Shown: positions 1 to 64,000 of the stretch, one piece after another
Layout of the letters: the number at the start of each line of letters is the position of its first letter
Position numbering within the stretch: position 1 is the first letter of the stretch
DNA from: Rosistilla carotiformis
GTDB lineage: Bacteria > Planctomycetota > Planctomycetia > Pirellulales > Pirellulaceae
Reading direction: 5' to 3'
NCBI RefSeq assembly: GCF_007753095.1
Contig: NZ_CP036348.1
Span: forward strand, 6,239,411-6,303,410
Length of the DNA stretch: 64,000 bases
Notes under the pieces: generated by a model
What the model was told of the DNA's origin: nothing
The model's input: the letters and a program-made list of their open reading frames with translations, nothing else
The model's database searches: none
Program-made: the position numbers and the translations under genes

Positions 1-3000
1 GTCCGCGGCAGCCGCTTGGACAGTGAATTCAGTGACGACAAAGTTGCCGTTCGCGGGCAGGCCAGGCCCGCCACCGGCGACGCCCGCCTGCGGCAACGCT
101 TCGAGCCGGAATCCGGTGATCCCCTGCAAATTGGTCTTCACCGTGATCACGTACTTGCCTTTTTCCGCTTTGCCGCTGGCAACGATCGAACGATCTTCTT
201 GGCGAGCCAACGTCGCTCCGTTGGAGGCCGACAGGCCGTTGGGTTCCAGCAGGAACCATTCCGGCGTGGCATCCGCGTGTTGTTGAGCCCAGGCCGTCGC
301 GTGCTCTTCCAATTTGTCGGCGTATGCTTTTTGTGTCGCTGTCGCGGCGGCGATCCGTTCGTTTCTCTCCGCCTCCAATTGATCACGTTCTTCTTTCATC
401 GCAGCGATCCGGTCGGTGCGTTCTTTTTCGACCGAGGCGAGTTGCTCCATCCGCTTTTGCTCCAACTCGGCACGCTGTTCTTGCCACCAGGCTTCGCGGT
501 CGGCCAACGCGTTGGTTAACGCTTCGTGGTCGGCACCGATCTCGCCCAGGATCGTTTCAAACGCTTCAACTTCGCCAGGCTTGGCGTGGCGGTTGAGAAC
601 GCGGAGGAAGATCGCGTCGACCAAAGCTTGGGGCGTTTCGTTTTGTTTGGCGATCTCCGCCAACGCGTTTTTAGGGTCGGAGATCGCGGCGCCGACGGTC
701 GGCCCGCTAACCAAAGCCATCACCGGCCCTAGCTGCAGGTCGCTGGAACGTTCGCACTCGCAAGAACTTTCCCGCGACGGACGGCCAAAGTTTGCCAAGA
801 AGCCGTCGGTCAACTTGATCCCCGAGTCGGGAATTGCCGCGGCGCGGGTGCCTGCCGGAACGCCCGGAATATGCGATTCAGCGCCCGTCACGCGATGAAC
901 CGCGTCGTACAACACTTCCGCAGGCAAACGTTTCGCCGTTGCGTGAGAGTAGTTCAACGAATCGTCTTCGTTCCAGTTGTTCGTTTCCACGCTCAATTGA
1001 TAGGTCCGACTGTTGGCGATCAACCGCATCAGATGCCGAGTATCAAAACCGCTGACAACAAACTCCTCGGTCAAGAAGTCGAGCAGTTCGGGATTGCTCG
1101 GCGGATTGCCAGCTCGGATGTCGTCGATCGGTTCGATGATTCCGACGCCGGTCAGATAGCCCCAGATCCGATTCACATAACTGCGGGCGAAGTATTGGTT
1201 GTCGGGAGCGGTGATCCAGGCGGCCAATTGTTCGCGGCGGTTCGCCTGTTCGGGCATCGGATGCTCACAGGCATACGGGAAGACCGGTGGCGCGATCGCT
1301 CCGGTTCGCTCGTGCTTGATCTCGCCATCCTCCTTCTCATAGACCACCTCGTATAACGGCTTGGCCCCTTCGACCGCGGTGCCGCCGATTTTCTTGTCTC
1401 CCGCCGTCGGATCGGCTTTGAGCGCGAAGCGTGCGAAGTAGGCACTCGTTTGGTAGTACTGGTCCTGCGTCCAGCGTTCAAACGGATGGTCGTGACACTT
1501 GTTGCAGTTGAACCGAACTCCCAAGAAGAGGTGCGTCGTATTCTCCATCGTGTCTTCGGGAGTCCGCAGAATCTTGTAATACGATGCAGCAGGATTTTCT
1601 TTATTCGAACCGCTGGAGGCGACGATCTCGCGGACAAATTGATCGTATGGCATGTTGTCGCGAACGCGTTGCTGGATCCAATCGCGGAACAACTTCGCTC
1701 CCTCGGCTCCCAGGAACTTCCGATTGACCTGCAACAGATCGGCCCATTTGTTCGACCAATACTCGACAAAGTCATCGTTGCCGATCAATCGATCGACAAG
1801 TTGTTGACGCTTCTCGCGCGATGGCAACTCCGCCCCGATGAAGGCCAACACCTGATCGGCGGTCGGTGGCAGCCCGGTCAGATCGAGATGGATGCGGCGG
1901 ACAAATTCTTCGTCGCTGCAAAGACCGGAGGGCTCGATCTTCATTCGCTGCCATTTCTCAGCGACAAGTTCATCGATGCGGCCCCAGGTTTCAGGCTGTT
2001 CCCAAACGAAGGCGTCGCGGTTGCCCATCACGGTCAACGTCGTCGCGGCATACGCTCCTTCGAAGCGAGCCAGGATCGCCGCTTCGCCGCGACGAACCGA
2101 TGTCATCAAGCCGGTGATGTCGCGGGTGGCAACTTCCGTATTGCTGCTTTCGATAAATGCTTCTTGCGTGACATCGCGAGTCGCACCGTCGGTGTAGGTT
2201 GCCACGACGCGAATCTGTTGTCGCGAACCAATCTGTTGCACGACGGGGTTTTGCGGCAGGATGTCGATCTTCGCGACGCGCGGCGATTCGAGATTCAACC
2301 GCGCCCCTTCGGCGATCCAGCGCCGCATGATCTCGTGATACGGTTCCCCTTCGTTGACCAAGACGCCTCCTTCGTGCGGCGCCAGACCAAGCGTCTTCAA
2401 CAGCATCAAACTGCTCTCGGGCGAAGCGATGTTAACTCGCCGCGCGGCCAGGTCGTCGGTCAACGCACGGATATCGAACAGCGGGTCGTAACCACGCAAT
2501 GACAGCTTAAAGCCGTTCTTGCCGTCTTGGGCTCCGTGACACGTTCCCTGATTGCAGCCCAGTCGCGACATCACGGGGCCGACATCGCGAATGAAATCGA
2601 TCGGCGCGGTGGAGTCCAAATCGGCAACCATCACTGGAATTTTCAGCTCTTGATCCTGCAACCGCACGATCAATTCGGCTTCGCCCGCTGTGCTGCCACG
2701 CAGCAGGCCGCCTGGGGAAACCGTCGCCACGGGATCGGACAACGTCAGATCGGCAATCCGCGTGACATCGATACTCTCTCCGTTGGCAAGTTCGGCTTGC
2801 ACCATCAGTTGCACGTAGCAGAAGGGGCCGGTCAGTTCGACCTTCTCGGGCGACGTCGACAAGCCTGTCAGCGTGGCATCGGCGGGAAGTTTTTCCTTTT
2901 TGCTGGCAGGCAGTTTCTTGCTGCGAGATTCGGACCAAGCATTGGACGACTTGGATGCGATCGCTGCGGGAGATTCCGCTTCGGAAACGGGGACCGCGGC

Positions 3001-4494
3001 GAAGCTCTTGGCGATCGAGCCATCTTCGGGATTCAGCAACCGGATCAGCCCGTCGGCTCCCGCGACGGCCAACAGCCCCTGCTTGGAGAAGTCGATCGCG
3101 TAGACCGCCGTTTCGGGGATCTCGACCTGCGCGACTTGGTCGATCGACGAGGAAACAAAATCCTCGAGCTTCTTCTTTTCGTCAGCGGAACGTTGCGTGA
3201 TGCGTTTGGCCTGGATCGCTTTGATGTCGGCGGGGAACTTGGCTTCGGGAACGTACTTAAAGATCCGCACCTCGCTGTGGCCATCCAGAGTCGCCGCGGC
3301 AGCCAACAGTGTTCCGTCAGCGCTGATGTCGACACTGAAGATTCGCCCCTTCATGGCAGGCAATTTTTTCAGCAGGTTGGCGTCATCGCCGATCTTCCGT
3401 GCGGTCTGCCGAAAGATTCGGTAGACCTTGGCAATTCCATCCGCTCCGCCGACGAAGATCTCATCGCGCGATGGATGCATCACCACGCTGTTGACTCCAC
3501 CGCTGAGCGCCCCCGGCGTGATCGATGTGATGTTGTCGACAAACCGCTCCGTTTCGACTTCGATCAACTTACAGGTCATGTCGCGACCGACCGAGACCAG
3601 ATGCTTGCCATCATTGCTGAACGCTGTCGCGCGCACCCAGTCGTCGTGCGCGCCTTGGAACAATCGCTGTTCGCCCGTCTGAGCATCGATCGCGCGGACG
3701 ATTGTATCGGCACCTCCAAACGCGATCAGCTTGCCATCGGGAGACCAACTGACGCCATAGACCGTGTCGAACGTGGCGGGTCGCGATAACAGAAGCGATT
3801 GTTTTTCAACGTCCCAAACCTGGATCTCTCCCAGCCGCGCGGGCAATCCACCCGCGACAGCCAATCGCGTTCCATCGGGAGAGAAGCGGACCGATTCGAT
3901 CCGTTCGCTGAGTCCGACCAGCCGGCCGACTTGGGTGAAGTCGGCGGTTTCCAATAACAAGACTTCATGAAAACCGGCGATCGCCAGCAGGCTGCCATCG
4001 GGAGAGAAGTCGATCGAAGGGACGACAGGCGGTTTGCTGTAGACTGGCGGATTGTCGGCAGAGTAGATGGGGCCGGAAGCGGGAGGGGAATCGTTGACCG
4101 CGCCTGCGGCGATCCAGTTCCGGATCTTTTCGATTTCGACCTCGTGCAACGGCTTGCCACCACGAGGCATTTCGGCGACACCGTCGACCGGCGTGATCAG
4201 TTCAATCAGGTAGCTCTCTTCCGGTTTGCCGGGAACGATCGCCGCGGAACCCGATTCGCCGCCAGCGAGCAGCGCATCGAAAGCTGTCATCTCGTATTCG
4301 CCTTGCGGTTTGGCCGGTTGATGGCAGCCTTGGCACTGCGTTCGCAAGATCGGTTCGATATCGCGAACGTAGCTGGCTTGAGTGATCGATGTTTGCGGCG
4401 GTTGTTCCGCCAGCAGGGGACTCAACAAACCAAACGTTGCCAACGACAGGACCATGCGTCGAATCATCCGGCGCAGCGGGGGGGCGACGAGCAT
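1..4494 (-). CDS. Giant secreted PSC / WD40 / DUF1549-DUF1553 protein, 3' end outside window
   Basis: One frame stays open for 1498 codons from an ATG at 4494 to the left edge, so the C-terminus is missing. GGAGGAG lies just upstream of the ATG. A signal peptide (hydrophobic to about residue 30) is followed by a planctomycete cytochrome-type motif CQGCH at residues 54-58. WD40-like blades with FSPDG-type turns follow (about 130-460), then a bacterial Ig-like stretch, a second Cys motif CNQGTCHG near 647, a DUF1549 region (DLTGLPP near 870) and DUF1553 (VNRIWGYLTG near 1105). After that come a charged coiled coil (EKERTDR-type) and the start of a beta-rich C-terminal domain. These families are abundant in planctomycetes and thought to be exported, possibly heme-linked enzymes of polysaccharide use; the substrate is unknown. 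The WD40 insertion makes this a long multidomain version. Confidence 0.9.
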   Translation of the reverse strand, partial: MLVAPPLRRMIRRMVLSLATFGLLSPLLAEQPPQTSITQASYVRDIEPILRTQCQGCHQPAKPQGEYEMTAFDALLAGGESGSAAIVPGKPEESYLIELITPVDGVAEMPRGGKPLHEVEIEKIRNWIAAGAVNDSPPASGPIYSADNPPVYSKPPVVPSIDFSPDGSLLAIAGFHEVLLLETADFTQVGRLVGLSERIESVRFSPDGTRLAVAGGLPARLGEIQVWDVEKQSLLLSRPATFDTVYGVSWSPDGKLIAFGGADTIVRAIDAQTGEQRLFQGAHDDWVRATAFSNDGKHLVSVGRDMTCKLIEVETERFVDNITSITPGALSGGVNSVVMHPSRDEIFVGGADGIAKVYRIFRQTARKIGDDANLLKKLPAMKGRIFSVDISADGTLLAAAATLDGHSEVRIFKYVPEAKFPADIKAIQAKRITQRSADEKKKLEDFVSSSIDQVAQVEIPETAVYAIDFSKQGLLAVAGADGLIRLLNPEDGSIAKSFAAVPVSEAESPAAIASKSSNAWSESRSKKLPASKKEKLPADATLTGLSTSPEKVELTGPFCYVQLMVQAELANGESIDVTRIADLTLSDPVATVSPGGLLRGSTAGEAELIVRLQDQELKIPVMVADLDSTAPIDFIRDVGPVMSRLGCNQGTCHGAQDGKNGFKLSLRGYDPLFDIRALTDDLAARRVNIASPESSLMLLKTLGLAPHEGGVLVNEGEPYHEIMRRWIAEGARLNLESPRVAKIDILPQNPVVQQIGSRQQIRVVATYTDGATRDVTQEAFIESSNTEVATRDITGLMTSVRRGEAAILARFEGAYAATTLTVMGNRDAFVWEQPETWGRIDELVAEKWQRMKIEPSGLCSDEEFVRRIHLDLTGLPPTADQVLAFIGAELPSREKRQQLVDRLIGNDDFVEYWSNKWADLLQVNRKFLGAEGAKLFRDWIQQRVRDNMPYDQFVREIVASSGSNKENPAASYYKILRTPEDTMENTTHLFLGVRFNCNKCHDHPFERWTQDQYYQTSAYFARFALKADPTAGDKKIGGTAVEGAKPLYEVVYEKEDGEIKHERTGAIAPPVFPYACEHPMPEQANRREQLAAWITAPDNQYFARSYVNRIWGYLTGVGIIEPIDDIRAGNPPSNPELLDFLTEEFVVSGFDTRHLMRLIANSRTYQLSVETNNWNEDDSLNYSHATAKRLPAEVLYDAVHRVTGAESHIPGVPAGTRAAAIPDSGIKLTDGFLANFGRPSRESSCECERSSDLQLGPVMALVSGPTVGAAISDPKNALAEIAKQNETPQALVDAIFLRVLNRHAKPGEVEAFETILGEIGADHEALTNALADREAWWQEQRAELEQKRMEQLASVEKERTDRIAAMKEERDQLEAERNERIAAATATQKAYADKLEEHATAWAQQHADATPEWFLLEPNGLSASNGATLARQEDRSIVASGKAEKGKYVITVKTNLQGITGFRLEALPQAGVAGGGPGLPANGNFVVTEFTVQAAAAD

Positions 4495-4784
4495 CAGGCA
4501 TCTCCTCCAAGAAATTCAGCAACACAATCAACCGGGCCTTTGAAAAGACCCGACGAACGATGGCCGATCCATCACCGCGTGAGTTGCCGGTGAGGTAGCG
4601 TGGGGCAGGAGCCCATGCAGGCGGGGCGTCGACATTGAGCAAACGGCGTGGGAACACACATAGCCCAACGCGCAACGGACACTCAATCAACCGAGCCAGC
4701 GTATCACCGGCGCTGTGCGAAGTCAAGAAAACAGCGAGCTCGAATATCGATCGGTGGCGGCAACGCGATCGCTGCCGCCAGCGA

Positions 4785-6374
4785 TCAATTATCCATGCCC
4801 ATCGCCTTTAGAATCGCTCCGGTCAGCGAACTCACATCGGCGGCACTTCCACCATCGGACCACAGATTCCGCATCAGATCGGCGGAGATCACGCCGCCAG
4901 CGGTTAACATGATCAATATCCCGAACAACGACATCACGTTCCAAATCGAGAACGGCACTTCGTAGCTGGGGACGCCACTGGCCTCCGCGGTCGGTGCGCG
5001 TGCGACGATCGCATGTTCGTCGACCGCCATCCCGTCGTCTTCGTCAGCGACCAGATCGGCTTCTTCCGCTACTTCGACGGCATCGGTCTGGTCCCAGCCA
5101 CCGTCGCCACCCAAATCCATGGCGTCGCCAAAGGAATTCGAGTCTTCGACCTCAATGACTTGCGAAGCGCTATCGTCATCGGCTTCCAGCCCGATACCTC
5201 CGGGCGAAAGCTGGAACTCTTCGTCGGCTTTAAAATCGACAAGCGATCCACTGCTGCCAGGGCCGCGTCCCGAGCCCGAACCGGATGCGGCATCCGATAG
5301 CTCGCTGGACAGATCGATCGCGGAGATGCTCGAACCAGCCAGGTCCAACGGTTCGCTTTCCAGCGACAGCCCGCTGTCCGCAGGCTTCATTAGATTGATC
5401 CCACTGCCGCCGACAACCGAGATATCGCTCCCCGCGCTGTCTAGGACAAGGTCATCGTCGTCGCTGATCACCAGGTCGTCATCATCGTCATCGTCTTCGG
5501 CGAAAACCGATTCGGGCCCCGAGCCTGGAGATGCGAGATCGGATCCCGCCAACACGTCCGACCCATCGGCAAGATTCAGGTCGCTGCCGAGATCGCTGAG
5601 CGCTTCATCGGCCAAGCCCAAATCACTTCCCCCGGTCGTCGGTTCGGGCAACGACAGATCGATGTCACTCGGATCGCTTAACGCCTTTTCCGAGAGTGAC
5701 AGATCGATGTCACTCGGATCGCTCAACGCCTTTTCCGAGAGCGACAGATCGATGTCACTCGGATCACTCAACGCTTTTTCCGAAAGCGACAGATCGATGT
5801 TCGCCGCGTCGGAGGGATCGTCTTCGGCCAATCCCAAATCCAGGCTCAGATCCACGTCGCTGTCGCCCAGTCCACCGCCCAGATCCTCGTTGGAGTCGGC
5901 GATCTGCAAGACATCCAGCTCGCTCGCCGAACCGCTGCTAAGCGAAAGGTCGTCGTCGCTAGCCACCGCGGAATCGTCGTTGGCAAAGATCTGCTCCGAC
6001 TTGGGGCCGCTGGTATCACTCGCCAAGAAGAGTTCGTCGTCGCTATCGCCTACCGAACCCAGCTCTTGAATCTCGCTGCCGCTGGAGTCTCCCAGATTGC
6101 TAAGGGCCGACAGATCGCTGCCGAGTTCAAGGTTCGCATCGAACATCGGCTCGATCTGCAGGTCGCTGCCAAACAGTTGAGTCGACGAATCGTCGGCGGA
6201 TGCATCGAGTTGCTGATCGGCCAGCAGACGATCGATCTCCGCCTGCGGGAACTTCCAACTCGACCCATCCTTAAACGCACGAATCGCGCCGTCGGAACGC
6301 ATTGCCACAAGCTGCTCGGATGAGATCCCAAGTAGCTTTGCAGCTTCTTCGAGCGGAACGAATTGGTTGGCCAT
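4785..6374 (-). CDS. HTH protein with acidic repeats and a C-terminal membrane segment
   Basis: 529 residues. The start is taken at the ATG at 6374 (MANQFVPLEEAAKLLG), not the in-frame upstream start at 6431, because the excisionase/MerR-type helix-turn-helix begins right there (LLGISSEQLVAMRSDG, then a WKFP-type wing). The middle is very acidic and Ser/Leu/Asp-rich. Residues about 192-241 hold a 15-residue unit (DLSLSEKALSDPSDI) repeated three to four times and encoded by 45-bp near-identical DNA repeats. Further on there are runs of Asp (DDDDDD). A single hydrophobic segment (about 470-500, MSLFGILIMLTAGGVI) lies near the C-terminus with a short tail. This topology would leave the HTH and acidic region in the cytoplasm. 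I recognise no named family; the regulatory role is inferred only from the HTH. Confidence 0.85.
   Translation of the reverse strand: MANQFVPLEEAAKLLGISSEQLVAMRSDGAIRAFKDGSSWKFPQAEIDRLLADQQLDASADDSSTQLFGSDLQIEPMFDANLELGSDLSALSNLGDSSGSEIQELGSVGDSDDELFLASDTSGPKSEQIFANDDSAVASDDDLSLSSGSASELDVLQIADSNEDLGGGLGDSDVDLSLDLGLAEDDPSDAANIDLSLSEKALSDPSDIDLSLSEKALSDPSDIDLSLSEKALSDPSDIDLSLPEPTTGGSDLGLADEALSDLGSDLNLADGSDVLAGSDLASPGSGPESVFAEDDDDDDDLVISDDDDLVLDSAGSDISVVGGSGINLMKPADSGLSLESEPLDLAGSSISAIDLSSELSDAASGSGSGRGPGSSGSLVDFKADEEFQLSPGGIGLEADDDSASQVIEVEDSNSFGDAMDLGGDGGWDQTDAVEVAEEADLVADEDDGMAVDEHAIVARAPTAEASGVPSYEVPFSIWNVMSLFGILIMLTAGGVISADLMRNLWSDGGSAADVSSLTGAILKAMGMDN
5653..5800 (-). repeat. 45-bp tandem repeat inside the HTH/acidic gene
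   Basis: Three consecutive 45-bp units begin at 5653, 5698 and 5743, and a fourth partial unit begins at 5788. They differ by only a few silent changes and each encodes one DPSDIDLSLSEKALS unit. The repeat keeps the reading frame. Confidence 0.9.
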
Positions 6375-6699
6375 GGCGAGGACTGACTCCAGGTCATTAA
6401 TAAGAGTTGATTTTCGGGCATCCGCCCGCACCTCCCAGCTTAATCGCAGGCCCCCCGCATTTCAAACAATCGTCTCGCAGGAAACAGACTATCGGGCCGC
6501 TAGGCATCCCCCACCAATCCGCGATCTTGGGGCGGTTGACAGACCGTGGAATTGCGACAGAAGGAGCCCTTGGATCGCATCCCCCAAGAGCAGCCTGGCA
6601 TCACATTTTCGCCAAAGCCCCCTGTTTGACACGGCTGTTCGGCAACGTTATCGTCTGCAACTGAACCTCATCCTCCTATTCTCTTTCGAGGCACTGCCA
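6375..6699. other. Divergent intergenic region
   Basis: 325 bp between the divergent starts at 6374 (-) and 6700 (+). It must carry promoters for both genes. I see no convincing RNA gene, repeat or operator in it. Confidence 0.5.
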
Positions 6700-7353
6700 G
6701 TGAACATTCGACGTATCGTTGCTTTTATTGCTCTGGTTCTGATTTGTCCGGTCTTGGTAGCTCAGGAGGAGCCGGCAGCGGCCCCTATTCAACGCCTGGA
6801 AGGAACTCCCACACGCGCGGCGGAAGTGGAACTGCCTGTGGCTCCCACCCCCGAGCCCAAACAGGAGAGTTCGGTCCTGGAACAGGAGATCCCTGTAGAA
6901 GCTCCCGTCATCGAACCGATTCCGGTGCCGGCCGAAGACGATAGCGCATTGAATATTGTCATCGAATTGATCGAAGACGACCGTGTGCTCAACGGAGAAC
7001 TGTTGGACATTGGTGACCTGAAACTGCAGACTGCCTTTGGCCCCGCTTCGATCCCATTGGCCGAAGTGCTAGGAATTCGTTTGTCGCGATCGGTCACGGA
7101 TGTCACGACCGTCGTTTTGAACAACGGTGACATGCTGACTGGCCAGGTCGACATCCGCAGCCTGTTGATTCTGACCAAATGGGGCAAATCGGAAGTTAAC
7201 GGAGCCAACCTGGCCTCGATCTTCTTCGCCAAGAACCTCCGTTGGGAATCGCTCGATCTGCTCGCCGGGTCGCGTTGGACGCTGGTTCAAAACACCACCG
7301 ACGCGAGCAGCAGTGCGACGCCCCCGCGCGCCAGTGCACTGGCGAAACAATAG
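6700..7353 (+). CDS. Secreted hypothetical protein
   Basis: 217 residues from a GTG start at 6700, preceded by GAGG eight bases upstream. The open frame extends further upstream, but a clean signal peptide (MNIRRIVAFIALVLICPVLV, cleavage after VAQ) begins exactly at this GTG. A Pro/Glu-rich linker follows (about 25-80). A C-terminal beta-rich domain then has two similar strand pairs of the type DDRVLNGELLDIGDLKL and NNGDMLTGQVDI, which look like an internal duplication. No catalytic motif is seen and I do not recognise the family. The neighbour at 7538 is also secreted. Confidence 0.7.
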   Translation: MNIRRIVAFIALVLICPVLVAQEEPAAAPIQRLEGTPTRAAEVELPVAPTPEPKQESSVLEQEIPVEAPVIEPIPVPAEDDSALNIVIELIEDDRVLNGELLDIGDLKLQTAFGPASIPLAEVLGIRLSRSVTDVTTVVLNNGDMLTGQVDIRSLLILTKWGKSEVNGANLASIFFAKNLRWESLDLLAGSRWTLVQNTTDASSSATPPRASALAKQ

Positions 7354-7537
7354 GCTTCGCCGAGAAGTTTTCGATTCGTTCGCCGGTCGGATGAACTGGC
7401 GATGGGTGGCAGGGCAGCTACCGATTTTTCTCTCCCCCACTTGCTTGCGTGACGAGTGGCAAGCCCTATACACTTTGGGGTGTCCAGGGCAAATGGGGAG
7501 TGTTCGTAGTATTTCAAGACTATCGAAGGAGAATCGC

Positions 7538-8353
7538 ATGCCGGTTCGATCGCAGCTGATTTTTGTCGCCGCACTATGCGTGATCTTTGCTTGGGTCGCT
7601 GAAGAGGCATCGGCCCGCGGACGGCTGTGTAAGAAACGAATGTCACGATGTGGCGTCAGCCGATCGGCCTCGTGGGGTGGATCGTATGGCAGTTGCGGCA
7701 CCCCTGTGGTTCGCTGTTGTCCCCCTCCCTGCACCCGCGTGGTCAACCATGGCGCTTCGTTTGGCAGCACCGGCGGCAGCGGCGGATCGTACGCCAGCGC
7801 GGGATCTGCCGGCGGATGGGTGATGCCGGCCAACGAAGTCATTCATCAACCGACCTATGTCACCCCTGAACCGATCCCGGCTTCCGAAGATTCGTTCCCG
7901 CGCGAAGTGATCGTGCCTGAGTTTGGGGACGATGGCGATTCGATTCTCGAAGGTTCTCCTCAAGAGCATCGCCACCACCACACATATCCAAGCACAACGC
8001 AAAGCCGAACGGGACAACCGTCCCACGCGCGGATTGCTGCTTCAGCCCCCAAGCATGCCTTTTTGGTGCTTCGCGACGTCCCCGCCGACGCGGAAATCTA
8101 TCTGCTGGGGACCAAGATGACCGCCCGCGGCGCCTTGCGACGCTATCGAATCCCTGTCGACGCGACTGGACAAGCCTACGACTATCAAGTCGAATTGAAG
8201 CTGCCAGGCCGCGACCACCAACCGGCAATCGCCACGCCCCAAGTTCAATCGGGTGAAACGACGGAATTATGGGTTGCCGAATCGGGCGATCAATTGGTCT
8301 TCATCGACGAACAGCATCCCCGTTCGGAATCGGGGCCGCTGGCGGTTCGATAG
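7538..8353 (+). CDS. Secreted protein with a TIGR03000-like domain
   Basis: 271 residues; the ATG at 7538 has AAGGAG about seven bases upstream. A signal peptide covers roughly residues 1-25 (ends EASARG). A Cys/Gly/Ser-rich segment follows with several Cys pairs (CKKRMSRC, CGTPVVRCCPPPC). The C-terminal domain (about 170-245) begins with FLVLRDVPADAEIYLLG and includes RRYRIPVDATG, matching the TIGR03000 pattern of a short beta domain found in planctomycete paralogues (strand, PxxAxxxxxG turn, then a tail on how the value is formatted). It is probably an envelope protein; the function of this family is unknown. Confidence 0.75.
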   Translation: MPVRSQLIFVAALCVIFAWVAEEASARGRLCKKRMSRCGVSRSASWGGSYGSCGTPVVRCCPPPCTRVVNHGASFGSTGGSGGSYASAGSAGGWVMPANEVIHQPTYVTPEPIPASEDSFPREVIVPEFGDDGDSILEGSPQEHRHHHTYPSTTQSRTGQPSHARIAASAPKHAFLVLRDVPADAEIYLLGTKMTARGALRRYRIPVDATGQAYDYQVELKLPGRDHQPAIATPQVQSGETTELWVAESGDQLVFIDEQHPRSESGPLAVR

Positions 8354-8427
8354 CGATTGCAAAATCATGCTCGCTGCGGACGTCGATCGATCCGCGCCGT
8401 CGCGTCCTTCACCGGACGCGGCGGGAT

Positions 8428-11400
8428 TCAGCTAAACAACATTTGCAGGTCGTCCATCGACAGCTGGCTGATCAAGCTGCGATCGGCTGAGATAATCGCA
8501 TCGGCCAATTCACGTTTGCTCTCCTGCAAGTGAACGATCTTTTCTTCGACGGTGTCGCGGCAAATCAAGCGATATGCCATCACCGGTTTCGACTGTCCCA
8601 TCCGATGGGCGCGGTCGATCGCTTGCGCTTCGACCGCTGGATTCCACCAGGGGTCAAGGATGTAGACATAGTCGGCAGCCGTCAGATTCAATCCGTGCCC
8701 CCCTGCTTTCAAACTGATCAGGAAGACAGGACAATCCGGATCACTTTGGAATCGCGCAACGCGTTCGTTCCGTTTGGTCGTCTTGCCATCGAGGTATTCG
8801 TAGACGATTCCCTGCTGATCCAATTCTTTCCGCACGAAGGACAGCAGGCTCGTGAACTGAGAGAAGACAAGTGCCTTGTGCCCTTCGGCGGTGACTTCTT
8901 GCAGCTGTTCCATCAGTCGAGCGATCTTCGCGCCGGCCGGTCCCTGCTTGGCATCGACCAATCGTGGATCGCATGCCGTCTGTCGAAGTCGCAGCAGCGC
9001 TTCGAGCACATGAATCTTGGATCGCTTGATCCCCAGTTCCTTCACCTTGCCGCTGAGTTGCTGGCGGTAATGGTTGCGCAATTCGTCATACAGCTTCCGC
9101 TGCTTGCCTGTCATCGTGCAATACAACGTCTGCTCGCTCTTCTCGGGCAACTCCGTTAACACTTGCTCTTTGGTGCGCCGCAAGATGAATGGCTGCAGCG
9201 CATTGCTCAACCCCACCAGCCGCTCGCTGCTCACATCGGGACCGGAAAATTGAGAGACCGACAACTGTCCCAACATGCCCGGATTCAAAAAATCCAACAG
9301 CGACCATAGGTCACCCAAATGATTCTCCACCGGCGTCCCGGTCATCGCCAAACGATGCTCGGCGTCGATCAACCGCGCCGCCTTGGCCGACTGGCTGTTC
9401 GGATTCTTGATCGCTTGGGCCTCGTCGAGGATCGCGTAATCGTACTGCAGCGACCTAATCTGTTCGATGTCGCGACGCAGCGTTCCATAAGTCGTTAACA
9501 CCAGATCCGCCGATTCCAATCGATCGACCAGCGCGGCGCGTTGGTTTCCGGTGTAGTCGACGACCTTCAACCGCGGGGCAAATTTTTCCGCTTCGGCGAT
9601 CCAATTGAAGATCAAACTTTTGGGGACGACCACCAGCGAAGGCTTCTTCGTTCGCCCAGCCTTGGGACGCGCTAGCCTTCGCGATTGCAGCAGCGCCAAC
9701 ACCTGAATCGTCTTCCCCAAGCCCATGTCGTCGGCCAGGCAACCGCCGAATTCAAAGTCGCGCAAGAAATGAAACCACCCCAAACCGTCCTTCTGGTACG
9801 CGCGCAATGTGCCCTGGAAACCGCGAGGCTCCACGGCCGGCTTGATTCCCGAAAACGAACGCATCCGTTCGCACCATGCGTTGAACGACCGGTCCGTTTT
9901 CACATTTTCCTGTTCTGCCAGCAACAGTTCCAACAGCAGCGCTTGATTGCGACGGTAGCGAACGCTCTCTCCTTCGATCTGGCCCGCCTGCGACAGCTGC
10001 TGCAATTGATTCAGCCATTGCTCGGGCAGGATGCCGTGGCTGCCGTCGTCCAAGACAACAAACGTTTCCTTTCGCTTGAGGGCCTTCAACAACGCTGGCA
10101 ACGCGACTTCCATGCCGTCGAAATCGACGCATGCCTTCAGGTCGAACCAGTCTTCGCCGCTGGCCACCTCGATCGTGCATCCTCCGGGCGAACGCATCCG
10201 CTGCCCTTCAGCAACGACCAACCAACCGCGTCCGGTCAGCTTGAGCACGGCCGGAACAAGCGACCATCGCGAAATCCGCAGCTCGAAGTGCCGGAACCGT
10301 GGCGAGTGTTCGCGAAAATCACACTCTTTTAATGTCTGGAGCGCTGCGAGTTCCGCGGCCGCATCGCGAACCAACAGCACCCGAGCCGCTTCATCCCAGA
10401 CAACCTTGATGGGATCATCGGCCTGAAGTTCCCGGTCTCCATAGAGCATCGTAACCTCAGCCACCCATTGATAGGCTCCATGTTCGTCGTCGGGGGACGA
10501 AAGCGTCAACTTAGGCTGCGGCTTTCCCTGCACCTGCGACACGTCCAGCGATTTGGCAAGTTCCAAGCGTGGCGGCTCGGGTGCCGAAAAGAAGGTCTCT
10601 AAAAAGGTTCCCATCTCATCGGCGGCCAGCTGCAGTTCGCCGATCCGTTGCCAACCACGAACCCACGACGCCACTTGGGGATCGATCGCGGCGATGCAAT
10701 CGTCCATCAACAGGGCTCCCGAATCGCAGACCGCCATAACGCAACCGATCTCGCGACGCTCGGTCGCCTCGCCCGCGACGCGTTCTAAACGGGGCATCAC
10801 CGCCAACATCGATGTCGCGGCTTCCCGCCCCCGATTCCCCTTTGGCTTCGCCGCGGGGGAGTCGATCGGATCGAGTGCGACGACAAAATCCCAAGCGGTC
10901 CCGGTTGCCTGAACGATCGGGGTTCGCGTTTTTTTCGTCGACGCGATGTCGTGCGTCCAAGCCAGTCGCTGCGATTCACACAGCTCGGCAAGCGTCTCGC
11001 TCAGCAGATGGGGATGGATGCGAAACCGTGTCGCTCCCCCTCTGCGATGAACGGCGGCGGATTGGAAGTCGTTCTCCCATTGCAACATCGCAAAGATCCG
11101 TTGCTCCGCCGGGTCATGCAGCAGCGCCGTCTCCGCTCGCGATATCCGCGCTGGCAGCGGCTCGCTCCACCGCCCCTGCGGATCTTGCGTCGACCGCATC
11201 AAATGCAAATCGATGCTCGACGCATTCGCTTGGTCGGCAAGACTGATCAGGAATTCGTGACGGATCCGTTGCCCGGTTACCACGGGATGCTGCGGGACCA
11301 CGGCAGCAGGGGCTTTGACCGATGCGATCTGCGCGGCGACCTGCAGTTGCTTCATCCAACCCGGTGCCGGTTTCCCACGCTGCGTCGTCGGAGGCGGCAG

Positions 11401-11784
11401 CGTCGGTTGGTAATCCGCGACCTCCAACGGCTCGCCGACCTCGAAATCCTCCATGTCCGATTCGCAAATTTCGATCGGTCCGTGGCCGCGGAGTCGATTG
11501 TCTTGGACGCGATCGAGTTCCAAGATCGTTGCCCAAAGGTGCTTGCACAGGTAACCTGAGGCGAATCTTGGGCAGGTGCACATGGCGAACAACACATTGT
11601 CACTGACGTCTTCGAAATCGATCAGAACCCCGTAATCGTGTTCCGTTCCGCTGACAACCGCCCGCACTCCAAGCGTCCCCAGATCCAAGATGTTCACCGC
11701 ACCGTCCGCCTGATACTCATCGCCCCTCTGTCGATCGCCTCGATTGAATTCCGATTGACAACGTCGAGAAAAAATTGCTTCCAT
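8428..11784 (-). CDS. SNF2-family helicase with N-terminal SWIM zinc finger
   Basis: 1118 residues if started at the ATG at 11784. The frame continues upstream to a GTG at 11865, and neither start has a clear Shine-Dalgarno; 11784 is chosen because the sequence looks family-like from MEAIFSRRCQSEF onward. A SWIM zinc finger (CTCPRFASGYLCKH) lies near residues 67-80. The SNF2 motor occupies the C-terminal half: motif I DDMGLGKTIQ near 683, motif II LDEAQAIKNP, motif III LTGTPVENHLGDLW, then the helicase C lobe with VFSQFT, SLKAGGHGLNLT and QAIDRAHRMGQ. This is the bacterial RapA/HepA-like DNA translocase class with SWIM. It is probably a dsDNA-translocating remodeller; the partner is unknown. 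It is transcribed divergently from hrpA, 98 bp away. Confidence 0.92.
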   Translation of the reverse strand: MEAIFSRRCQSEFNRGDRQRGDEYQADGAVNILDLGTLGVRAVVSGTEHDYGVLIDFEDVSDNVLFAMCTCPRFASGYLCKHLWATILELDRVQDNRLRGHGPIEICESDMEDFEVGEPLEVADYQPTLPPPTTQRGKPAPGWMKQLQVAAQIASVKAPAAVVPQHPVVTGQRIRHEFLISLADQANASSIDLHLMRSTQDPQGRWSEPLPARISRAETALLHDPAEQRIFAMLQWENDFQSAAVHRRGGATRFRIHPHLLSETLAELCESQRLAWTHDIASTKKTRTPIVQATGTAWDFVVALDPIDSPAAKPKGNRGREAATSMLAVMPRLERVAGEATERREIGCVMAVCDSGALLMDDCIAAIDPQVASWVRGWQRIGELQLAADEMGTFLETFFSAPEPPRLELAKSLDVSQVQGKPQPKLTLSSPDDEHGAYQWVAEVTMLYGDRELQADDPIKVVWDEAARVLLVRDAAAELAALQTLKECDFREHSPRFRHFELRISRWSLVPAVLKLTGRGWLVVAEGQRMRSPGGCTIEVASGEDWFDLKACVDFDGMEVALPALLKALKRKETFVVLDDGSHGILPEQWLNQLQQLSQAGQIEGESVRYRRNQALLLELLLAEQENVKTDRSFNAWCERMRSFSGIKPAVEPRGFQGTLRAYQKDGLGWFHFLRDFEFGGCLADDMGLGKTIQVLALLQSRRLARPKAGRTKKPSLVVVPKSLIFNWIAEAEKFAPRLKVVDYTGNQRAALVDRLESADLVLTTYGTLRRDIEQIRSLQYDYAILDEAQAIKNPNSQSAKAARLIDAEHRLAMTGTPVENHLGDLWSLLDFLNPGMLGQLSVSQFSGPDVSSERLVGLSNALQPFILRRTKEQVLTELPEKSEQTLYCTMTGKQRKLYDELRNHYRQQLSGKVKELGIKRSKIHVLEALLRLRQTACDPRLVDAKQGPAGAKIARLMEQLQEVTAEGHKALVFSQFTSLLSFVRKELDQQGIVYEYLDGKTTKRNERVARFQSDPDCPVFLISLKAGGHGLNLTAADYVYILDPWWNPAVEAQAIDRAHRMGQSKPVMAYRLICRDTVEEKIVHLQESKRELADAIISADRSLISQLSMDDLQMLFS

Positions 11785-11882
11785 GCTTTGATCTGCGTCG
11801 CAAGTGAACTTTCGAATACCCCGTGTTGTCGTATCATATCGCAGCCCGTTTCGCGACCGAAGCACACTCCCGCTAACATTTC

Positions 11883-14800
11883 ATGCCAGCACCCGACACC
11901 TCCGCCATCGACCAACGAATCGCCCAGGCGATGCGCAGCGACCGTTTCCGTTTACAGCGTGAACTGCGGCAATTGAGCCATGCCAGCGACGATCCTCAAC
12001 GCATCGAACGGTTCCGCCAACAACTCGAAGAGTCGGTGGCGTTGGCCGATCTGCGGGCCGCATCGATTCCACAAATCAACTATCCCGAAGAACTGCCCGT
12101 TTCATCCCAGCGCGAGACGATCACCGAACTGATCCGCACGCGCCCGGTCGTGATCGTGTGTGGCGAAACCGGCAGCGGCAAGAGCACCCAGTTGCCGAAG
12201 ATGTGCCTGGATGCCGGACTCGGCCGCAGCGGAATGATCGGGCACACTCAACCGCGGCGAATCGCCGCCCGTTCGATCGCCAGCCGGGTCGCAGAGGAGA
12301 TGGGAACTTCGGTCGGCCAATTGGTCGGCTACAAGATCCGCTTCGCCGACCAGACAGCGCCGACATCGCTGATCAAATTGATGACCGACGGAATCCTGTT
12401 GGCCGAAACGCAAAGCGATCGCTTCCTGGACCAATACGACGCGATCATCTTGGACGAAGCACACGAGCGGTCACTGAATATCGATTTCCTGCTGGGGATC
12501 TTCAGCCGGCTGCTGCAGAAGCGTTCCGACCTGCGGCTGATTATCACAAGTGCGACGATCGACGCCGACCGGTTTGCCAACCACTTCCGCGACGAACAGG
12601 GGCCGGCCCCGATCGTCAACGTCGAAGGACGCAGCTATCCGGTCGACATCCAATACCTTCCCGATTACCAATCGTCCGAAAACGGCGACGATCGCGGCCA
12701 GGGGATCGCCGCGCACGTGGCGGCCGGAGTCGATGAAGCGTGGGCGCATGGCGTCGGCGACACGCTGGTCTTCCTGCCCACCGAACGGGACATCCGCGAA
12801 GTCGCTCGCCATCTGGGCGGACACCTGCGCCGCCAAGGGCTCGAAAATCGGACCGACATCCTGCCGCTGTACGCTCGGCTGCCCGCCAGCGAGCAGCAGA
12901 AGATCTTTCACGGTTCGAACAAGCCGCGGATCGTGCTGGCAACCAACGTTGCCGAATCGTCGCTGACGGTCCCCGGAATCCGTTACGTCGTCGACACCGG
13001 AACGGCCCGGATCAGCCGATACAGCCCGCGCAGTAAGGTCCAGCGACTGCCGGTCGAAGCGGTCAGCCGCGCCAGCGCCGATCAACGCGCCGGCCGCTGT
13101 GGACGCGTCGGACCGGGTATCTGTATCCGTTTATACGACCAATCGGATTACGAATCGCGCGAACACTTTACGACTCCGGAGATTCGTCGCACCAACCTGG
13201 CGTCGGTCATCCTGCAGACCAAGATGATGCGTCTGGGATCGATCGACGAGTTTCCGTTCCTCGACGCGCCCCGTCCCGAATCGATCAGCGAAGGGTTCCG
13301 CACGTTGCACGAGATCGGAGCGATCGACGAGCGACGGGAACTGACATCCCTGGGCCGTATCCTGGGCAGCCTGCCCGTCGACCCGCGCGTCGGACGGATG
13401 ATCATCGAAGCCGAACAGCGCGGTTGCCTGGCCGAGATGCTCGTCATCGCAGCGGCTTTGGAAGTTCAAGACCCGCGAATTCGCCCGCCCGAAAAACAGC
13501 AAGCTGCCGATGCGGCGCACGCGAAGTTCGTCGATCAGCGCAGCGATTTCCTGAGCTATCTGCGGATCTGGCGGTTCTTTCGCGGTCTGCAAGAAGATCT
13601 CAGCCGCAATCGACTGGCCCGCGCCTGTCAAACAAACTTCCTGGGCCTGAACCGATTGCGGGAATGGGTCGATGTCCATCGTCAACTGAAAGCGATGGTT
13701 CCTGAACTGCGACGCCAACTGGCCGGCTCAACGGGCAAACGTCGCCGTGGACCACGCGCGGGCGCCGATGGCGAACACGGCCTCTCAAACGTCCGCGTGA
13801 CCGATGCCTGCGAACCGGATCAAGCAACGGTCGACGACAACCTTTATGCATCGATCCATCAGTCGCTGCTTACCGGGTTGCTGTCGGGCGTGGCGATGGC
13901 GGGGGAGAAGCATCAGTACATTGGGGTCGGGAATCAAGAGTTCTTTCTGTGGCCAGGGTCGGGCGTTTTCGAAAGCAAACCGAAATGGATCGTCGCCGGG
14001 GAACTTGTCGAAACGTCCAAGCGATTTGTCCGTAACGTGGCGCGCATCGATCCGGGCTGGTTGGAACCACTGGCCGAACATCTGGTCAAACGAAGCTATG
14101 CCGATCCGTTCTGGAGTCGCAAGGACCAATCGGCTTTCTGTTACGAACGCGTCTCGCTGTTTGGTTTGCCGATCGTCGTCAAACGACGCAAAGCGCTCGC
14201 GCCGATCGATCCTGAAACCGCACAGCGTCTGTTGATCGATCAAGGTTTGGTCGCCGGGGAATTAGTCACGCGAGCGAAGTTCTACGCCCACAACCAACAA
14301 CTGCGTGAGGTGATCGCCAAGCTGGCTCACAAGACACGTCGCCGCGATCTGATCGTCGACGACTATCTTGTCGAACACTTCTACCATGCGAAGCTTCCCA
14401 GTGACGTGGTCGACCGGTCCAGCCTGGAGAAACTGGCCGATCAGCATCCACGTCCCGATTGGGTCGATCTGTGCCAGACCGAATCGGATCTGATCGCCTG
14501 GTTGGATCAGCCACTGGATGCGGGTGAATCGGATTCGTTGTACCTGCGTCCCGCCGACCTGTTGCCGGGGCTCGTCGAGACGCTGGATCCGAACGCCTTC
14601 CCCGATCACTTGCAGGTCGGACCGACCTCGCTTCCGTTGGAATATAACTTCGATCCCTCGGCTGACAACGACGGCGTGACCGTCACGATTCCCAAGGTCT
14701 TGCTGGGGCAGATCTCCGACGATCGCTTGGGTTGGCTGGTCCCAGGACTGATCGAAACGAAACTGATCGCGATGATCAAAGCGCTTCCCAAACGGATCCG

Positions 14801-15977
14801 CCGCAACCTAGTCCCCGCAGCCGACACGGCCCGCAACGTACTCGAATCGTTGCACGATGAGATGGGGCAGACCGCGTTCATGGCCGCCATCTGCAAGCGT
14901 TTGTCGGAGATCGCCGAAATGCCGATCAGCCCGTCCGACTTCGATCCCGACAAGCTCCCCGAGTCGGTTGGATTTTACATTCGCGTCGTCGACGACGATG
15001 GCAAGCCGCTGGGCGAAGGCCGCGATCTCCAAGATCTACGACAGCAGGTGGTTGGCGAAGAACTGATATCACCGGGTTCGATGTCGAGTGTGGTCGACGT
15101 GCCCGACGATGTCTTGCAAGTCGATGGACTGAAGAGCTTTACGATCGATCACCTGCCCGAACGAGTCGAACGACAACGAGGCGGCGTTCGCGTGACGCTG
15201 TTCCCCGCCCTCGTGGACCAAGGCGATTCGGTGGCGGTCCGACTTGTCGATAACGCCGCGTCGGCGGAACATCAGATGCGGCGTGGCCTCGTCCGCCTGT
15301 TCACCCTGACCGAACGTAGCGAGATCAACAAACAGGTCCGATGGCTGCCGGGATTCGATCAAGCCGCAGTCCAATTGTCGCGCGTCATTCCCGGCGATTC
15401 GATCAAGCAGGGCTTGGCCGACTTGATCGCCAACATCGCGTTTGTCGATCGGCAGCCGTTGATTCGATCTCAAACCGAATTCGAAGCCCGCCGCGCGAAC
15501 CGTGGCGAACGGATCGCGATGGCGACGCAGGACATCGCCAAGCTACTCGGACCGCTTGCCGAGAATTACCACGGAGTGCGACTGGCGATGGAAGCCTGCA
15601 AAGCCGGACATTTGGCATACGTTCGCGACGACATCAAGCGTCAATTGAGCGAACTGTTTCGCGACGACTTCTGGTTGACGACCCGATTGGAAACGCTGAA
15701 GCAATACCCGCGTTACCTCAAAGCGATCGCGGTTCGGTTGGAAAAACTCAGCTCTGCCGCCAATCGCGACCGCGACGCGCACAACATCGTCGCCGCGTTC
15801 CAGGACGATTACTTCCGCCGTACCGAATCGTACACGGTCGATCGCGCGGTCCTGGACGAATACCGTTGGATGATCGAAGAGCTTCGAGTCAGCCTATTCG
15901 CGCAAACGCTGGGCACGGCCGGCAAAGTCTCACCGCAACGGTTAGAAAAGTTACGTGCCAAGTTGGAAAAGTCGTAA
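11883..15977 (+). CDS. hrpA: ATP-dependent RNA helicase HrpA
   Basis: 1364 residues, close to the roughly 1300 of E. coli HrpA. It is a DEAH-box 3'-5' RNA helicase; known HrpA proteins act on mRNA and help rescue stalled ribosomes. Motif I GETGSGKST lies at residues 94-102, motif II DEAH near 191 (LDEAHERSLNIDF), motif III SATID, and in the second lobe LATNVAESSLTVPGI and QRAGRCGR. HA2, OB and the long HrpA-specific C-terminal extension follow, ending in RLEKLRAKLEKS. The ATG at 11883 has no obvious Shine-Dalgarno, but the N-terminus (AMRSDRFRLQRELRQL) fits the family. A short basic insertion (STGKRRRGPRAGADG) around residue 620 looks species-specific. Confidence 0.95.
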   Translation: MPAPDTSAIDQRIAQAMRSDRFRLQRELRQLSHASDDPQRIERFRQQLEESVALADLRAASIPQINYPEELPVSSQRETITELIRTRPVVIVCGETGSGKSTQLPKMCLDAGLGRSGMIGHTQPRRIAARSIASRVAEEMGTSVGQLVGYKIRFADQTAPTSLIKLMTDGILLAETQSDRFLDQYDAIILDEAHERSLNIDFLLGIFSRLLQKRSDLRLIITSATIDADRFANHFRDEQGPAPIVNVEGRSYPVDIQYLPDYQSSENGDDRGQGIAAHVAAGVDEAWAHGVGDTLVFLPTERDIREVARHLGGHLRRQGLENRTDILPLYARLPASEQQKIFHGSNKPRIVLATNVAESSLTVPGIRYVVDTGTARISRYSPRSKVQRLPVEAVSRASADQRAGRCGRVGPGICIRLYDQSDYESREHFTTPEIRRTNLASVILQTKMMRLGSIDEFPFLDAPRPESISEGFRTLHEIGAIDERRELTSLGRILGSLPVDPRVGRMIIEAEQRGCLAEMLVIAAALEVQDPRIRPPEKQQAADAAHAKFVDQRSDFLSYLRIWRFFRGLQEDLSRNRLARACQTNFLGLNRLREWVDVHRQLKAMVPELRRQLAGSTGKRRRGPRAGADGEHGLSNVRVTDACEPDQATVDDNLYASIHQSLLTGLLSGVAMAGEKHQYIGVGNQEFFLWPGSGVFESKPKWIVAGELVETSKRFVRNVARIDPGWLEPLAEHLVKRSYADPFWSRKDQSAFCYERVSLFGLPIVVKRRKALAPIDPETAQRLLIDQGLVAGELVTRAKFYAHNQQLREVIAKLAHKTRRRDLIVDDYLVEHFYHAKLPSDVVDRSSLEKLADQHPRPDWVDLCQTESDLIAWLDQPLDAGESDSLYLRPADLLPGLVETLDPNAFPDHLQVGPTSLPLEYNFDPSADNDGVTVTIPKVLLGQISDDRLGWLVPGLIETKLIAMIKALPKRIRRNLVPAADTARNVLESLHDEMGQTAFMAAICKRLSEIAEMPISPSDFDPDKLPESVGFYIRVVDDDGKPLGEGRDLQDLRQQVVGEELISPGSMSSVVDVPDDVLQVDGLKSFTIDHLPERVERQRGGVRVTLFPALVDQGDSVAVRLVDNAASAEHQMRRGLVRLFTLTERSEINKQVRWLPGFDQAAVQLSRVIPGDSIKQGLADLIANIAFVDRQPLIRSQTEFEARRANRGERIAMATQDIAKLLGPLAENYHGVRLAMEACKAGHLAYVRDDIKRQLSELFRDDFWLTTRLETLKQYPRYLKAIAVRLEKLSSAANRDRDAHNIVAAFQDDYFRRTESYTVDRAVLDEYRWMIEELRVSLFAQTLGTAGKVSPQRLEKLRAKLEKS

Positions 15978-16221
15978 TCCAAACCGTCTCTCATCCGTCG
16001 ATCAATCGTCAGCGATTCAACATCTTTTCAAACGCGGAATGCCGTCGCCCGCAGGATAGCGCCCCGTTTGCGTTGATTGCCAAATGCGGGCGGTCGCACT
16101 ATTCTGGGGCGTCCCGAAATCGGCAATGCGAATCCATCGGTTTTGCGCAGCGACCGTTGCGGTACGTTCGCAACCGACCCTGCGTCACGCCTCCCGCTCG
16201 CTTCACGCTAGGCAATTAAAA

Positions 16222-18363
16222 ATGCATCCCACCTCAACGCTTTCGATCGCCGCGGCGGTTGGCCTGCTCTCGCTTCTTTCATCCACCACTCTCGCTCAAA
16301 ACGACACGCCTAAAATGCCATCGATCCAATATCCGCAAGCCGCTCGCGACGCGATCGTCGACGATTATCACGGCACCCCCGTCGCCGATCCCTATCGTTG
16401 GTTGGAGGATACCGAGAGCGAACAAACGGCCGCTTGGGTCGCTGCCGAAAATAAGATCACTCGCACCTTCTTGGACCAGATTCCCCAGCGGACCGCGATC
16501 CGCGATCGCTTGACCGAACTCTGGAACTACGAGCGTTTTACGCTGCCGCGGAGCCGCGAATCGAAGTACTTCTACACGCACAATTCGGGGCTGCAGAATC
16601 AGAGCCTGCTGTATGTTGCCGACGGTCTCGATGCGCCGCGGCGAGTTTTGATCGACCCTAATAAATTGAGCGAAGATGGCACGATGGCGCTTGCCGGATG
16701 GTCGCCGACCGACGACGGCAGCCTGCTGGCCTACAGCATCGCCGATGGCGGCAGCGATTGGCGAACGTGGCGAGTGCGCGACGTCGCCAGCGGCGAAGAT
16801 CGCGACGATGTCGTCCGCTGGGTCAAGTTCAGCGGGATCGCATGGATGCCCGACAACAGCGGTTTCTTTTACGGACGCTACGACGCACCTTCCGATGGCG
16901 AAGAACTGACCGGAACCAACTACAACCAAAAGCTCTACTTCCACGAACTGGGAACCGACCAGTCCGAGGACCGCTTGGTTTACGAACGCCCCGACAACAA
17001 GGAGTGGGGCTTTACGCCGGAGGTGACCGAAGATGGACGCTATCTGATCATCACCAACTGGAAGGGAAGCGAGCCACAGAATCAGATCTTCATCCAACCG
17101 CTGGGCGATCCCAAACTGCCGGTCACCGAATTGATCGGCGGCTTCGACGCGGAGTATTCGTTGATCGGCAACGATGAATCGATCCTCTATTTCCTGACCG
17201 ACAACGACGCGCCGCGGCGACGCGTGATCGCGGTCGACGCCGATGATCCCCGCCGCGACCAGTGGCGTGAAGTGATCCCGCAAAACGAGAACGTGATCGA
17301 GGACTGCAGTCTGCTGGGAGACGAATTTTTCACGACTTCGATGAAAGATGCCCTCAGCCAAGTCGACGTCTACAACAAGGAAGGCGAAGCGGTTAAGCAG
17401 ATCGCACTACCGGGGCTTGGTTCGGCGAGCGGATTTCATGGCCATCGCGATGCAACCGAGACGTTCTACTCCTTCACCAATTACGTCACGCCGCCGAGCA
17501 TCTTCCGCTACGACTTGAAGACCGGCGAAAGCACGCTTTGGCGAGCACCTGAGCTGAACTTCGACGCATCTCGTTTTGTGACCAAGCAGGTCTTTTACGA
17601 GAGCAAAGATGGTACGCGGGTGCCGATGATCATCACGCACCGCGCCGACCTGAAGCTCGACGGCAGCAACCCGACGCTGCTGTACGCTTACGGCGGATTT
17701 AACATCTCGCTGACTCCCGGCTTCTCCCCCGCGATGGCTGTCTGGATGGATCGGGGCGGCATTTATGCGGTTCCCAACCTGCGAGGCGGCGGCGAATACG
17801 GCCGCGCCTGGCACGAAGCGGGCATGCAGGAGAAGAAGCAAAACGTCTTCGACGACTTCATCGCCGCGGCGGAATATCTGATCCAGCAGAAGTACACGCA
17901 CAGCGACAAGCTGGCGATCCGCGGTGGCAGCAACGGCGGCTTGTTGGTCGGTGCGGTGATGACGCAGCGCCCCGAACTGTTTGGTGCCTGCCTGCCTGCG
18001 GTCGGCGTGATGGACATGTTGCGGTTCCACAAGTTCACGATCGGTTGGGCGTGGGTGACCGAATTTGGCAGCAGCGACGATCCGGAACAGTTTAAGACGC
18101 TGTTGAATTATTCACCGCTGCATCAGATCAAACCAGGCACTTGTTATCCGCCGACGTTGATCACGACTGCCGACCGGGATGACCGAGTCGTTCCAGGACA
18201 CAGCTTCAAGTTTGCCGCGGCGCTGCAAGCTGCACAAAGCTGCGACAACCCAACGCTGATCCGCATCGAAACCCGCGCCGGCCACGGTGCGGGAACTCCG
18301 GTGACCAAATATATCGACCAGTACGCCGATCTGTGGGCCTTCCTGACGCGCGTGCTGCAGTAG
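16222..18363 (+). CDS. Prolyl oligopeptidase, S9A family, exported
   Basis: 713 residues. The start is the ATG at 16222, where a signal peptide begins (LSIAAAVGLLSLLSSTTLA); the open frame continues upstream to 16084 but the extra sequence is Arg/His-rich and untypical. The N-terminal motif DPYRWLEDTES and a seven-bladed propeller (about 90-460) precede an alpha/beta-hydrolase domain with GGSNGG (Ser570), DDRVVPGHS (Asp654) and RAGHGAG (His688), the complete catalytic triad. Such enzymes cleave short Pro-containing peptides; here it probably acts in the periplasm. No operon partner is evident, as the next gene is 255 bp downstream beyond a palindromic repeat. Confidence 0.93.
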   Translation: MHPTSTLSIAAAVGLLSLLSSTTLAQNDTPKMPSIQYPQAARDAIVDDYHGTPVADPYRWLEDTESEQTAAWVAAENKITRTFLDQIPQRTAIRDRLTELWNYERFTLPRSRESKYFYTHNSGLQNQSLLYVADGLDAPRRVLIDPNKLSEDGTMALAGWSPTDDGSLLAYSIADGGSDWRTWRVRDVASGEDRDDVVRWVKFSGIAWMPDNSGFFYGRYDAPSDGEELTGTNYNQKLYFHELGTDQSEDRLVYERPDNKEWGFTPEVTEDGRYLIITNWKGSEPQNQIFIQPLGDPKLPVTELIGGFDAEYSLIGNDESILYFLTDNDAPRRRVIAVDADDPRRDQWREVIPQNENVIEDCSLLGDEFFTTSMKDALSQVDVYNKEGEAVKQIALPGLGSASGFHGHRDATETFYSFTNYVTPPSIFRYDLKTGESTLWRAPELNFDASRFVTKQVFYESKDGTRVPMIITHRADLKLDGSNPTLLYAYGGFNISLTPGFSPAMAVWMDRGGIYAVPNLRGGGEYGRAWHEAGMQEKKQNVFDDFIAAAEYLIQQKYTHSDKLAIRGGSNGGLLVGAVMTQRPELFGACLPAVGVMDMLRFHKFTIGWAWVTEFGSSDDPEQFKTLLNYSPLHQIKPGTCYPPTLITTADRDDRVVPGHSFKFAAALQAAQSCDNPTLIRIETRAGHGAGTPVTKYIDQYADLWAFLTRVLQ

Positions 18364-18451
18364 CGAAACCGACAGACGCGGGATATAGACAGCCCGTCGC
18401 TGCGATGAGACATTTTTCATTTGTGTGGGTGAGCCGAGCAGGCCGCCCAGT

Positions 18452-18526
18452 GTCGCCTTTCGCTCCGCGAAAGTGCGTTCGCAGAATGTCGGTTCACTGC
18501 CGGACTTTCGCGGAGCGAAAGGCGAC
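18452..18526. repeat. Palindromic element, family A copy 1
   Basis: Two perfect 23-base inverted arms (18452-18474 and 18504-18526) with core CCTTTCGCTCCGCGAAAG, separated by 29 bases. Each arm is itself nearly palindromic (TTTCGC/GCGAAA), so it can form a cruciform with small side hairpins. A second copy lies at 25856-25918. Confidence 0.9.
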
Positions 18527-18618
18527 CATCGATTGCGCGAACCCATCGCGTGAATCAAAGTCTCTTCGCTGAGACTGAACTTCTTAATTAGCTAACGAAA
18601 TAAAAGGACGCTATCGAT

Positions 18619-19146
18619 ATGAGCACCTTCATTGGAAACATGATCGCCGATTCATTGAGCCGCGGCATCAACTACGCCGACAGCCTGGTGAAGGATCTAC
18701 CAGCGGATCAATTCGCTCGATTCGCTCCCGGCAAAGAGGGCCCGATCGTTTCGAATCACCCTGCATTCATCCTGGGGCACTTGAGCATCTACGCCCCGCG
18801 CGTCGTCGAACAACTGGGACAAGACGCGACCGCATACCAACCGACCGAAGCGGAGAACGCCCTCTTTTCGCCAGCCGCTAAATGCCAAGACGATCCCAAC
18901 GGGCTGATCTATCCCGGGAAAGATCAGCTGGTCGACCGCTTCACCACGGTTTATCAAGCGGCGCTGACGACGCTGCGAAACGCGACCGACGATCAGTTTA
19001 TGGTCCCCAACCCCGGCGAAGGGCGACTCCGCGAGCTGTTCCCAACGCTCGGCGGAATGCATGCTTTTTACACCGGCGGTCACTTCATGCTGCACATGGG
19101 GCAATTGAGCGCCTGGCGACGAATGATGGGCATGTCGCCGGCATAG
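18619..19146 (+). CDS. DinB-superfamily protein
   Basis: 175 residues; ATG at 18619 with AAAGGA about ten bases upstream. The sequence reads as a four-helix bundle: ILGHLSIYAPRVVEQLG near residues 53-70 and GGHFMLHMGQLSAWRRMMG at 150-168. This pattern of a His in helix 2 and two His in the last helix (HxxxH) is the metal site of DinB/YfiT proteins. Members are thiol-linked or stress-associated metalloproteins of mostly unknown reaction. It appears monocistronic. Confidence 0.75.
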   Translation: MSTFIGNMIADSLSRGINYADSLVKDLPADQFARFAPGKEGPIVSNHPAFILGHLSIYAPRVVEQLGQDATAYQPTEAENALFSPAAKCQDDPNGLIYPGKDQLVDRFTTVYQAALTTLRNATDDQFMVPNPGEGRLRELFPTLGGMHAFYTGGHFMLHMGQLSAWRRMMGMSPA

Positions 19147-19290
19147 CTTGCCCGAGGGGAACCGTAAGCCGCCTTAAACCACGTTTTAAGGTGCCACGCG
19201 ACAAAAAAGCTTGGCTGGGGCGGCGATTTCTGCTTCAATAGGGGGCCCCGCCTTACCGCCCGTTCTTTCCCTATTGCCCCGCCAAATCAC

Positions 19291-22104
19291 ATGCAGACTC
19301 GCCTGTTATGCATCGGATTGATTTCAATCGCCGCCACCGCTCAGGCTGATCCGCTCTCCAAGGCGGACTATTTTGAACAGCACATTCGCCCGGTGCTGAT
19401 CAAACATTGCTACGAATGCCACGCGGAAAACTCCGAAGAACTCGGCGGCAGCCTGCTGTTGGATTCGGCCGATGGTTGGCGTACCGGCGGCGATAGCGGT
19501 CCGGCAATCGTTCCTTCCAACGCTGCCGAGAGTCTGTTAATCTCAGCGTTGGAGTTCGAATCGGTCGAGATGCCGCCGAGTGGTCGCTTGCCCGATGAAG
19601 TGATCGACCACTTCCGCCACTGGATCGATCAAGGTGCATTCGATCCGCGCGAAGGAACCGGCACGCATCCTGCCTCCAAAGGGATCGACCTCGATGCGGG
19701 ACGCGACTTCTGGTCGTTCCAGAATCCTCAAGAGGTTTCGCCGCCGATGATCCCCGGTTCCGACTGGGCGTGGTCGGACATCGATCGCTTCGTCGAAGCG
19801 CGTCGCCTGCAGGCGGAACTTCCCTATCCGGGAGACGCCGATCCGATCGTCAGCCTGCGACGGTTGACCTTCGACCTGACCGGTCTGCCACCGTCCCCCG
19901 AACTGATTCAACAATTCAGCGACGACCCGTCGCCGGAGCACTGGCGTCGGATCGTCGATCGCCAACTCGCCTCGTTCGGATTCGCGGAACACTGGGGGCG
20001 GCATTGGTTGGACGTCGCCCGATACGCCGATTCCAATGGCGCCGACTTCAACGCGACCTTTCACGACGCTTGGCGTTACCGTCAGTTTGTCGTCGACGCG
20101 ATGGCGACCGACAAACCGTTTGATGAGTTTGTCCGCCAACAGATCGCCGGCGACCTGATGCCCAGCGACTCCGACGCCGATCGGATCGAAAACCTCGTCG
20201 CCACCGGGTTCTTGATGCTCGGATCAAAGATGCTCAGCGAACGCGACAAGGCGAAGCTGAAGTTGGATATCGTCGACGATCAAATCGACACCGTCGGCCG
20301 CGCGTTCCTCGGGATGACACTGGGATGTGCCCGTTGCCATGATCACAAGTTCGATCCGATCCCAACCAAAGACTATTACGCCTTGGCGGGAATCTTCTCC
20401 AGCACCAAGGTGTTGGATGGCGAATCGCAGCGGTACGTCAGCACGTGGGTCAAACGCGATCTGCCGACACGCAGCGAACATCGCGCGGCGGTCGAACAGC
20501 ATGCGGCGGCGAAGAAGGAACTGACCAGCCAACTAGCCGCCACCAAGAAACAACTCGCCTCGCTCCGTAAAGCAGCTCCACGCAACTGGGGTGGAACGGT
20601 TGTCGACGATACCGAAGCCAAGCGAACCGGGCACTGGAAAGAGTCGCTGCTGACGCAACCGTTTTATGGTGCCGGCTACATCCACGACGACAACAAGAAC
20701 AAGGGAGAGACGTCGGTCGCGTTCTCCACCAACCTGGCGGCGGGACGTTATGAGGTGCGGATCGCCTACACCGGGTCGGGCAGCCGTGCCGCCAACGTAC
20801 CGATCGAAATCCACACCGCGTCGGGGATTCAACAGGCAACGCTCAACCAATCCAAACCAGGTTCGATCGCTGGCTTGTGGGAATCGATCGGCGAATACGA
20901 CTTTGCTGCCGACAAGCCGGCGACGGTGATCATGCGGAACATCGGGACACAAGGGTACGTGATCGCCGATGCGGTTCAGTTCCTCAAGCCGGGGGAAGAA
21001 GCTCAGCAACCGGCGGACAGCAAGAAGCAGCAACAGATGATCGCGGCAGTCTCCGCCGAGATCAAATCGCTGGAAGCCGCGATCCGTGACCACGACAAGA
21101 CAGCTCCGCCGCCACTGCCTCGAGCGATGGCCGTGGTCGATGAGAAACAAGTCGAAGACGCCTGCTTGTGCATCCGCGGCGAACCCCACAACAAAGGCCC
21201 GGTCGTACCGCGCGGCTTCCTGCAAGTCGTCTCCAGCGGTTCATCGATCGCGATCCCCGAGGACCAAAGCGGTCGGCTGCAGCTGGCCGATTGGATCACC
21301 GATCCGGACAATCCGCTGACCGCTCGCGTGATCGTCAACCGCGTCTGGATGCATCTGATCGGGCAGGGGCTGGTCCGAACCGTCGACAACTTTGGCCAAC
21401 TGGGCGATCGCCCCAGCCACCCCGAGCTGCTCGACACGCTGGCGATTCAGTTCGTTCGCGAGGGCTGGTCGATCAAAACGCTGGTCCGCAAGATCGTGCT
21501 CAGCCGCGTCTATCGTCAGTCGTCAAACTACCATCGAGTCGCTTTCCAAGCCGATCCAGACAACCGCTTGTTGTGGCGTGGGCATCGCAAGCGTCTGCCA
21601 GCCGAAGCGCTCCGCGACACGATGCTGGTTGCCGCCGAGCGTTTGGACCGCGTGCCAACGGTACAACCGATGCAGAAATTTGGCGTGTTGGTGAACAACA
21701 ACACCGCCAGTTCGGGAGCGGCCACACTGGCCGAATCGAATCGCCGCAGCATGTACCTGCAGATCATCCGCGGCCAGTTGCCGCCGATGCTGGCGACGTT
21801 CGACTTTGCCGATCCCGATATCCTTGTCGGTCGCCGCCCCGCGACCAACGTCCCCTCCCAAGCGTTGGTGATGTTGAACAGCGACACGGTGATCGACATG
21901 TCTCAACAGATCGCCGCCCGAATCGCGGAAATATCCGAACCTCTGGATGCGCAGATCGAAGCAGCCTACTTGCGCTGCCTGCAACGTTATCCGCAGAGCG
22001 ACGAACGCGAACTCGCCGCAGAGTTTATCAGCGGCGATCCGCAGCGGCTCGCGCAATTCATTCAGATCCTAATGGCCAGCACCGAATACCGATTCCTGGA
22101 TTGA
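19291..22104 (+). CDS. Secreted PSC1 / DUF1549 / DUF1553 protein with golvesin-like insert
   Basis: 937 residues. A signal peptide (to about residue 20, ending TAQA) is followed by the planctomycete cytochrome motif CYECH near 37-41 and IVPSNAAESLLISAL, then VEMPPSGRLPDEVI. DUF1549 follows (LTFDLTGLPPSPELI; FGFAEHWGRHWLDVARYADSNG) with ARCHDHKFDPIPTKDYYAL. A coiled segment and a beta-sandwich of golvesin/xanthan-lyase type (GAGYIHDDN ... GTQGYVIADAVQFL) are inserted at about 455-570, before DUF1553 (VIVNRVWMHLIGQGLV; PSHPELLDTLAIQF). The stop lies 6 bases before a DUF1501 gene, so the two form an operon. Such pairs are a hallmark of planctomycete genomes; they are probably exported and act together on a carbohydrate or other polymer, but the substrate is not shown. 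Confidence 0.93.
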   Translation: MQTRLLCIGLISIAATAQADPLSKADYFEQHIRPVLIKHCYECHAENSEELGGSLLLDSADGWRTGGDSGPAIVPSNAAESLLISALEFESVEMPPSGRLPDEVIDHFRHWIDQGAFDPREGTGTHPASKGIDLDAGRDFWSFQNPQEVSPPMIPGSDWAWSDIDRFVEARRLQAELPYPGDADPIVSLRRLTFDLTGLPPSPELIQQFSDDPSPEHWRRIVDRQLASFGFAEHWGRHWLDVARYADSNGADFNATFHDAWRYRQFVVDAMATDKPFDEFVRQQIAGDLMPSDSDADRIENLVATGFLMLGSKMLSERDKAKLKLDIVDDQIDTVGRAFLGMTLGCARCHDHKFDPIPTKDYYALAGIFSSTKVLDGESQRYVSTWVKRDLPTRSEHRAAVEQHAAAKKELTSQLAATKKQLASLRKAAPRNWGGTVVDDTEAKRTGHWKESLLTQPFYGAGYIHDDNKNKGETSVAFSTNLAAGRYEVRIAYTGSGSRAANVPIEIHTASGIQQATLNQSKPGSIAGLWESIGEYDFAADKPATVIMRNIGTQGYVIADAVQFLKPGEEAQQPADSKKQQQMIAAVSAEIKSLEAAIRDHDKTAPPPLPRAMAVVDEKQVEDACLCIRGEPHNKGPVVPRGFLQVVSSGSSIAIPEDQSGRLQLADWITDPDNPLTARVIVNRVWMHLIGQGLVRTVDNFGQLGDRPSHPELLDTLAIQFVREGWSIKTLVRKIVLSRVYRQSSNYHRVAFQADPDNRLLWRGHRKRLPAEALRDTMLVAAERLDRVPTVQPMQKFGVLVNNNTASSGAATLAESNRRSMYLQIIRGQLPPMLATFDFADPDILVGRRPATNVPSQALVMLNSDTVIDMSQQIAARIAEISEPLDAQIEAAYLRCLQRYPQSDERELAAEFISGDPQRLAQFIQILMASTEYRFLD

Positions 22105-22110
22105 TCGACC

Positions 22111-23505
22111 ATGAAAAACGTAACCTCTCGACGACAGATGCTCTCGGCTTCGGCATGCGGCTTCGGTTCGCTGGCCCTCGCCGATCTCATGACACGCCAG
22201 GCGCAAGCGGCCACGCCCAGCGGTCCGCTGGCCCAACCGGCGACGCATCATCTGCCTCGCGCTCGCCGCGTGATCTTCCTGTTCATGCATGGCGGTCCCA
22301 GCCACGTCGACACGTTTGATTACAAACCGCGTCTGCAAGCCGACGATGGCAAGGACCTGCCGTACGATCTGCCGACGGCAGCGATCGACGCCAAGTTGAA
22401 GCTATTGGGCAGCCCGTGGAAATTCAAACAACATGGTCAGAGCGGACTGTGGTGCAGCGAATTGATGCCCCACACGGCGCGGCATCTGGATGAGATGTGC
22501 ATCATCAAATCGCTGCACAGCCGCGGGCAATCGCATGGCCAAGCGGTCAGCATGCTGAACACCGGCAGCGACAACTTGGTCCGCCCTTCGGTCGGATCGT
22601 GGCTCAGTTACGGCCTGGGGACCGAAAACGAAGACCTGCCGTCGTTTGTTGCCCTCGCGCCGAGCACCGGTCACGGCGGCCCAAGGAACTACGGAACCGC
22701 GTTCCTTCCCGCGATCCACCAAGCGACGGCGATCGGCAGCAACGGCAAGCTGGGCGATGCGCAGGTCAAGTACCTGAATCGCGGCGACCTTCCCCCGGCG
22801 GAACAGAACCGCCAGATGGACTTGCTGCAAACGCTCAACCGTCGCCACCTGGATCGCGCCGGCCAGGACCAACAGATCGAAGGAGCGATCGAAGCGTACG
22901 AGCTGGCGTTTCGAATGCAGCAGGCCGCGCCGCAGGTTCTGTCGCTGGACGAGGAGCCTCAACACATCTTGGATCTCTACGGCGTCGGACAAGAACCGAC
23001 CGACAACTTTGGCCGCAGCTGTCTGCTCGCGCGACGCCTAGCCGAAGCGGGCGTACGATTTATTCAAGTCTCCACCGGCAACGTTTGGGATCAACACAGC
23101 AACTTAAAGAGCGGACACGAGAAGAACTCTTTAAAGACCGACCAACCGGTCGCCGGCTTGATTCAAGATCTCAAGCAGCGGGGAATGTTGGAAGACACGC
23201 TGATCGTCTGGGGCGGCGAATTTGGCCGCACGCCCGTCGTGCAGGGCGCCAACGGCCGCGATCACAATCCGCAAGGCTTCACGATGTGGATGGCCGGCGG
23301 CGGCGTGAAAGGTGGGACCAGCTATGGCGAGACCGACGAATTCGGTTATTATTCACAGCAGGATCGGGTTCACATGCACGACTTGCACGCTACCATTTTG
23401 CATTTAATGGGGCTCGATCATCAAAGGCTCACCTATCGATATGCCGGTCGCGACTTCCGCTTGACCGATGTCGCGGGCCGTGTTGTGACCGAGTTGTTTG
23501 CGTAA
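22111..23505 (+). CDS. DUF1501 protein with Tat signal
   Basis: 464 residues. The N-terminus has a twin-arginine motif (SRRQML) and a hydrophobic stretch to about residue 33, so it is probably Tat-exported folded. The body resembles the sulfatase/alkaline-phosphatase fold: [18 protein letters not shown] near the start, [24 protein letters not shown] and [17 protein letters not shown] near the end. DUF1501 proteins are encoded next to DUF1549/DUF1553 partners, as here with a 6-base gap, and probably work with them in the periplasm. A hydrolase reaction is inferred from the fold only. Confidence 0.93.
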
Positions 23506-23509
23506 AAGA

Positions 23510-24139
23510 ATGGCCAAAATATTGATCACGTCGGGGCCGACCCGACAGTACCTGGACCCCGTCCGCTATCTGACCAATGCATCGAGCGGACGGATGGGGG
23601 CTGCGTTGGCCCAAGCTGCACTCGATTTAGGCCACCAGGTCGTGGTCGTCAGCGGGCCCGTTGGCGTCACCTATCCGGCAGCAGCTGAAGTGATCGATGT
23701 CCTGACCACGCAGGAGATGTTGGAAGTCGCTCACCGCGAATTCCAGCAGTGCGATGGTGCGATCGGCGCGGCGGCACCTTGCGATTACCAGCCGCAGCAG
23801 GTGGAAACGGAGAAGATCTCCAAAACGGGCAAGCCGCTGCAACTGAATCTGGTCGAGACTCCCGATGTCGTCGCCACCCTCGGCGAACGCAAGCGGAGCG
23901 ATCAATGGGTCGTGGGATTTGCGTTAGAGACGCAGGATCGGCACTTCCGGGCGATCGTGAAACTAGAAAAGAAGCACTGCGACCTGATGGTCAGCAATGG
24001 CCCCGAAGCGATCGATTCGGCCGAAAACCAAGTCGACCTGATCGACGCCGAAGGTCAATTGCTCGAGCAGATTTCGGGCTCGAAGCTCGACGTCGCCCGC
24101 GGCATCTTGAAAGTGATCGACGCTCGCTTGATTCGCTGA
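23510..24139 (+). CDS. coaB: Phosphopantothenate-cysteine ligase (CoaB domain only)
   Basis: 209 residues from the ATG at 23510 (an in-frame TTG at 23498 overlaps the previous gene and is less likely). MAKILITSGPTRQYLDPVRY and TNASSGRMG are the CoaB nucleotide-binding and dimer motifs; GAAAPCDYQPQQ and KISKTG match the ligase active-site region. It joins 4'-phosphopantothenate and cysteine in coenzyme A synthesis. Most bacteria have a fused CoaC-CoaB; here the decarboxylase half is absent, so CoaC should be encoded elsewhere. It starts 4 bases after the DUF1501 stop and is probably co-transcribed, although functionally unrelated. Confidence 0.9.
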   Translation: MAKILITSGPTRQYLDPVRYLTNASSGRMGAALAQAALDLGHQVVVVSGPVGVTYPAAAEVIDVLTTQEMLEVAHREFQQCDGAIGAAAPCDYQPQQVETEKISKTGKPLQLNLVETPDVVATLGERKRSDQWVVGFALETQDRHFRAIVKLEKKHCDLMVSNGPEAIDSAENQVDLIDAEGQLLEQISGSKLDVARGILKVIDARLIR

Positions 24140-24211
24140 AGCCGTCTTCGCGTCGTTCCAACTCCCGGCGCGATGCACCGCACTATTGCTTCATCCACAT
24201 TTGAATTCAGG

Positions 24212-24277
24212 GTAGTGGACGAGGTCACGAGTCCTTTCGCGCCAGAGATTATGGGGACTCGTGACCTCGTCAACTAC
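24212..24277. repeat. Palindromic element, family B copy 1
   Basis: Long hairpin between convergent genes. The left arm starts at 24212 (GTAGTGGACGAGGTCACGAG) and pairs with GACTCGTGACCTCGTCAACTAC ending at 24277, over about 24 bases with one or two mismatches. A near copy lies at 37904-37972. The position suggests it may also act as a two-way terminator. Confidence 0.88.
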
Positions 24278-24309
24278 CATCAGGCCTAAAATCAAAGTTT
24301 GAAAAACCA

Positions 24310-25596
24310 CTAGCCTTCGACCGGCATGTACGAACCGTGTTGGCGAGCCTGAGGTTCGCGGCGGTTGTAGCTTTCGCGGATCGCGATCATCCGCGGCATG
24401 GCATCGAAGAAGTGACCGATCAGGTCGGCATCCCACTGCGATCCGGCGCCGCTGCGAAGGATCTCTTCCGCCTTTTCCTGAGGCATCCCGCCGCGGTAAG
24501 GTCGGTCGCTGGTCATCGCGTCGTAGGCGTCGCTGATCGCCAAGATCCGTCCATCCAAAGGGATCTCTTCGCCGACAAGCCCGTCAGGATAGCCTTTGCC
24601 ATCGATCCGTTCGTGATGGAACAGCACGCCGGGGAGAACTTCCGACAGTTGATTGACCAACGGATACAAAATCCGCCAACCGACGTCGGGATGGGTTTCG
24701 ATCACGCTCCGCTCTTCGGCGTTCAACAGCCCCGGTTTCTGCAGGACCGCGTCGGGAACGGCGATCTTACCAACATCGTGCAGCAGACCGGTCAGGTAGA
24801 TGCGATCGCAATCGGTCACGGTGAGACCGGCTTCGCGTGCCAACTCCTTCGCAAAGAGAGCGACCCGTTCGCTGTGACCACACGTGTAATCATCGCGTGC
24901 TTCGACCGCGTTGACCATTGCGCGGACGACATCGGTGAACAGCTGCTCCTTCTGTCGCAACAACCGCGTGTTGTGCAATTGAGTTGCCAGGATCGATCCG
25001 GCGGTCAGGATCAGATTCGCTTCGATCGTCGTAAAGCCGTCGCGAACTCCGGGCAGAGTTCCCGCAGGTTTCACGTGATTGCACGCGATCAGCCAACCGG
25101 CCAGGCGATCGGCATGCCGGATTTCGACAAGGATGATATCGCGGATTCGCGAGTCGATCTGATCTGCGGCCAGGTCATTGATCACGACCGGATCGACCTT
25201 CGCGTTTTCGCCGTAGGTGGCGATGATCTTTCGGCAGACGTCGTCTTCGACCAACGGATCGCCGCTCCACAACGTAAACGCATTGCCTTCGTTCGGCTTG
25301 TGATCGGCAAACATTTCGATGTTCGGGACCAAAGCAACGGCTTGGCACATCGTCGACAGTGGCAGCTTGGGCAAGAAGTCGAGCATCAGCGCCATCGGTT
25401 CGGGCGTCGACGTTCGCAGCTCCATCGAAACGGCTAACGATTGCAGCAACGCCAATTCTTCAAAATCGCGGGTGACCTGTTCGGTCAACGACTGAACCTC
25501 CTGCTCCAGACTCTCGACTTGTTTGATGAGCGCATCGGGATCGAATTGCGGATCGTCGGTGCAACGTGTGCGCGAAGCGAGAGCTGAATCGGCCAT
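24310..25596 (-). CDS. HD-GYP phosphohydrolase with N-terminal GAF-like sensor
   Basis: 428 residues. A coiled coil (about 20-60, VESLEQEVQSLTEQV) leads into a GAF-like sensor region (about 60-215). The HD-GYP domain follows: HSERVALFAKELA, LLHDVGKIAVPD near 270-280, and HHERIDGKGYPDGL near 327-340, then ISDAYDAMTSDRPYRG. The HD and GYP signatures are intact, so cyclic-di-GMP hydrolysis is likely. There is no receiver domain; input is probably through the GAF-like part. It is followed downstream by a family B palindrome. Confidence 0.9.
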   Translation of the reverse strand: MADSALASRTRCTDDPQFDPDALIKQVESLEQEVQSLTEQVTRDFEELALLQSLAVSMELRTSTPEPMALMLDFLPKLPLSTMCQAVALVPNIEMFADHKPNEGNAFTLWSGDPLVEDDVCRKIIATYGENAKVDPVVINDLAADQIDSRIRDIILVEIRHADRLAGWLIACNHVKPAGTLPGVRDGFTTIEANLILTAGSILATQLHNTRLLRQKEQLFTDVVRAMVNAVEARDDYTCGHSERVALFAKELAREAGLTVTDCDRIYLTGLLHDVGKIAVPDAVLQKPGLLNAEERSVIETHPDVGWRILYPLVNQLSEVLPGVLFHHERIDGKGYPDGLVGEEIPLDGRILAISDAYDAMTSDRPYRGGMPQEKAEEILRSGAGSQWDADLIGHFFDAMPRMIAIRESYNRREPQARQHGSYMPVEG

Positions 25597-25962
25597 AGCG
25601 TGACTTATCTCAAAAGAGCCTTAAATCGGAATCTCGAACGGTCGGCGGGGGCATCGCAGGGAAAAGATTTCTCAACCGAAGTCTACAACCGGTTGTAACG
25701 CCGGGTCGTCAGCGTTCGGCGTCAAGCCGGAATTGCCCAGCTGTGGAGAGAAAAAATTAAGGAGTGCGCCGGACAAACCGATTGTGTCAGATCGAAGTAT
25801 CGCAGCGAATTCGCAGATCGCGACGAGCAACGACCTGGACACAGCCGGCCCGTTAGGCGCCTTTCGCTCCGCGAAAGTGCGTGCGGACGAGGCGCACGTT
25901 CGCGGAGCGAAAGGCGTCCATCAAGACGTGCAGAGAACAGCCCGATTAAATCCGATCGGCGA
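25597..25962. other. Intergenic region with a palindromic element
   Basis: 366 bp between two minus-strand genes. It holds the family A palindrome at 25856-25918 and must contain the HD-GYP promoter. I see no coding sequence or RNA gene. Confidence 0.6.
25856..25918. repeat. Palindromic element, family A copy 2
   Basis: Inverted arms with the same core as 18452-18526 (CGCCTTTCGCTCCGCGAA and its complement), here separated by a shorter spacer and with a few mismatches near the loop. Confidence 0.88.
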
Positions 25963-27492
25963 TCACGTATTAAAGGTCCGCAAGATCTTTCGGCCCATGT
26001 AGATCTGCCAGACATCCTGAGCGGTCAGCGGACGCATCCGCCCCGATGTGGGATACCACACCAACTCAAGACCATCGTAGACACAGACACCGATCGCCCC
26101 GTCTTTCGAAGCTAATGCGACAACAGCGTGTTCGCCGAGGAAGAAGCCGAGGAATTCGGGAGTGACCGCTTCGTAGCCTTTCTCTTCGAGTTCTTTCACC
26201 GACACGTCGGCGACCCGCCGTTGAGCCGCGTTCCAATGCTCGGTCCCCACGACGTAGATGTCTTCGTGTTCGGCTTGCCATCCAGCAAACGCGGCATACG
26301 CTTCTTCCACCGGCAAGTGCGTGATGTCAGCCGAAAAAGCGTGAACCATCGGGCCGACGATCCCTAGGTTGCTGAAGTCCCCTTGGGCGAAGTGATAGTC
26401 GAATCGGAACAGGAAACAGTCGATCGGATCGTCGAATCCGGGCCAGAACTGCAACCGATGATCCAACAATTCGATGCGACTCGGGGGGACCGCCATCTGG
26501 CCAGGCTGAGCTAACCACAATGCGAGTTCCGATTCAGCGCGACTGGCGGCGGTTTGATACTGATCGTCGATCTTATCTTCCAGTCCCAACTCTTCCGCAT
26601 AAGCCAACACGCGGAGTCGCGCCGACGGTTCGGCTGCCAATTCGATCAGCCGGTCGATCCCTTCTTCTTGTTCCAGCCGAGCCAACGCGCCGGCCGCTTC
26701 GGTTTGGATTCGCCGATGCGACAACTCCATCGCCAGCTTCAATTGCGGAATCGCGCGATCAACTCCGATCAACGCCAACGCGTCGCAGACCGAAACGATC
26801 AGCGCGATCGCTTCGCTGAGAACCTGATTGACCTGTTCGGGCGTGTCGCCAAACGCCTTCGGATTCTTTTCGACTTGTTCCAACTGAGCGACCAACGCTC
26901 CGAGCAACGGGATCAGATCATCGCTGCGATCGACGCAACGATGCCGCTTCGTTTGCCCCGACCGAAACAGATGGTTTGCTAGATCCAAGATACCGCCAGC
27001 GACGGCCAGATTTTGAATCGCATCCAAAACGCGAGGGAACATCGAATCGACATCCCAGCCAGCGTGTTGGAACAGCGGGCTGAGGACCAGCCCCACTTGA
27101 ATCCAGTTTTGCGGAGCGTCCTCGACCAACAGTTCAGCCAACGCTTGCAGATGCTCGGGCCCGCGAGCGATCGCCAACGCGTGCAGCAACAAAAACCGAG
27201 TCCCCAATTCCTTGGGCAGGTTCTCGTACAGGGCGACGATCAGATCCGAATCGAGCGTCTCCGCCTCTTCGCTCGGCTGGCGCAGCAGATTCGATTGCAA
27301 CAACCGCAGCAGCCCATCGATCAAGCCCGGTTTGTCGGCGACGATCGGTTCCAGGTTGTTGATCAACGATCGGAGGATCATCTCGATCGATTCGACCGGC
27401 GCTTGGTGCAGCGATTGGATATACTGCGCCGACTCGGCGGGGTCGACGCCAGGGCCGATCAGAAATTCGATAAGTTCAGAGTTATCGGACAC
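25963..27492 (-). CDS. HEAT-like repeat protein of unknown function
   Basis: 509 residues from a GTG at 27492 (VSDNSELIEFLIG); a start at 27555 in the same frame is possible but adds an untypical 21 residues. No signal peptide or membrane segment. The N-terminal two thirds is alpha-helical with HEAT-like units (LKLAMELSHRRIQTEAAGALARL; GIDRLIELAAEPSARLRVLAYAEELG). The C-terminal third is a separate alpha/beta domain ending VWQIYMGRKILRTFNT. I do not recognise the C-terminal family. It is probably a cytoplasmic scaffold or adaptor; this is inference from the repeats. Confidence 0.75.
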   Translation of the reverse strand: MSDNSELIEFLIGPGVDPAESAQYIQSLHQAPVESIEMILRSLINNLEPIVADKPGLIDGLLRLLQSNLLRQPSEEAETLDSDLIVALYENLPKELGTRFLLLHALAIARGPEHLQALAELLVEDAPQNWIQVGLVLSPLFQHAGWDVDSMFPRVLDAIQNLAVAGGILDLANHLFRSGQTKRHRCVDRSDDLIPLLGALVAQLEQVEKNPKAFGDTPEQVNQVLSEAIALIVSVCDALALIGVDRAIPQLKLAMELSHRRIQTEAAGALARLEQEEGIDRLIELAAEPSARLRVLAYAEELGLEDKIDDQYQTAASRAESELALWLAQPGQMAVPPSRIELLDHRLQFWPGFDDPIDCFLFRFDYHFAQGDFSNLGIVGPMVHAFSADITHLPVEEAYAAFAGWQAEHEDIYVVGTEHWNAAQRRVADVSVKELEEKGYEAVTPEFLGFFLGEHAVVALASKDGAIGVCVYDGLELVWYPTSGRMRPLTAQDVWQIYMGRKILRTFNT

Positions 27493-27721
27493 GGGGCAAC
27501 GCCACAAGCTAGAAGGATCGGGGAACGTAGATATCGCGCGGATCGCGGGGCCCAAACCCCGTCACATTTTGTGCTCCAACGCACGTCGGGTTCGCCAGCA
27601 ATCACGCAGGTCTAAGCATACCGCAGCCGATCCATTTCGTTTAGGACCCCTGCAGCGGCGGGTCGCACGGGAAAATGCGCGACAAACCGTTGCTGTGTGG
27701 TTCCGCGACCGCTTGGCTTTT

Positions 27722-28471
27722 CTAGCCCCTGCCGACGTACGGCATCGCCGACGCCATGACGGTCATGTTCAGGACGTTGGCGTCCAGCGGAAGGCTGGCC
27801 ATATAGAGGACCGCTCGGCCGATCTCGCGGACGTCCATCGTCGGTTCGGCCTTCAGGCTTCCGTCGGCTTGCGGAACGCCCTGTTCCATCCGGCGTGTCA
27901 TCTCCGTCGCCGCGTTGCCGATATCGATCTGGCCACAGGCGATGTTGTGCGGCCGGCCGTCGAGGGCCGTCGATTTCGTGATCCCCGCCACCGCATGTTT
28001 TGTCGCGGTGTAAGCGATCGATTGCGGACGGGGAACGTGAGCCGAGATCGATCCGTTGTTGATGATCCGGCCTCCTTGAGGCGTCTGTTTTTTCATCACG
28101 CGAAACGCTTCCCGAGTGCACAAGAACACGCCTGTCAGATTCACGTCGACCACCTGCTGCCATTGATCGATCGTCAATTCATCCATCGGCACACTCGGAG
28201 CGTTGATGCCGGCGTTGTTGAACAACAGATCTAATCGCCCCAGTCGCTCGACCGTTTCGGCGAACAGACTGCCGACCGAATCGGCGTCGGACACATCGCA
28301 CGGGATGACCGACGCAGATCCTTCGGGCCCCAAGCCCGCTGTCTCGTCGAGCGTCTCGCGATTGCGTCCCGCCAGAACGACGTGGTATCCGTTTTCCATC
28401 AAAGCGATGGCGACGTGGCGTCCGATCCCCGAACCGGCTCCCGTCACGATCGCGATCTTTTTCTCTGTCAT
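27722..28471 (-). CDS. Short-chain dehydrogenase/reductase
   Basis: 249 residues from the ATG at 28471 ([19 protein letters not shown]), preceded by AGGA about seven bases upstream; six further residues would be added by an upstream ATG. Classical SDR motifs: TGAGSGIG for NAD(P) near residues 9-16, NNAGI near 88, a Ser in the NNGSIS segment, and YTATK for the catalytic Tyr-Lys. The substrate cannot be told from sequence. It lies 64 bases downstream of the SecA-like gene on the same strand and may share its transcript. Confidence 0.9.
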
Positions 28472-28535
28472 TCGTTTTCCTATTTGCATCGGTTGCCAAG
28501 CTCTTCAGCGACCTTCGCCTTGCGGGCCTTCGCTA

Positions 28536-30293
28536 TCACGCGTTTTCCAATTCGGGTGAAGTGTCGGCGAACCGATCCAAGACCGGATCGAGTCCCAGCG
28601 ATCGGTACATCGTCGCCAGGTGTTGATTGCGAGCGGCCAACGCGCTGCGATCTTCCACGCCGCGAGCTTGGACTAATTTCTGAGCTTTGCGAAAGAGGTT
28701 TGCGTTCATATTGGCAGACGCCGCCTGATCGGCGATCGCCGCAGCCCGGGCCGCTCCGAACGCAGCGTGCAAAATTTCGTCGTCGGCCGCCATGAACTGC
28801 CGGTACGATCCTGGATCGCCACAGCGCCCGCTGCGACCCGCCAATTGGCGATCGATCCGCGCGGCAGAGTGCAATTCGGTACCGATCACGTGCAGTCCAC
28901 CCGCGTCGCAAACCGAATCGGCCAGCCGGATGTCGGTTCCGCGCCCCGCCATGTTAGTCGCCACGGTCACGCGTCCGGCTTGCCCCGCCGCGGCGATGAT
29001 CTCGGCTTCGCGTTCGGGATTCGTCGCATTGAGTACTTCCGATTCGATGCCATCGCGTCGCAGCCGATCGGCCAATCGCTGCGACTGCTCGACCGTTCGC
29101 GTTCCAACCAGCACCGCTCGGCCGGCTCGCAACATCTGCTGCGTCTCGTCGGCAACGGCGTCCCACTTTTCCATTTGGTTGCGGCAAACGATCTCCGGCA
29201 GTGTCTGGCGTTGCGAAGGAGAGTGCGAGGCAACTTGTGCGACCTGCAATCCATAGACTGTCTGGAACTCGCGACGCGATTCGATCGCCGTTCCCGTCAT
29301 GCCACTCAGTTTGGGGAACCGCTGGACAAAGTCCTGAACCGTCACCTGGGCGATCGGCCGAGTCTCATTGGTCAGCGTCAACTGCTCGCGGGCTTCGATC
29401 GCCTGCTGCACCCCGCCGCTCCAAGAACGCCCGTCCGCCGTACGACCGGTGTATTCATCGACGATCACGATCTTTCCATCGCGAACCAGGTAGTGCTTGT
29501 CGCGGTGGAAGTGAACGTTTACATAAATCGCACGTTCGATCGCATGCAAGACGTCGGTCATCGCCAGCGGATTCATCGCCGGCGGCATCGCTTGCCGATA
29601 GACTCGAGCGCGGCCTGCCGCTGTCAACGCAACCAATCCAGTGTCGGGCATGACGCAGAAATCGCGAGTCGCTTCGAGGGCGGGAGATGCATCGGCGGCC
29701 CAGCGGTAGGCAGCTTCCGTGGCAGGTCCCGCGCCGGCTTGCGATCCGCTGATGATCAACGGCGACGTCGCTTCATCGATCAACAAGTTGTCCGCTTCAT
29801 CGACCAACAGCGTTTGCGGAGGCCGCTGCAACAGATCGGCCTCCGGTTGCTGACGTTGGGTCAGGCAGTCGCGAAGGTAGTCGAAGCCGAATTCGCGGAT
29901 CGTGCCGTAGGTGATGTCGCAGCGGTAGGCGGCACTACGTTCGTCGCCGCTGACGCCCGCGGCGACGACGCCGCAGGAAAGGCCTAGCCGCTGAAAAACG
30001 GGACTCAACAGATTCGCATCGCGCTGGGCCAGATAGTCGTTCGCCGTGCAGACCAGCACGCCATCGCTGTGTCTTGCCAACAGCGAGATCGCCGGAACCG
30101 CTGCCACCGTCTTCCCTTCGCCGGTCGCAAGTTCGGTGATCGTGCGGGTCAGCAGTTTTTCGCTGACCTGGAACTGGTTGGCTCGCAAACCAAATCCCAA
30201 CTCCGCCCGAATCGCCTCATCCGCTCGACTCAACTGGCGCTGCACTTCGCTGCGGTCGAGCGCGATCAACGGCTGAGCCAACGGAGAGAACAC
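28536..30293 (-). CDS. Shortened SecA-like ATPase
   Basis: 585 residues; starts at a GTG at 30293, and a TGA two codons upstream rules out a longer form. DEAD motor 1 has ATGEGKT (56-62), NDYLAQRD, ITYGT and FDYLRD, then VDEAD (164-168) and LIDEATSPLIISG. A preprotein cross-linking domain is present (about 200-320, VDEYTGR). Motor 2 has TNMAGRGTDIRL and QLAGRSGRCGDPGS. The sequence stops within the helical scaffold: the wing, two-helix finger, C-terminal linker and zinc tail of the roughly 900-residue housekeeping SecA are absent. It is therefore not the main SecA. It could be a specialised accessory motor; a role in ordinary SecYEG transport is doubtful. Confidence 0.88.
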   Translation of the reverse strand: MFSPLAQPLIALDRSEVQRQLSRADEAIRAELGFGLRANQFQVSEKLLTRTITELATGEGKTVAAVPAISLLARHSDGVLVCTANDYLAQRDANLLSPVFQRLGLSCGVVAAGVSGDERSAAYRCDITYGTIREFGFDYLRDCLTQRQQPEADLLQRPPQTLLVDEADNLLIDEATSPLIISGSQAGAGPATEAAYRWAADASPALEATRDFCVMPDTGLVALTAAGRARVYRQAMPPAMNPLAMTDVLHAIERAIYVNVHFHRDKHYLVRDGKIVIVDEYTGRTADGRSWSGGVQQAIEAREQLTLTNETRPIAQVTVQDFVQRFPKLSGMTGTAIESRREFQTVYGLQVAQVASHSPSQRQTLPEIVCRNQMEKWDAVADETQQMLRAGRAVLVGTRTVEQSQRLADRLRRDGIESEVLNATNPEREAEIIAAAGQAGRVTVATNMAGRGTDIRLADSVCDAGGLHVIGTELHSAARIDRQLAGRSGRCGDPGSYRQFMAADDEILHAAFGAARAAAIADQAASANMNANLFRKAQKLVQARGVEDRSALAARNQHLATMYRSLGLDPVLDRFADTSPELENA

Positions 30294-30661
30294 GATTTTT
30301 CAAGCCCGATCGAAATTGGGGAAGATCCAGAAACCTGCACTCACAGCAACGCTCCGATGAATGAAACAAACAGGTCTTCTCCATAATACCTGTCACACGC
30401 TTGGGATGGAGCGAGCGGAACGTCGCGCCCGCAACTCGCCGATCGATTGTGCTGGTTGATTAGGTTGTGCGAAGAGAAGGGACGGAACGGGGTGCCACTG
30501 GCTTCTGCCAGTGCTTTCATGCCGAAGTCCCCAGACTATACAGATCGAACCGTAATCCAATACTGGAAACGTTTGCCGCTCAGGGTGGCTCCGCTCGCGT
30601 ATGGTTGCATGACACTGGCAATACCTTTGGTCGTGCCAACCCTGGGACTTCGATTGAGAAG

Positions 30662-30782
30662 CACTGGCAAGAGCCAGTGGCACCCGGAGCGGTCGCATTA
30701 CTGCCACACAGAGCATGGAGTTCACAGAGGCTTGAGCTTGACAGTGATTTCCTCTGTGTTCTCGGTGGACTCTGTGGCTGTT
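30662..30782. repeat. Duplicated intergenic element, copy 1
   Basis: Starts with the hairpin CACTGGCAAGAGCCAGTG, continues CACCCGGAGCGGTCG, then a second imperfect palindrome from CCACACAGAG to CTCTGTGGCT. About 120 bp and very similar to 30803-30922. Confidence 0.85.
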
Positions 30783-30802
30783 GAAGAATGCACCCCACGT
30801 GA

Positions 30803-30922
30803 GTGCCACTGGCTCTGCCAGTGGCACCCGGAGCGGTCGTGTTACAGCCACAGAGAGCAGGAGTTCACAGAGACTTGAGCTTGCCAGTGATTACCTCTGT
30901 GTGCTCGGAGAACTCGGTGGCT
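30803..30922. repeat. Duplicated intergenic element, copy 2
   Basis: Direct copy of 30662-30782 with scattered substitutions. Here the first hairpin is longer and perfect: 11-base arms GTGCCACTGGC (30803-30813) and GCCAGTGGCAC (30817-30827) with a 3-base loop. Confidence 0.87.
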
Positions 30923-30993
30923 ACTGGACGACCTTACGGGGAGAGTCTGGAGCATGAGCACAAGCTACCGACGCCAAGGGCTTTCGCATTCCG

Positions 30994-31395
30994 CTACTTT
31001 TTCAGATGGCCGACGCTGGTCTGAAAGTATTTGCGGCGGCGGGTGGCGGTTTGCGTGGCGGCTTCGCGCTGCTGCCCTTGCAGGTCTTCTAGATTCGCTT
31101 CGCAATACCGGCAACCGATCCGTTGGACGTGGAAGCGGACATATTCCGCCGCCTGGTCGTCCATCACTCCCAGCAGGAATTGCCCCAGTTCCTCGCGGCT
31201 GAGACAGGAGACGCGGTGCCGCCGCCAGATCGCTCCCAAGCCGTGCATCCCCGCGTCCTGTTGGCCGCGGAGTGTGGCTAGGCGTTGGTGCAAATCGGTG
31301 TCGTCTCGCAGTTCGGCTTCGATTTCAGCCATCTGCGCTGCGGGGAGCGATTCATCGAGAAAGGCCTGCAAATCGGCATCGGTTCGTTCGGACAT
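30994..31395 (-). CDS. Anti-sigma-factor-like zinc-binding protein
   Basis: 133 residues from the ATG at 31395 (MSERTDADLQAFLDESLP); the longer open frame upstream is not protein-like. Helical throughout, with no membrane segment. The central part carries an H-x5-C-x2-C pattern (HVQRIGCRYC), which resembles the zinc-binding anti-sigma (zf-HC2) motif H-x3-C-x2-C but with a longer spacing; an upstream Cys (VSCLSREELGQF) could complete the site. Soluble anti-sigma factors usually sit next to their sigma gene, but none is seen here. The basic C-terminus (RRRKYFQTSVGHLKK) is unusual. Function is a guess from the motif. Confidence 0.6.
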   Translation of the reverse strand: MSERTDADLQAFLDESLPAAQMAEIEAELRDDTDLHQRLATLRGQQDAGMHGLGAIWRRHRVSCLSREELGQFLLGVMDDQAAEYVRFHVQRIGCRYCEANLEDLQGQQREAATQTATRRRKYFQTSVGHLKK

Positions 31396-31698
31396 ACGTA
31401 TTCTGCGTAGAGGCGTTCTGGCGAAGTGGGATCGATCGGGTGATTGGATAGGCTCGGTTTGCGATCGATCGGAGGCGCAAAAAATTGCCGTTTGGGCGTT
31501 CTTTATCGTACATCCCCCGCCGGGCTGCCGCTGGTCGGTTTGAATCGATCTCGGTAAAATCGCGTATCTTGGCCAGCTGGCAGCTCTTACAACCATGGCG
31601 CATCGCATGCGATCTGGCTGGAGCATTGACGGCGGCAGTAGGTCAGTGAACATTCCCTCCCCAAATCAAGTCATTCCACACCAGGCAGCGGATTAATT
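31396..31698. other. Divergent intergenic region upstream of fumC
   Basis: 303 bp between divergent starts. It presumably holds the promoters for both genes; I see no RNA gene or repeat in it. Confidence 0.5.
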
Positions 31699-33123
31699 AT
31701 GAGTGAATATCGAGTCGAACGCGATTCCATGGGCGAAGTTCAGGTTCCTGCAGAGGCCTACTACGGCGCTCAAACCCAACGCGCCGTGGAGAACTTTCCG
31801 ATCAGCGGCTGGCGTCTGCCCGGTCCGATGATTCAAGCGATGGGCTTGGTTAAATTCGCGGCCGCCCGCGCCAACTACGACCTCGGCAAACTGACCGGTT
31901 CGGGAATGAATCCGCTGACCGAACACGATGTCGAATGTCTGTCGAAGGCTTGCCGCGAAATTGCCGATGGCGGGTTGGCCGACCAGTTTCCGATCGACGT
32001 CTTCCAGACCGGATCGGGAACCAGCAGCAACATGAACGTCAACGAAGTCATCTCCAACCGAGCGATCGAATTGGCCGGTGGCGATCGGTTCGCCGAAAAG
32101 AAGACGATCCATCCGAACGATCACGTCAACATGGGGCAGAGCACCAACGACACCTTCCCGACCGCGATCCACGTCGCCGTGGGGATCGAGATCAAAGAGC
32201 GTTTGATTCCGGCGTTGCAGCGGCTGCGCGACAGCTTGCAAGAAAAGGCGACAGCTTGGGACCAGTTGATCAAGATCGGACGAACCCACTTGATGGACGC
32301 CACGCCACTGCGACTGGGACAAGAGATCGGTGGCTTTGTCCGCCAGATCGACCTCTCGATCGGCCGCGCCCAATCCGCGATCGCTGCGGTTTGCGAACTG
32401 CCAGTCGGCGGGACGGCTGTCGGCACCGGGATCAACACCCATCCCGAATTTGGCCGCCGCGTGTCGGAGATCCTGGCCAGCGAAACGAACATCGATTTCG
32501 TAGAAGCCGAAAACCACTTCGAAGCCAACGCCCAACGCGATGGTTTAGTCGAATGCCACGGACAACTGAAGTGCATCGCCCAGACGCTGTTCAACGTTTC
32601 GAACAACATCCGATGGTTGGGCAGCGGCCCTCGCTGCGGCTTCTTTGAATTGAAGCTGCCCAGCCGCCAGCCGGGCAGCTCGATCATGCCTGGCAAAGTC
32701 AATCCCGTGATGTGCGAAAGCATGATGCAGTTGAACGCCCGCGTCGTCGGCAACGACGCCTGCATCACGATGTCGGGAGCGACCGGCGGCAATTTCCAGC
32801 TGAACATCATGATGCCCGTAATGGCTCAAACGACGCTCGAGTCGATCCATCTGCTGTCCGCCGGAACCGAAGCGTTTGTCGATTTCTGCGTCGCGGAATT
32901 GGAAGCCAATCCCGAAGCGTGCGAAGCTGCCGTCGAACAGAGCCTTTCGATGTGCACCAGCCTGAACCCATTGATCGGTTACGACATGGCGGCCAAGTTG
33001 GCCAAAGAGGCGTTTGCGACCGGCAAGACGATTCGCGAACTGTGCCGCGAAAAGGGGATCCTTCCCGAAGAGACGCTGACCGAAGCGTTGGATCCGATGA
33101 GCATGACCGAACCGCACGAATAA
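31699..33123 (+). CDS. fumC: Fumarate hydratase, class II
   Basis: 474 residues, the usual class II length (about 465). It interconverts fumarate and malate in the citric acid cycle, in the cytoplasm. MSEYRVERDSMGEVQVPAEAYYGAQTQRAVENF is the family start. TGSGTSSNMNVNEV, HPNDHVNMGQSTNDTFPTA, the T-H segment GRTHLMDATPLRLGQE and the signature GSSIMPGKVNP (about 327-337) are all intact. No iron-sulfur site is present, as expected. It stands alone, with a strong hairpin 27 bases past the stop. Confidence 0.97.
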   Translation: MSEYRVERDSMGEVQVPAEAYYGAQTQRAVENFPISGWRLPGPMIQAMGLVKFAAARANYDLGKLTGSGMNPLTEHDVECLSKACREIADGGLADQFPIDVFQTGSGTSSNMNVNEVISNRAIELAGGDRFAEKKTIHPNDHVNMGQSTNDTFPTAIHVAVGIEIKERLIPALQRLRDSLQEKATAWDQLIKIGRTHLMDATPLRLGQEIGGFVRQIDLSIGRAQSAIAAVCELPVGGTAVGTGINTHPEFGRRVSEILASETNIDFVEAENHFEANAQRDGLVECHGQLKCIAQTLFNVSNNIRWLGSGPRCGFFELKLPSRQPGSSIMPGKVNPVMCESMMQLNARVVGNDACITMSGATGGNFQLNIMMPVMAQTTLESIHLLSAGTEAFVDFCVAELEANPEACEAAVEQSLSMCTSLNPLIGYDMAAKLAKEAFATGKTIRELCREKGILPEETLTEALDPMSMTEPHE

Positions 33124-33149
33124 TCGTTGCGGGACGCGTCGCTGGGACA

Positions 33150-33182
33150 GTCGGCTTCGCTTCGATCGAAGCGAAGCCCGAC
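33150..33182. terminator. Bidirectional hairpin between fumC and the NfeD gene
   Basis: A perfect 26-base palindrome at 33153-33178 (core GCTTCGCTTCGATCGAAGCG) is extended by GTC/GAC with one bulged base. It lies between convergent stops at 33123 and 33204. There is no clear U-tract, so termination is inferred. Confidence 0.65.
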
Positions 33183-33203
33183 AACTCACCCAGCGTTTTC
33201 TAA

Positions 33204-34733
33204 TCAGCTGGTCGAACGGACGACCACGCGGGTGCCATGCTTCTGAACGATCTTCACCCCTTTGCCCGCTTCGACAAATTCTCCTTCGGTGATCACGTCG
33301 ACCAGTTCGTCGCCAAAGGCGGCTTTCCCCGCCGGACGCAGTGGTGAGGTGGCGATTCCCGCATCGCCGACGTCGACCTGTTCCCAAGCTGCCGGCCGAT
33401 TCGAAGCGGAGTAGGCAGTCCCCACGGCGACGGCAGCCGCTTGGTCGTCGACCTCCGGCGGCAACAGGGCGATCCGGCGGAAGAGCGGAAAGTCCAGCAG
33501 ATAGCGGCTGCCGACCATCGCCAACACAACAAAGGCGATCATCGACGCACCGACGGTCGCCAGCGTCTTGTTCAGCTGCATCAGATCGCGTGTGCTTTCG
33601 GGCCAGACGACGTTTCGGGACGCCATCACCAGCGATCCCAGAACCAGGAGGAAGCCGGAGATCCCGGGAACACCAAAGCCTGGAATCACGAAAATCTCAC
33701 ACGCGATGAAGATCAGCCCAACGGCAAACAGCGTCACCTCTAACCAGCCCGATGTGCCTCCCAGGAAGCGACTCCAGAAGAAGAGGCCAAAACAGAGCGT
33801 CGAGACCAGCCCGCCCATTCCCAAACCGGGGGCACTGAATTCGATGAAGATCGCCAACAGACCGATCACGAATAACAGGAACGTAATCAGCGGCAGGTTC
33901 AGCACCCAGACCAAGGTATCGATGCCGGTTTGGGCGAGCACCGTGGGCTCTTTAGCGATGCCCAACTGTTCGTAGAGTTCGGTTTTGGAATCGGCCAGGC
34001 CATTGGCGATCTGCAGTTCGACGGCTCGCTTGCCGGTGACGGTTAAAAACGTATTTTCGCGAGCCTCCATCACCGGCTTGCCCTGCTGCCAAGCCTCCGC
34101 GTCGGGCAACGAATCCCATTCGGCTTTGGTGTAATACCAAACGCGTCCATCCTGTTTGTGCGTCGCTTGGAAGACCTGGACATCCTTATGCATCATCGCT
34201 TCGGCAAGCGCTGGCGGTCGGCCACCGGCATCGGCGACTTCGCGAATGTCGGCGACCATCTTGCTGAGGATTTTTTCGGGAGCGTATTTGAACGGGCCCC
34301 CCAAGATCTCTTGAGCGATCACGCCGGCGTCTCCCAACATCGCGCCGGGGCGCATGATGATCTCGTCGCATCCGAGCGCTGCGATCGCCGCTCCGCTGAT
34401 CGCTTGGTTTTCGACATAGGCGACCGTCTTGGCCCACTTCAGATCGCGCAGCCGCCGGGCGATATCGAAGCTGACGTCGGCAAACCCGCCGGGGCTGTCG
34501 ATGTCGATGATCACCACATCGACTCCCATCTCGCGAGCCTCTTCCAGCTTGCGATCCAGGAACGCACCGGTCAGCGGCGTGATCTCACCATGCAACGGAA
34601 TCACGACAGCGGTCGCCGCCGCCGGCTTTTCGGCTGCTGGCGGTTTCGCTTCCGGTTCCTGAGCCCAGCCGCTCAGCGGCGAAGCTCCAAACAGTAAGAT
34701 CAGCCCGAGGCTGCGAACGATATTCCCGAACAT
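33204..34733 (-). CDS. NfeD-family membrane serine protease, long form
   Basis: 509 residues from the ATG at 34733 (MFGNIVRSLGLILLFG); upstream in-frame sequence is untypical. A signal peptide ends near residue 25 (SGWAQ), then a Pro/Ala/Lys linker. The ClpP-like domain follows (about 40-290): IDIDSPGGFADVS, the Ser in QAISGAAIAALG, and MRPGAMLGDAGVI. About four to five membrane helices follow (ITFLLFVIGLLAIFIEF, and later segments to about 430), and a C-terminal OB-fold NfeD domain (ATSPLRPAGKAAFGDELVDV, HGTRVVVRS). Long NfeD proteins are membrane proteases linked to membrane protein quality control; partners are often stomatin-like proteins, none of which is seen here. Confidence 0.9.
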   Translation of the reverse strand: MFGNIVRSLGLILLFGASPLSGWAQEPEAKPPAAEKPAAATAVVIPLHGEITPLTGAFLDRKLEEAREMGVDVVIIDIDSPGGFADVSFDIARRLRDLKWAKTVAYVENQAISGAAIAALGCDEIIMRPGAMLGDAGVIAQEILGGPFKYAPEKILSKMVADIREVADAGGRPPALAEAMMHKDVQVFQATHKQDGRVWYYTKAEWDSLPDAEAWQQGKPVMEARENTFLTVTGKRAVELQIANGLADSKTELYEQLGIAKEPTVLAQTGIDTLVWVLNLPLITFLLFVIGLLAIFIEFSAPGLGMGGLVSTLCFGLFFWSRFLGGTSGWLEVTLFAVGLIFIACEIFVIPGFGVPGISGFLLVLGSLVMASRNVVWPESTRDLMQLNKTLATVGASMIAFVVLAMVGSRYLLDFPLFRRIALLPPEVDDQAAAVAVGTAYSASNRPAAWEQVDVGDAGIATSPLRPAGKAAFGDELVDVITEGEFVEAGKGVKIVQKHGTRVVVRSTS

Positions 34734-35160
34734 CAGAGTCTCGCTTCCATTAATCCGCCAGTGGCAACGCATCGTGTTTCCATTATAGGAAATCCGCCCA
34801 CCCGCGTTAAAGGCTTCTTGTTGAGAGATCGGAGGCGCCGTTTTTGCTAAGAACATGCCACAAAGCTGTTTTTTGCTCCCCGATTTCCTGCCTTGCACGC
34901 CCCTTCCCGCTCTAGATCGATCCGGCCGACCAGACGACATCCGCTGGCGTAGATTATCGCCCTCGCGCGATGTCCACTGGTTTACACCGAAAGAGGCAGC
35001 CCTCGAACGCAGACTCCCACTGCGTTAGAACCTACGTCACGTTTCGACTCAACTGCATGCCAGACCATCGCCACAACAAAACGTTTGATCGTCCCCTAGG
35101 ATCACGATAAGATACGATTCGCGTCGACGGCTACTCTTCCGCGTCCAGAGGCGAACTATT
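34734..35160. other. Divergent intergenic region upstream of Hsp70
   Basis: 427 bp between divergent genes. No CIRCE-type inverted repeat (TTAGCACTC-N9-GAGTGCTAA) is visible, so heat-shock control by HrcA is not supported. No RNA gene or repeat is seen. Confidence 0.5.
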
Positions 35161-36963
35161 ATGGCGACTCCAAAACATCTTGCCGTTGGGATCGATCTGG
35201 GGACTACGTTTTCATCGCTCGCCTACCTGGACAGCGATGGGCGACCGCAGACCGTTCCCAATGCCGAGGGTGATCTGACAACCCCCAGTGCCGTCTTCTT
35301 CGACCGATCGCGACCGGTGGTTGGGTGCGAAGCGATCGAGGCGGGGACGATCGAACCGGAGCGGTTGGCCTTGTTTGCCAAACGGGATGTTGGAGAGCAG
35401 GCTTATGAAAAACAGATTCGCGGCGAATCGCTTCCGCCCGAAGTTGTTCAGGCGTTGGTCTTGAAGAAGTTGATCGACGACGCACAGCCGCGACTGGGGC
35501 AGATCACCAAAGCCGTGGTGACCGTTCCCGCCTTCTTTAACGAACCGTGCCGCAAGGCGACGCAGGATGCCGGCCGCTTGATCGGTTTGGAAATCCTGGA
35601 CATCATCAACGAACCGACGGCCGCGGCGATCGCGTATGGCGTGCAGTCGGGATTCCTGGCCAGCGATGGGACCAGCGAACATCGCCGCCGCGTGTTGGTC
35701 TACGATCTCGGCGGCGGAACGTTTGACGTGACGGTGATGGAGATCGATGGGATGCGGTACCGGGCGCTGGCAACTGCGGGGGATGTCTATCTGGGCGGGA
35801 TCGATTGGGATGCACGGATCGTCGACTACGCCTGTGAACAGTTCATGCTTCATCACGATTGCGATCCGCGCGACGATCCCGCGTTGGCTCAAGAGTTGAC
35901 CAAGAAGGCAACGTTGGCAAAACACGCGTTGTGTCAGCGCGATGAGTTCCCGATCGTGTTCACTCACGAAGGGCATCGGTTCAAGCTGCCGCTGTCGCGG
36001 GAGAAGTTTGAGTTTTTGACATCGGACCTTGTCGACCGCACGATTCTGACGATGCAGATGGCGGTCCGCGATGCCCGGCTGTCGATGGGGGAATTGTCGC
36101 GGATCATCCTTGTCGGCGGATCGACTCGGATGCCGATGATCCAAGCGGCGGTCGAAGCGGCGACCGGACAGCAGGTCGATCGCACGTTGTCCCCCGACGA
36201 AGCGATCGGCCAAGGAGCGGCATTGTACGCGGGGTTGTTGCTGCGCAGCGGAGGGAGCAAGATCGCGGGGATGTCGGTCAGCAACGTCAACTCGCACGAC
36301 CTGGGCGTTTTGGCGATCGAAAATGCGACCGGACGGCCACGGCGGCAGATCATGATCCCTCGCAACAACGGGCTGCCCGCCAAACGAACGGTTCGCTTTC
36401 GCACGCACCAGCCCGACCAAAGCAGCGTCAAGATCCAGGTCGTCGAAGGGGGAGACGATAGCGGCAACGACGCCACGCAGATCGGCAGTTGCGTGATCGA
36501 CGAACTGCCCGATTCGCTGCCGCAGGGAACTTCGGTCGATGTTCAGTTTCGCTACAGCGGCGATGGACGCTTGCGGGTGACGGCGACGATGCCCGATATC
36601 GATCGCCAGGTTCGCTTGACTCTGAATCGCGATGCGGGCCTGACGCCCGACACCTTCGATTATTGGCGGCAGCGAATCGCCGACGGGATGCCCGACAGTT
36701 TGGTCGATTCCCTCGCGCCGTCGCAAAAGAGTGAACCTTCGAGGGGCCTGGACAGTCCAGATGATTCGAGGGACGATCAAGCAACGGGGTTTGCCGTGCG
36801 AACCGATGCCAAGCATGCTGGCAAGAAGCCCAAGGCGGCCCCACCCCAAGAAGCTGCGATCGCGACGCAGGATGCTGTAAAATCGACTCCCGAATCAGCC
36901 TCTTCCGCTCCCCCGATGCCCGATTTTTCGTCGCTGAAAAGCATGGCGAAGAAGAAAAAATAG
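35161..36963 (+). CDS. Hsp70-family protein (DnaK-like)
   Basis: 600 residues; canonical DnaK has about 640. The ATPase domain is complete: GIDLGTTFSS (10-19), PAFFNEPCRKATQDAGRLIGLE, INEPTAAAIAYG, VYDLGGGTFDVTVMEIDG and ILVGGSTRMPMIQAAVE. The substrate-binding beta domain is shorter (about 400-490), and the helical lid is replaced by a low-complexity Lys/Pro/Ser tail ending SLKSMAKKKK. No grpE or dnaJ nearby. It is probably a specialised Hsp70 rather than the main DnaK. It is followed after 13 bases by a KaiC-like ATPase, so the two are likely co-transcribed. Confidence 0.92.
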   Translation: MATPKHLAVGIDLGTTFSSLAYLDSDGRPQTVPNAEGDLTTPSAVFFDRSRPVVGCEAIEAGTIEPERLALFAKRDVGEQAYEKQIRGESLPPEVVQALVLKKLIDDAQPRLGQITKAVVTVPAFFNEPCRKATQDAGRLIGLEILDIINEPTAAAIAYGVQSGFLASDGTSEHRRRVLVYDLGGGTFDVTVMEIDGMRYRALATAGDVYLGGIDWDARIVDYACEQFMLHHDCDPRDDPALAQELTKKATLAKHALCQRDEFPIVFTHEGHRFKLPLSREKFEFLTSDLVDRTILTMQMAVRDARLSMGELSRIILVGGSTRMPMIQAAVEAATGQQVDRTLSPDEAIGQGAALYAGLLLRSGGSKIAGMSVSNVNSHDLGVLAIENATGRPRRQIMIPRNNGLPAKRTVRFRTHQPDQSSVKIQVVEGGDDSGNDATQIGSCVIDELPDSLPQGTSVDVQFRYSGDGRLRVTATMPDIDRQVRLTLNRDAGLTPDTFDYWRQRIADGMPDSLVDSLAPSQKSEPSRGLDSPDDSRDDQATGFAVRTDAKHAGKKPKAAPPQEAAIATQDAVKSTPESASSAPPMPDFSSLKSMAKKKK

Positions 36964-36976
36964 CCAGAGCCCACCT

Positions 36977-37870
36977 ATGCCCGAACGCCTCTCAACCGGA
37001 AATCCAACACTCGATCAAATGCTCGGCGGCGGCTTGCTGCCAGGAACACTGACGGTTGTCGCGGGGGCGACCGGGATCGGCAAGACGCAGCTCGGAATCA
37101 GCTATCTGTTTGCAGGCCGCTCGCAAAACGAACCGCAAGGCGCGATGCTCGATCTGAGTGCGCGAGGCGATTCGCAAAACCACGCCGGTTATGCCCAAAG
37201 TCTGTTCGATGCCGATTGGCGTAGCGTCGCCCCCGACTCGATGCCGTCGGGATCGGGCAACGAGTGGGTGTTTGATTCGGAAGTGCGGATGCCCAACGCG
37301 CTGAACATGCTGGGGTATTCCGGACGCCGCGTGGTCCGCGATCAAATGGATCCCGATCAATGGAACGAGTGGCAGCGGCAATTGAACCGCAGCCTGAACA
37401 AGATGATTGGATTTCTGTACGGTCACCTGGTTCGCGGCACGCGGCGGTTTGTGATCGATGGGATCGAACCGTCGGATCGTCCGGAGGATTCGCTGCAGAT
37501 GGAGTTGTTCGAATACGCTTACCATCGCGTGATGCGACAGGAACACGACTGGGTCGCTCGCGATCTGCTGCGACAGGACTTCCGCCACTACGCCGATCAA
37601 GTGGCCGCTCACGCTTACAGCAACTCCGAAGCCGCCTGTCTGCTGTTGTGTACAACGCCCGAATCGATGCTCGATCAATTGATCGATCGCCCGCTGGCCA
37701 ATGGCGACCTGGGCGCGTTGGCAAACACATTGATCTACATGGGCAAGATTCGCGATGGACTGCAGATGCGGCGAGGTCTCTACATCGCCAAGCATCGCGG
37801 CAGCCAGTGTGATGACAACGTGCGGTTGTTCGAGATCGATGAGGCCGGCCTGCAGCTATCGGCCAGCTAA
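36977..37870 (+). CDS. RecA-superfamily ATPase, KaiC-like
   Basis: 297 residues. The start MPERLSTGNPTLDQMLGGGLLPG resembles KaiC/RadA N-termini, with Walker A GATGIGKT at residues 30-37. The following strand-helix pattern and a Walker B-like hydrophobic segment ending VIDGIEP near 160 fit a single RecA core. The C-terminus (GDLGALANTLIYMGKIRDGLQMRRGLYIAKHRGSQ) is also KaiC-like. There is no second KaiC domain. It lies 13 bases downstream of the Hsp70 gene, which suggests they share a process; which one is not shown. Confidence 0.85.
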   Translation: MPERLSTGNPTLDQMLGGGLLPGTLTVVAGATGIGKTQLGISYLFAGRSQNEPQGAMLDLSARGDSQNHAGYAQSLFDADWRSVAPDSMPSGSGNEWVFDSEVRMPNALNMLGYSGRRVVRDQMDPDQWNEWQRQLNRSLNKMIGFLYGHLVRGTRRFVIDGIEPSDRPEDSLQMELFEYAYHRVMRQEHDWVARDLLRQDFRHYADQVAAHAYSNSEAACLLLCTTPESMLDQLIDRPLANGDLGALANTLIYMGKIRDGLQMRRGLYIAKHRGSQCDDNVRLFEIDEAGLQLSAS

Positions 37871-37903
37871 GCAGGTCGTATTGTTTTTTTCGTTTAACGA
37901 AGC

Positions 37904-37972
37904 GTAGTCGGCGAGGTTACGAGTCCTTTTGCATCAGACCAAATCGCAGAGACTCGTAACCTCGTCCACTAC
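37904..37972. repeat. Palindromic element, family B copy 2
   Basis: The left arm (37904-37925) starts GTAGTCGGCGAGGTTACG; the right arm (37951-37972) is GACTCGTAACCTCGTCCACTAC. About 22 bases pair with a single mismatch. It lies between convergent genes, after a T-run (37883-37890) near the KaiC-like stop. Confidence 0.88.
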
Positions 37973-38057
37973 ATCCCGCCGCTAACTCTTTCGACGGTCG
38001 GAGGCTCCGTTCGTTGAACGGCATTGTGGTTAAACGAGAAAACTCCCTGCTTGCTGC

Positions 38058-38813
38058 TTAGCGTCGCGGCGAACAGGCGATGCGAGCCAGCATGGCGATC
38101 GATTTCACCGCCTCGCCGAGACTCAGCTTCGACGAGCCCTGAACGCGGTTGACGAAGCGAATCGGAATTTCGACGATCTTTGCATCGCGATGGGTCAGCA
38201 GCCACAAGATCTCTTCGAGCATCGCGTACCCGCTAGCACGGATCCGGTTGAGATCGACTTTATCGAGCGTGTCGACGCGATAACATCGATACGCTCCGCT
38301 GCAGTCGTGGGCTTGCAGCCCCAAGGCGATCCGAGCGACACGATTCAGCAGACCGCTGATCACCAATCGCGACATGGGCCAGCCTTCGATCGCTCCACCG
38401 GGAACGTAGCGTGAACCGATCACGACGTCGGCCTGTTCGCGACAGGCGACGTCGACAAGCTTGGGAATTTCGACCGGGTCGTGACTCATGTCGCCATCGA
38501 GATTGACCAGGAAGTCGTACCCTGAGTCGCTGGCGTGACGCATCGCAGCGACGATCGCGCTGCCGAGGCCGAGCTTGCGGCCGCGTTGGATCAATGTAAA
38601 CCAAGGATCGCGAACGGCCTTGTCGGCAGCCCAGTCGCCGGTCCCATCGGGCGATCCATCATCGACGACCAGCACGTCGGCCGACGGCAGGGCGGCGCGG
38701 ATGCCAGCGACCAATTCGGGCAAGCTGTCGAGTTCGTTATACGTGCAGACAGCCACTAACACGCGTGCCGCCGGCACACTGCCATGTTCGTCCATGTGAG
38801 GCGAATGGGTCAC
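38058..38813 (-). CDS. Polyprenol-phosphate glycosyltransferase, GT2 family
   Basis: 251 residues; an ATG six codons inside (38795) is an alternative start. LVAVCTYNELDSLPEL opens the GT-A domain, VLVVDDGSPDGTGDWA binds the nucleotide sugar, and NLDGDMSHDP carries the metal-binding DxD. The body matches short DPM1-type synthases that move a sugar from GDP-mannose or UDP-glucose to a polyprenol phosphate at the inner membrane face. The C-terminal membrane helices of longer relatives are absent, as in single-domain DPM1. It follows the esterase gene after 18 bases, but the link is probably only transcriptional. Confidence 0.9.
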   Translation of the reverse strand: MTHSPHMDEHGSVPAARVLVAVCTYNELDSLPELVAGIRAALPSADVLVVDDGSPDGTGDWAADKAVRDPWFTLIQRGRKLGLGSAIVAAMRHASDSGYDFLVNLDGDMSHDPVEIPKLVDVACREQADVVIGSRYVPGGAIEGWPMSRLVISGLLNRVARIALGLQAHDCSGAYRCYRVDTLDKVDLNRIRASGYAMLEEILWLLTHRDAKIVEIPIRFVNRVQGSSKLSLGEAVKSIAMLARIACSPRR

Positions 38814-38831
38814 CGAATCGTTGCTCTCCGC

Positions 38832-40610
38832 CTACAGTCGTGGCTTGGGTGGTTTGACGGGTTGTTTCCAGTTGTCGGCACCGACCAATTGCGTTTTGCG
38901 ACGATAGATCTTGTCCACATTGGCCACGTACAACGTCTTGCGATCGGGGCCGCCAAACGTGACATAGCTGGGGCGTCGCGAACCGGGAGGCATTGGCAAA
39001 ATCAGATGCGAGCGCCCCGGTTGGTCGCAGATCTGAACGCCCATCGCCGTTGTGGAAATCAGCCAACCATCTTGGGAGACGCACATCCCATCCAACAATC
39101 CGCGCGGATCGGCGGCCGGGATCTCCAGGTGAAAATAGGGCTGCTTGTATTTCAGCGATCCATCATCGGCGATCTGGAAAGCATTGATGAACCGGCCGGG
39201 GAAGTGGGCGACGAACAACTGAGTCTGATCGGCGCTGAGTCCAATCCCATTGCAGTCTTTAAAATTGTCGACAGCCTTCCGCTCGTGCGTCTTCGCGTCG
39301 AGCGACCAGACCTTGCCGGCTGGCGGATCGGTGTAATAGATCGTGCCGTCGTGGCGGACGACGATGTCGTTGCTGGTCGTCCCCTCGGCGATGACCTCCA
39401 TCTCAAGAGTCTTCAAATCCCAGGCGCGGATCTGGCGGGCACCGCTGGCGGCACCATACAGTCGACCGTCGGGGCCCAAGGAGATCCCGTTCGTCTTTCC
39501 GGTATCGGAGACGATCAGGCTGACCTCGCCATCGGGCGTGACCTTATAAAGTTCGCTCGCCGGGACGTCGGTGAAGTAGAGCGTGCCGTCGTCGGTCACC
39601 GCCAAGCCCTCGGCCCACTTGTGCCCTTCGCTAACCAGTTCCCAGCCTTCGCCATCGACCAGGAATTTGTTGGCTTCGCTGTTGGATCGGTCCAGATGCG
39701 TGCTAACCGGTTGGGTATCAAAGTCTTTCCACAACCAACGCATCACGTCGGGCATGATCGCTGTGCCATGCTTGCTGCTGTGGAAACCTTCGCCCCAGGT
39801 GTGCTCGACTTCATATCCGGCCCACTGCAACGCTCGCAGCAACGTCTGGTTGGCCATCCACCAATCGCCGCCGTAGATATTCAGATCGTTCGATCCATCC
39901 TGCAGATAGATTCGCAACGGCTTCGGTTCGGTCTTGCGGACCAAGGTCGCCAATTCGTGACCGCCGCGGAGTCCGACATAGGTTCCGACGGTCGTGAAGA
40001 CGCGGCGGAAATGATCGGGGCGCTGCCAAGCGACGTTGTAGGCGCAGATGCCGCCGGAGCTGCTGCCGCAGATCGCGCGAAGATTGGGATCGTCGGTCAG
40101 TTGAACATTGTGTTCCTTTTCGACAAACGGCAGCATCTCGTCGATCAGAAAGTTGGCGTAGCGATCGTCGACGCTGTCGTATTCATACGACCGATTGAAT
40201 CGCGATTGCGCGTTGTCGTTGGGGGCGGGAACGACACCGGGATTGATGAAGACGGCGATCGTGACCGGCATCTCGCCCGCAGCGATCAGATTGTCGAAGA
40301 TATTGGGGACGCGATAACCACCCTCGCGACGCGCGTATCCGCCACCATCTTGGAAGACCATCAATGCTGCCGGTTTGGATCCGTCGTATTGCTTGGGGAC
40401 GTAGACCCAATAATCGCGGACGGTGCCGGGATAGACCTGCGAAGCATCGAACACGCCTTGGGTGATCGTACCGGCGGGAACCCCTTCCTTGACCAGAGCG
40501 TCGGGATGCTGCGGATAGCTTTCCGTTTGGCGAGTCTTCGGTTGCGCGGCGGCGATGCTGGCAAGCAACAGCAGCGTGATGGTGGTCGATAGAGGGCGGG
40601 CGATGTTCAT
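38832..40610 (-). CDS. Exported two-domain protein: esterase plus SMP-30/gluconolactonase
   Basis: 592 residues. The start is the ATG at 40610 (MNIARPLSTTITLLLLASIA), where a signal peptide begins; the frame goes on to 40700 without a better start. The N-terminal half (about 40-300) is a Fes/esterase D-type alpha/beta hydrolase: YWVYVPKQYDGSKPAALMVFQDGGGY, the nucleophile segment ICGSSSGGICAYN, and a His in EGFHSSKHG. The C-terminal half (about 310-590) is an SMP-30/gluconolactonase propeller (WAEGLAVTDDGTLYFTDVPAS, GPDGRLYGA). The fusion suggests stepwise ester and lactone cleavage outside the cytoplasm; substrates are unknown. Confidence 0.9.
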   Translation of the reverse strand: MNIARPLSTTITLLLLASIAAAQPKTRQTESYPQHPDALVKEGVPAGTITQGVFDASQVYPGTVRDYWVYVPKQYDGSKPAALMVFQDGGGYARREGGYRVPNIFDNLIAAGEMPVTIAVFINPGVVPAPNDNAQSRFNRSYEYDSVDDRYANFLIDEMLPFVEKEHNVQLTDDPNLRAICGSSSGGICAYNVAWQRPDHFRRVFTTVGTYVGLRGGHELATLVRKTEPKPLRIYLQDGSNDLNIYGGDWWMANQTLLRALQWAGYEVEHTWGEGFHSSKHGTAIMPDVMRWLWKDFDTQPVSTHLDRSNSEANKFLVDGEGWELVSEGHKWAEGLAVTDDGTLYFTDVPASELYKVTPDGEVSLIVSDTGKTNGISLGPDGRLYGAASGARQIRAWDLKTLEMEVIAEGTTSNDIVVRHDGTIYYTDPPAGKVWSLDAKTHERKAVDNFKDCNGIGLSADQTQLFVAHFPGRFINAFQIADDGSLKYKQPYFHLEIPAADPRGLLDGMCVSQDGWLISTTAMGVQICDQPGRSHLILPMPPGSRRPSYVTFGGPDRKTLYVANVDKIYRRKTQLVGADNWKQPVKPPKPRL

Positions 40611-40696
40611 TGGATGTTGGTGCCTTATTGAGGTTTGCGGCGCAAGCAAGCGGTTGGGGGCGAGGCATGCGTCCGTCGTGAGGACACAAAAACGAA

Positions 40697-42043
40697 TCAT
40701 CCCACTTTAAACAGCGAGATCGTGGAATCGAGCGTATTCTGGTCGATCAGGGCAACGATGACATCGCCGATCCGCAAATGGTCCTTCGCCGTTGGCACGC
40801 GAACAAAGCCATCCCGCATGATCGCGGCGATCAGACAGCGCCCCGACAGCGGCAATTGCATCAGCGGCGCTTTGGTGACCGGAACGTCTTCGTCGATTTC
40901 GATCTCGTAGACGCCGATCGATCCCTCGGGCAACTGACTCTGCGAAATGATCGGGCCATCGTTCATGAAGCCCATCACTTGACGAGCGACCGCGTCGCGT
41001 TCGCTGACCGCCACATCGATGCCCAGTTTGGCGACGACGTTGGCATAGTCGGGACGGCCAACGACCGCCATCACCTTGTGCGCCCCGAGTTCGCGCGCTT
41101 CGACGCCGGCCATGATGTTGTTCTCATCGTTGCCGGTGCAGGCGACAAAATAGTCCGCCTTGCCGACTCCTTCGTCTTCCAAAACCGAACGGCGATTCGC
41201 GTTGGCGGTCACGATGGTCGCCGATGGGAGCAGCGTGGCAAGGTGTTCGCAGCGTTTGGGATCTTCATCCAGAATCAAGATCCGGTACTCTGCCTTGTTG
41301 AGCGATTGAGCCAAGTGGTATCCGGTCTCGCCACCGCCAGCGATGATCACGTTGCGACGGGGAACGCGAGTCGATTCGGGAGCAAACTGCGCTCGGGCTT
41401 CGGCGACATCTTTGGGAAATCCAATCAGGCTGATCGAATCGCCCGCGTGAATCTCATCTTCACCACCGGCGATCCAACGTCGCCCTTGACGCGAGATCGA
41501 ACCGATCCGCACGCCGTGGCTGAGCGTCAATTCTCGCAGCGGCTTGCCCACGGCGGGCGCTTTGATCGCCACCGTCAATTCGTAGACCTCCAATTGCCCG
41601 CGAGCAAAGTGCTCCAACGGGATCGATCCGGGGTTGCGGATACTGCGAGCCAGTTCGGTCGCCGAGAGTTGTTCGAGACTCAACAGCCGATCGATGTTGA
41701 AGTGCTGTTGGTAATCGAAAGTGCTCATGTCGCGAAATGCGGGAGCGTAGACTCGCGCGATCGCCCGCCGCGCGCCAAGCGCCTTGGCCATGCTGGCGGC
41801 CACAATGTTGACTTCATCGTCGCCGGTCACCGCCAGGCAGATATCGGCCCCGCAGATGTCGGCTTGGAATAAGACGGTACTTTGCGATCCGCTGCCGTGG
41901 ATCGCTCTGACATCCAGTTCCGCATTGATGCGGCGAACTTCTTCAGGATTGGTGTCGATCACCGTGACGCTATGCCGGGCGCGACATAATAGATCGGCAA
42001 TCCAAGTTCCCACCGTTCCGGCACCGAGGATGATCGCTTGCAT
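40697..42043 (-). CDS. trkA: Trk potassium uptake regulatory subunit TrkA
   Basis: 448 residues, near the E. coli length of 458. Two RCK-N/RCK-C pairs: the first opens MQAIILGAGTVGTWIADLL, the second IAGGGETGYHLAQSLN (near 230). Both are nucleotide-binding Rossmann domains, and both TrkA-C domains are present. TrkA is the cytoplasmic NAD(H)-binding regulator of the TrkH/TrkG channel. No trkH is in this window, although it is often adjacent; it should be elsewhere. It is first in a minus-strand run with the esterase and GT2 genes, with an 86-base gap to the next. Confidence 0.94.
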   Translation of the reverse strand: MQAIILGAGTVGTWIADLLCRARHSVTVIDTNPEEVRRINAELDVRAIHGSGSQSTVLFQADICGADICLAVTGDDEVNIVAASMAKALGARRAIARVYAPAFRDMSTFDYQQHFNIDRLLSLEQLSATELARSIRNPGSIPLEHFARGQLEVYELTVAIKAPAVGKPLRELTLSHGVRIGSISRQGRRWIAGGEDEIHAGDSISLIGFPKDVAEARAQFAPESTRVPRRNVIIAGGGETGYHLAQSLNKAEYRILILDEDPKRCEHLATLLPSATIVTANANRRSVLEDEGVGKADYFVACTGNDENNIMAGVEARELGAHKVMAVVGRPDYANVVAKLGIDVAVSERDAVARQVMGFMNDGPIISQSQLPEGSIGVYEIEIDEDVPVTKAPLMQLPLSGRCLIAAIMRDGFVRVPTAKDHLRIGDVIVALIDQNTLDSTISLFKVG

Positions 42044-42493
42044 GGGTCGAAATCGAGCTCTTGAACTGAGGGAAGGGTTGCGGGCGATGCCCCTTGCTCA
42101 AAGGAGGGAAGGGGATGCGGGAATTGTAGTCGATTTAGCGGAATCCCCGAAGCGGTACCAAGCGGTAACGCACACCAAGGATCTCTGCACGTCGGACAAT
42201 TCGCGGGGGAGAGCGATCGACCGGACCGGCCCATGGAAGCGATGTACGGCTCAGTCGCGAAAGACTCGCAGCAGCGCCGGCTGAATTGCTAGCGAGGCCC
42301 TGGTGGACGCAAAGCCGATCAGCTGGGGGGAGCTCGCCAAATATTGAGCGTTTTTTTCAATTTATCGTCCAATTCACCGGATCAAGACTGTTATCACCGG
42401 CGTTCAGATTCCGATTAAGTGGATTGAGACGGTCGTTTGTTTTCGGTTTAAGCCAAGCGACCGTGCAGTCCAAGATTCGGAGAAGTTTGCGCG
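42044..42493. other. Divergent intergenic region with a riboswitch-like core motif
   Basis: 450 bp between trkA (-) and a small membrane protein gene (+). On the plus strand, 42305-42316 reads GGACGCAAAGCC, identical to the 3' core of c-di-GMP-I (GEMM) riboswitches. A weak hairpin GCTC/GAGC followed by seven T's lies at about 42332-42357. The 5' GCAAACC half of the GEMM consensus is not visible, so this is not called as a riboswitch. Confidence 0.35.
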
Positions 42494-42715
42494 ATGGATC
42501 CCATTTATTACTTCAGCAAGAACCCCGACTTGGCAGCGTTGCACATTGCCGCATTTTTCTTTGTGTTGGGGTTGGCGATCGGCTGGGTGATCTGGTCGGG
42601 AAACCGACGCCAGGTGCGCAATCTGGATGATGAAAACGATGCGATCGCGAAGCAGCTGGAAGCCGATTGCTTCCGGCAAACCCAGCTGGAACGCGAATCG
42701 TCGCTGCTGAGCTGA
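42494..42715 (+). CDS. Small single-pass membrane protein
   Basis: 73 residues; ATG at 42494 with GGAGAAG about eight bases upstream. One hydrophobic segment (LAALHIAAFFFVLGLAIGWVIW, about 13-34) is followed by a charged helix (NLDDENDAIAKQLEAD) likely to form a coiled coil. No homologous family is recognised. The next gene (42816) has the same layout of membrane helix then coiled coil, so the two may act together at the membrane. Confidence 0.65.
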   Translation: MDPIYYFSKNPDLAALHIAAFFFVLGLAIGWVIWSGNRRQVRNLDDENDAIAKQLEADCFRQTQLERESSLLS

Positions 42716-42815
42716 ACGTGCACCACGCGTTCCAGGCTCTCTCTTCGGTTCCGTTGGCCACCCGTTGAGATAAAAGAAAAGTTTGTTTCCGATAGCCCCC
42801 AACGATTGAGTTCCC

Positions 42816-44606
42816 ATGTTTATTGCCCGCCTTGATTACGCGATGACTCACCTGGGGTGGCTGGGCTTCCTAACGGCGATCTATTTCGCGGGGATCGGGC
42901 TGTGGCTGGCGCAATTGTTGTGGCGGCGAAGCAAGGCGGCCGTCTGGCAGGATCGCAGCGAGATCTTTTCCGAATATCGCGACCTGCACCAACGGGCACT
43001 CGAAAACCAGACGGAGCTGTTGGAAGCTTGCGAGATCCATGAAACCAGCCTGCTGCAGCGTGACGCTCAACTGGCCGACGTGCGAGCACAATTGGTCGCC
43101 CGCAAGAACCAAGTCGACGCGCAGGAGAACCAACTGGCGCGGGCCCGATCGGCGTCCGCCGAATGGGAGGCGGCGAGGGAAGTGGATCGCGCCGCAGCCG
43201 CGGAAAAGGCACTCCAGTTGCAGCAGATGCAAGAACAACTGCGGGCGGCCGAAGCGACGATAGCCGAACAACAGCTGGCCGCCGACAAACAGGATGCGGG
43301 GCATCAATGCATGGCCGCCTCGTGGAGCCAACAGCTCGCCAAATTGGACGCGGCGCTTCAGTTGACCGCCAGCGATGCGAAAGAGGCTCAAACGCGCCAC
43401 GCGCAGAGTGCGCGTGAACTGAGCGCGCTGCGAACGAAATTTGCCGTCCTCACCCAGCAATTGGCCGACGCGGAAAACGAACAGGTCTCGATGGACCAGG
43501 TGGACCAAGAGTACAACCGTTTGCGGGAGCATCTGGGGACGCTTCGACAGCAGCTTGAAGCGACACAGACGAGCTTGGCCGATCGTGACCTTCAATGCGA
43601 ACGCTTGACCGAAGAGCTGCAGTTGGCACAAGAGGATTTGGAACTGCGAGGGATGCTGCTGAAAGATCTCCGCGAGTTGCAGACCGCCACGGTCACCAAA
43701 TTGAACGACGCCCGGAAGACCGATGAAGCCTTGACCGAACTGCAAACCGAACATCAGCGGTTGCAGGAGAGCCTGCGGTCGGCGGAGTCGGAACTCGAAG
43801 CGTCGCGGCAACGCGAACGCGCCGCGGAACAGAAGCGGGCGCAGATTGGCCAACAAAGGAATCTCGCCGCCGCGGAAGCCGAGGCCGCTCGCGCCGACGA
43901 TCAATCGCAGATCGCAGCCCTTCGCGATCAGTTGGCCGAAGCCGAGGCGCGGCTGGAGACGGTTGTCCAACGCCCCGAAGACGCCAATGAGCTGACAGAA
44001 ATCTTCGGTGTCAGTCGCCGCTTGGAAGAACAATTGAACGCTGCGGGTGTCTTCCGTTTTGAACAGATGGCCCAGTGGACGAACCGGCAGAAATGTCAGA
44101 TCGAACGGCAACTGGGGCTGCCCGGCCGTGTCCGTGACGAAAAATGGTGCGACCAGGCGAAAGAACTGCTGGCCGCGATGGACGATTCGGCGGAACCAAC
44201 GATCGAACCGGAGAAGCCCAAGGCGACGTCTTATCTACGTGCGCTCCGCGCATACGGGAATGTCTCGGTCACCGTCGACGAAACGTTGGGTGTCGTGTTC
44301 ACTCGGCGGCCTAGCTATGTCGACGACTTGACGGCGGTACGCGGAATTGGGCAGGTCAACCAACGTCTGCTGCGAAAGGCGGGCGTCTATCGTCTGCGAC
44401 AGATCGCCGACTGGAACGAATACAACGTCTGGGCGTTCAACGCCTTGTTAACGTTCAAAGGGCGGATCGAACGCGAAAACTGGGTCGGCCAAGCGCAGGA
44501 TCTACTGGCTTCGCAAACGGACCGAATCGAAGACCACGCGGTTTCGATCCGGATCGATGCGGCAGACGAATCGTCCGACGGCGAATCGAACCGCGCAGCG
44601 GCGTAA
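42816..44606 (+). CDS. Membrane-anchored coiled-coil protein with two helix-hairpin-helix domains
   Basis: 596 residues. A membrane helix near the N-terminus (WLGFLTAIYFAGIGLWLAQLL, about 14-34) precedes a coiled coil of about 350 residues rich in Gln, Glu and Ala. Two similar C-terminal modules follow: NELTEIFGVSRRLEEQLNAAG (near 390) and DDLTAVRGIGQVNQRLLRKAG (near 505). Each continues with a helix of the type FEQMAQW/LRQIADW and ends in W-x-x-QA-x-x-LL. This fits the H3TH/helix-hairpin-helix module of predicted flap-endonuclease-like proteins (COG3743), which bind DNA or mediate contacts. A membrane-tethered DNA or chromosome organiser is a possibility, not shown. Confidence 0.8.
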   Translation: MFIARLDYAMTHLGWLGFLTAIYFAGIGLWLAQLLWRRSKAAVWQDRSEIFSEYRDLHQRALENQTELLEACEIHETSLLQRDAQLADVRAQLVARKNQVDAQENQLARARSASAEWEAAREVDRAAAAEKALQLQQMQEQLRAAEATIAEQQLAADKQDAGHQCMAASWSQQLAKLDAALQLTASDAKEAQTRHAQSARELSALRTKFAVLTQQLADAENEQVSMDQVDQEYNRLREHLGTLRQQLEATQTSLADRDLQCERLTEELQLAQEDLELRGMLLKDLRELQTATVTKLNDARKTDEALTELQTEHQRLQESLRSAESELEASRQRERAAEQKRAQIGQQRNLAAAEAEAARADDQSQIAALRDQLAEAEARLETVVQRPEDANELTEIFGVSRRLEEQLNAAGVFRFEQMAQWTNRQKCQIERQLGLPGRVRDEKWCDQAKELLAAMDDSAEPTIEPEKPKATSYLRALRAYGNVSVTVDETLGVVFTRRPSYVDDLTAVRGIGQVNQRLLRKAGVYRLRQIADWNEYNVWAFNALLTFKGRIERENWVGQAQDLLASQTDRIEDHAVSIRIDAADESSDGESNRAAA

Positions 44607-44664
44607 GACGCAAGCCGCGTGATCCACTCTCACCGGGGCGCCCAAGTGGAGGCGATTCAACGAA

Positions 44665-44698
44665 GACGGGAATGCGTCGCGTTGGATGCATTCCCGTC
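44665..44698. terminator. Hairpin between convergent genes
   Basis: Perfect 11-base arms GACGGGAATGC (44665-44675) and GCATTCCCGTC (44688-44698), loop 12. It lies between stops at 44606 (+) and 44728 (-), so it may end both transcripts. No U-tract. Confidence 0.6.
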
Positions 44699-44727
44699 GT
44701 GAAGTTTCGATTTAAGAACCCGCTGAA

Positions 44728-46476
44728 TTAGTTGCAGCCGGCCGCGCCGCATCCGCCACTGCAGCCCGCGGTTCCACAACCACCAATGCAACCACCCGCA
44801 GGTGCACATCCGCCGCCGACGCCATTGCCTTGGCAGCCATAGCTGGCCGCACCGGCTTGCGAAACTTGACCGCATGGGTAGATCGTTTCTTCGACAACCT
44901 TGGGCACCATTTTGCAGACCTGAACGGTCACTTCACGGACGCCGGTGAAAGGAACCTTGACCGTGTATTCTTCCACCGATTCTTCGGCAACACGATCGTA
45001 GCGGGTTGTTTCATACGCTTCGCTAACCACCTCGGGAACGTTCACGGTGTAAGAGACCTCTTTGGTCTTTTGCACGGGGTGATACGAAACGACAGGATAG
45101 CTTTCGGTACGTGTCTCTTCTTTGAACGACAATTCACGACGCGTGCGTTGACGTGTCTCTTCGGTGTATTCAACGACCTTGCGAGGACGCGTGCGAGTTT
45201 CGTCGACGTACTGGACAACCTTACGCACTCCGGTGCGTAGTTCGGGTTGGTAGACCAGATAGGTGTATTCGTAAGGAACCTGTTGTTGTTGTTCTTCGTA
45301 AACCGTGTAGCTGACCTCATGTTGCTGCGATTGCATTTCGACAACCGGGACTTCTTCGGTTTGAACGTTGGGAACCCAGACGCGGCGGGTGACCGTTTGC
45401 GTTGTGGGCGCGACGGCAACACTGTGCCCAACAACCGCTTGCTGACCACATCCACTGCAGCCGGTGCTGGCGACGGACGAAGTGCAGGGTGCGCTGGTCG
45501 CCGATTGGCAACCGCAGCTGCGGGCTTGGCAAGCACTGCAGCTGCCGCATTGGCGCGAGCCGCATGAACTGGCGTAGCCGTTGGATCCGCAACCGCCATA
45601 CGAACCGCAACCGCCCATGTTCGACACGGTGCCGGAGCCGTTGTAGCATCCCGGCGCGGCCGAGTGGACAGCAACGGGAGCCGGCGCGGCGATCACTTCG
45701 TCGACCTGAGTTTCCCAGTGACCGTAATCCTTCGTAACGGTCGTAGTGCGGGTGACGGGAACGTCGATGTTGATCAACCGTCGCTTGACGACAGGCACGG
45801 CGTTGGTGACGGTTTGGATCTTGGTTTCGGTTTGCGGGACGGGAACGTTCACGGTGTAAGTGAATTCTTCGTCGGTCAGCTGAGGAACGCTGACGGTGTA
45901 ACTCTCTTCACGCTCGACGATTTGCGGTACGCGAACGGTATAGGTTTCGGGAACTTCATTCCAAACCGGAACCGTATGCTTCTGCTCGATCGTTTTCATG
46001 TCGGTTTGAGCGACAAGTTCGGTGTAGTTGAGCGTTTTGCTTTCGGTCTTGGATTGCATCACGGTCCGCGTGCGGTACTTGGTTTCGGTAACCGGCACCG
46101 TGCGGTAGGTCGTCTTGGTGCGGTACCGAACCTCGTCGCGATATTCCGTTGTCGGTTGCGTGCGTGTTTCGGTCACGTACGTGGGTACCATCACGACTTT
46201 GGCAATCGTCATTGGACCGCACAACGGTTGCCGGACGGGAGCCGAAGCGTAGCTGGTGACAGCGCACCCGGCACTCGGCTGCGGCGCCGAATACCCGATG
46301 CTGGGCTGGGTGGCGTAGCTGACGCTGGATCCACAACCGGGTGAAACAGCACAACCGCCGCCGGCGCAGGGATCGGTGCACCCGCCACAAGGGATGCAAG
46401 GCTGCCCCGCGGTGACTGTCGTGACGAGGCTTAAGAGCATCCACGTCGCGGCTGCGAACGAGATTCGAGAGTTCAT
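44728..46476 (-). CDS. Cys-rich cell-surface protein with YTV repeats
   Basis: 582 residues from the ATG at 46476, with GGAG nine bases upstream; an in-frame start at 46518 is less likely. A signal peptide is followed by a Cys/Gly-rich segment (CIPCGGCTDPC, CAVSPGCG). Two beta-rich regions then carry many repeats with the YTV motif: ETYTVRVPQ, ESYTVSVPQ, FTYTVNVPVPQ, then VSYTVYEEQ, VSYTVNVPE and EEYTVKVPF. They flank a central Cys-rich stretch (CGSRQCGSCSACQ) and the C-terminus is again Cys/Gly-rich (GGCGTAGCSGGCG). YTV-motif Cys-rich proteins are reported as cell-wall components of Rhodopirellula. Disulfide cross-linking in the envelope is the likely role. Confidence 0.85.
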   Translation of the reverse strand: MNSRISFAAATWMLLSLVTTVTAGQPCIPCGGCTDPCAGGGCAVSPGCGSSVSYATQPSIGYSAPQPSAGCAVTSYASAPVRQPLCGPMTIAKVVMVPTYVTETRTQPTTEYRDEVRYRTKTTYRTVPVTETKYRTRTVMQSKTESKTLNYTELVAQTDMKTIEQKHTVPVWNEVPETYTVRVPQIVEREESYTVSVPQLTDEEFTYTVNVPVPQTETKIQTVTNAVPVVKRRLINIDVPVTRTTTVTKDYGHWETQVDEVIAAPAPVAVHSAAPGCYNGSGTVSNMGGCGSYGGCGSNGYASSCGSRQCGSCSACQARSCGCQSATSAPCTSSVASTGCSGCGQQAVVGHSVAVAPTTQTVTRRVWVPNVQTEEVPVVEMQSQQHEVSYTVYEEQQQQVPYEYTYLVYQPELRTGVRKVVQYVDETRTRPRKVVEYTEETRQRTRRELSFKEETRTESYPVVSYHPVQKTKEVSYTVNVPEVVSEAYETTRYDRVAEESVEEYTVKVPFTGVREVTVQVCKMVPKVVEETIYPCGQVSQAGAASYGCQGNGVGGGCAPAGGCIGGCGTAGCSGGCGAAGCN

Positions 46477-46878
46477 TCTTCTTGTCTCCAAAAGACTTGC
46501 GAACGCCAGTGCGTTCAATGCGATTTAAGGGCTCTGGCGGGCACGATCATAGCTCGTGCATTGAATGTTCGTGTAATACCGGCAGTCAGTATATTTAACC
46601 CAAAAGACCGTTAAAACAGGAAAGATAGGAATAAGTGGCGAAGTTTCCCGCTTTCCCCCCTGCGACTGAAAAACGCCACTGAACGCTTGGTGACGTATTG
46701 CTTTGCGAGGCGTTCGGCACCGGCACTTCCTTTTTGGGGGCAGCGGACTGCCGGCAGCCTGCTTTGCACCAAAAGGAATCGATTTCGTGACCTAATCTTT
46801 CTGCGGAGGCGCTCGCGCCACCGGCGCGCGTCGAAAGAAAACGCAAAATCGCAGTGATTCCTGGAGCTACCCATCCCG
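46477..46878. other. Divergent intergenic region
   Basis: 402 bp between the divergent YTV and TPR genes. It contains their promoters by position. I see no clear RNA gene or repeat. Confidence 0.5.
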
Positions 46879-48213
46879 ATGTCGAACCCGAAGTACCGCA
46901 TGGTCCGCACTCTCGCCCTGCTCGTGACCAGCTTTGTCTTGGGAAGTCTTTTTGCCAGCCTCGTGTTCGCGCAAGAAGCTTCCGAACCGGTCGTGGCTCG
47001 GGCACAGATGCAATTGCAAGTGGGCGACAAACTGGTCGACACCATCGAGAAGGGAGATCTCTTGACGGTGCTGGAGGACCGTGGCGAGAACTATCTGATC
47101 GTCACGTACAACGGTCACCGTGGCGTGGTCGCGAAAGTCAATGCGGTCAAGATCATCGAATCGGCCGACATTTATACCGAATTGATTCAAAAGAACCCTA
47201 CCGACGGACGACTGTACACGTTGCGTGCGTCCGCTTGGTGGGCGCTCAAACAGCATCAAAAAGCGTTGGATGACTTCGATCGCGCGATCAACCTGGGCTA
47301 CGACGCCCCCCACGCGTACTCGAGCCGCGGGATGTTCCACGCGGCGATGGGAGATTTTGATGAAGCGATCAAAGACTATACGACCGCGTTGGAGCGAGAT
47401 ACCGAGAAGGAAGACTTCTCACCGCTGCTGAACCGCGCGGCGGTCTACATGACCTTGCAAAACTTCCCCGCTGCGATCACCGATTACGACGAAGTGATCC
47501 TTCGCAAACCCGATCTGGCGAGCGCGTACCAACAGCGCGCCGTAGCGCACAAATTAAATGGTGACCTCGAGAAAGCCGTCTCCGATTTTGATCAAGCAAT
47601 CGAACTGAGCCCCAAAAACGTGTCGGCGCTCATGAGCCGTGGATTCGTCCACTTCCAACAATCCGATCACGCACGGGCAGTCGAAGATTTTGCGGCCGTG
47701 ATTGCGATCGAACCCCGCGCCGCAGCGGCTTACAACAATCGTGGCTTCAATCTTCAGAAGCTAGGTAAAACCGTCGAAGCCTTGGCCGACTACAACAAAG
47801 CCATTGAGCTGGCTCCCGATTACGCATTGGCCTACCAAAACAAAGCCTGGTTATTGGTCACCGCCAACGACCCGCAACTGGGGAATGCAAGTGTCGCGAT
47901 CGAAGCCGCCACGAAGGCAGGAGAGCTGAACAATTTCGCCATCATCAGCGACTTGGCAGCCATGGCGGCAGCGCTTGCAGCCGACGAGCAATTCGAAGAA
48001 GCGATCGGCTGGCAAGAAAAAGTGCTCGAGATGGCGGCCGAAGATCGCAAGCCGTACGCCGAGAAGGTGCTCGCGCTGTACCAAGACCATAAACCGTTCG
48101 ACCCCAAGTTGGCCGATGGCGACGCGTCCAAAAAGGACGCCAAAGAGGACGGGGCTCCGGCGAATTCCGAGTCCGACACCGATCCGAAACCTACATCTTC
48201 CGAAGACGAATAG
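46879..48213 (+). CDS. Exported TPR protein with SH3-like domain
   Basis: 444 residues. A signal peptide or anchor (TLALLVTSFVLGSLFASLVFA, about 10-31) is followed by a small SH3-like beta domain (about 45-90, VGDKLVDTIEKGDLLTVLEDRGENYLIV). About seven TPR units follow with the A-x-x-D-F/Y-x-x-A-I consensus: QKALDDFDRAINLG, DEAIKDYTTALE, EKAVSDFDQAIELS, VEALADYNKAIELA. The tail is acidic and Lys-rich (SKKDAKEDG). It is a probable protein-interaction platform outside the cytoplasm; partners are unknown. Confidence 0.85.
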   Translation: MSNPKYRMVRTLALLVTSFVLGSLFASLVFAQEASEPVVARAQMQLQVGDKLVDTIEKGDLLTVLEDRGENYLIVTYNGHRGVVAKVNAVKIIESADIYTELIQKNPTDGRLYTLRASAWWALKQHQKALDDFDRAINLGYDAPHAYSSRGMFHAAMGDFDEAIKDYTTALERDTEKEDFSPLLNRAAVYMTLQNFPAAITDYDEVILRKPDLASAYQQRAVAHKLNGDLEKAVSDFDQAIELSPKNVSALMSRGFVHFQQSDHARAVEDFAAVIAIEPRAAAAYNNRGFNLQKLGKTVEALADYNKAIELAPDYALAYQNKAWLLVTANDPQLGNASVAIEAATKAGELNNFAIISDLAAMAAALAADEQFEEAIGWQEKVLEMAAEDRKPYAEKVLALYQDHKPFDPKLADGDASKKDAKEDGAPANSESDTDPKPTSSEDE

Positions 48214-48298
48214 CCGGCGGTGTCCGCGTGCGGTCGAACAGCACTCAAGTTCACGCACCCAAAAGCGTTCCCTTCGCAACGGCGAGAGCCAACGCAAA

Positions 48299-48331
48299 AC
48301 GGCTCAAGGATGTTGCCATTCCTCGAGCCGT
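48299..48331. terminator. Hairpin between convergent genes
   Basis: Arms ACGGCTC (48299-48305) and GAGCCGT (48325-48331), with an inner GGA/TCC pairing. It lies between stops at 48213 (+) and 48382 (-). Termination is inferred from position. Confidence 0.5.
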
Positions 48332-48381
48332 ATCGCAAGCGAAAGCAATCGTGAAACACGGTTGCCGTTTTTCAAGACAGG

Positions 48382-48756
48382 TTACCAAGGGCCACGAATA
48401 TAGTGGACGCCAAATTGATCGGTGTGGCTGGGCCAATGTGGTGTCGGCCGGAACTGACCATACGGAACGCCCATCGGTTGAGGCATGTTGCGATTGAATT
48501 GATGATGGATCGGATACATCAGATTCTGGCTAACGCCCCATGAATAATTGGTCTGCATGTGCGCCGTCGGTGGTACGACCATGGCGACTGGAGCGCCCCA
48601 GTTCGAGTACTGGTAATGGCTGTGCCAAGGTCGGGTAGCGGCAAAGTTCATGGCCTGCACGTTGGTGCGACCGTAAATATCGACAGCTTCCGCGGCGGAT
48701 GTGCCCAGCGTGATGCCGGCAAGCATCGTCAAGGCGATGGTGATGTGTTTGTTCAT
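48382..48756 (-). CDS. Small secreted protein, His/Tyr/Asn-rich
   Basis: 124 residues from the ATG at 48756 (MNKHITIALTMLAGITLG); the frame extends to 48780. A signal peptide ends near AAEA. The mature part is rich in His, Tyr, Pro, Asn and Gln, with no Cys (NFAATRPWHSHYQYSNWG, HHQFNRNMPQP). No family recognised. The upstream neighbour at 48857 is similar in style, so they may be related envelope proteins. Confidence 0.65.
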   Translation of the reverse strand: MNKHITIALTMLAGITLGTSAAEAVDIYGRTNVQAMNFAATRPWHSHYQYSNWGAPVAMVVPPTAHMQTNYSWGVSQNLMYPIHHQFNRNMPQPMGVPYGQFRPTPHWPSHTDQFGVHYIRGPW

Positions 48757-48856
48757 GGCAATGGATGCTCCAGGGTGCAACGCCGTGAGCGACGCCGCGG
48801 GGGTGGCGAGATTCAGATCAAAGACAAAACGACCTGCTGTACCACGATACCTTCAT

Positions 48857-49417
48857 CTAGCGTGCGATTCGGAAAAAGTTGTACATCGTTTGGGCGTACT
48901 GCTTGGGAGCCACCCGATAAGTCGCCTTGGTTCGATTGGTGCCACGACCGTAATCATAATGATTGTGATAACGATCTTTGTGTTGATACAAATAGTTGTG
49001 TGGCATGAACGGTTGATAGGGAACCCAGGTGTGGCCGACGAACGCGGGAACGGGGCCCGGGGCAATGTACATCTCCGCGTTGACCTGATTTTGGCCGTTG
49101 GAGTAGTAATTGTAGAACAGGTCGGGCTGGGCGTATTGTTTGGGAATGTAGGGACCTTGCTGTCCGCCATGGGCCAACGCCGCAAGCCGGCCGGTGCCGT
49201 GATGGGGGACGCCCCCTTCGACGTATTCGGCTTCGCCATCGACGTATTCATCCGATGGAGACGCTTGGTAGCCTTCGACCACGCCTTCGCCGACCGCGAC
49301 ATCCGAGACAATTCGAGATTCCACAATATATTCGCCCGCAACTTGCTGGGCATTTGCCGCGGTGGTTGCCGACGCTGCAATGGTGACCGCTGCGATGAAT
49401 CGCGCTGTAAAACGCAT
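48857..49417 (-). CDS. Small secreted protein, Tyr/His-rich
   Basis: 186 residues; ATG at 49417 with GGGAGGAAG seven bases upstream. The signal peptide (FIAAVTIAASATTAANA) is clear. The mature part is acidic at first (EGYQASPSDEYVDGEAEYVEG), then Tyr/His/Asn-rich (FYNYYSNGQNQ, YLYQHKDRYHNHYDYG). No Cys and no known domain. It is on the same strand as 48382 with a gap of 100 bases and may be co-transcribed. Confidence 0.72.
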   Translation of the reverse strand: MRFTARFIAAVTIAASATTAANAQQVAGEYIVESRIVSDVAVGEGVVEGYQASPSDEYVDGEAEYVEGGVPHHGTGRLAALAHGGQQGPYIPKQYAQPDLFYNYYSNGQNQVNAEMYIAPGPVPAFVGHTWVPYQPFMPHNYLYQHKDRYHNHYDYGRGTNRTKATYRVAPKQYAQTMYNFFRIAR

Positions 49418-49862
49418 GATTCTTCCTCCCTGGAAGACGGATCTCAGAAGTGGGGCCCGAACGATGCAGGCGATCGCCCCGGACGTAGGATCGTGGTTCG
49501 TGTCTGAACTTTTGACAGCATTGTGTCTCTTGTCCGGAAGAAGTCTGTTCGTCCGGCTGTTGGGATCTTTTCGGTTCTATCTAGGTTCTCAAGCCAACGT
49601 TTTCTCTCCGGGGCTGCGTGTCACCCGCAACCGACACAGACCTCCCAGCCTGCGGCTAGGACCAAGTTTACGGAATCGCTACAATCGGCCACGATAGCGA
49701 CCCCGCAACAGGCACCGATTACCGCAACACGGCTCCCCACAAGAGCGAATGTTGCGAATTGTCGGGCCCGCCCGACGGCAAATAAGCTGAAGTCGAGCGC
49801 GCCGTTGCCGATAACCGAAGTAACGATGACACGGATTCTGACAGTCGACCGAGAAGGAAAAG
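49418..49862. other. Divergent intergenic region upstream of top6B
   Basis: 445 bp. It includes the top6B Shine-Dalgarno (AAGGAAAAG directly before the ATG at 49863). No other coding sequence, RNA gene or repeat is convincing. Confidence 0.5.
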
Positions 49863-51941
49863 ATGGCGGCCGGAACAAGCACCCCCAAGACACGTCGAAG
49901 CACTGCCGAAGCGATGGCCAAGGGCCAACGCGATATTTCGGTCAGCGAGTTCTTTGCAAAAAACAAGCATCTGCTGGGCTTCGACAATCCGCGAAAATCG
50001 CTGTTAACAACCGTCAAAGAGGCTGTCGACAACTCGCTCGACGCTTGCGAGGAAGCGGGCATTCTGCCGGTGATCTGGGTCCAATTGGAACCGACCCAAT
50101 CGGGGCGTTACCGAGTCTCGATCCAAGACAACGGGCCGGGGATCGTCAAGAAACAGATCCCGTTGATCTTCGGTAAACTGCTCTACGGCAGCAAGTTCCA
50201 CCGACTGCGGATGAGCCGTGGCCAGCAGGGGATCGGGATCAGCGCCGCCGGAATGAACGGGATGTTGACCAGCGGGCAACCGGTCAAGATCGTTAGCAAG
50301 GTCTCGGTCCGCAAACCTGCGCACTACTTTGAACTGCAGATCGACACCAAAAAAAATCAGCCGGAGATCATTAACGGCAAAGGGGATGGAATCGACATTC
50401 CTGCGGGGGAAAAGGGACGCCAGTACATCGAGAAGGCGGGGATCGCTTGGGAGACAGTGATCCCGCAGGAAGATGGAACCAGCGAAGACGTGACTCACGG
50501 CACACGGGTCACGATCGAACTGGCGGCCATTTACAAAAAGGGCCGGGGGAGCGTCGATGAATACATCGAACAGACCGCAATTGCCAACCCGCATATCACC
50601 GTGCACTACATCGACCCCGATGGAGCCAAGCGATCGTACTGGCGGAGCACGACCGAATTGCCCGCCGAAGCCAAAGAGATTAAACCGCATCCCTACGGCG
50701 TTGAACTGGGACATCTGATGGCGATGATGTCGGCCGATAGTGTCAACACGGTCGGCCAGTTCTTGCAGAGTTCGTTCTCTTGTGTAACCCCCGCAGTCGC
50801 GCGGCGGATCTGCGAAGCCGCGGGAATCAGCAGCCGGGTAACGACCAAGAAGATCGGCCGCGATGAAGCGGACAAAGTCTTCCACGCGATGCAGGAGGCG
50901 AATATTCGCCCCCCGGCAACCGATTGTGTTGTGCCGATCGGCCAGGGTCTGTTGCTGAAGGGAATCAGCACCGTCGTGCCGGGCGAGTTCTACGCGGCAT
51001 CGAGCCGACCGCCGGCGGTTTATCGCGGCAACCCGTTCATCATCGAAGTCGCGTTGGCGTACGGTGGCGGCCCCCAAACGCATGCGATCACGCGTGACGA
51101 AATGAACGAATTGATCGGGCAGACCGACGCGCGGACGCTGCGCAGGTTCCTGATGGATACGTTCAACGGCGTCGGCTCCGACGGTGCGGACAAGATCATG
51201 AAGCAAGCCGGGCTGAAGACCCGGAAGAGCCCCGCGAACCTCACGACCAAGGAGCGGTTGGCGCTGCACGACGCGCTGCAAAACGTCAGCATCAGCGAAG
51301 GGCAATCGATGCAGGTGATGCGGTTCGCCAATCGTGTTCCGCTGCAATTTCAAGCGGGTGCGTGTGCGATCACCCAAGCGGTGATGAGCATGAACTGGCG
51401 CAGCTATGGCTTGACGCAATCTCGCGGCAATCTGCCCAACGGTCCGGTTTCAGTGATGGTTCATGTGGCCAGCGTGTGGGTGCCGTTTACCAGCGAATCG
51501 AAAGAAGCGGTTGCGAATTATCCGGAGATCGAAAAGGAACTGCGGCTGTCGTTGCAGTTTGTTGGACGGAAGCTGGGAATGTTTTTGCGGCGTCGGCAAC
51601 GCGTGAAGCAAGAGGGGGAGCGGCGGAGCGTTTTCCTGCGGTATCTGGGCGAGGTCGCTCAAGCGGTTCACGGCATGAACGGCTGCAACACCCAAGAGGT
51701 CTACGACAATTTGCTGGAGGTTGCCAAGAAGAAGACAGCCGAGGCCGATGTGGTTCTCGACGAGCGCGGAAAAGTGATTCAGGACGAATCGGAACTCGAC
51801 CTCGGAGAGGGCGTGTTGATTGTCGACAACGCGGCCAAGACGGTGCCAGCCGTCGATGCCGCGGTCAAACCGGCTGCCGCGGAAGAGGAGACCGCCGAGG
51901 AAGACGAAGCGGTGGAACAGGGTGACCTGTTCGACGCCTAA
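49863..51941 (+). CDS. top6B: DNA topoisomerase VI subunit B
   Basis: 692 residues, longer than archaeal Top6B (about 530). It is the ATPase subunit of a type IIB topoisomerase that passes one duplex through another. The GHKL (Bergerat) fold is intact: VKEAVDNSLDACEEAG near residue 55, DNGPGIVKKQIPLIFGKLLYGSKF near 88-111 and SRGQQGIGISAAGMNGM near 118-134. A helix-two-turn-helix and transducer domain follow. The C-terminal extension is acidic and rich in Ala/Glu (VKPAAAEEETAEEDEAVEQG). The partner subunit A starts 143 bases downstream on the same strand. Topo VI is typical of archaea and plants and is rare in bacteria. Confidence 0.95.
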   Translation: MAAGTSTPKTRRSTAEAMAKGQRDISVSEFFAKNKHLLGFDNPRKSLLTTVKEAVDNSLDACEEAGILPVIWVQLEPTQSGRYRVSIQDNGPGIVKKQIPLIFGKLLYGSKFHRLRMSRGQQGIGISAAGMNGMLTSGQPVKIVSKVSVRKPAHYFELQIDTKKNQPEIINGKGDGIDIPAGEKGRQYIEKAGIAWETVIPQEDGTSEDVTHGTRVTIELAAIYKKGRGSVDEYIEQTAIANPHITVHYIDPDGAKRSYWRSTTELPAEAKEIKPHPYGVELGHLMAMMSADSVNTVGQFLQSSFSCVTPAVARRICEAAGISSRVTTKKIGRDEADKVFHAMQEANIRPPATDCVVPIGQGLLLKGISTVVPGEFYAASSRPPAVYRGNPFIIEVALAYGGGPQTHAITRDEMNELIGQTDARTLRRFLMDTFNGVGSDGADKIMKQAGLKTRKSPANLTTKERLALHDALQNVSISEGQSMQVMRFANRVPLQFQAGACAITQAVMSMNWRSYGLTQSRGNLPNGPVSVMVHVASVWVPFTSESKEAVANYPEIEKELRLSLQFVGRKLGMFLRRRQRVKQEGERRSVFLRYLGEVAQAVHGMNGCNTQEVYDNLLEVAKKKTAEADVVLDERGKVIQDESELDLGEGVLIVDNAAKTVPAVDAAVKPAAAEEETAEEDEAVEQGDLFDA

Positions 51942-52084
51942 GCAGCGGGTTAACACTGGACAACGTTCGAGGGTTGTCCCCAACAAGGACCGCGAGAAGG
52001 TCGCGGTGGGGAACGACCGGTATCAAGTTTGGCCTTCGTCACCGGTCGGTGCGGAGGTAGCGAAAACGATGGATTTCAAGAATC

Positions 52085-53242
52085 ATGGCTAAGAAAAAAC
52101 ACGCTCCCAAGAAGTTCGTTGCCGAAAAACCGAAGCCAGTCAAGCTGACGCCGATCGACAAATCGACACTCACCAAACTCGAGGGACTGGCGGACAAAGT
52201 CGTCAACGCCGCGATGCGGGGCCGCGACCCGTTTTTGGATATCCCCACGCGAGCGCTTTCGAACGTGCGTTTCAATAAGACGAAACGCTATATCGAGATG
52301 GGGAAGAACACGAACCGTCGCGAACTGTTCAATTTGAACCAAGCGCGGTCCTACATGCAGACGTTGTTGGCCGGCAGCGGATGCAAGGGTTTGATCGACG
52401 AAGGTAAAACGACAAGCATTCGTGGTCTTTATTACCGCATGAAGCATACGATCGAAGGTGCCAAAGAGGAGACCTTCAACAATCAGGGTGAATCCGACGC
52501 GGTGATCGAAGATTTGGAAGTGCTTGCCAATTCGCTGCGTGAGGAATTGCATCTCTATGCCGACAAACGAGGCGAGATGGTCGGCCCGATCGTCTTGGAA
52601 GACATGGGAGACGAGATCGATTGCGCGCGGATGGGCAGCGGTGGATACGGGATCCCATCGATCGTGGAACCCGATCGGATCAAATTCAAACGCTGCACCG
52701 CCGACTTCATCCTGCATGTAGAAAAAGGTACGGTTTGGCAACGGTTCAACGAAGACAAGTTCTGGAAAAAGCACAACTGCTTACTAACCCATGGTGCCGG
52801 GCAGCCGCCACGCGGCGTGCGTCGGTTACTGCATCGGATGCACAACGAATTGGAACTGCCGGTCTACTGCGTGCTCGATAACGACCCCTGGGGTTATTAC
52901 ATCTACAGCGTGATCAAGCAAGGATCGATCAACCTGGCGTTTGAATCGCAACGGATGACGATCCCCGACGCCAAGTTCGTGGGACTTCGCAGCATCGACC
53001 TCGAACGCTGCGGATTGGACATGAACGTAACGATCAAGATGAACGACACCGACCGCAAGCGGGCCAAGCAGATCATGAAGTACCCTTGGTTCGAGGGTAA
53101 AAAGCGTTGGCAAAAAGAAATCGAAAAGATGCTGCAGAACGATTTCAAGTTGGAAGTGGAATCGTTAATCAACCTTGGCATCAGCTACGTCACCGAGACG
53201 TACGTCCCAGAGCGTTTGGCCGAAGGGGACTGGTTGGATTAA
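52085..53242 (+). CDS. top6A: DNA topoisomerase VI subunit A
   Basis: 385 residues, close to the archaeal length (about 370). It is the DNA-cleaving subunit, homologous to Spo11. The CAP domain carries SIRGLYYRMKH, with Tyr117 (second Tyr) as the likely catalytic residue. The Toprim domain has the metal site: Glu213 in HVEKGTVWQRF and Asp265/Asp267 in VLDNDPWGYYIYS. A basic N-terminal tail (KKKHAPKKF) precedes the domain. It forms an operon-like pair with top6B. Confidence 0.95.
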   Translation: MAKKKHAPKKFVAEKPKPVKLTPIDKSTLTKLEGLADKVVNAAMRGRDPFLDIPTRALSNVRFNKTKRYIEMGKNTNRRELFNLNQARSYMQTLLAGSGCKGLIDEGKTTSIRGLYYRMKHTIEGAKEETFNNQGESDAVIEDLEVLANSLREELHLYADKRGEMVGPIVLEDMGDEIDCARMGSGGYGIPSIVEPDRIKFKRCTADFILHVEKGTVWQRFNEDKFWKKHNCLLTHGAGQPPRGVRRLLHRMHNELELPVYCVLDNDPWGYYIYSVIKQGSINLAFESQRMTIPDAKFVGLRSIDLERCGLDMNVTIKMNDTDRKRAKQIMKYPWFEGKKRWQKEIEKMLQNDFKLEVESLINLGISYVTETYVPERLAEGDWLD

Positions 53243-53303
53243 ACCGACCCAACGCTTGTCGCTCGCGATTGTCGAACGAAGTATTCAACGATCGGCGATT
53301 CGA

Positions 53304-53609
53304 TTAGATCTCAATGGTCTTGAAGCGACTGCGGTACATCCATCGCTCCCACCAACGGGGGCATCGCAATCGTGGGTCGTCCGCGGAGATGGTATTCTGT
53401 TTTCCGCGTCGCGTCCGCAGACGCACCTGTTGGTTGTCGAGCACTTCTTCGACGATCCAAAACTTGTCGACCAGGTAATGGTAGGTATCCCCTCCAGGGG
53501 TCGGATGGACATCCGTCGCGCGTGCACCGGGTGACGTACTGCTCTTCTGTTTGCGATAGATCACCCAATCGCCGCGTTTCAATTTCGAGACGTCCATGAT
53601 GCTGTTCAT
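53304..53609 (-). CDS. Small basic protein of unknown function
   Basis: 101 residues from the ATG at 53609, with GGAG four bases upstream; an inner ATG at 53597 (MDVSKLKRGDWVIYRKQK) is also possible. Soluble and beta-rich, with many Trp and Arg (RWWERWMYRSRF), no Cys site and no known motif. Its opening KRGDWVIYRK resembles small SH3-like folds. The longer frame to 53888 crosses the neighbouring gene and is rejected. It converges on top6A and diverges from 53640. Confidence 0.6.
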   Translation of the reverse strand: MNSIMDVSKLKRGDWVIYRKQKSSTSPGARATDVHPTPGGDTYHYLVDKFWIVEEVLDNQQVRLRTRRGKQNTISADDPRLRCPRWWERWMYRSRFKTIEI

Positions 53610-53639
53610 ACACTCCGTTGGATGGATCGTTGGGATACC

Positions 53640-53873
53640 ATGGAAAAACCGAGTCGGCGAGCGTTGGAGCAACTGACGTGTCCCCACCAGCCACGGCGAC
53701 CGTCGATGCTTATCGCCCCTCCCGACGAATGGGTCGAGAGTTCTGTGGCAAGGTCTCACAGCTGCCGTCACCAGGGTTCGTACAAGTGCGAAGTTTGCGA
53801 TCGCAGTGCGCCGGAATTGCAGGGAACGTGCGGCCGGGACTGTCAATCCCCAACGACTCAACCTACGAAATAA
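53640..53873 (+). CDS. Possible small zinc-ribbon-like protein
   Basis: 77 residues from the ATG at 53640 (MEKPSRRALEQLTCPHQPRRP). Several Cys/His pairs: CPH near 19-21, then CRHQG, CEVCDRS and CGRDC towards the C-terminus, so zinc binding is plausible. It diverges from 53609 (30 bases) and converges on cheX (stop 53881), so it fits the gap well. No Shine-Dalgarno is obvious and it overlaps short alternative frames. It may not be real. Confidence 0.45.
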   Translation: MEKPSRRALEQLTCPHQPRRPSMLIAPPDEWVESSVARSHSCRHQGSYKCEVCDRSAPELQGTCGRDCQSPTTQPTK

Positions 53874-53880
53874 CGGCATC

Positions 53881-54381
53881 CTAGGCAAGTATGGCGACCG
53901 GCGTGACGCTTGGGATTGGCGATTTCGAATGCTGTTTCAGCACCAACTCCATCGATACGGATCCCCATGCGGTGTCAAACCGAAGGCAGGTGCCGTGGTT
54001 CTCCGACCCAAAAGCGATCTCGCATTGACCTAAAATCACCGACGGCAAGGACATGTTCGTCGCTTCATTGCCTAACAATACGCGAGCCCGACCGGCAATC
54101 ATGTTGACAATTTCGCCCACCGCGTCGACGACATCCGAGTTCAGTTCGTGGGGGGTATCGCCCAACAAGGCTCCGGTCGCCTTGTAGGCAAAGTCGCGGG
54201 ATACGCTGAGCGCGGCCGTTCCGCAGAGCGCTCCGGAGATGCCGATAATACCTTTGATCTCATTGATGCGATCGGCGGTCGTCGATTCCCCGACCTCTTT
54301 CAACTTGGCATCACAGCCAAGGCAACTGTTAAAAATTTCTTCGACAGCTCGCTGGAAAGCTTCGTTTTCGGTAGTCAGCAT
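53881..54381 (-). CDS. cheX: Chemotaxis phosphatase CheX
   Basis: 166 residues from the ATG at 54381 (MLTTENEAFQRAVEEIF), with AAGGGG eight bases upstream. The CheC/CheX/FliY-type phosphatase motif E-x2-N is at Glu90/Asn93 (GEIVNMIAGRAR), followed by a beta segment of the CheX fold (SLPSVILGQCEI). CheX removes phosphate from CheY-P. It lies on the minus strand just downstream of cheY and diverges from cheA, so the pair is likely one transcript in the chemosensory cluster. Confidence 0.85.
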   Translation of the reverse strand: MLTTENEAFQRAVEEIFNSCLGCDAKLKEVGESTTADRINEIKGIIGISGALCGTAALSVSRDFAYKATGALLGDTPHELNSDVVDAVGEIVNMIAGRARVLLGNEATNMSLPSVILGQCEIAFGSENHGTCLRFDTAWGSVSMELVLKQHSKSPIPSVTPVAILA

Positions 54382-54469
54382 CTTACATGCCCCTTTAATT
54401 TGTTTTGGTTGGAACGTGGTCATGGGTCCGGATGGAGCTCGCGACAGTCACTGGCAAGCCGCTGCGTGG

Positions 54470-54844
54470 TCAGGAAGCCAGCGCGCTGAGATGCTTAACA
54501 AGTTTCTCTTGCAGCAGCTCGTTTTCAAACGGCTTGGGAAGAAAATCGGAAACGCCCGCCTGGATCGCTTCGATCACCCGACCGCGTTCGGATTCGGTGG
54601 TGATCATAATCACCGGGATGGTCGAACCCGCCTGGCGAATGTTTTTCAAGAGATCCAAACCGGTCATCATCGGCATGTTCCAATCGGTCAACACCATGTC
54701 GAACTGGGTTGTTTGAAAGGCGGTCCACGCTTGGGCTCCGTCGGCAGCTTCGACGACGTCGGTAACGCCGGCTGCATTGAGTGCCCGCAGTATGATCTTG
54801 CGCATGACGCCCGAGTCATCCGCCAAGAGAACCTTTTGGTCCAT
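54470..54844 (-). CDS. cheY: Response regulator CheY (single receiver domain)
   Basis: 124 residues from the ATG at 54844 (MDQKVLLADDSGVMRKI), with AGGA nine bases upstream; an in-frame start at 54928 is less likely. Key residues are intact: acidic pair Asp9/Asp10, phosphoacceptor Asp54 (LTDWNMP), Thr82/Thr83 (ITTES) and Lys104 (LPKPF). No output domain is present. It is probably phosphorylated by the CheA at 55303 and dephosphorylated by CheX. It is first in the cheY-cheX pair and 458 bases from cheA. Confidence 0.93.
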   Translation of the reverse strand: MDQKVLLADDSGVMRKIILRALNAAGVTDVVEAADGAQAWTAFQTTQFDMVLTDWNMPMMTGLDLLKNIRQAGSTIPVIMITTESERGRVIEAIQAGVSDFLPKPFENELLQEKLVKHLSALAS

Positions 54845-55302
54845 CGTCTCGTTCCTTTTCACTGATGTGTTTCGATATTGATTCGGCGCGAACCGATAGC
54901 GTGACCTATATTTTAGGTAGCAACTCAATTCAATTTCGAGTTCGCGTGGCCCTAACCACGCTTCACCCTAGATTACCTTAGCATGCAAAAGTGAGAACTG
55001 CGGGAAAAGAGTAGAAATTTACGCCCCCCAAAGATCAGCATGGATCTGATTCACCACGACATCCTCCACCCGCGTTTCTATTAAAGGAAGCGTTGGCGTG
55101 TCGATGGTTGGTCGTTACCCACCACAATCGTTATTTCCGGCAATTCTCACTTGCCGGACTCTTTCGCGCATGGAATCTTTGCCGGTTCTTCGGCATCGCG
55201 CGCCTCCGACGTCAAATTCACGGCTTATGTTTCGAGAGCCATGAATCAGGTTAGCCCGCTGCGCTCGCGGGGAACTTATTTAATCTCCTCGGAGGCAACG
55301 TC
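54845..55302. other. Divergent control region of the chemosensory cluster
   Basis: 458 bp between cheY (-) and cheA (+). It holds both promoters by position, and a strong Shine-Dalgarno GGAGG for cheA, whose start is GTG at 55303. I see no repeat or RNA gene. Confidence 0.5.
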
Positions 55303-58116
55303 GTGTCTAACGAAGACCAAGAAATACTCGATGAATTTGTTGTTGAATCACTCGAACACCTGGCCGATATCGAAAGCCAATTGCTAACGATCGAAGCTGC
55401 CGGTGCGGATGTCGACGTCGATCTGGTGAACACCGTCTTTCGCGGCGTCCATTCCATCAAAGGCGCTGCGGGGTTCCTGGGATTACCGCGAATCAACGAA
55501 CTGGCACACTGCCTGGAAAACGTATTGAATCTGATGCGTGAGGAAAAGCTTGTCCCCACCTCGTCGATCGTCGATGGCTTGTTATCCGCTTCGGACACCC
55601 TTCAGGCGATGGTCGCGGATGTCGGATCCTCCAATGAAGTCGACATCTCCGACCACCTCGTCGCCTTGGAAAACTGCATCGCCTCCGGTGTTGCCGGAGG
55701 GGTGACAACGCAGCCCACAGCAATTGCGGAAACGCCGCCGCCGGCCCCACCCTCGCCACCCTCGCCGCCGGAGGCCGATGCCATCGAAGTGCAGATCCGC
55801 GAGGACCTGCCGTTGGCCGAAGCCCTGGATCAGGCGGTCGCCGATGCCAAGCGGGCCCGCGAACAGGCAGCAGCCGAAGCGGCAGAGGCTGCAAAGCTGA
55901 AGCAACCCACGAGCGTCCCCGCTCCCGTCATCGACTCTTCGTCGGCCAGCTTGGAACCCGGAGAAGGGCGAAAGGCAGCGGGCCCCAAGTCTGCCGCGGG
56001 TGGAGAATCGAGCATTCGCGTTTCGGTCGAAACCGTCGATCATTTGATGAACCTGGCGGGCGAATTGGTGCTCAGCCGGAATCAATTGCTGCAGGCGCTT
56101 GCGGCTCGCGAAAACAATGGCTTCGAATCGGTAGCGGCACGGATCAACCAAGTGACCACGGAAATGCAAGACGCGATCATGAAGACGCGGATGCAGCCGA
56201 TCGGTAACGTCTTCAATAAGTTTTCACGGGTCGTTCGCGATCTAACGGCCAAGCTGGACAAACGGATCAATCTATCGATTGAAGGCAGCGAAGTCGAAGT
56301 CGACAAAACGATTATTGAAGCGATCAGCGATCCGTTGACCCATCTGATTCGCAACGCGGTCGACCACGGAATGGAAACGCCAGCCCAACGCTTGACCGCC
56401 GGTAAGGCCGAATATGGCAACGTCTACCTTCGAGCACAGCCACAATCAGGGAAGGTCGTGATCGAGATCCAAGATGACGGCCGCGGGATCAACGCCGACG
56501 TGGTGCGAAACAAAGCTTTGGATAAAGGCTTGATCACCGCCGACCAAGCCCAACAGATGAGCGATCGCGAAGCGGCCCGGTTGATCTTCCTGCCAGGATT
56601 TTCGACCGCCGAACAGATTAGCGATGTCAGCGGCCGCGGAGTCGGTATGGACGTCGTCCGCACGAACATCGAAAAACTGGGAGGCAGCGTTGAAATTTTC
56701 ACGACGCTGGGAACGGGAACGTGCATTCAAATCACGCTGCCACTAACTCTGGCGATCATTCCTTCGTTGATTGTTCGTTCGGGAGCCGACCGATTGGCGA
56801 TCCCGCAGGTGAACATCAATGAATTGGTACGGGTGCGTCCCGAGGATGCGAAAAACCGTTTTGCACGGGTCAAAGGAGCCGACGTCTTGCGGCTTCGCAA
56901 TTCCTTGCTGCCAGTGGTCCGGTTGAACGAAGTCTTCGGTGGCCAGACCAGCGGACGGACCATCGTCCAGGACCTAGCTCAAGAGGGTGCTGCGGCACAA
57001 AACGTGATCGTTGTCGAAACCGGACAACAGCGTTACGGAATCTTGGTCGATGGCTTATGCGATTCTGAAGAAATCGTGGTTAAACCGGTCGGCGCCCAAT
57101 TGAATGATTGCCCTTGTTTATCGGGAGCGACCATTTTAGGCGACGGCCGCGTGGCCTTGATCGTCGATGTCTCCGGGATCGCCAACTACACCAACCTCCG
57201 CGCCATAACCGAACGCGCCAACGCGGAGGCTGGCGAAAAACAGAACGCGTCGCGATCGTCCAGCGAGGTGCAATCGGTACTGTTGTTCAACAACCGCGAA
57301 CAGGAAAGCTTCGCGATTCCGATGGGAATGATCTCGCGAATCGAATCGATTGCCGCCAGCGAAATCGAAAGCGTCGGGCACCGCGAGATGCTGCACTCGC
57401 GTGGCGTCGCGATGCCATTGATCCAATTGGACATGTGCGTCACGGCGGCCCCGGCCGACCGATCGGGGCAACTGTTTGTCATCGTCTACAGCGTGTCGGG
57501 CCGAGAGGTCGGATTGCTGGCCTCCCATATCGAAGACATCCGTGCGATTCCGCTGGACGTCGATACCGACGTTCACAACGAACGTGGAATCGCAGGATCG
57601 CTCGCGATGGAAAACCGCACGGTTCGCGTGTTGAATTTACACGACATCACGCACACCGCATTGCCCGACCTGAAGGGCGAACCGAAAAAACATGTCAAGC
57701 CGGACCTGCATCTGTGTTTGGCCGAAGATTCGGCATTCTTCCGTAAACAGGTCTCCAATTTCCTCCGCGATGCGGGCTTCAACGTCTCCGATTTTGAAGA
57801 CGGCCAAGAAGCCTGGGAAACGTTGATTCAAGACAAAACAGCTTTCGATCTCGTGGTCACCGACATCGAGATGCCACGCATGAACGGACTCGAATTCTGT
57901 CGCCGGATCAAAGCCGATCCCCAACTGTGCCGACTGCCAGTGATCGCGTTGACGTCCTTGGCATCCGAATCGGATGTCAGCAACGGCCGCCGCGCGGGGA
58001 TCGACGATTACCAGGTCAAGCTTGATCGCGAGAACCTGATCCGCGCGATTCGTGAACTCAGTGAAAAAGCAATGTCCCAAAAAGCAGCAGAACCATTGAA
58101 AGAGGTGTTGGTATGA
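55303..58116 (+). CDS. cheA: Hybrid chemotaxis histidine kinase CheA with receiver
   Basis: 937 residues; GTG start with GGAGG seven bases upstream. Order: Hpt with His50 (FRGVHSIKGAAGF), an Ala/Pro/Glu-rich linker with no recognisable P2 domain, dimerisation helix (VDHLMNLAGELVLSRNQLL), ATPase with DPLTHLIRNAVDHGME near 340-355 and DDGRGINADVV, and SGRGVGMDVV. A CheW-like domain follows (IIPSLIVRSGADRLAIP), then a second CheW-like domain (VLLFNNREQESFAIPMGM) and a C-terminal receiver with Asp854 (VVTDIEMPRMNG). All kinase residues look intact. The built-in receiver and double CheW-like domain are features of non-flagellar or alternative chemosensory arrays. It overlaps cheW by 4 bases. Confidence 0.95.
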   Translation: MSNEDQEILDEFVVESLEHLADIESQLLTIEAAGADVDVDLVNTVFRGVHSIKGAAGFLGLPRINELAHCLENVLNLMREEKLVPTSSIVDGLLSASDTLQAMVADVGSSNEVDISDHLVALENCIASGVAGGVTTQPTAIAETPPPAPPSPPSPPEADAIEVQIREDLPLAEALDQAVADAKRAREQAAAEAAEAAKLKQPTSVPAPVIDSSSASLEPGEGRKAAGPKSAAGGESSIRVSVETVDHLMNLAGELVLSRNQLLQALAARENNGFESVAARINQVTTEMQDAIMKTRMQPIGNVFNKFSRVVRDLTAKLDKRINLSIEGSEVEVDKTIIEAISDPLTHLIRNAVDHGMETPAQRLTAGKAEYGNVYLRAQPQSGKVVIEIQDDGRGINADVVRNKALDKGLITADQAQQMSDREAARLIFLPGFSTAEQISDVSGRGVGMDVVRTNIEKLGGSVEIFTTLGTGTCIQITLPLTLAIIPSLIVRSGADRLAIPQVNINELVRVRPEDAKNRFARVKGADVLRLRNSLLPVVRLNEVFGGQTSGRTIVQDLAQEGAAAQNVIVVETGQQRYGILVDGLCDSEEIVVKPVGAQLNDCPCLSGATILGDGRVALIVDVSGIANYTNLRAITERANAEAGEKQNASRSSSEVQSVLLFNNREQESFAIPMGMISRIESIAASEIESVGHREMLHSRGVAMPLIQLDMCVTAAPADRSGQLFVIVYSVSGREVGLLASHIEDIRAIPLDVDTDVHNERGIAGSLAMENRTVRVLNLHDITHTALPDLKGEPKKHVKPDLHLCLAEDSAFFRKQVSNFLRDAGFNVSDFEDGQEAWETLIQDKTAFDLVVTDIEMPRMNGLEFCRRIKADPQLCRLPVIALTSLASESDVSNGRRAGIDDYQVKLDRENLIRAIRELSEKAMSQKAAEPLKEVLV

Positions 58117-58571
58117 GCAAGACGTTAGAACCCAAGAGTGTGGTTGAGGATCAACAGTTCGCCACGTTTTATGTTGGCGATGTGTTGTTGGGGATCGCCA
58201 TCGACCGTGTTCGAGAAATCAATCGACTTTCGGAGATCACGTGCGTTCCGCATGCCCCGCGGCATGTCCTAGGGGTTGTGAATCTGCGTGGTGAAGTCGT
58301 TCCGCTGTTGGACTTGGGAATTCTGCTGGGCTTGCCAAGCACCCAAGTTGGCAGCGACTCGAAGAACATGATTGTTCAAGCCGATGGCCAATTATTGGGG
58401 CTGGTCGTGGATCGCGTCTCCGACATCCTAGCGGTTTCACACGAGTCGATGTCATCGCCGCCGGCGAACGTCAACGCGGTCGATGGACGCATGATCCAGG
58501 GCATCCACACGCTTCCCGACGATGTCGTGATTTTACTGGATATCGATCAAGCTCTGGCAAATTCTCAATAA
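58113..58571 (+). CDS. cheW: Chemotaxis coupling protein CheW
   Basis: 152 residues. The ATG overlaps the cheA stop (ATGA), so translation is probably coupled. FATFYVGDVLLGIAIDRVREI, the CheW signature HVLGVVNLRGEVVPLLDLG and LGLVVDRVSDIL are present, ending in ILLDIDQAL. It links CheA to receptors at the membrane, here most likely the receptor at 58702. Confidence 0.95.
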   Translation: MSKTLEPKSVVEDQQFATFYVGDVLLGIAIDRVREINRLSEITCVPHAPRHVLGVVNLRGEVVPLLDLGILLGLPSTQVGSDSKNMIVQADGQLLGLVVDRVSDILAVSHESMSSPPANVNAVDGRMIQGIHTLPDDVVILLDIDQALANSQ

Positions 58572-58701
58572 TCTGTAGACACCTAGCGTTGCCATGGCAG
58601 ATTGGCAACCCATACTTTCCTTAACTTGGCTTCCCAACCGGTATCGCTGCACGAGAAACTGCATCACGGTTGGATCAAGCAACACCACCTGGGGCACTCC
58701 A

Positions 58702-61095
58702 ATGCGTATTCGAACTCGTCTGACCACTATCATCTTGTGCTGCGGCATGGTCCCCATGCTGGCCGCCTGCGGCGTCATCTACAACCTCTCGAGCAAGAAC
58801 CTCGCTCAGATGGAGCAGATCGCAATCGCCGATCTGAAACAAAAGTCATCGGAGAAAGTGATCTCGCTTCGAGAGATCAAGAAACAACAGATCGTCGAAT
58901 ACTTCCATTCGATCCGCGATCAAGTCATCAAGTTTTCCGAAGACGGCATGATCGTCGACGCGATGCGAAACTTCCGCGAGCCGTTTCGCCGTTACGCCGC
59001 GGACTGTGGATACGATCTCGAGAAAATCGATGAACTGCGAGACGAATTGACGACCTATTATACTCGTGAATTCGGCAAGGAGTATCGCAAACAAAACGAT
59101 GGCCAAGATCCCAACGCGGCCCGAATTTTAGGGCAATTGGATCCTGCTTCGATCGCGTTGCAATATGCGTACATCCAGGAGAACGAAAATCCGCTGGGCA
59201 CCAAACATTTGTTGAACGCAGCGAACGACGGCACGGTCTATTCCGAACAACACGCCAAGATTCACCCGATCGTCCGCGGGTACTTGGAGAAATTTGGTTA
59301 CTACGATGTTTTCCTGTGCGATTCCGAAACCGGCGACATCGTCTACTCAGCCTACAAGGAACTCGATTTCTCCACATCGCTGATCGATGGACCGTACGCC
59401 AAGGCTAACATTGGCAAAGCGTTTCAAGCGGCCAATGCCTTGCCATCGGCAAATGAGTTTGTGATTGTCGACTTTGAACAGTACACGCCTTCGTACGAAG
59501 CCCCCGCCAGTTTTATCGCGTCGCCCATTTTCGATGGCCAGCAACGGTTGGGAGTTGCGATTTTCCAAATGCCGATCGACCGCATCAACCAGGTCATGAC
59601 GATGGGGACCGGCATGGAAAACACATGCGAAACCTACATCGTGGGCCCCGGCAATATCCTCCGCAGCGATACCCGCCGCGATCCGGAACATCACAACATC
59701 GTGTCGAGCTTCCGGTACCCGGACAAAGGTTCGGTCAGGACCAAGGCGATTGCCGCGGCCCTGGCGGGAGAAACAGGAGCCGATGAGATCGTTGGCTATT
59801 TAAGCGATCACGTGCTGTCGGCGTACAGCCCCGTCGACGTACTGGGCATGCGTTGGGCGATCGTGGCGGAGGTCAGTCGCGATGAAGCGTTCGCCGCAGC
59901 CGACGGGATGGCCGCCCTTTCCGCAGCCTCGAAACTACAGATGTTTTCGTGGAGCCTCGCGTTGGCGGGACTTGCCGCGCTGTGCGTCACCGTGATCGCA
60001 GTTGTCCTTTCCCAACGCTTGGTGGCACCGATCAATCGCTCGGTCGCGATGCTGCGAGACATCGCCGAAGGGGAAGGCGATCTGACGAAACGTTTGGACG
60101 CCAGCCGCAATGACGAATTAGGGGAGATGGCGAAATGGTTTAACGTCTTCGCCGCCAAATTGCAGTCGATCATTCGCAGCGTGACACAGAACGCCACGAC
60201 CCTAAATCAAGCTTCCGCTGAACTAGCGAACACGTCGACTCGGTTGTCCGAAGGGGCCAGCAAAGCCACATCGCAATCGAGCACCGTAGCCGCCGCTGCG
60301 GAAGAACTGTCGGTCAACATGAGCAACATGGCGCGGTCCACCGAAGAGGTTTCGGGGAACGTTCAAACGGTGTCGATTGCAGTCAATGAGATGAACCAAT
60401 CGATTGTCGAAGTGGCTCAAAGTGCCGAACGATCGGCATCGGTCGCGGGACAGGCGGCGCACCTGGTCGAACTTTCCAATGACAAGATTTCGGAACTGGG
60501 CCTTGCCGCGGATGAAATTGGCAAAGTGATCCAAGTGATTCAAGACATTGCCGAACAAACCAACCTGCTGGCGTTGAATGCCACGATTGAAGCGGCACGG
60601 GCAGGCGAGGCGGGGAAAGGCTTTGCCGTCGTTGCCACCGAAGTCAAGGAGCTTGCCAAACAAACCGCTGCGGCCACCGACGACATTCGTCGTCGCATCG
60701 AAGGCATCCAAGGTTCGACCGGAGACGCGGTCAAAGCGATTCGTGAGATCAGTGAAGTGATCAACAATGTCAACCAGGCCTCGCTGACGATCGCATCGGC
60801 AGTGGAGCAACAGAGCATGGCGACCAAGCAGATCTCCGACAACGTCTCGCAAACGGCGCAGTCGGCGGCCGCCGTGGCGCGAAGCGTTCAGGAATCGGCA
60901 ACGGCAAGTCGAGAGATCACTCAAAACATCTCGAGTGTCGACGGTGTGCTGCGACAAACCTCCGACAGCGCCAACAACACGCGCCGCGCCGGTGATGAAT
61001 TCAGCGACTTGGCAAACCAGCTATCCAAACTGGTCGGCCAATTTAAGACTGGCGACGCCGCCGATGCGGAGAACCCTTCCTCGCTAGCGTGTTAG
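58702..61095 (+). CDS. Methyl-accepting chemotaxis protein (receptor)
   Basis: 797 residues from the ATG at 58702 ([20 protein letters not shown]); the frame opens earlier at 58594 but the extra part is untypical. The first membrane helix (about 7-27) is followed by a large periplasmic sensor (about 30-410) of dCache type. A second membrane helix ([18 protein letters not shown], about 415-435), HAMP and a long cytoplasmic coiled coil with the signalling tip [20 protein letters not shown] follow. Methylation helices lie on each side. The ligand is unknown. It lies 130 bases after cheW in the same direction. Confidence 0.95.
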
Positions 61096-61118
61096 CGGGA
61101 CCTCTCGATTGGATCAGG

Positions 61119-61174
61119 GTAGCGGACGAGCTCAGCGCTCCCAGCTTCTGGCGACGCGCTGTCTCGTCCCTGCA
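61119..61174. repeat. Palindromic element, family B, degenerate copy
   Basis: Arms share GGACGAG (61124-61130) with CTCGTCC (61163-61169) and CAGCGC (61133-61138) with GCGCTG (61156-61161). It resembles 24212-24277 in the outer part only. It lies between the receptor and cheB genes. Confidence 0.6.
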
Positions 61175-61245
61175 CCGGCTTTCCAATATCCAATTCAAAT
61201 AACACACGTCTCAGCCCGTATCCCTCATTCCCCGATAGGTTTCTG

Positions 61246-62376
61246 GTGTCCACAACGCTACGAAAAATTTTGATTGTCGACGATTCGCCGGTGTACCGCC
61301 GATTTGTCGTACAGACCCTGGAAGGTCTGCAAGGACATACGGTGGTTGGTCAAGCAGCCGACGGCGTTACGGCGCTACAGGCGATTGCGACCCTGCGCCC
61401 CGATGTGGTGACGCTGGATGTCGAGATGCCCGGCTTGAACGGCCTGGAGGTGCTCAAGCAGATCAAGAAATTGGCTCCCCATACCGAAGTGATCATGCTC
61501 AGCTCGCTGACGCTACAGTCGGCGAGCCTAACGATCCAGGCGATCGAATCGGGGGCCTTCGATTTTGTTTTGAAACCGCAAGGGATGGATTTGGAATCCA
61601 ATCGCAGAAAGCTTCGCGATGCGTTGTTCCAACGGTTTCAAGCGATCTCGCAAAACGTAAAACGCCACGCGTTTCCCGCCCCGTCCCAACCGCTGGCTTC
61701 GCGGCCGGGACCCTCGTCGTCGCCAGCGTCACTTGGCGGCCGAGCCAACGGGCACCGCGACGCCCCACGGCGAGAATTTGGGACGCCGCAAGTGATCGTG
61801 ATTGGAATTTCGACAGGCGGTCCTCAGGCCCTGCGGTCGGTCGTCTCCCAATTGCCTCGCGACTTCTCGGTTCCGATCGCGATCGTGCAACATATGCCGC
61901 CATTGTTTACACGATCGTTGGCCGAAGAACTGGACCGGATCTCCCCGTTGCAGGTTTTCGAAGCAGCCTCGGGCGATAGTTTGCAGGCAGGACAGATTGC
62001 CATCGCGCCAGGCGGATTTCATTTAACGCTGCAACGCATGGCTGCGGGTATCACTCTGCGGGTGAACGATAATCCGCCCGAGCGCAGCTGTCGCCCATCG
62101 GTCAACATCCTATTTCGATCCGCCGCCGCACAATTCGGCAACCGGGCGATCGGGGTGGTGATGACGGGCATGGGAGACGATGGCACCGAAGGCGCCCGGG
62201 AACTGCGAACGCAAGGGGCTCGAATCTTGGCCCAAGACGCCCAGTCGTGTGTCGTTTACGGCATGCCGTGCGCCGTCGCGGAAGCGGGACTCGTAGACGA
62301 AGTCGTTGGATTAAATGATGTCGCATCCAAACTGACTGCACTCACCAGACGTCCGGCATTGGTAGGCAGATCATGA
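61246..62376 (+). CDS. cheB: Chemotaxis protein-glutamate methylesterase CheB
   Basis: 376 residues from a GTG at 61246. The receiver domain has the phosphoacceptor Asp58 (TLDVEMPGLNGLEVL). A linker rich in Pro/Ser/Arg follows (about 140-180), then the methylesterase with the catalytic triad Ser189 (GISTGGPQAL), His216 (VQHMPPLFT) and Asp312 (MGDDGTEGA). It demethylates or deamidates receptor glutamates and is activated by CheA. It overlaps cheR by 4 bases. Confidence 0.95.
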   Translation: MSTTLRKILIVDDSPVYRRFVVQTLEGLQGHTVVGQAADGVTALQAIATLRPDVVTLDVEMPGLNGLEVLKQIKKLAPHTEVIMLSSLTLQSASLTIQAIESGAFDFVLKPQGMDLESNRRKLRDALFQRFQAISQNVKRHAFPAPSQPLASRPGPSSSPASLGGRANGHRDAPRREFGTPQVIVIGISTGGPQALRSVVSQLPRDFSVPIAIVQHMPPLFTRSLAEELDRISPLQVFEAASGDSLQAGQIAIAPGGFHLTLQRMAAGITLRVNDNPPERSCRPSVNILFRSAAAQFGNRAIGVVMTGMGDDGTEGARELRTQGARILAQDAQSCVVYGMPCAVAEAGLVDEVVGLNDVASKLTALTRRPALVGRS

Positions 62377-63212
62377 AGACGCTCGAAGCAAGCAGTGACA
62401 TCATCGGCATCGTCGATGTGATCGAACAATTATGCGGCATTCAGGTCGACGATCGTAAGCTATATTTGCTGGAACATCGATTTGGAGAATTGATGCGTGA
62501 GGCCTCGTTCTCCAATTATGCAGAACTCGCCCGTCGCGCACGCGAGGACCGCGAGTTACAACAACAGATTGTTGAACGGATTACGACGCGGGAAACACTG
62601 TTTTTTCGTGATGGCAGTCCGTTCCAAGCCCTACAACACAAACTACTACCCGAAATAATCGACGCACGATCGACGACCCGGAATCCTAAACGTTTGCGTT
62701 TGTGGTCGGCTGCCTGCAGCAGTGGACAAGAACCGTACAGTTTAGCGATTACGCTCCGAGAGCTACTGCCCGACGTGGATCGCTGGGATATCCAGATTCT
62801 GGCCAGCGATATTTCCTCGACTGCGATCGCACAAGCCAAGCAAGGCGCATATTCCGAACATGAAATCTCACGTGGACTCTCGCCGGCGCAATTGAACCGC
62901 TACTTTCGCAAAGAGGGCAGTCTTTGGCGAGTCAACGATAATTTAAGATCGATGATTCGATTTGAAGAACGCAATTTTTTGCAACCGTTTACCTCCGTTG
63001 GCATGTTCGATGTCGTATTTTGTCGTAATTTAGCAATCTATTTTTCAGACACCAATCGCAAAGACCTGTTTCATCGGATCGCCAACCAAATGGTTGACGA
63101 CGGCCTGCTGTTTATCGGTGCCCAGGAATACCATGCCGACATGAGTCAACGTTACACGATGGAACAACACTGCCGCGCGACCGTGTACCGTCCTAAAAAA
63201 CATTTCCTATAA
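62373..63212 (+). CDS. cheR: Chemotaxis protein methyltransferase CheR
   Basis: 279 residues; ATG overlaps the cheB stop. The N-terminal helical domain (LYLLEHRFGELMREAS) is followed by a SAM-dependent methyltransferase: TTRETLFFRDGSPFQAL, LWSAACSSGQEPYSLAI near 110-126 and MFDVVFCRNLAIYF. It methylates receptor glutamates with SAM and works against CheB. No TPR tail is present. The next gene follows after 43 bases. Confidence 0.95.
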   Translation: MKTLEASSDIIGIVDVIEQLCGIQVDDRKLYLLEHRFGELMREASFSNYAELARRAREDRELQQQIVERITTRETLFFRDGSPFQALQHKLLPEIIDARSTTRNPKRLRLWSAACSSGQEPYSLAITLRELLPDVDRWDIQILASDISSTAIAQAKQGAYSEHEISRGLSPAQLNRYFRKEGSLWRVNDNLRSMIRFEERNFLQPFTSVGMFDVVFCRNLAIYFSDTNRKDLFHRIANQMVDDGLLFIGAQEYHADMSQRYTMEQHCRATVYRPKKHFL

Positions 63213-63255
63213 CCATCTGATCCACGGTACCCCGCCGCAAGGATTTTGACACGCC

Positions 63256-64000
63256 ATGAATGCTGATGAAATACAAGCTTTGCTCGACGCAGCTCCCCAA
63301 TCCGTCGTGCCCGCCACCAGCGTTGCCGTCCTGAATGAGGTGGATGAAGTCGAGCCCGCGGCCGAAGCGGCTGCCGAAGACGAACAACCAGGGCCCCCCG
63401 AATTCGCATTTGGTGGCGACGAACCGGAAGAGGAATTAAAGGTCTCGGTTGTCGACGAATCGGCCACATCGACCGTTCAGGTTCAGCCCGCACCACAGGA
63501 AATGCCCAGCGAACCTGCCGCAAGCCCCATCGCTGCCCCTCAGGTTGCAGCGATCGCGACCGGCCCCGCTTCGATTCCGATGTGGATCAAAGGGACCGCG
63601 GGAGTTGCGTTGGTGCTGTCGATCGCGGCGACCACATTGGGATTCATCAACCGCAGCGTTTTGGAAGCCCGGATCGAACAGCTGGACGTTCAAAATGTGA
63701 GCCTCCGCGACCGCTGTGATTTCCAGCAGGCGTTGTGCCAACAATTGATGGGCAATCCAGGAGATCCCGATAAACCGTTCTGGGATGTCCGATCGCATGT
63801 GTTGAATCTCGACCAAGCGTTTCTCGCCCAAGTCCCCACACAAGTGGGAAGCGTCAATGTGATTCGCTCCCGCCCCACCTCGTTGAACGAACGGACGCAA
63901 TTACATTTTGAAATCACCAACCCCAACGCGTTGACCTTGCATCGCGGACAACTGATCGTCCGCACATCCAGCGTTCCCCACGATCCAGGCCAGGACTACG
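63256..64000 (+). CDS. Membrane protein with FliM-like N-terminal peptide, 3' end outside window
   Basis: At least 248 residues from the ATG at 63256; the frame runs off the right edge. Residues 1-12 (MNADEIQALLDA) match the FliM/FliY N-terminal pattern xxDEIxALL, which binds phosphorylated CheY in flagellar switches. An acidic, Pro/Ala-rich linker follows (about 13-105), then one membrane helix (about 110-132, VALVLSIAATTLGFI), a short coiled coil (LEARIEQLDVQNVSL) and a beta-rich part starting with FWDVRSHVLNLDQ. No FliM core domain is present. It lies 43 bases after cheR. It could be an output or docking protein for CheY-P; this is inferred from the peptide and context. Confidence 0.75.
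   Translation, partial: MNADEIQALLDAAPQSVVPATSVAVLNEVDEVEPAAEAAAEDEQPGPPEFAFGGDEPEEELKVSVVDESATSTVQVQPAPQEMPSEPAASPIAAPQVAAIATGPASIPMWIKGTAGVALVLSIAATTLGFINRSVLEARIEQLDVQNVSLRDRCDFQQALCQQLMGNPGDPDKPFWDVRSHVLNLDQAFLAQVPTQVGSVNVIRSRPTSLNERTQLHFEITNPNALTLHRGQLIVRTSSVPHDPGQDY

Follow-up and report, generated by a model that had tools for sequence, protein, structure and literature searches.

A FliM-like N-terminal peptide on a non-C-ring membrane protein in the che block of Rosistilla carotiformis: a candidate docking site for CheY

The last gene of the chemotaxis block of Rosistilla carotiformis encodes a membrane protein whose first 12 residues resemble the N-terminal segment of FliM, and from its sequence a CheY-docking function of this protein is plausible. 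FliM is the textbook landing place of CheY-P. If the proposed reading is true, the chemotaxis signal would reach a further client, located at the envelope. The peptide is of a known kind, and it is its setting that is new. Among the matches listed for open-licence articles in PMC there was no report of FliM-N-type peptides in tandem or on a membrane protein outside the C-ring, an absence from the literature that we regard as weak evidence. Throughout, the window denotes the whole stretch of DNA that was analysed (64,000 nucleotides).

Gene and protein architecture

The open reading frame begins with an ATG at 63256, has the N-terminus MNADEIQALLDA and is still open at the window edge. The whole gene (G000:C1:6302666-6303622) codes for 318 amino acids, and its final 212 bases, including the stop codon, lie outside the window. 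It is separated from cheR by a gap of 43 bases. We judge the start codon to be well placed, because an in-frame stop a few codons 5' of the ATG and the AAGGA listed below are both kept in the three genomes of the genus.

Features of the membrane-protein gene, with the evidence for each in brackets:

63239..63243, forward strand: AAGGA, ribosome-binding-like (kept before the start in 3/3 genus genomes)
63256..64000, forward strand: membrane-protein gene, 318 amino acids in full (open reading frame and full-genome gene; orthologues in 3/3 genus genomes)
63256..63291, forward strand: residues 1-12, MNADEIQALLDA, FliM-N-like candidate CheY-docking peptide (conservation, FliM matrix, model helix 3-12)
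63292..63579, forward strand: Ala/Pro/acidic linker, predicted disordered (sequence, AlphaFold2)
63592..63651, forward strand: single membrane helix, residues 113-132 (Kyte-Doolittle)
63652..63750, forward strand: helical stretch, coiled-coil-like by inspection, residues 133-165, with Cys154 and Cys161 (sequence, model)
63856..64000, forward strand: first part of the beta-sandwich domain at the C-terminus, which spans residues 201-301 of the complete protein (AlphaFold2, Foldseek)

The linker is made up of 95 residues, among them 18 D/E, 1 K/R and 33 A/P. Kyte-Doolittle analysis gives one hydrophobic membrane stretch in the protein (residues 113-132); in one orthologue out of three, no segment of 19 residues scores above 1.54, which is under the usual value of 1.6. 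Given the long acidic tail, the N-terminus is presumably oriented towards the inside. The full-length AlphaFold2 model (a weak one, with a mean pLDDT of 46.5 from 3 sequences) contains helices at residues 3-12 and 118-165 and beta strands at 201-301; pLDDT averages 60 over the first ten residues and lies between 23 and 39 in the following blocks up to residue 130. Modelled alone, the C-terminal 152 residues form a beta-sandwich with a pLDDT of 65. Two conserved cysteines, Cys154 and Cys161 (63715-63738), are spaced by seven residues in the helical stretch immediately beyond the presumed membrane helix, a placement suited to dimer cross-linking.

A Pfam scan of the membrane protein yielded no match at E values up to 1, and the FliM middle domain and the FliN-type C-terminal domain (PF02154 and PF01052) are absent by the same scan. 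NCBIfam likewise gave no match for this protein; of the three orthologues, one had a chance-level match (E 0.095). The original prediction had described an acidic linker, one membrane helix, a coiled coil and a beta-rich domain with no FliM/FliN core, an anatomy with which the model, the Kyte-Doolittle analysis and Pfam agree; it had also asked whether the complete gene would turn out to belong to an unrelated known family, and the full 318-residue protein matches no Pfam or NCBIfam family.

Match to the FliM N-terminus

The CheY-binding motif of the FliM N-terminus is written LSQxEIDxLL (PMC5677366), and this N-terminus occupies the groove between helices 4 and 5 of CheY-P, with EIDALL as its motif (PMC9126983). 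A FliM-like N-terminus on the gene after cheR, the starting point of this analysis, is indeed present: the protein starts with MNADEIQALLDA, has an E-[IV]-x-x-L-L core at its N-terminus and is modelled as a helix over residues 3-12. The gap-free alignment to LSQxEIDxLL reads M-N-A-D-E-I-Q-A-L-L, with Met for Leu and Asn for Ser, followed by Ala-Asp-Glu-Ile-Gln-Ala-Leu-Leu. The hydrophobic face of the motif is intact, and the Ser-Gln ahead of the core is replaced by Asn-Ala. The Ile-Asp pair of the core is absent from all three orthologues, which have Ile-Gln instead; in Caulobacter FliM the ID57WA change abolishes CleA binding (PMC5677366). At the Asp position, planctomycete FliM starts have Glu (20/22), Ala (1/22) or Gln (1/22) and none has Asp, so that within this phylum the motif's Asp is no strict feature.

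We consider it somewhat more likely than not that the peptide binds CheY. The helix might instead bind another partner, such as the receiver of CheA or CheB or an array protein, in which case the resemblance to FliM would be a matter of convergence. Such a partner would be in line with the Ile-Gln in place of Ile-Asp, with the receiver domains that the operon's CheA and CheB carry too, and with the conserved residues 22-28 (see below), which suggest other contacts of the tail. It is made unlikely by the gap-free E[IV]xxLL, which is rare among the gene starts of the genome, and by the position of the gene, which shares a block with cheY in all three genomes that have it.

The chance sample consisted of 954 kb of the genome (13%), in which a simple script called 586 genes. 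E[IV]xxLL occurs within the first 18 residues of one of these 586, namely the membrane-protein gene. A FliM score matrix was derived from 22 planctomycete FliM N-termini out of 31 FliM loci (omitted were L044, L045, L050 and L059, with no frame, L046, L055, L064 and L067, with a wrong frame, and L068, with a degenerate start). This matrix ranks the membrane protein second of 586, after the genome's own FliM, whose top rank is circular since it is among the 22 matrix peptides. The peptide scores 9.3 (9.7 with other background frequencies) and that of one orthologue 6.0 to 6.4, well below the 20.9-27.2 of the three FliM starts scored alongside (27.2 for the genome's own; one of the three is a matrix member). 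The tail of CheZ is a CheY binder as well, and it scores -17.7, from which it follows that the matrix does not measure binding. If every start codon is allowed, several other open reading frame starts in che neighbourhoods, probably unused, score equally high or higher; the matrix alone is therefore not decisive, and it is conservation and position that carry the case. By the matrix, the membrane protein contains one copy of the motif. A phmmer search with residues 1-28 against PDB chains of at least 20 residues gave no match.

Conservation and selection on the tail

The gene is present in all three genomes of the genus and is always the last of the che block. Across the three orthologues, residues 1-12 are identical save for one position, which is D or E. 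Summed over the pairs of genomes, the codons of these residues show 10 silent and 2 replacing differences, against 1 silent and 21 replacing in residues 13-21 and 49 silent and 137 replacing in the linker behind (Fisher p 5e-6 and 1e-4, respectively, for pairs that are non-independent). The silent changes within the peptide indicate that the amino acids are held and not the RNA. The expectation that the N-terminal residues are conserved while the linker varies was thereby confirmed for three genomes of one genus. Residues 22-28, SVAVL[ND]E (63319-63339, inside the linker), are also conserved in the three orthologues, with 7 silent and 2 replacing differences; the tail thus has a second conserved element, which is a possible second candidate for binding.

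The gene turned up in this genus alone, so the conservation analysis covers three genomes. A family-wide search detected it in 3/149 genomes, all of the genus, and an order-wide search matched 5/396 genomes, of which 3 are real. The apparent homologues outside the genus, L039 (E 0.003) and L040 (E 0.008), were rejected, being unrelated proteins by inspection. Two scans of genome contigs, in which near records may be missing, added no further homologues. A motif scan of 27 non-genus cheR loci (L010-L036, with flanks of about 1.5 kb) revealed no equivalent gene after cheR; its sole matches, both discarded, were L015 (a CheX-like start, by inspection) and L016 (an internal start in CheR). When the cheR flanks of 20 genomes were scored with the FliM matrix out to as much as about 10 kb, the scores were scattered. 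A CheR match was obtained in 49/60 relatives, so the survey covers part of the cheR genes.

It might be argued that the N-terminus is kept for translation or stability and has no partner, the gene being that of an envelope protein which merely follows cheR. The motif is short, the gene is restricted to one genus, similar matrix scores are seen at other, probably unused, starts, and shuffled versions of the protein reach the score anywhere along their length in 20/1000 cases (63/1000 and 12/1000 for the orthologues). At the N-terminus itself, by contrast, the score is reached in 1/5000 shuffles only (5/5000 for each orthologue), among the stretches compared silent changes clearly outnumber replacing ones for both the peptide and residues 22-28, but not between them or in the linker behind, and synteny is kept in 3/3 genomes. 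Taking both sides together we consider such a coincidence to be improbable.

The che block and its pathway

The gene order is cheA-cheW-mcp-cheB-cheR-orf on one strand, with cheX and cheY divergent upstream, and this arrangement (cheXY/cheA-W-mcp-B-R-orf) is kept in 3/3 genus genomes.

Features of the che block, with the evidence for each in brackets:

53881..54423, reverse strand: CheX-type CheY-P phosphatase (Pfam CheX, 6.6e-19)
54470..54844, reverse strand: CheY, single receiver domain, presumed partner of the peptide (Pfam Response_reg, 1.2e-30; PDB CheY matches)
55303..58116, forward strand: CheA with a C-terminal receiver domain (Pfam; no second CheA dimerisation domain was detected genome-wide)
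58113..58571, forward strand: CheW (Pfam)
58594..61095, forward strand: methyl-accepting chemotaxis protein (Pfam)
61246..62376, forward strand: CheB (Pfam)
62373..63212, forward strand: CheR (Pfam)

CheY, whose start was taken by inspection at the ATG of MDQK, is an ordinary receiver. Two of its alignments to CheY chains in the PDB extend through what we take to be the alpha4-beta5-alpha5 stretch. The PDB matches include the sequence common to 1f4v, which is a complex of CheY with the FliM peptide (PMC9126983).

The genome also encodes a FliM that starts with its own CheY-type N-terminus, LSQNQVEDLIRAM, at a large distance from the che block on the chromosome (1.41 Mb versus 6.30 Mb), as well as FliN and a second FliN-like protein. 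The latter is a short FliN-like (SpoA) protein seen in 3/3 genus genomes (L157, L158 and L159) away from FliM and FliN; L158 corresponds to G000:C1:4074382-4074591. One CheA dimerisation domain was found in the genome. With one CheA, a FliM and a FliN, the che block is the one candidate for flagellar control. The original prediction noted that the cluster has no flagellar genes, which is true of the che genes tested in 53881-64000; its hint of a non-flagellar pathway is not supported, given a FliM with a CheY-type start, FliN and a single CheA. That the protein serves as the dedicated, non-flagellar output of a chemosensory pathway without flagellar control, as might be suggested by the lack of a flagellar gene among these che genes and by the remote position of FliM, is very improbable in view of the single CheA dimerisation domain and of the presence of FliM and FliN.

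We regard an additional client for the flagellar CheY as likelier than such a dedicated pathway. The che block is probably the flagellar chemotaxis pathway, with the membrane protein as an extra CheY client and, under the simplest reading, FliM as the main one. The che blocks at five non-genus cheR loci are without the membrane-protein gene, which implies that the pathway does not need this protein.

Some other genes of this region were recorded in passing. A glycine-rich open reading frame is located on the opposite strand about 1 kb downstream of the membrane-protein gene. Just before the che block (49863-53242) are the genes for topoisomerase VI B and A, i.e. both subunits of a type IIB enzyme (Pfam); type IIB topoisomerase is mainly an archaeal and plant enzyme. 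On the reverse strand at 44728-46518 a Cys-, Ser- and Gly-rich protein is encoded with repeated YTVxVPxV-type units and a Pfam match below the cut-off only.

Proposed mechanism

We lean towards seeing the protein as a docking partner for the operon's CheY that is anchored in the membrane. CheY would be phosphorylated by CheA, after which the amphipathic helix MNADEIQALLDA would occupy the CheY groove that is otherwise filled by the FliM N-terminus. The flexible acidic linker of about 95 residues would give this helix access to the cytoplasm. Once captured, CheY-P would be tethered at the envelope through the membrane helix, the coiled coil and the outer beta-sandwich. Given the single CheA and the genome's own FliM, the membrane protein would be a second client that competes with the flagellar switch. 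It may act as a buffer or localiser of CheY-P that shapes motor signalling, or as an effector that relays CheY-P occupancy to the periplasmic beta domain; a periplasmic output of this kind seems doubtful to us. From the topology with the N-terminus inside to the binding, its dependence on phosphorylation and its consequence, we infer these steps from the peptide, its conservation, the gene block and the architecture, all four of which are observed directly. A parallel is offered by other planctomycete proteins with tandem FliM-like motifs, a disordered-looking tail and one membrane stretch.

Tandem motifs in other planctomycetes

In a strict search at the DNA level, the pattern M-x-x-[DE]-E-I-x-A-L-L matched 32/392 planctomycete genomes; a reversed-pattern control, which does not mimic coding sequence, had one match among the matches listed. 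Thirty pattern loci were read. They comprise the window gene, one FliN-like protein (L183) and four proteins with internal repeats (L184-L187), in which several internal copies of [LM]GQxDIDALL-type motifs are found; by inspection, the remainder are proteins of other kinds, short reading frames or starts internal to a gene.

A profile built from three of L184-L187 matched 34/392 genomes (16 f31, 13 f53, 1 f114 and 4 others). G018, G080, G763 and G683 were not counted as arrays (L222 of G763 and L224 of G080 were read, G018 and G683 are unread). Array-type matches, with motifs of the type [GS]QDDIDALL, thus amount to 30/392 planctomycete genomes. The array proteins read number 28: 16 from f31 and 12 from f53/f114, the latter from the 12 of 14 f53/f114 genomes whose locus could be read. 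By a loose pattern they contain 1-14 motif copies each. By the FliM matrix, which is too strict for DIDALL arrays and too lenient with all starts allowed, the 16 f31 proteins have a median of 4 copies (range 0-8; shuffled mean 0.05) and the 12 f53/f114 proteins a median of 1 (range 0-7, with none in 5/12; shuffled mean 0.08).

The f31 array proteins (L190-L193, L195-L210) were found in 16 of the 23 f31 genomes sampled. They consist of a disordered-looking motif tail, one membrane stretch and then a helical, TPR-like C-terminus, with weak TPR matches; the exceptions are L210, which is cut before the membrane stretch, and L209, where an extension that probably lies outside the gene shows another stretch. 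For seven of them a Pfam comparison gave no family above the cut-off. The f53/f114 proteins (L211-L221, L223) are long, without a membrane stretch and coiled coil by inspection. They start like MGDINQDDIDKLL and have 2-9 SQDDIDALL-type copies by the loose pattern, and most of those read far enough share a stretch like LFLDELHRLVRRLESELD.

CheW domains are present in 29/30 array genomes (the CheW-free one, G659, is 72% complete) against 7/10 f31 and f53 genomes without an array match, a difference (Fisher p 0.04, with many genomes incomplete) that is no more than suggestive of an association between arrays and CheW domains. At the three Pfam-annotated f31 loci, L190, L192 and L232, a receiver protein is nearby in every case, and in L192 and L232 a histidine kinase is also near the array gene. 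Other neighbours are an HDOD protein (L192) and, in L190, one protein of TPR/STN type and another that is very weakly STAS-like; no che gene was seen by Pfam among the tested neighbours of these three loci. In G546 (f53) a flagellar group of flgI, rod-binding and flgN genes lies about 5 kb from the array gene.

The window protein was rejected as a member of the f31 arrays (hhalign probability 18.9 against seven f31 proteins). It shares with the f31 and f53/f114 proteins a FliM-N-type peptide on the disordered-looking tail of a non-C-ring protein, and with the f31 proteins the one membrane stretch; these proteins differ from it in their TPR-like or coiled-coil remainder and their 1-14 motif copies. 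FliM-N-type peptides on non-C-ring proteins appear to have arisen more than once in the phylum, and this repeated origin raises the prior for the window protein. A wider proposal, that Planctomycetota repeatedly use such peptides outside the switch, singly or in tandem, is tentative; the proteins would be multivalent sites at which CheY-P or CheY-like receivers dock, and chemosensory output would be collected, buffered or read at the envelope by proteins other than those of the C-ring. With tandem arrays, docking of CheY would become a module that can be reused, and the arrays would be a natural setting in which to ask whether chemotaxis output is buffered or multiplexed in bacteria.

Comparison with known systems

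CheZ is a soluble phosphatase of Proteobacteria and no switch component, with a C-terminal docking helix for CheY-P. It resembles the window protein in having such a helix (a putative one here) on a non-switch protein, and differs in the C-terminal position of its helix; the window protein has no Pfam match.

The best fold match of the C-terminal part is SadB (PDB 4c47; Foldseek E 2.1e-4, TM 0.52, from a weak model), a trimeric Salmonella lipoprotein with a coiled coil and a beta-sandwich. The combination of these two elements is what both would share, whereas the identity is 11% and SadB is a lipoprotein that is not known to have a FliM-like tail.

The closest likeness of the peptide itself is to the N-terminal CheY-binding segment described for FliM and FliY (PMC9126983; PMC5677366): an extreme N-terminal position, an amphipathic helix, an E-I-x-x-L-L core and then a flexible linker. 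Unlike FliM and FliY, the window protein has no FliM or FliN/SpoA domain, the core Asp is Gln, and what follows the linker is a membrane helix and a beta-sandwich in place of the C-ring parts. MotV and MotW of Vibrio cholerae were dropped as a parallel, as the passages on them describe no FliM-like peptide on either (PMC8789113).

In type IX secretion, the CheY-like receiver protein PorX docks on the inner-membrane protein PorL through a short hydrophobic patch (PMC5005315). Receiver docking on the cytoplasmic part of an inner-membrane protein is what we propose here as well; in PorL, however, the patch is C-terminal and not of the EIDALL type, PorX has a PglZ domain, and the pair belongs to a secretion system.
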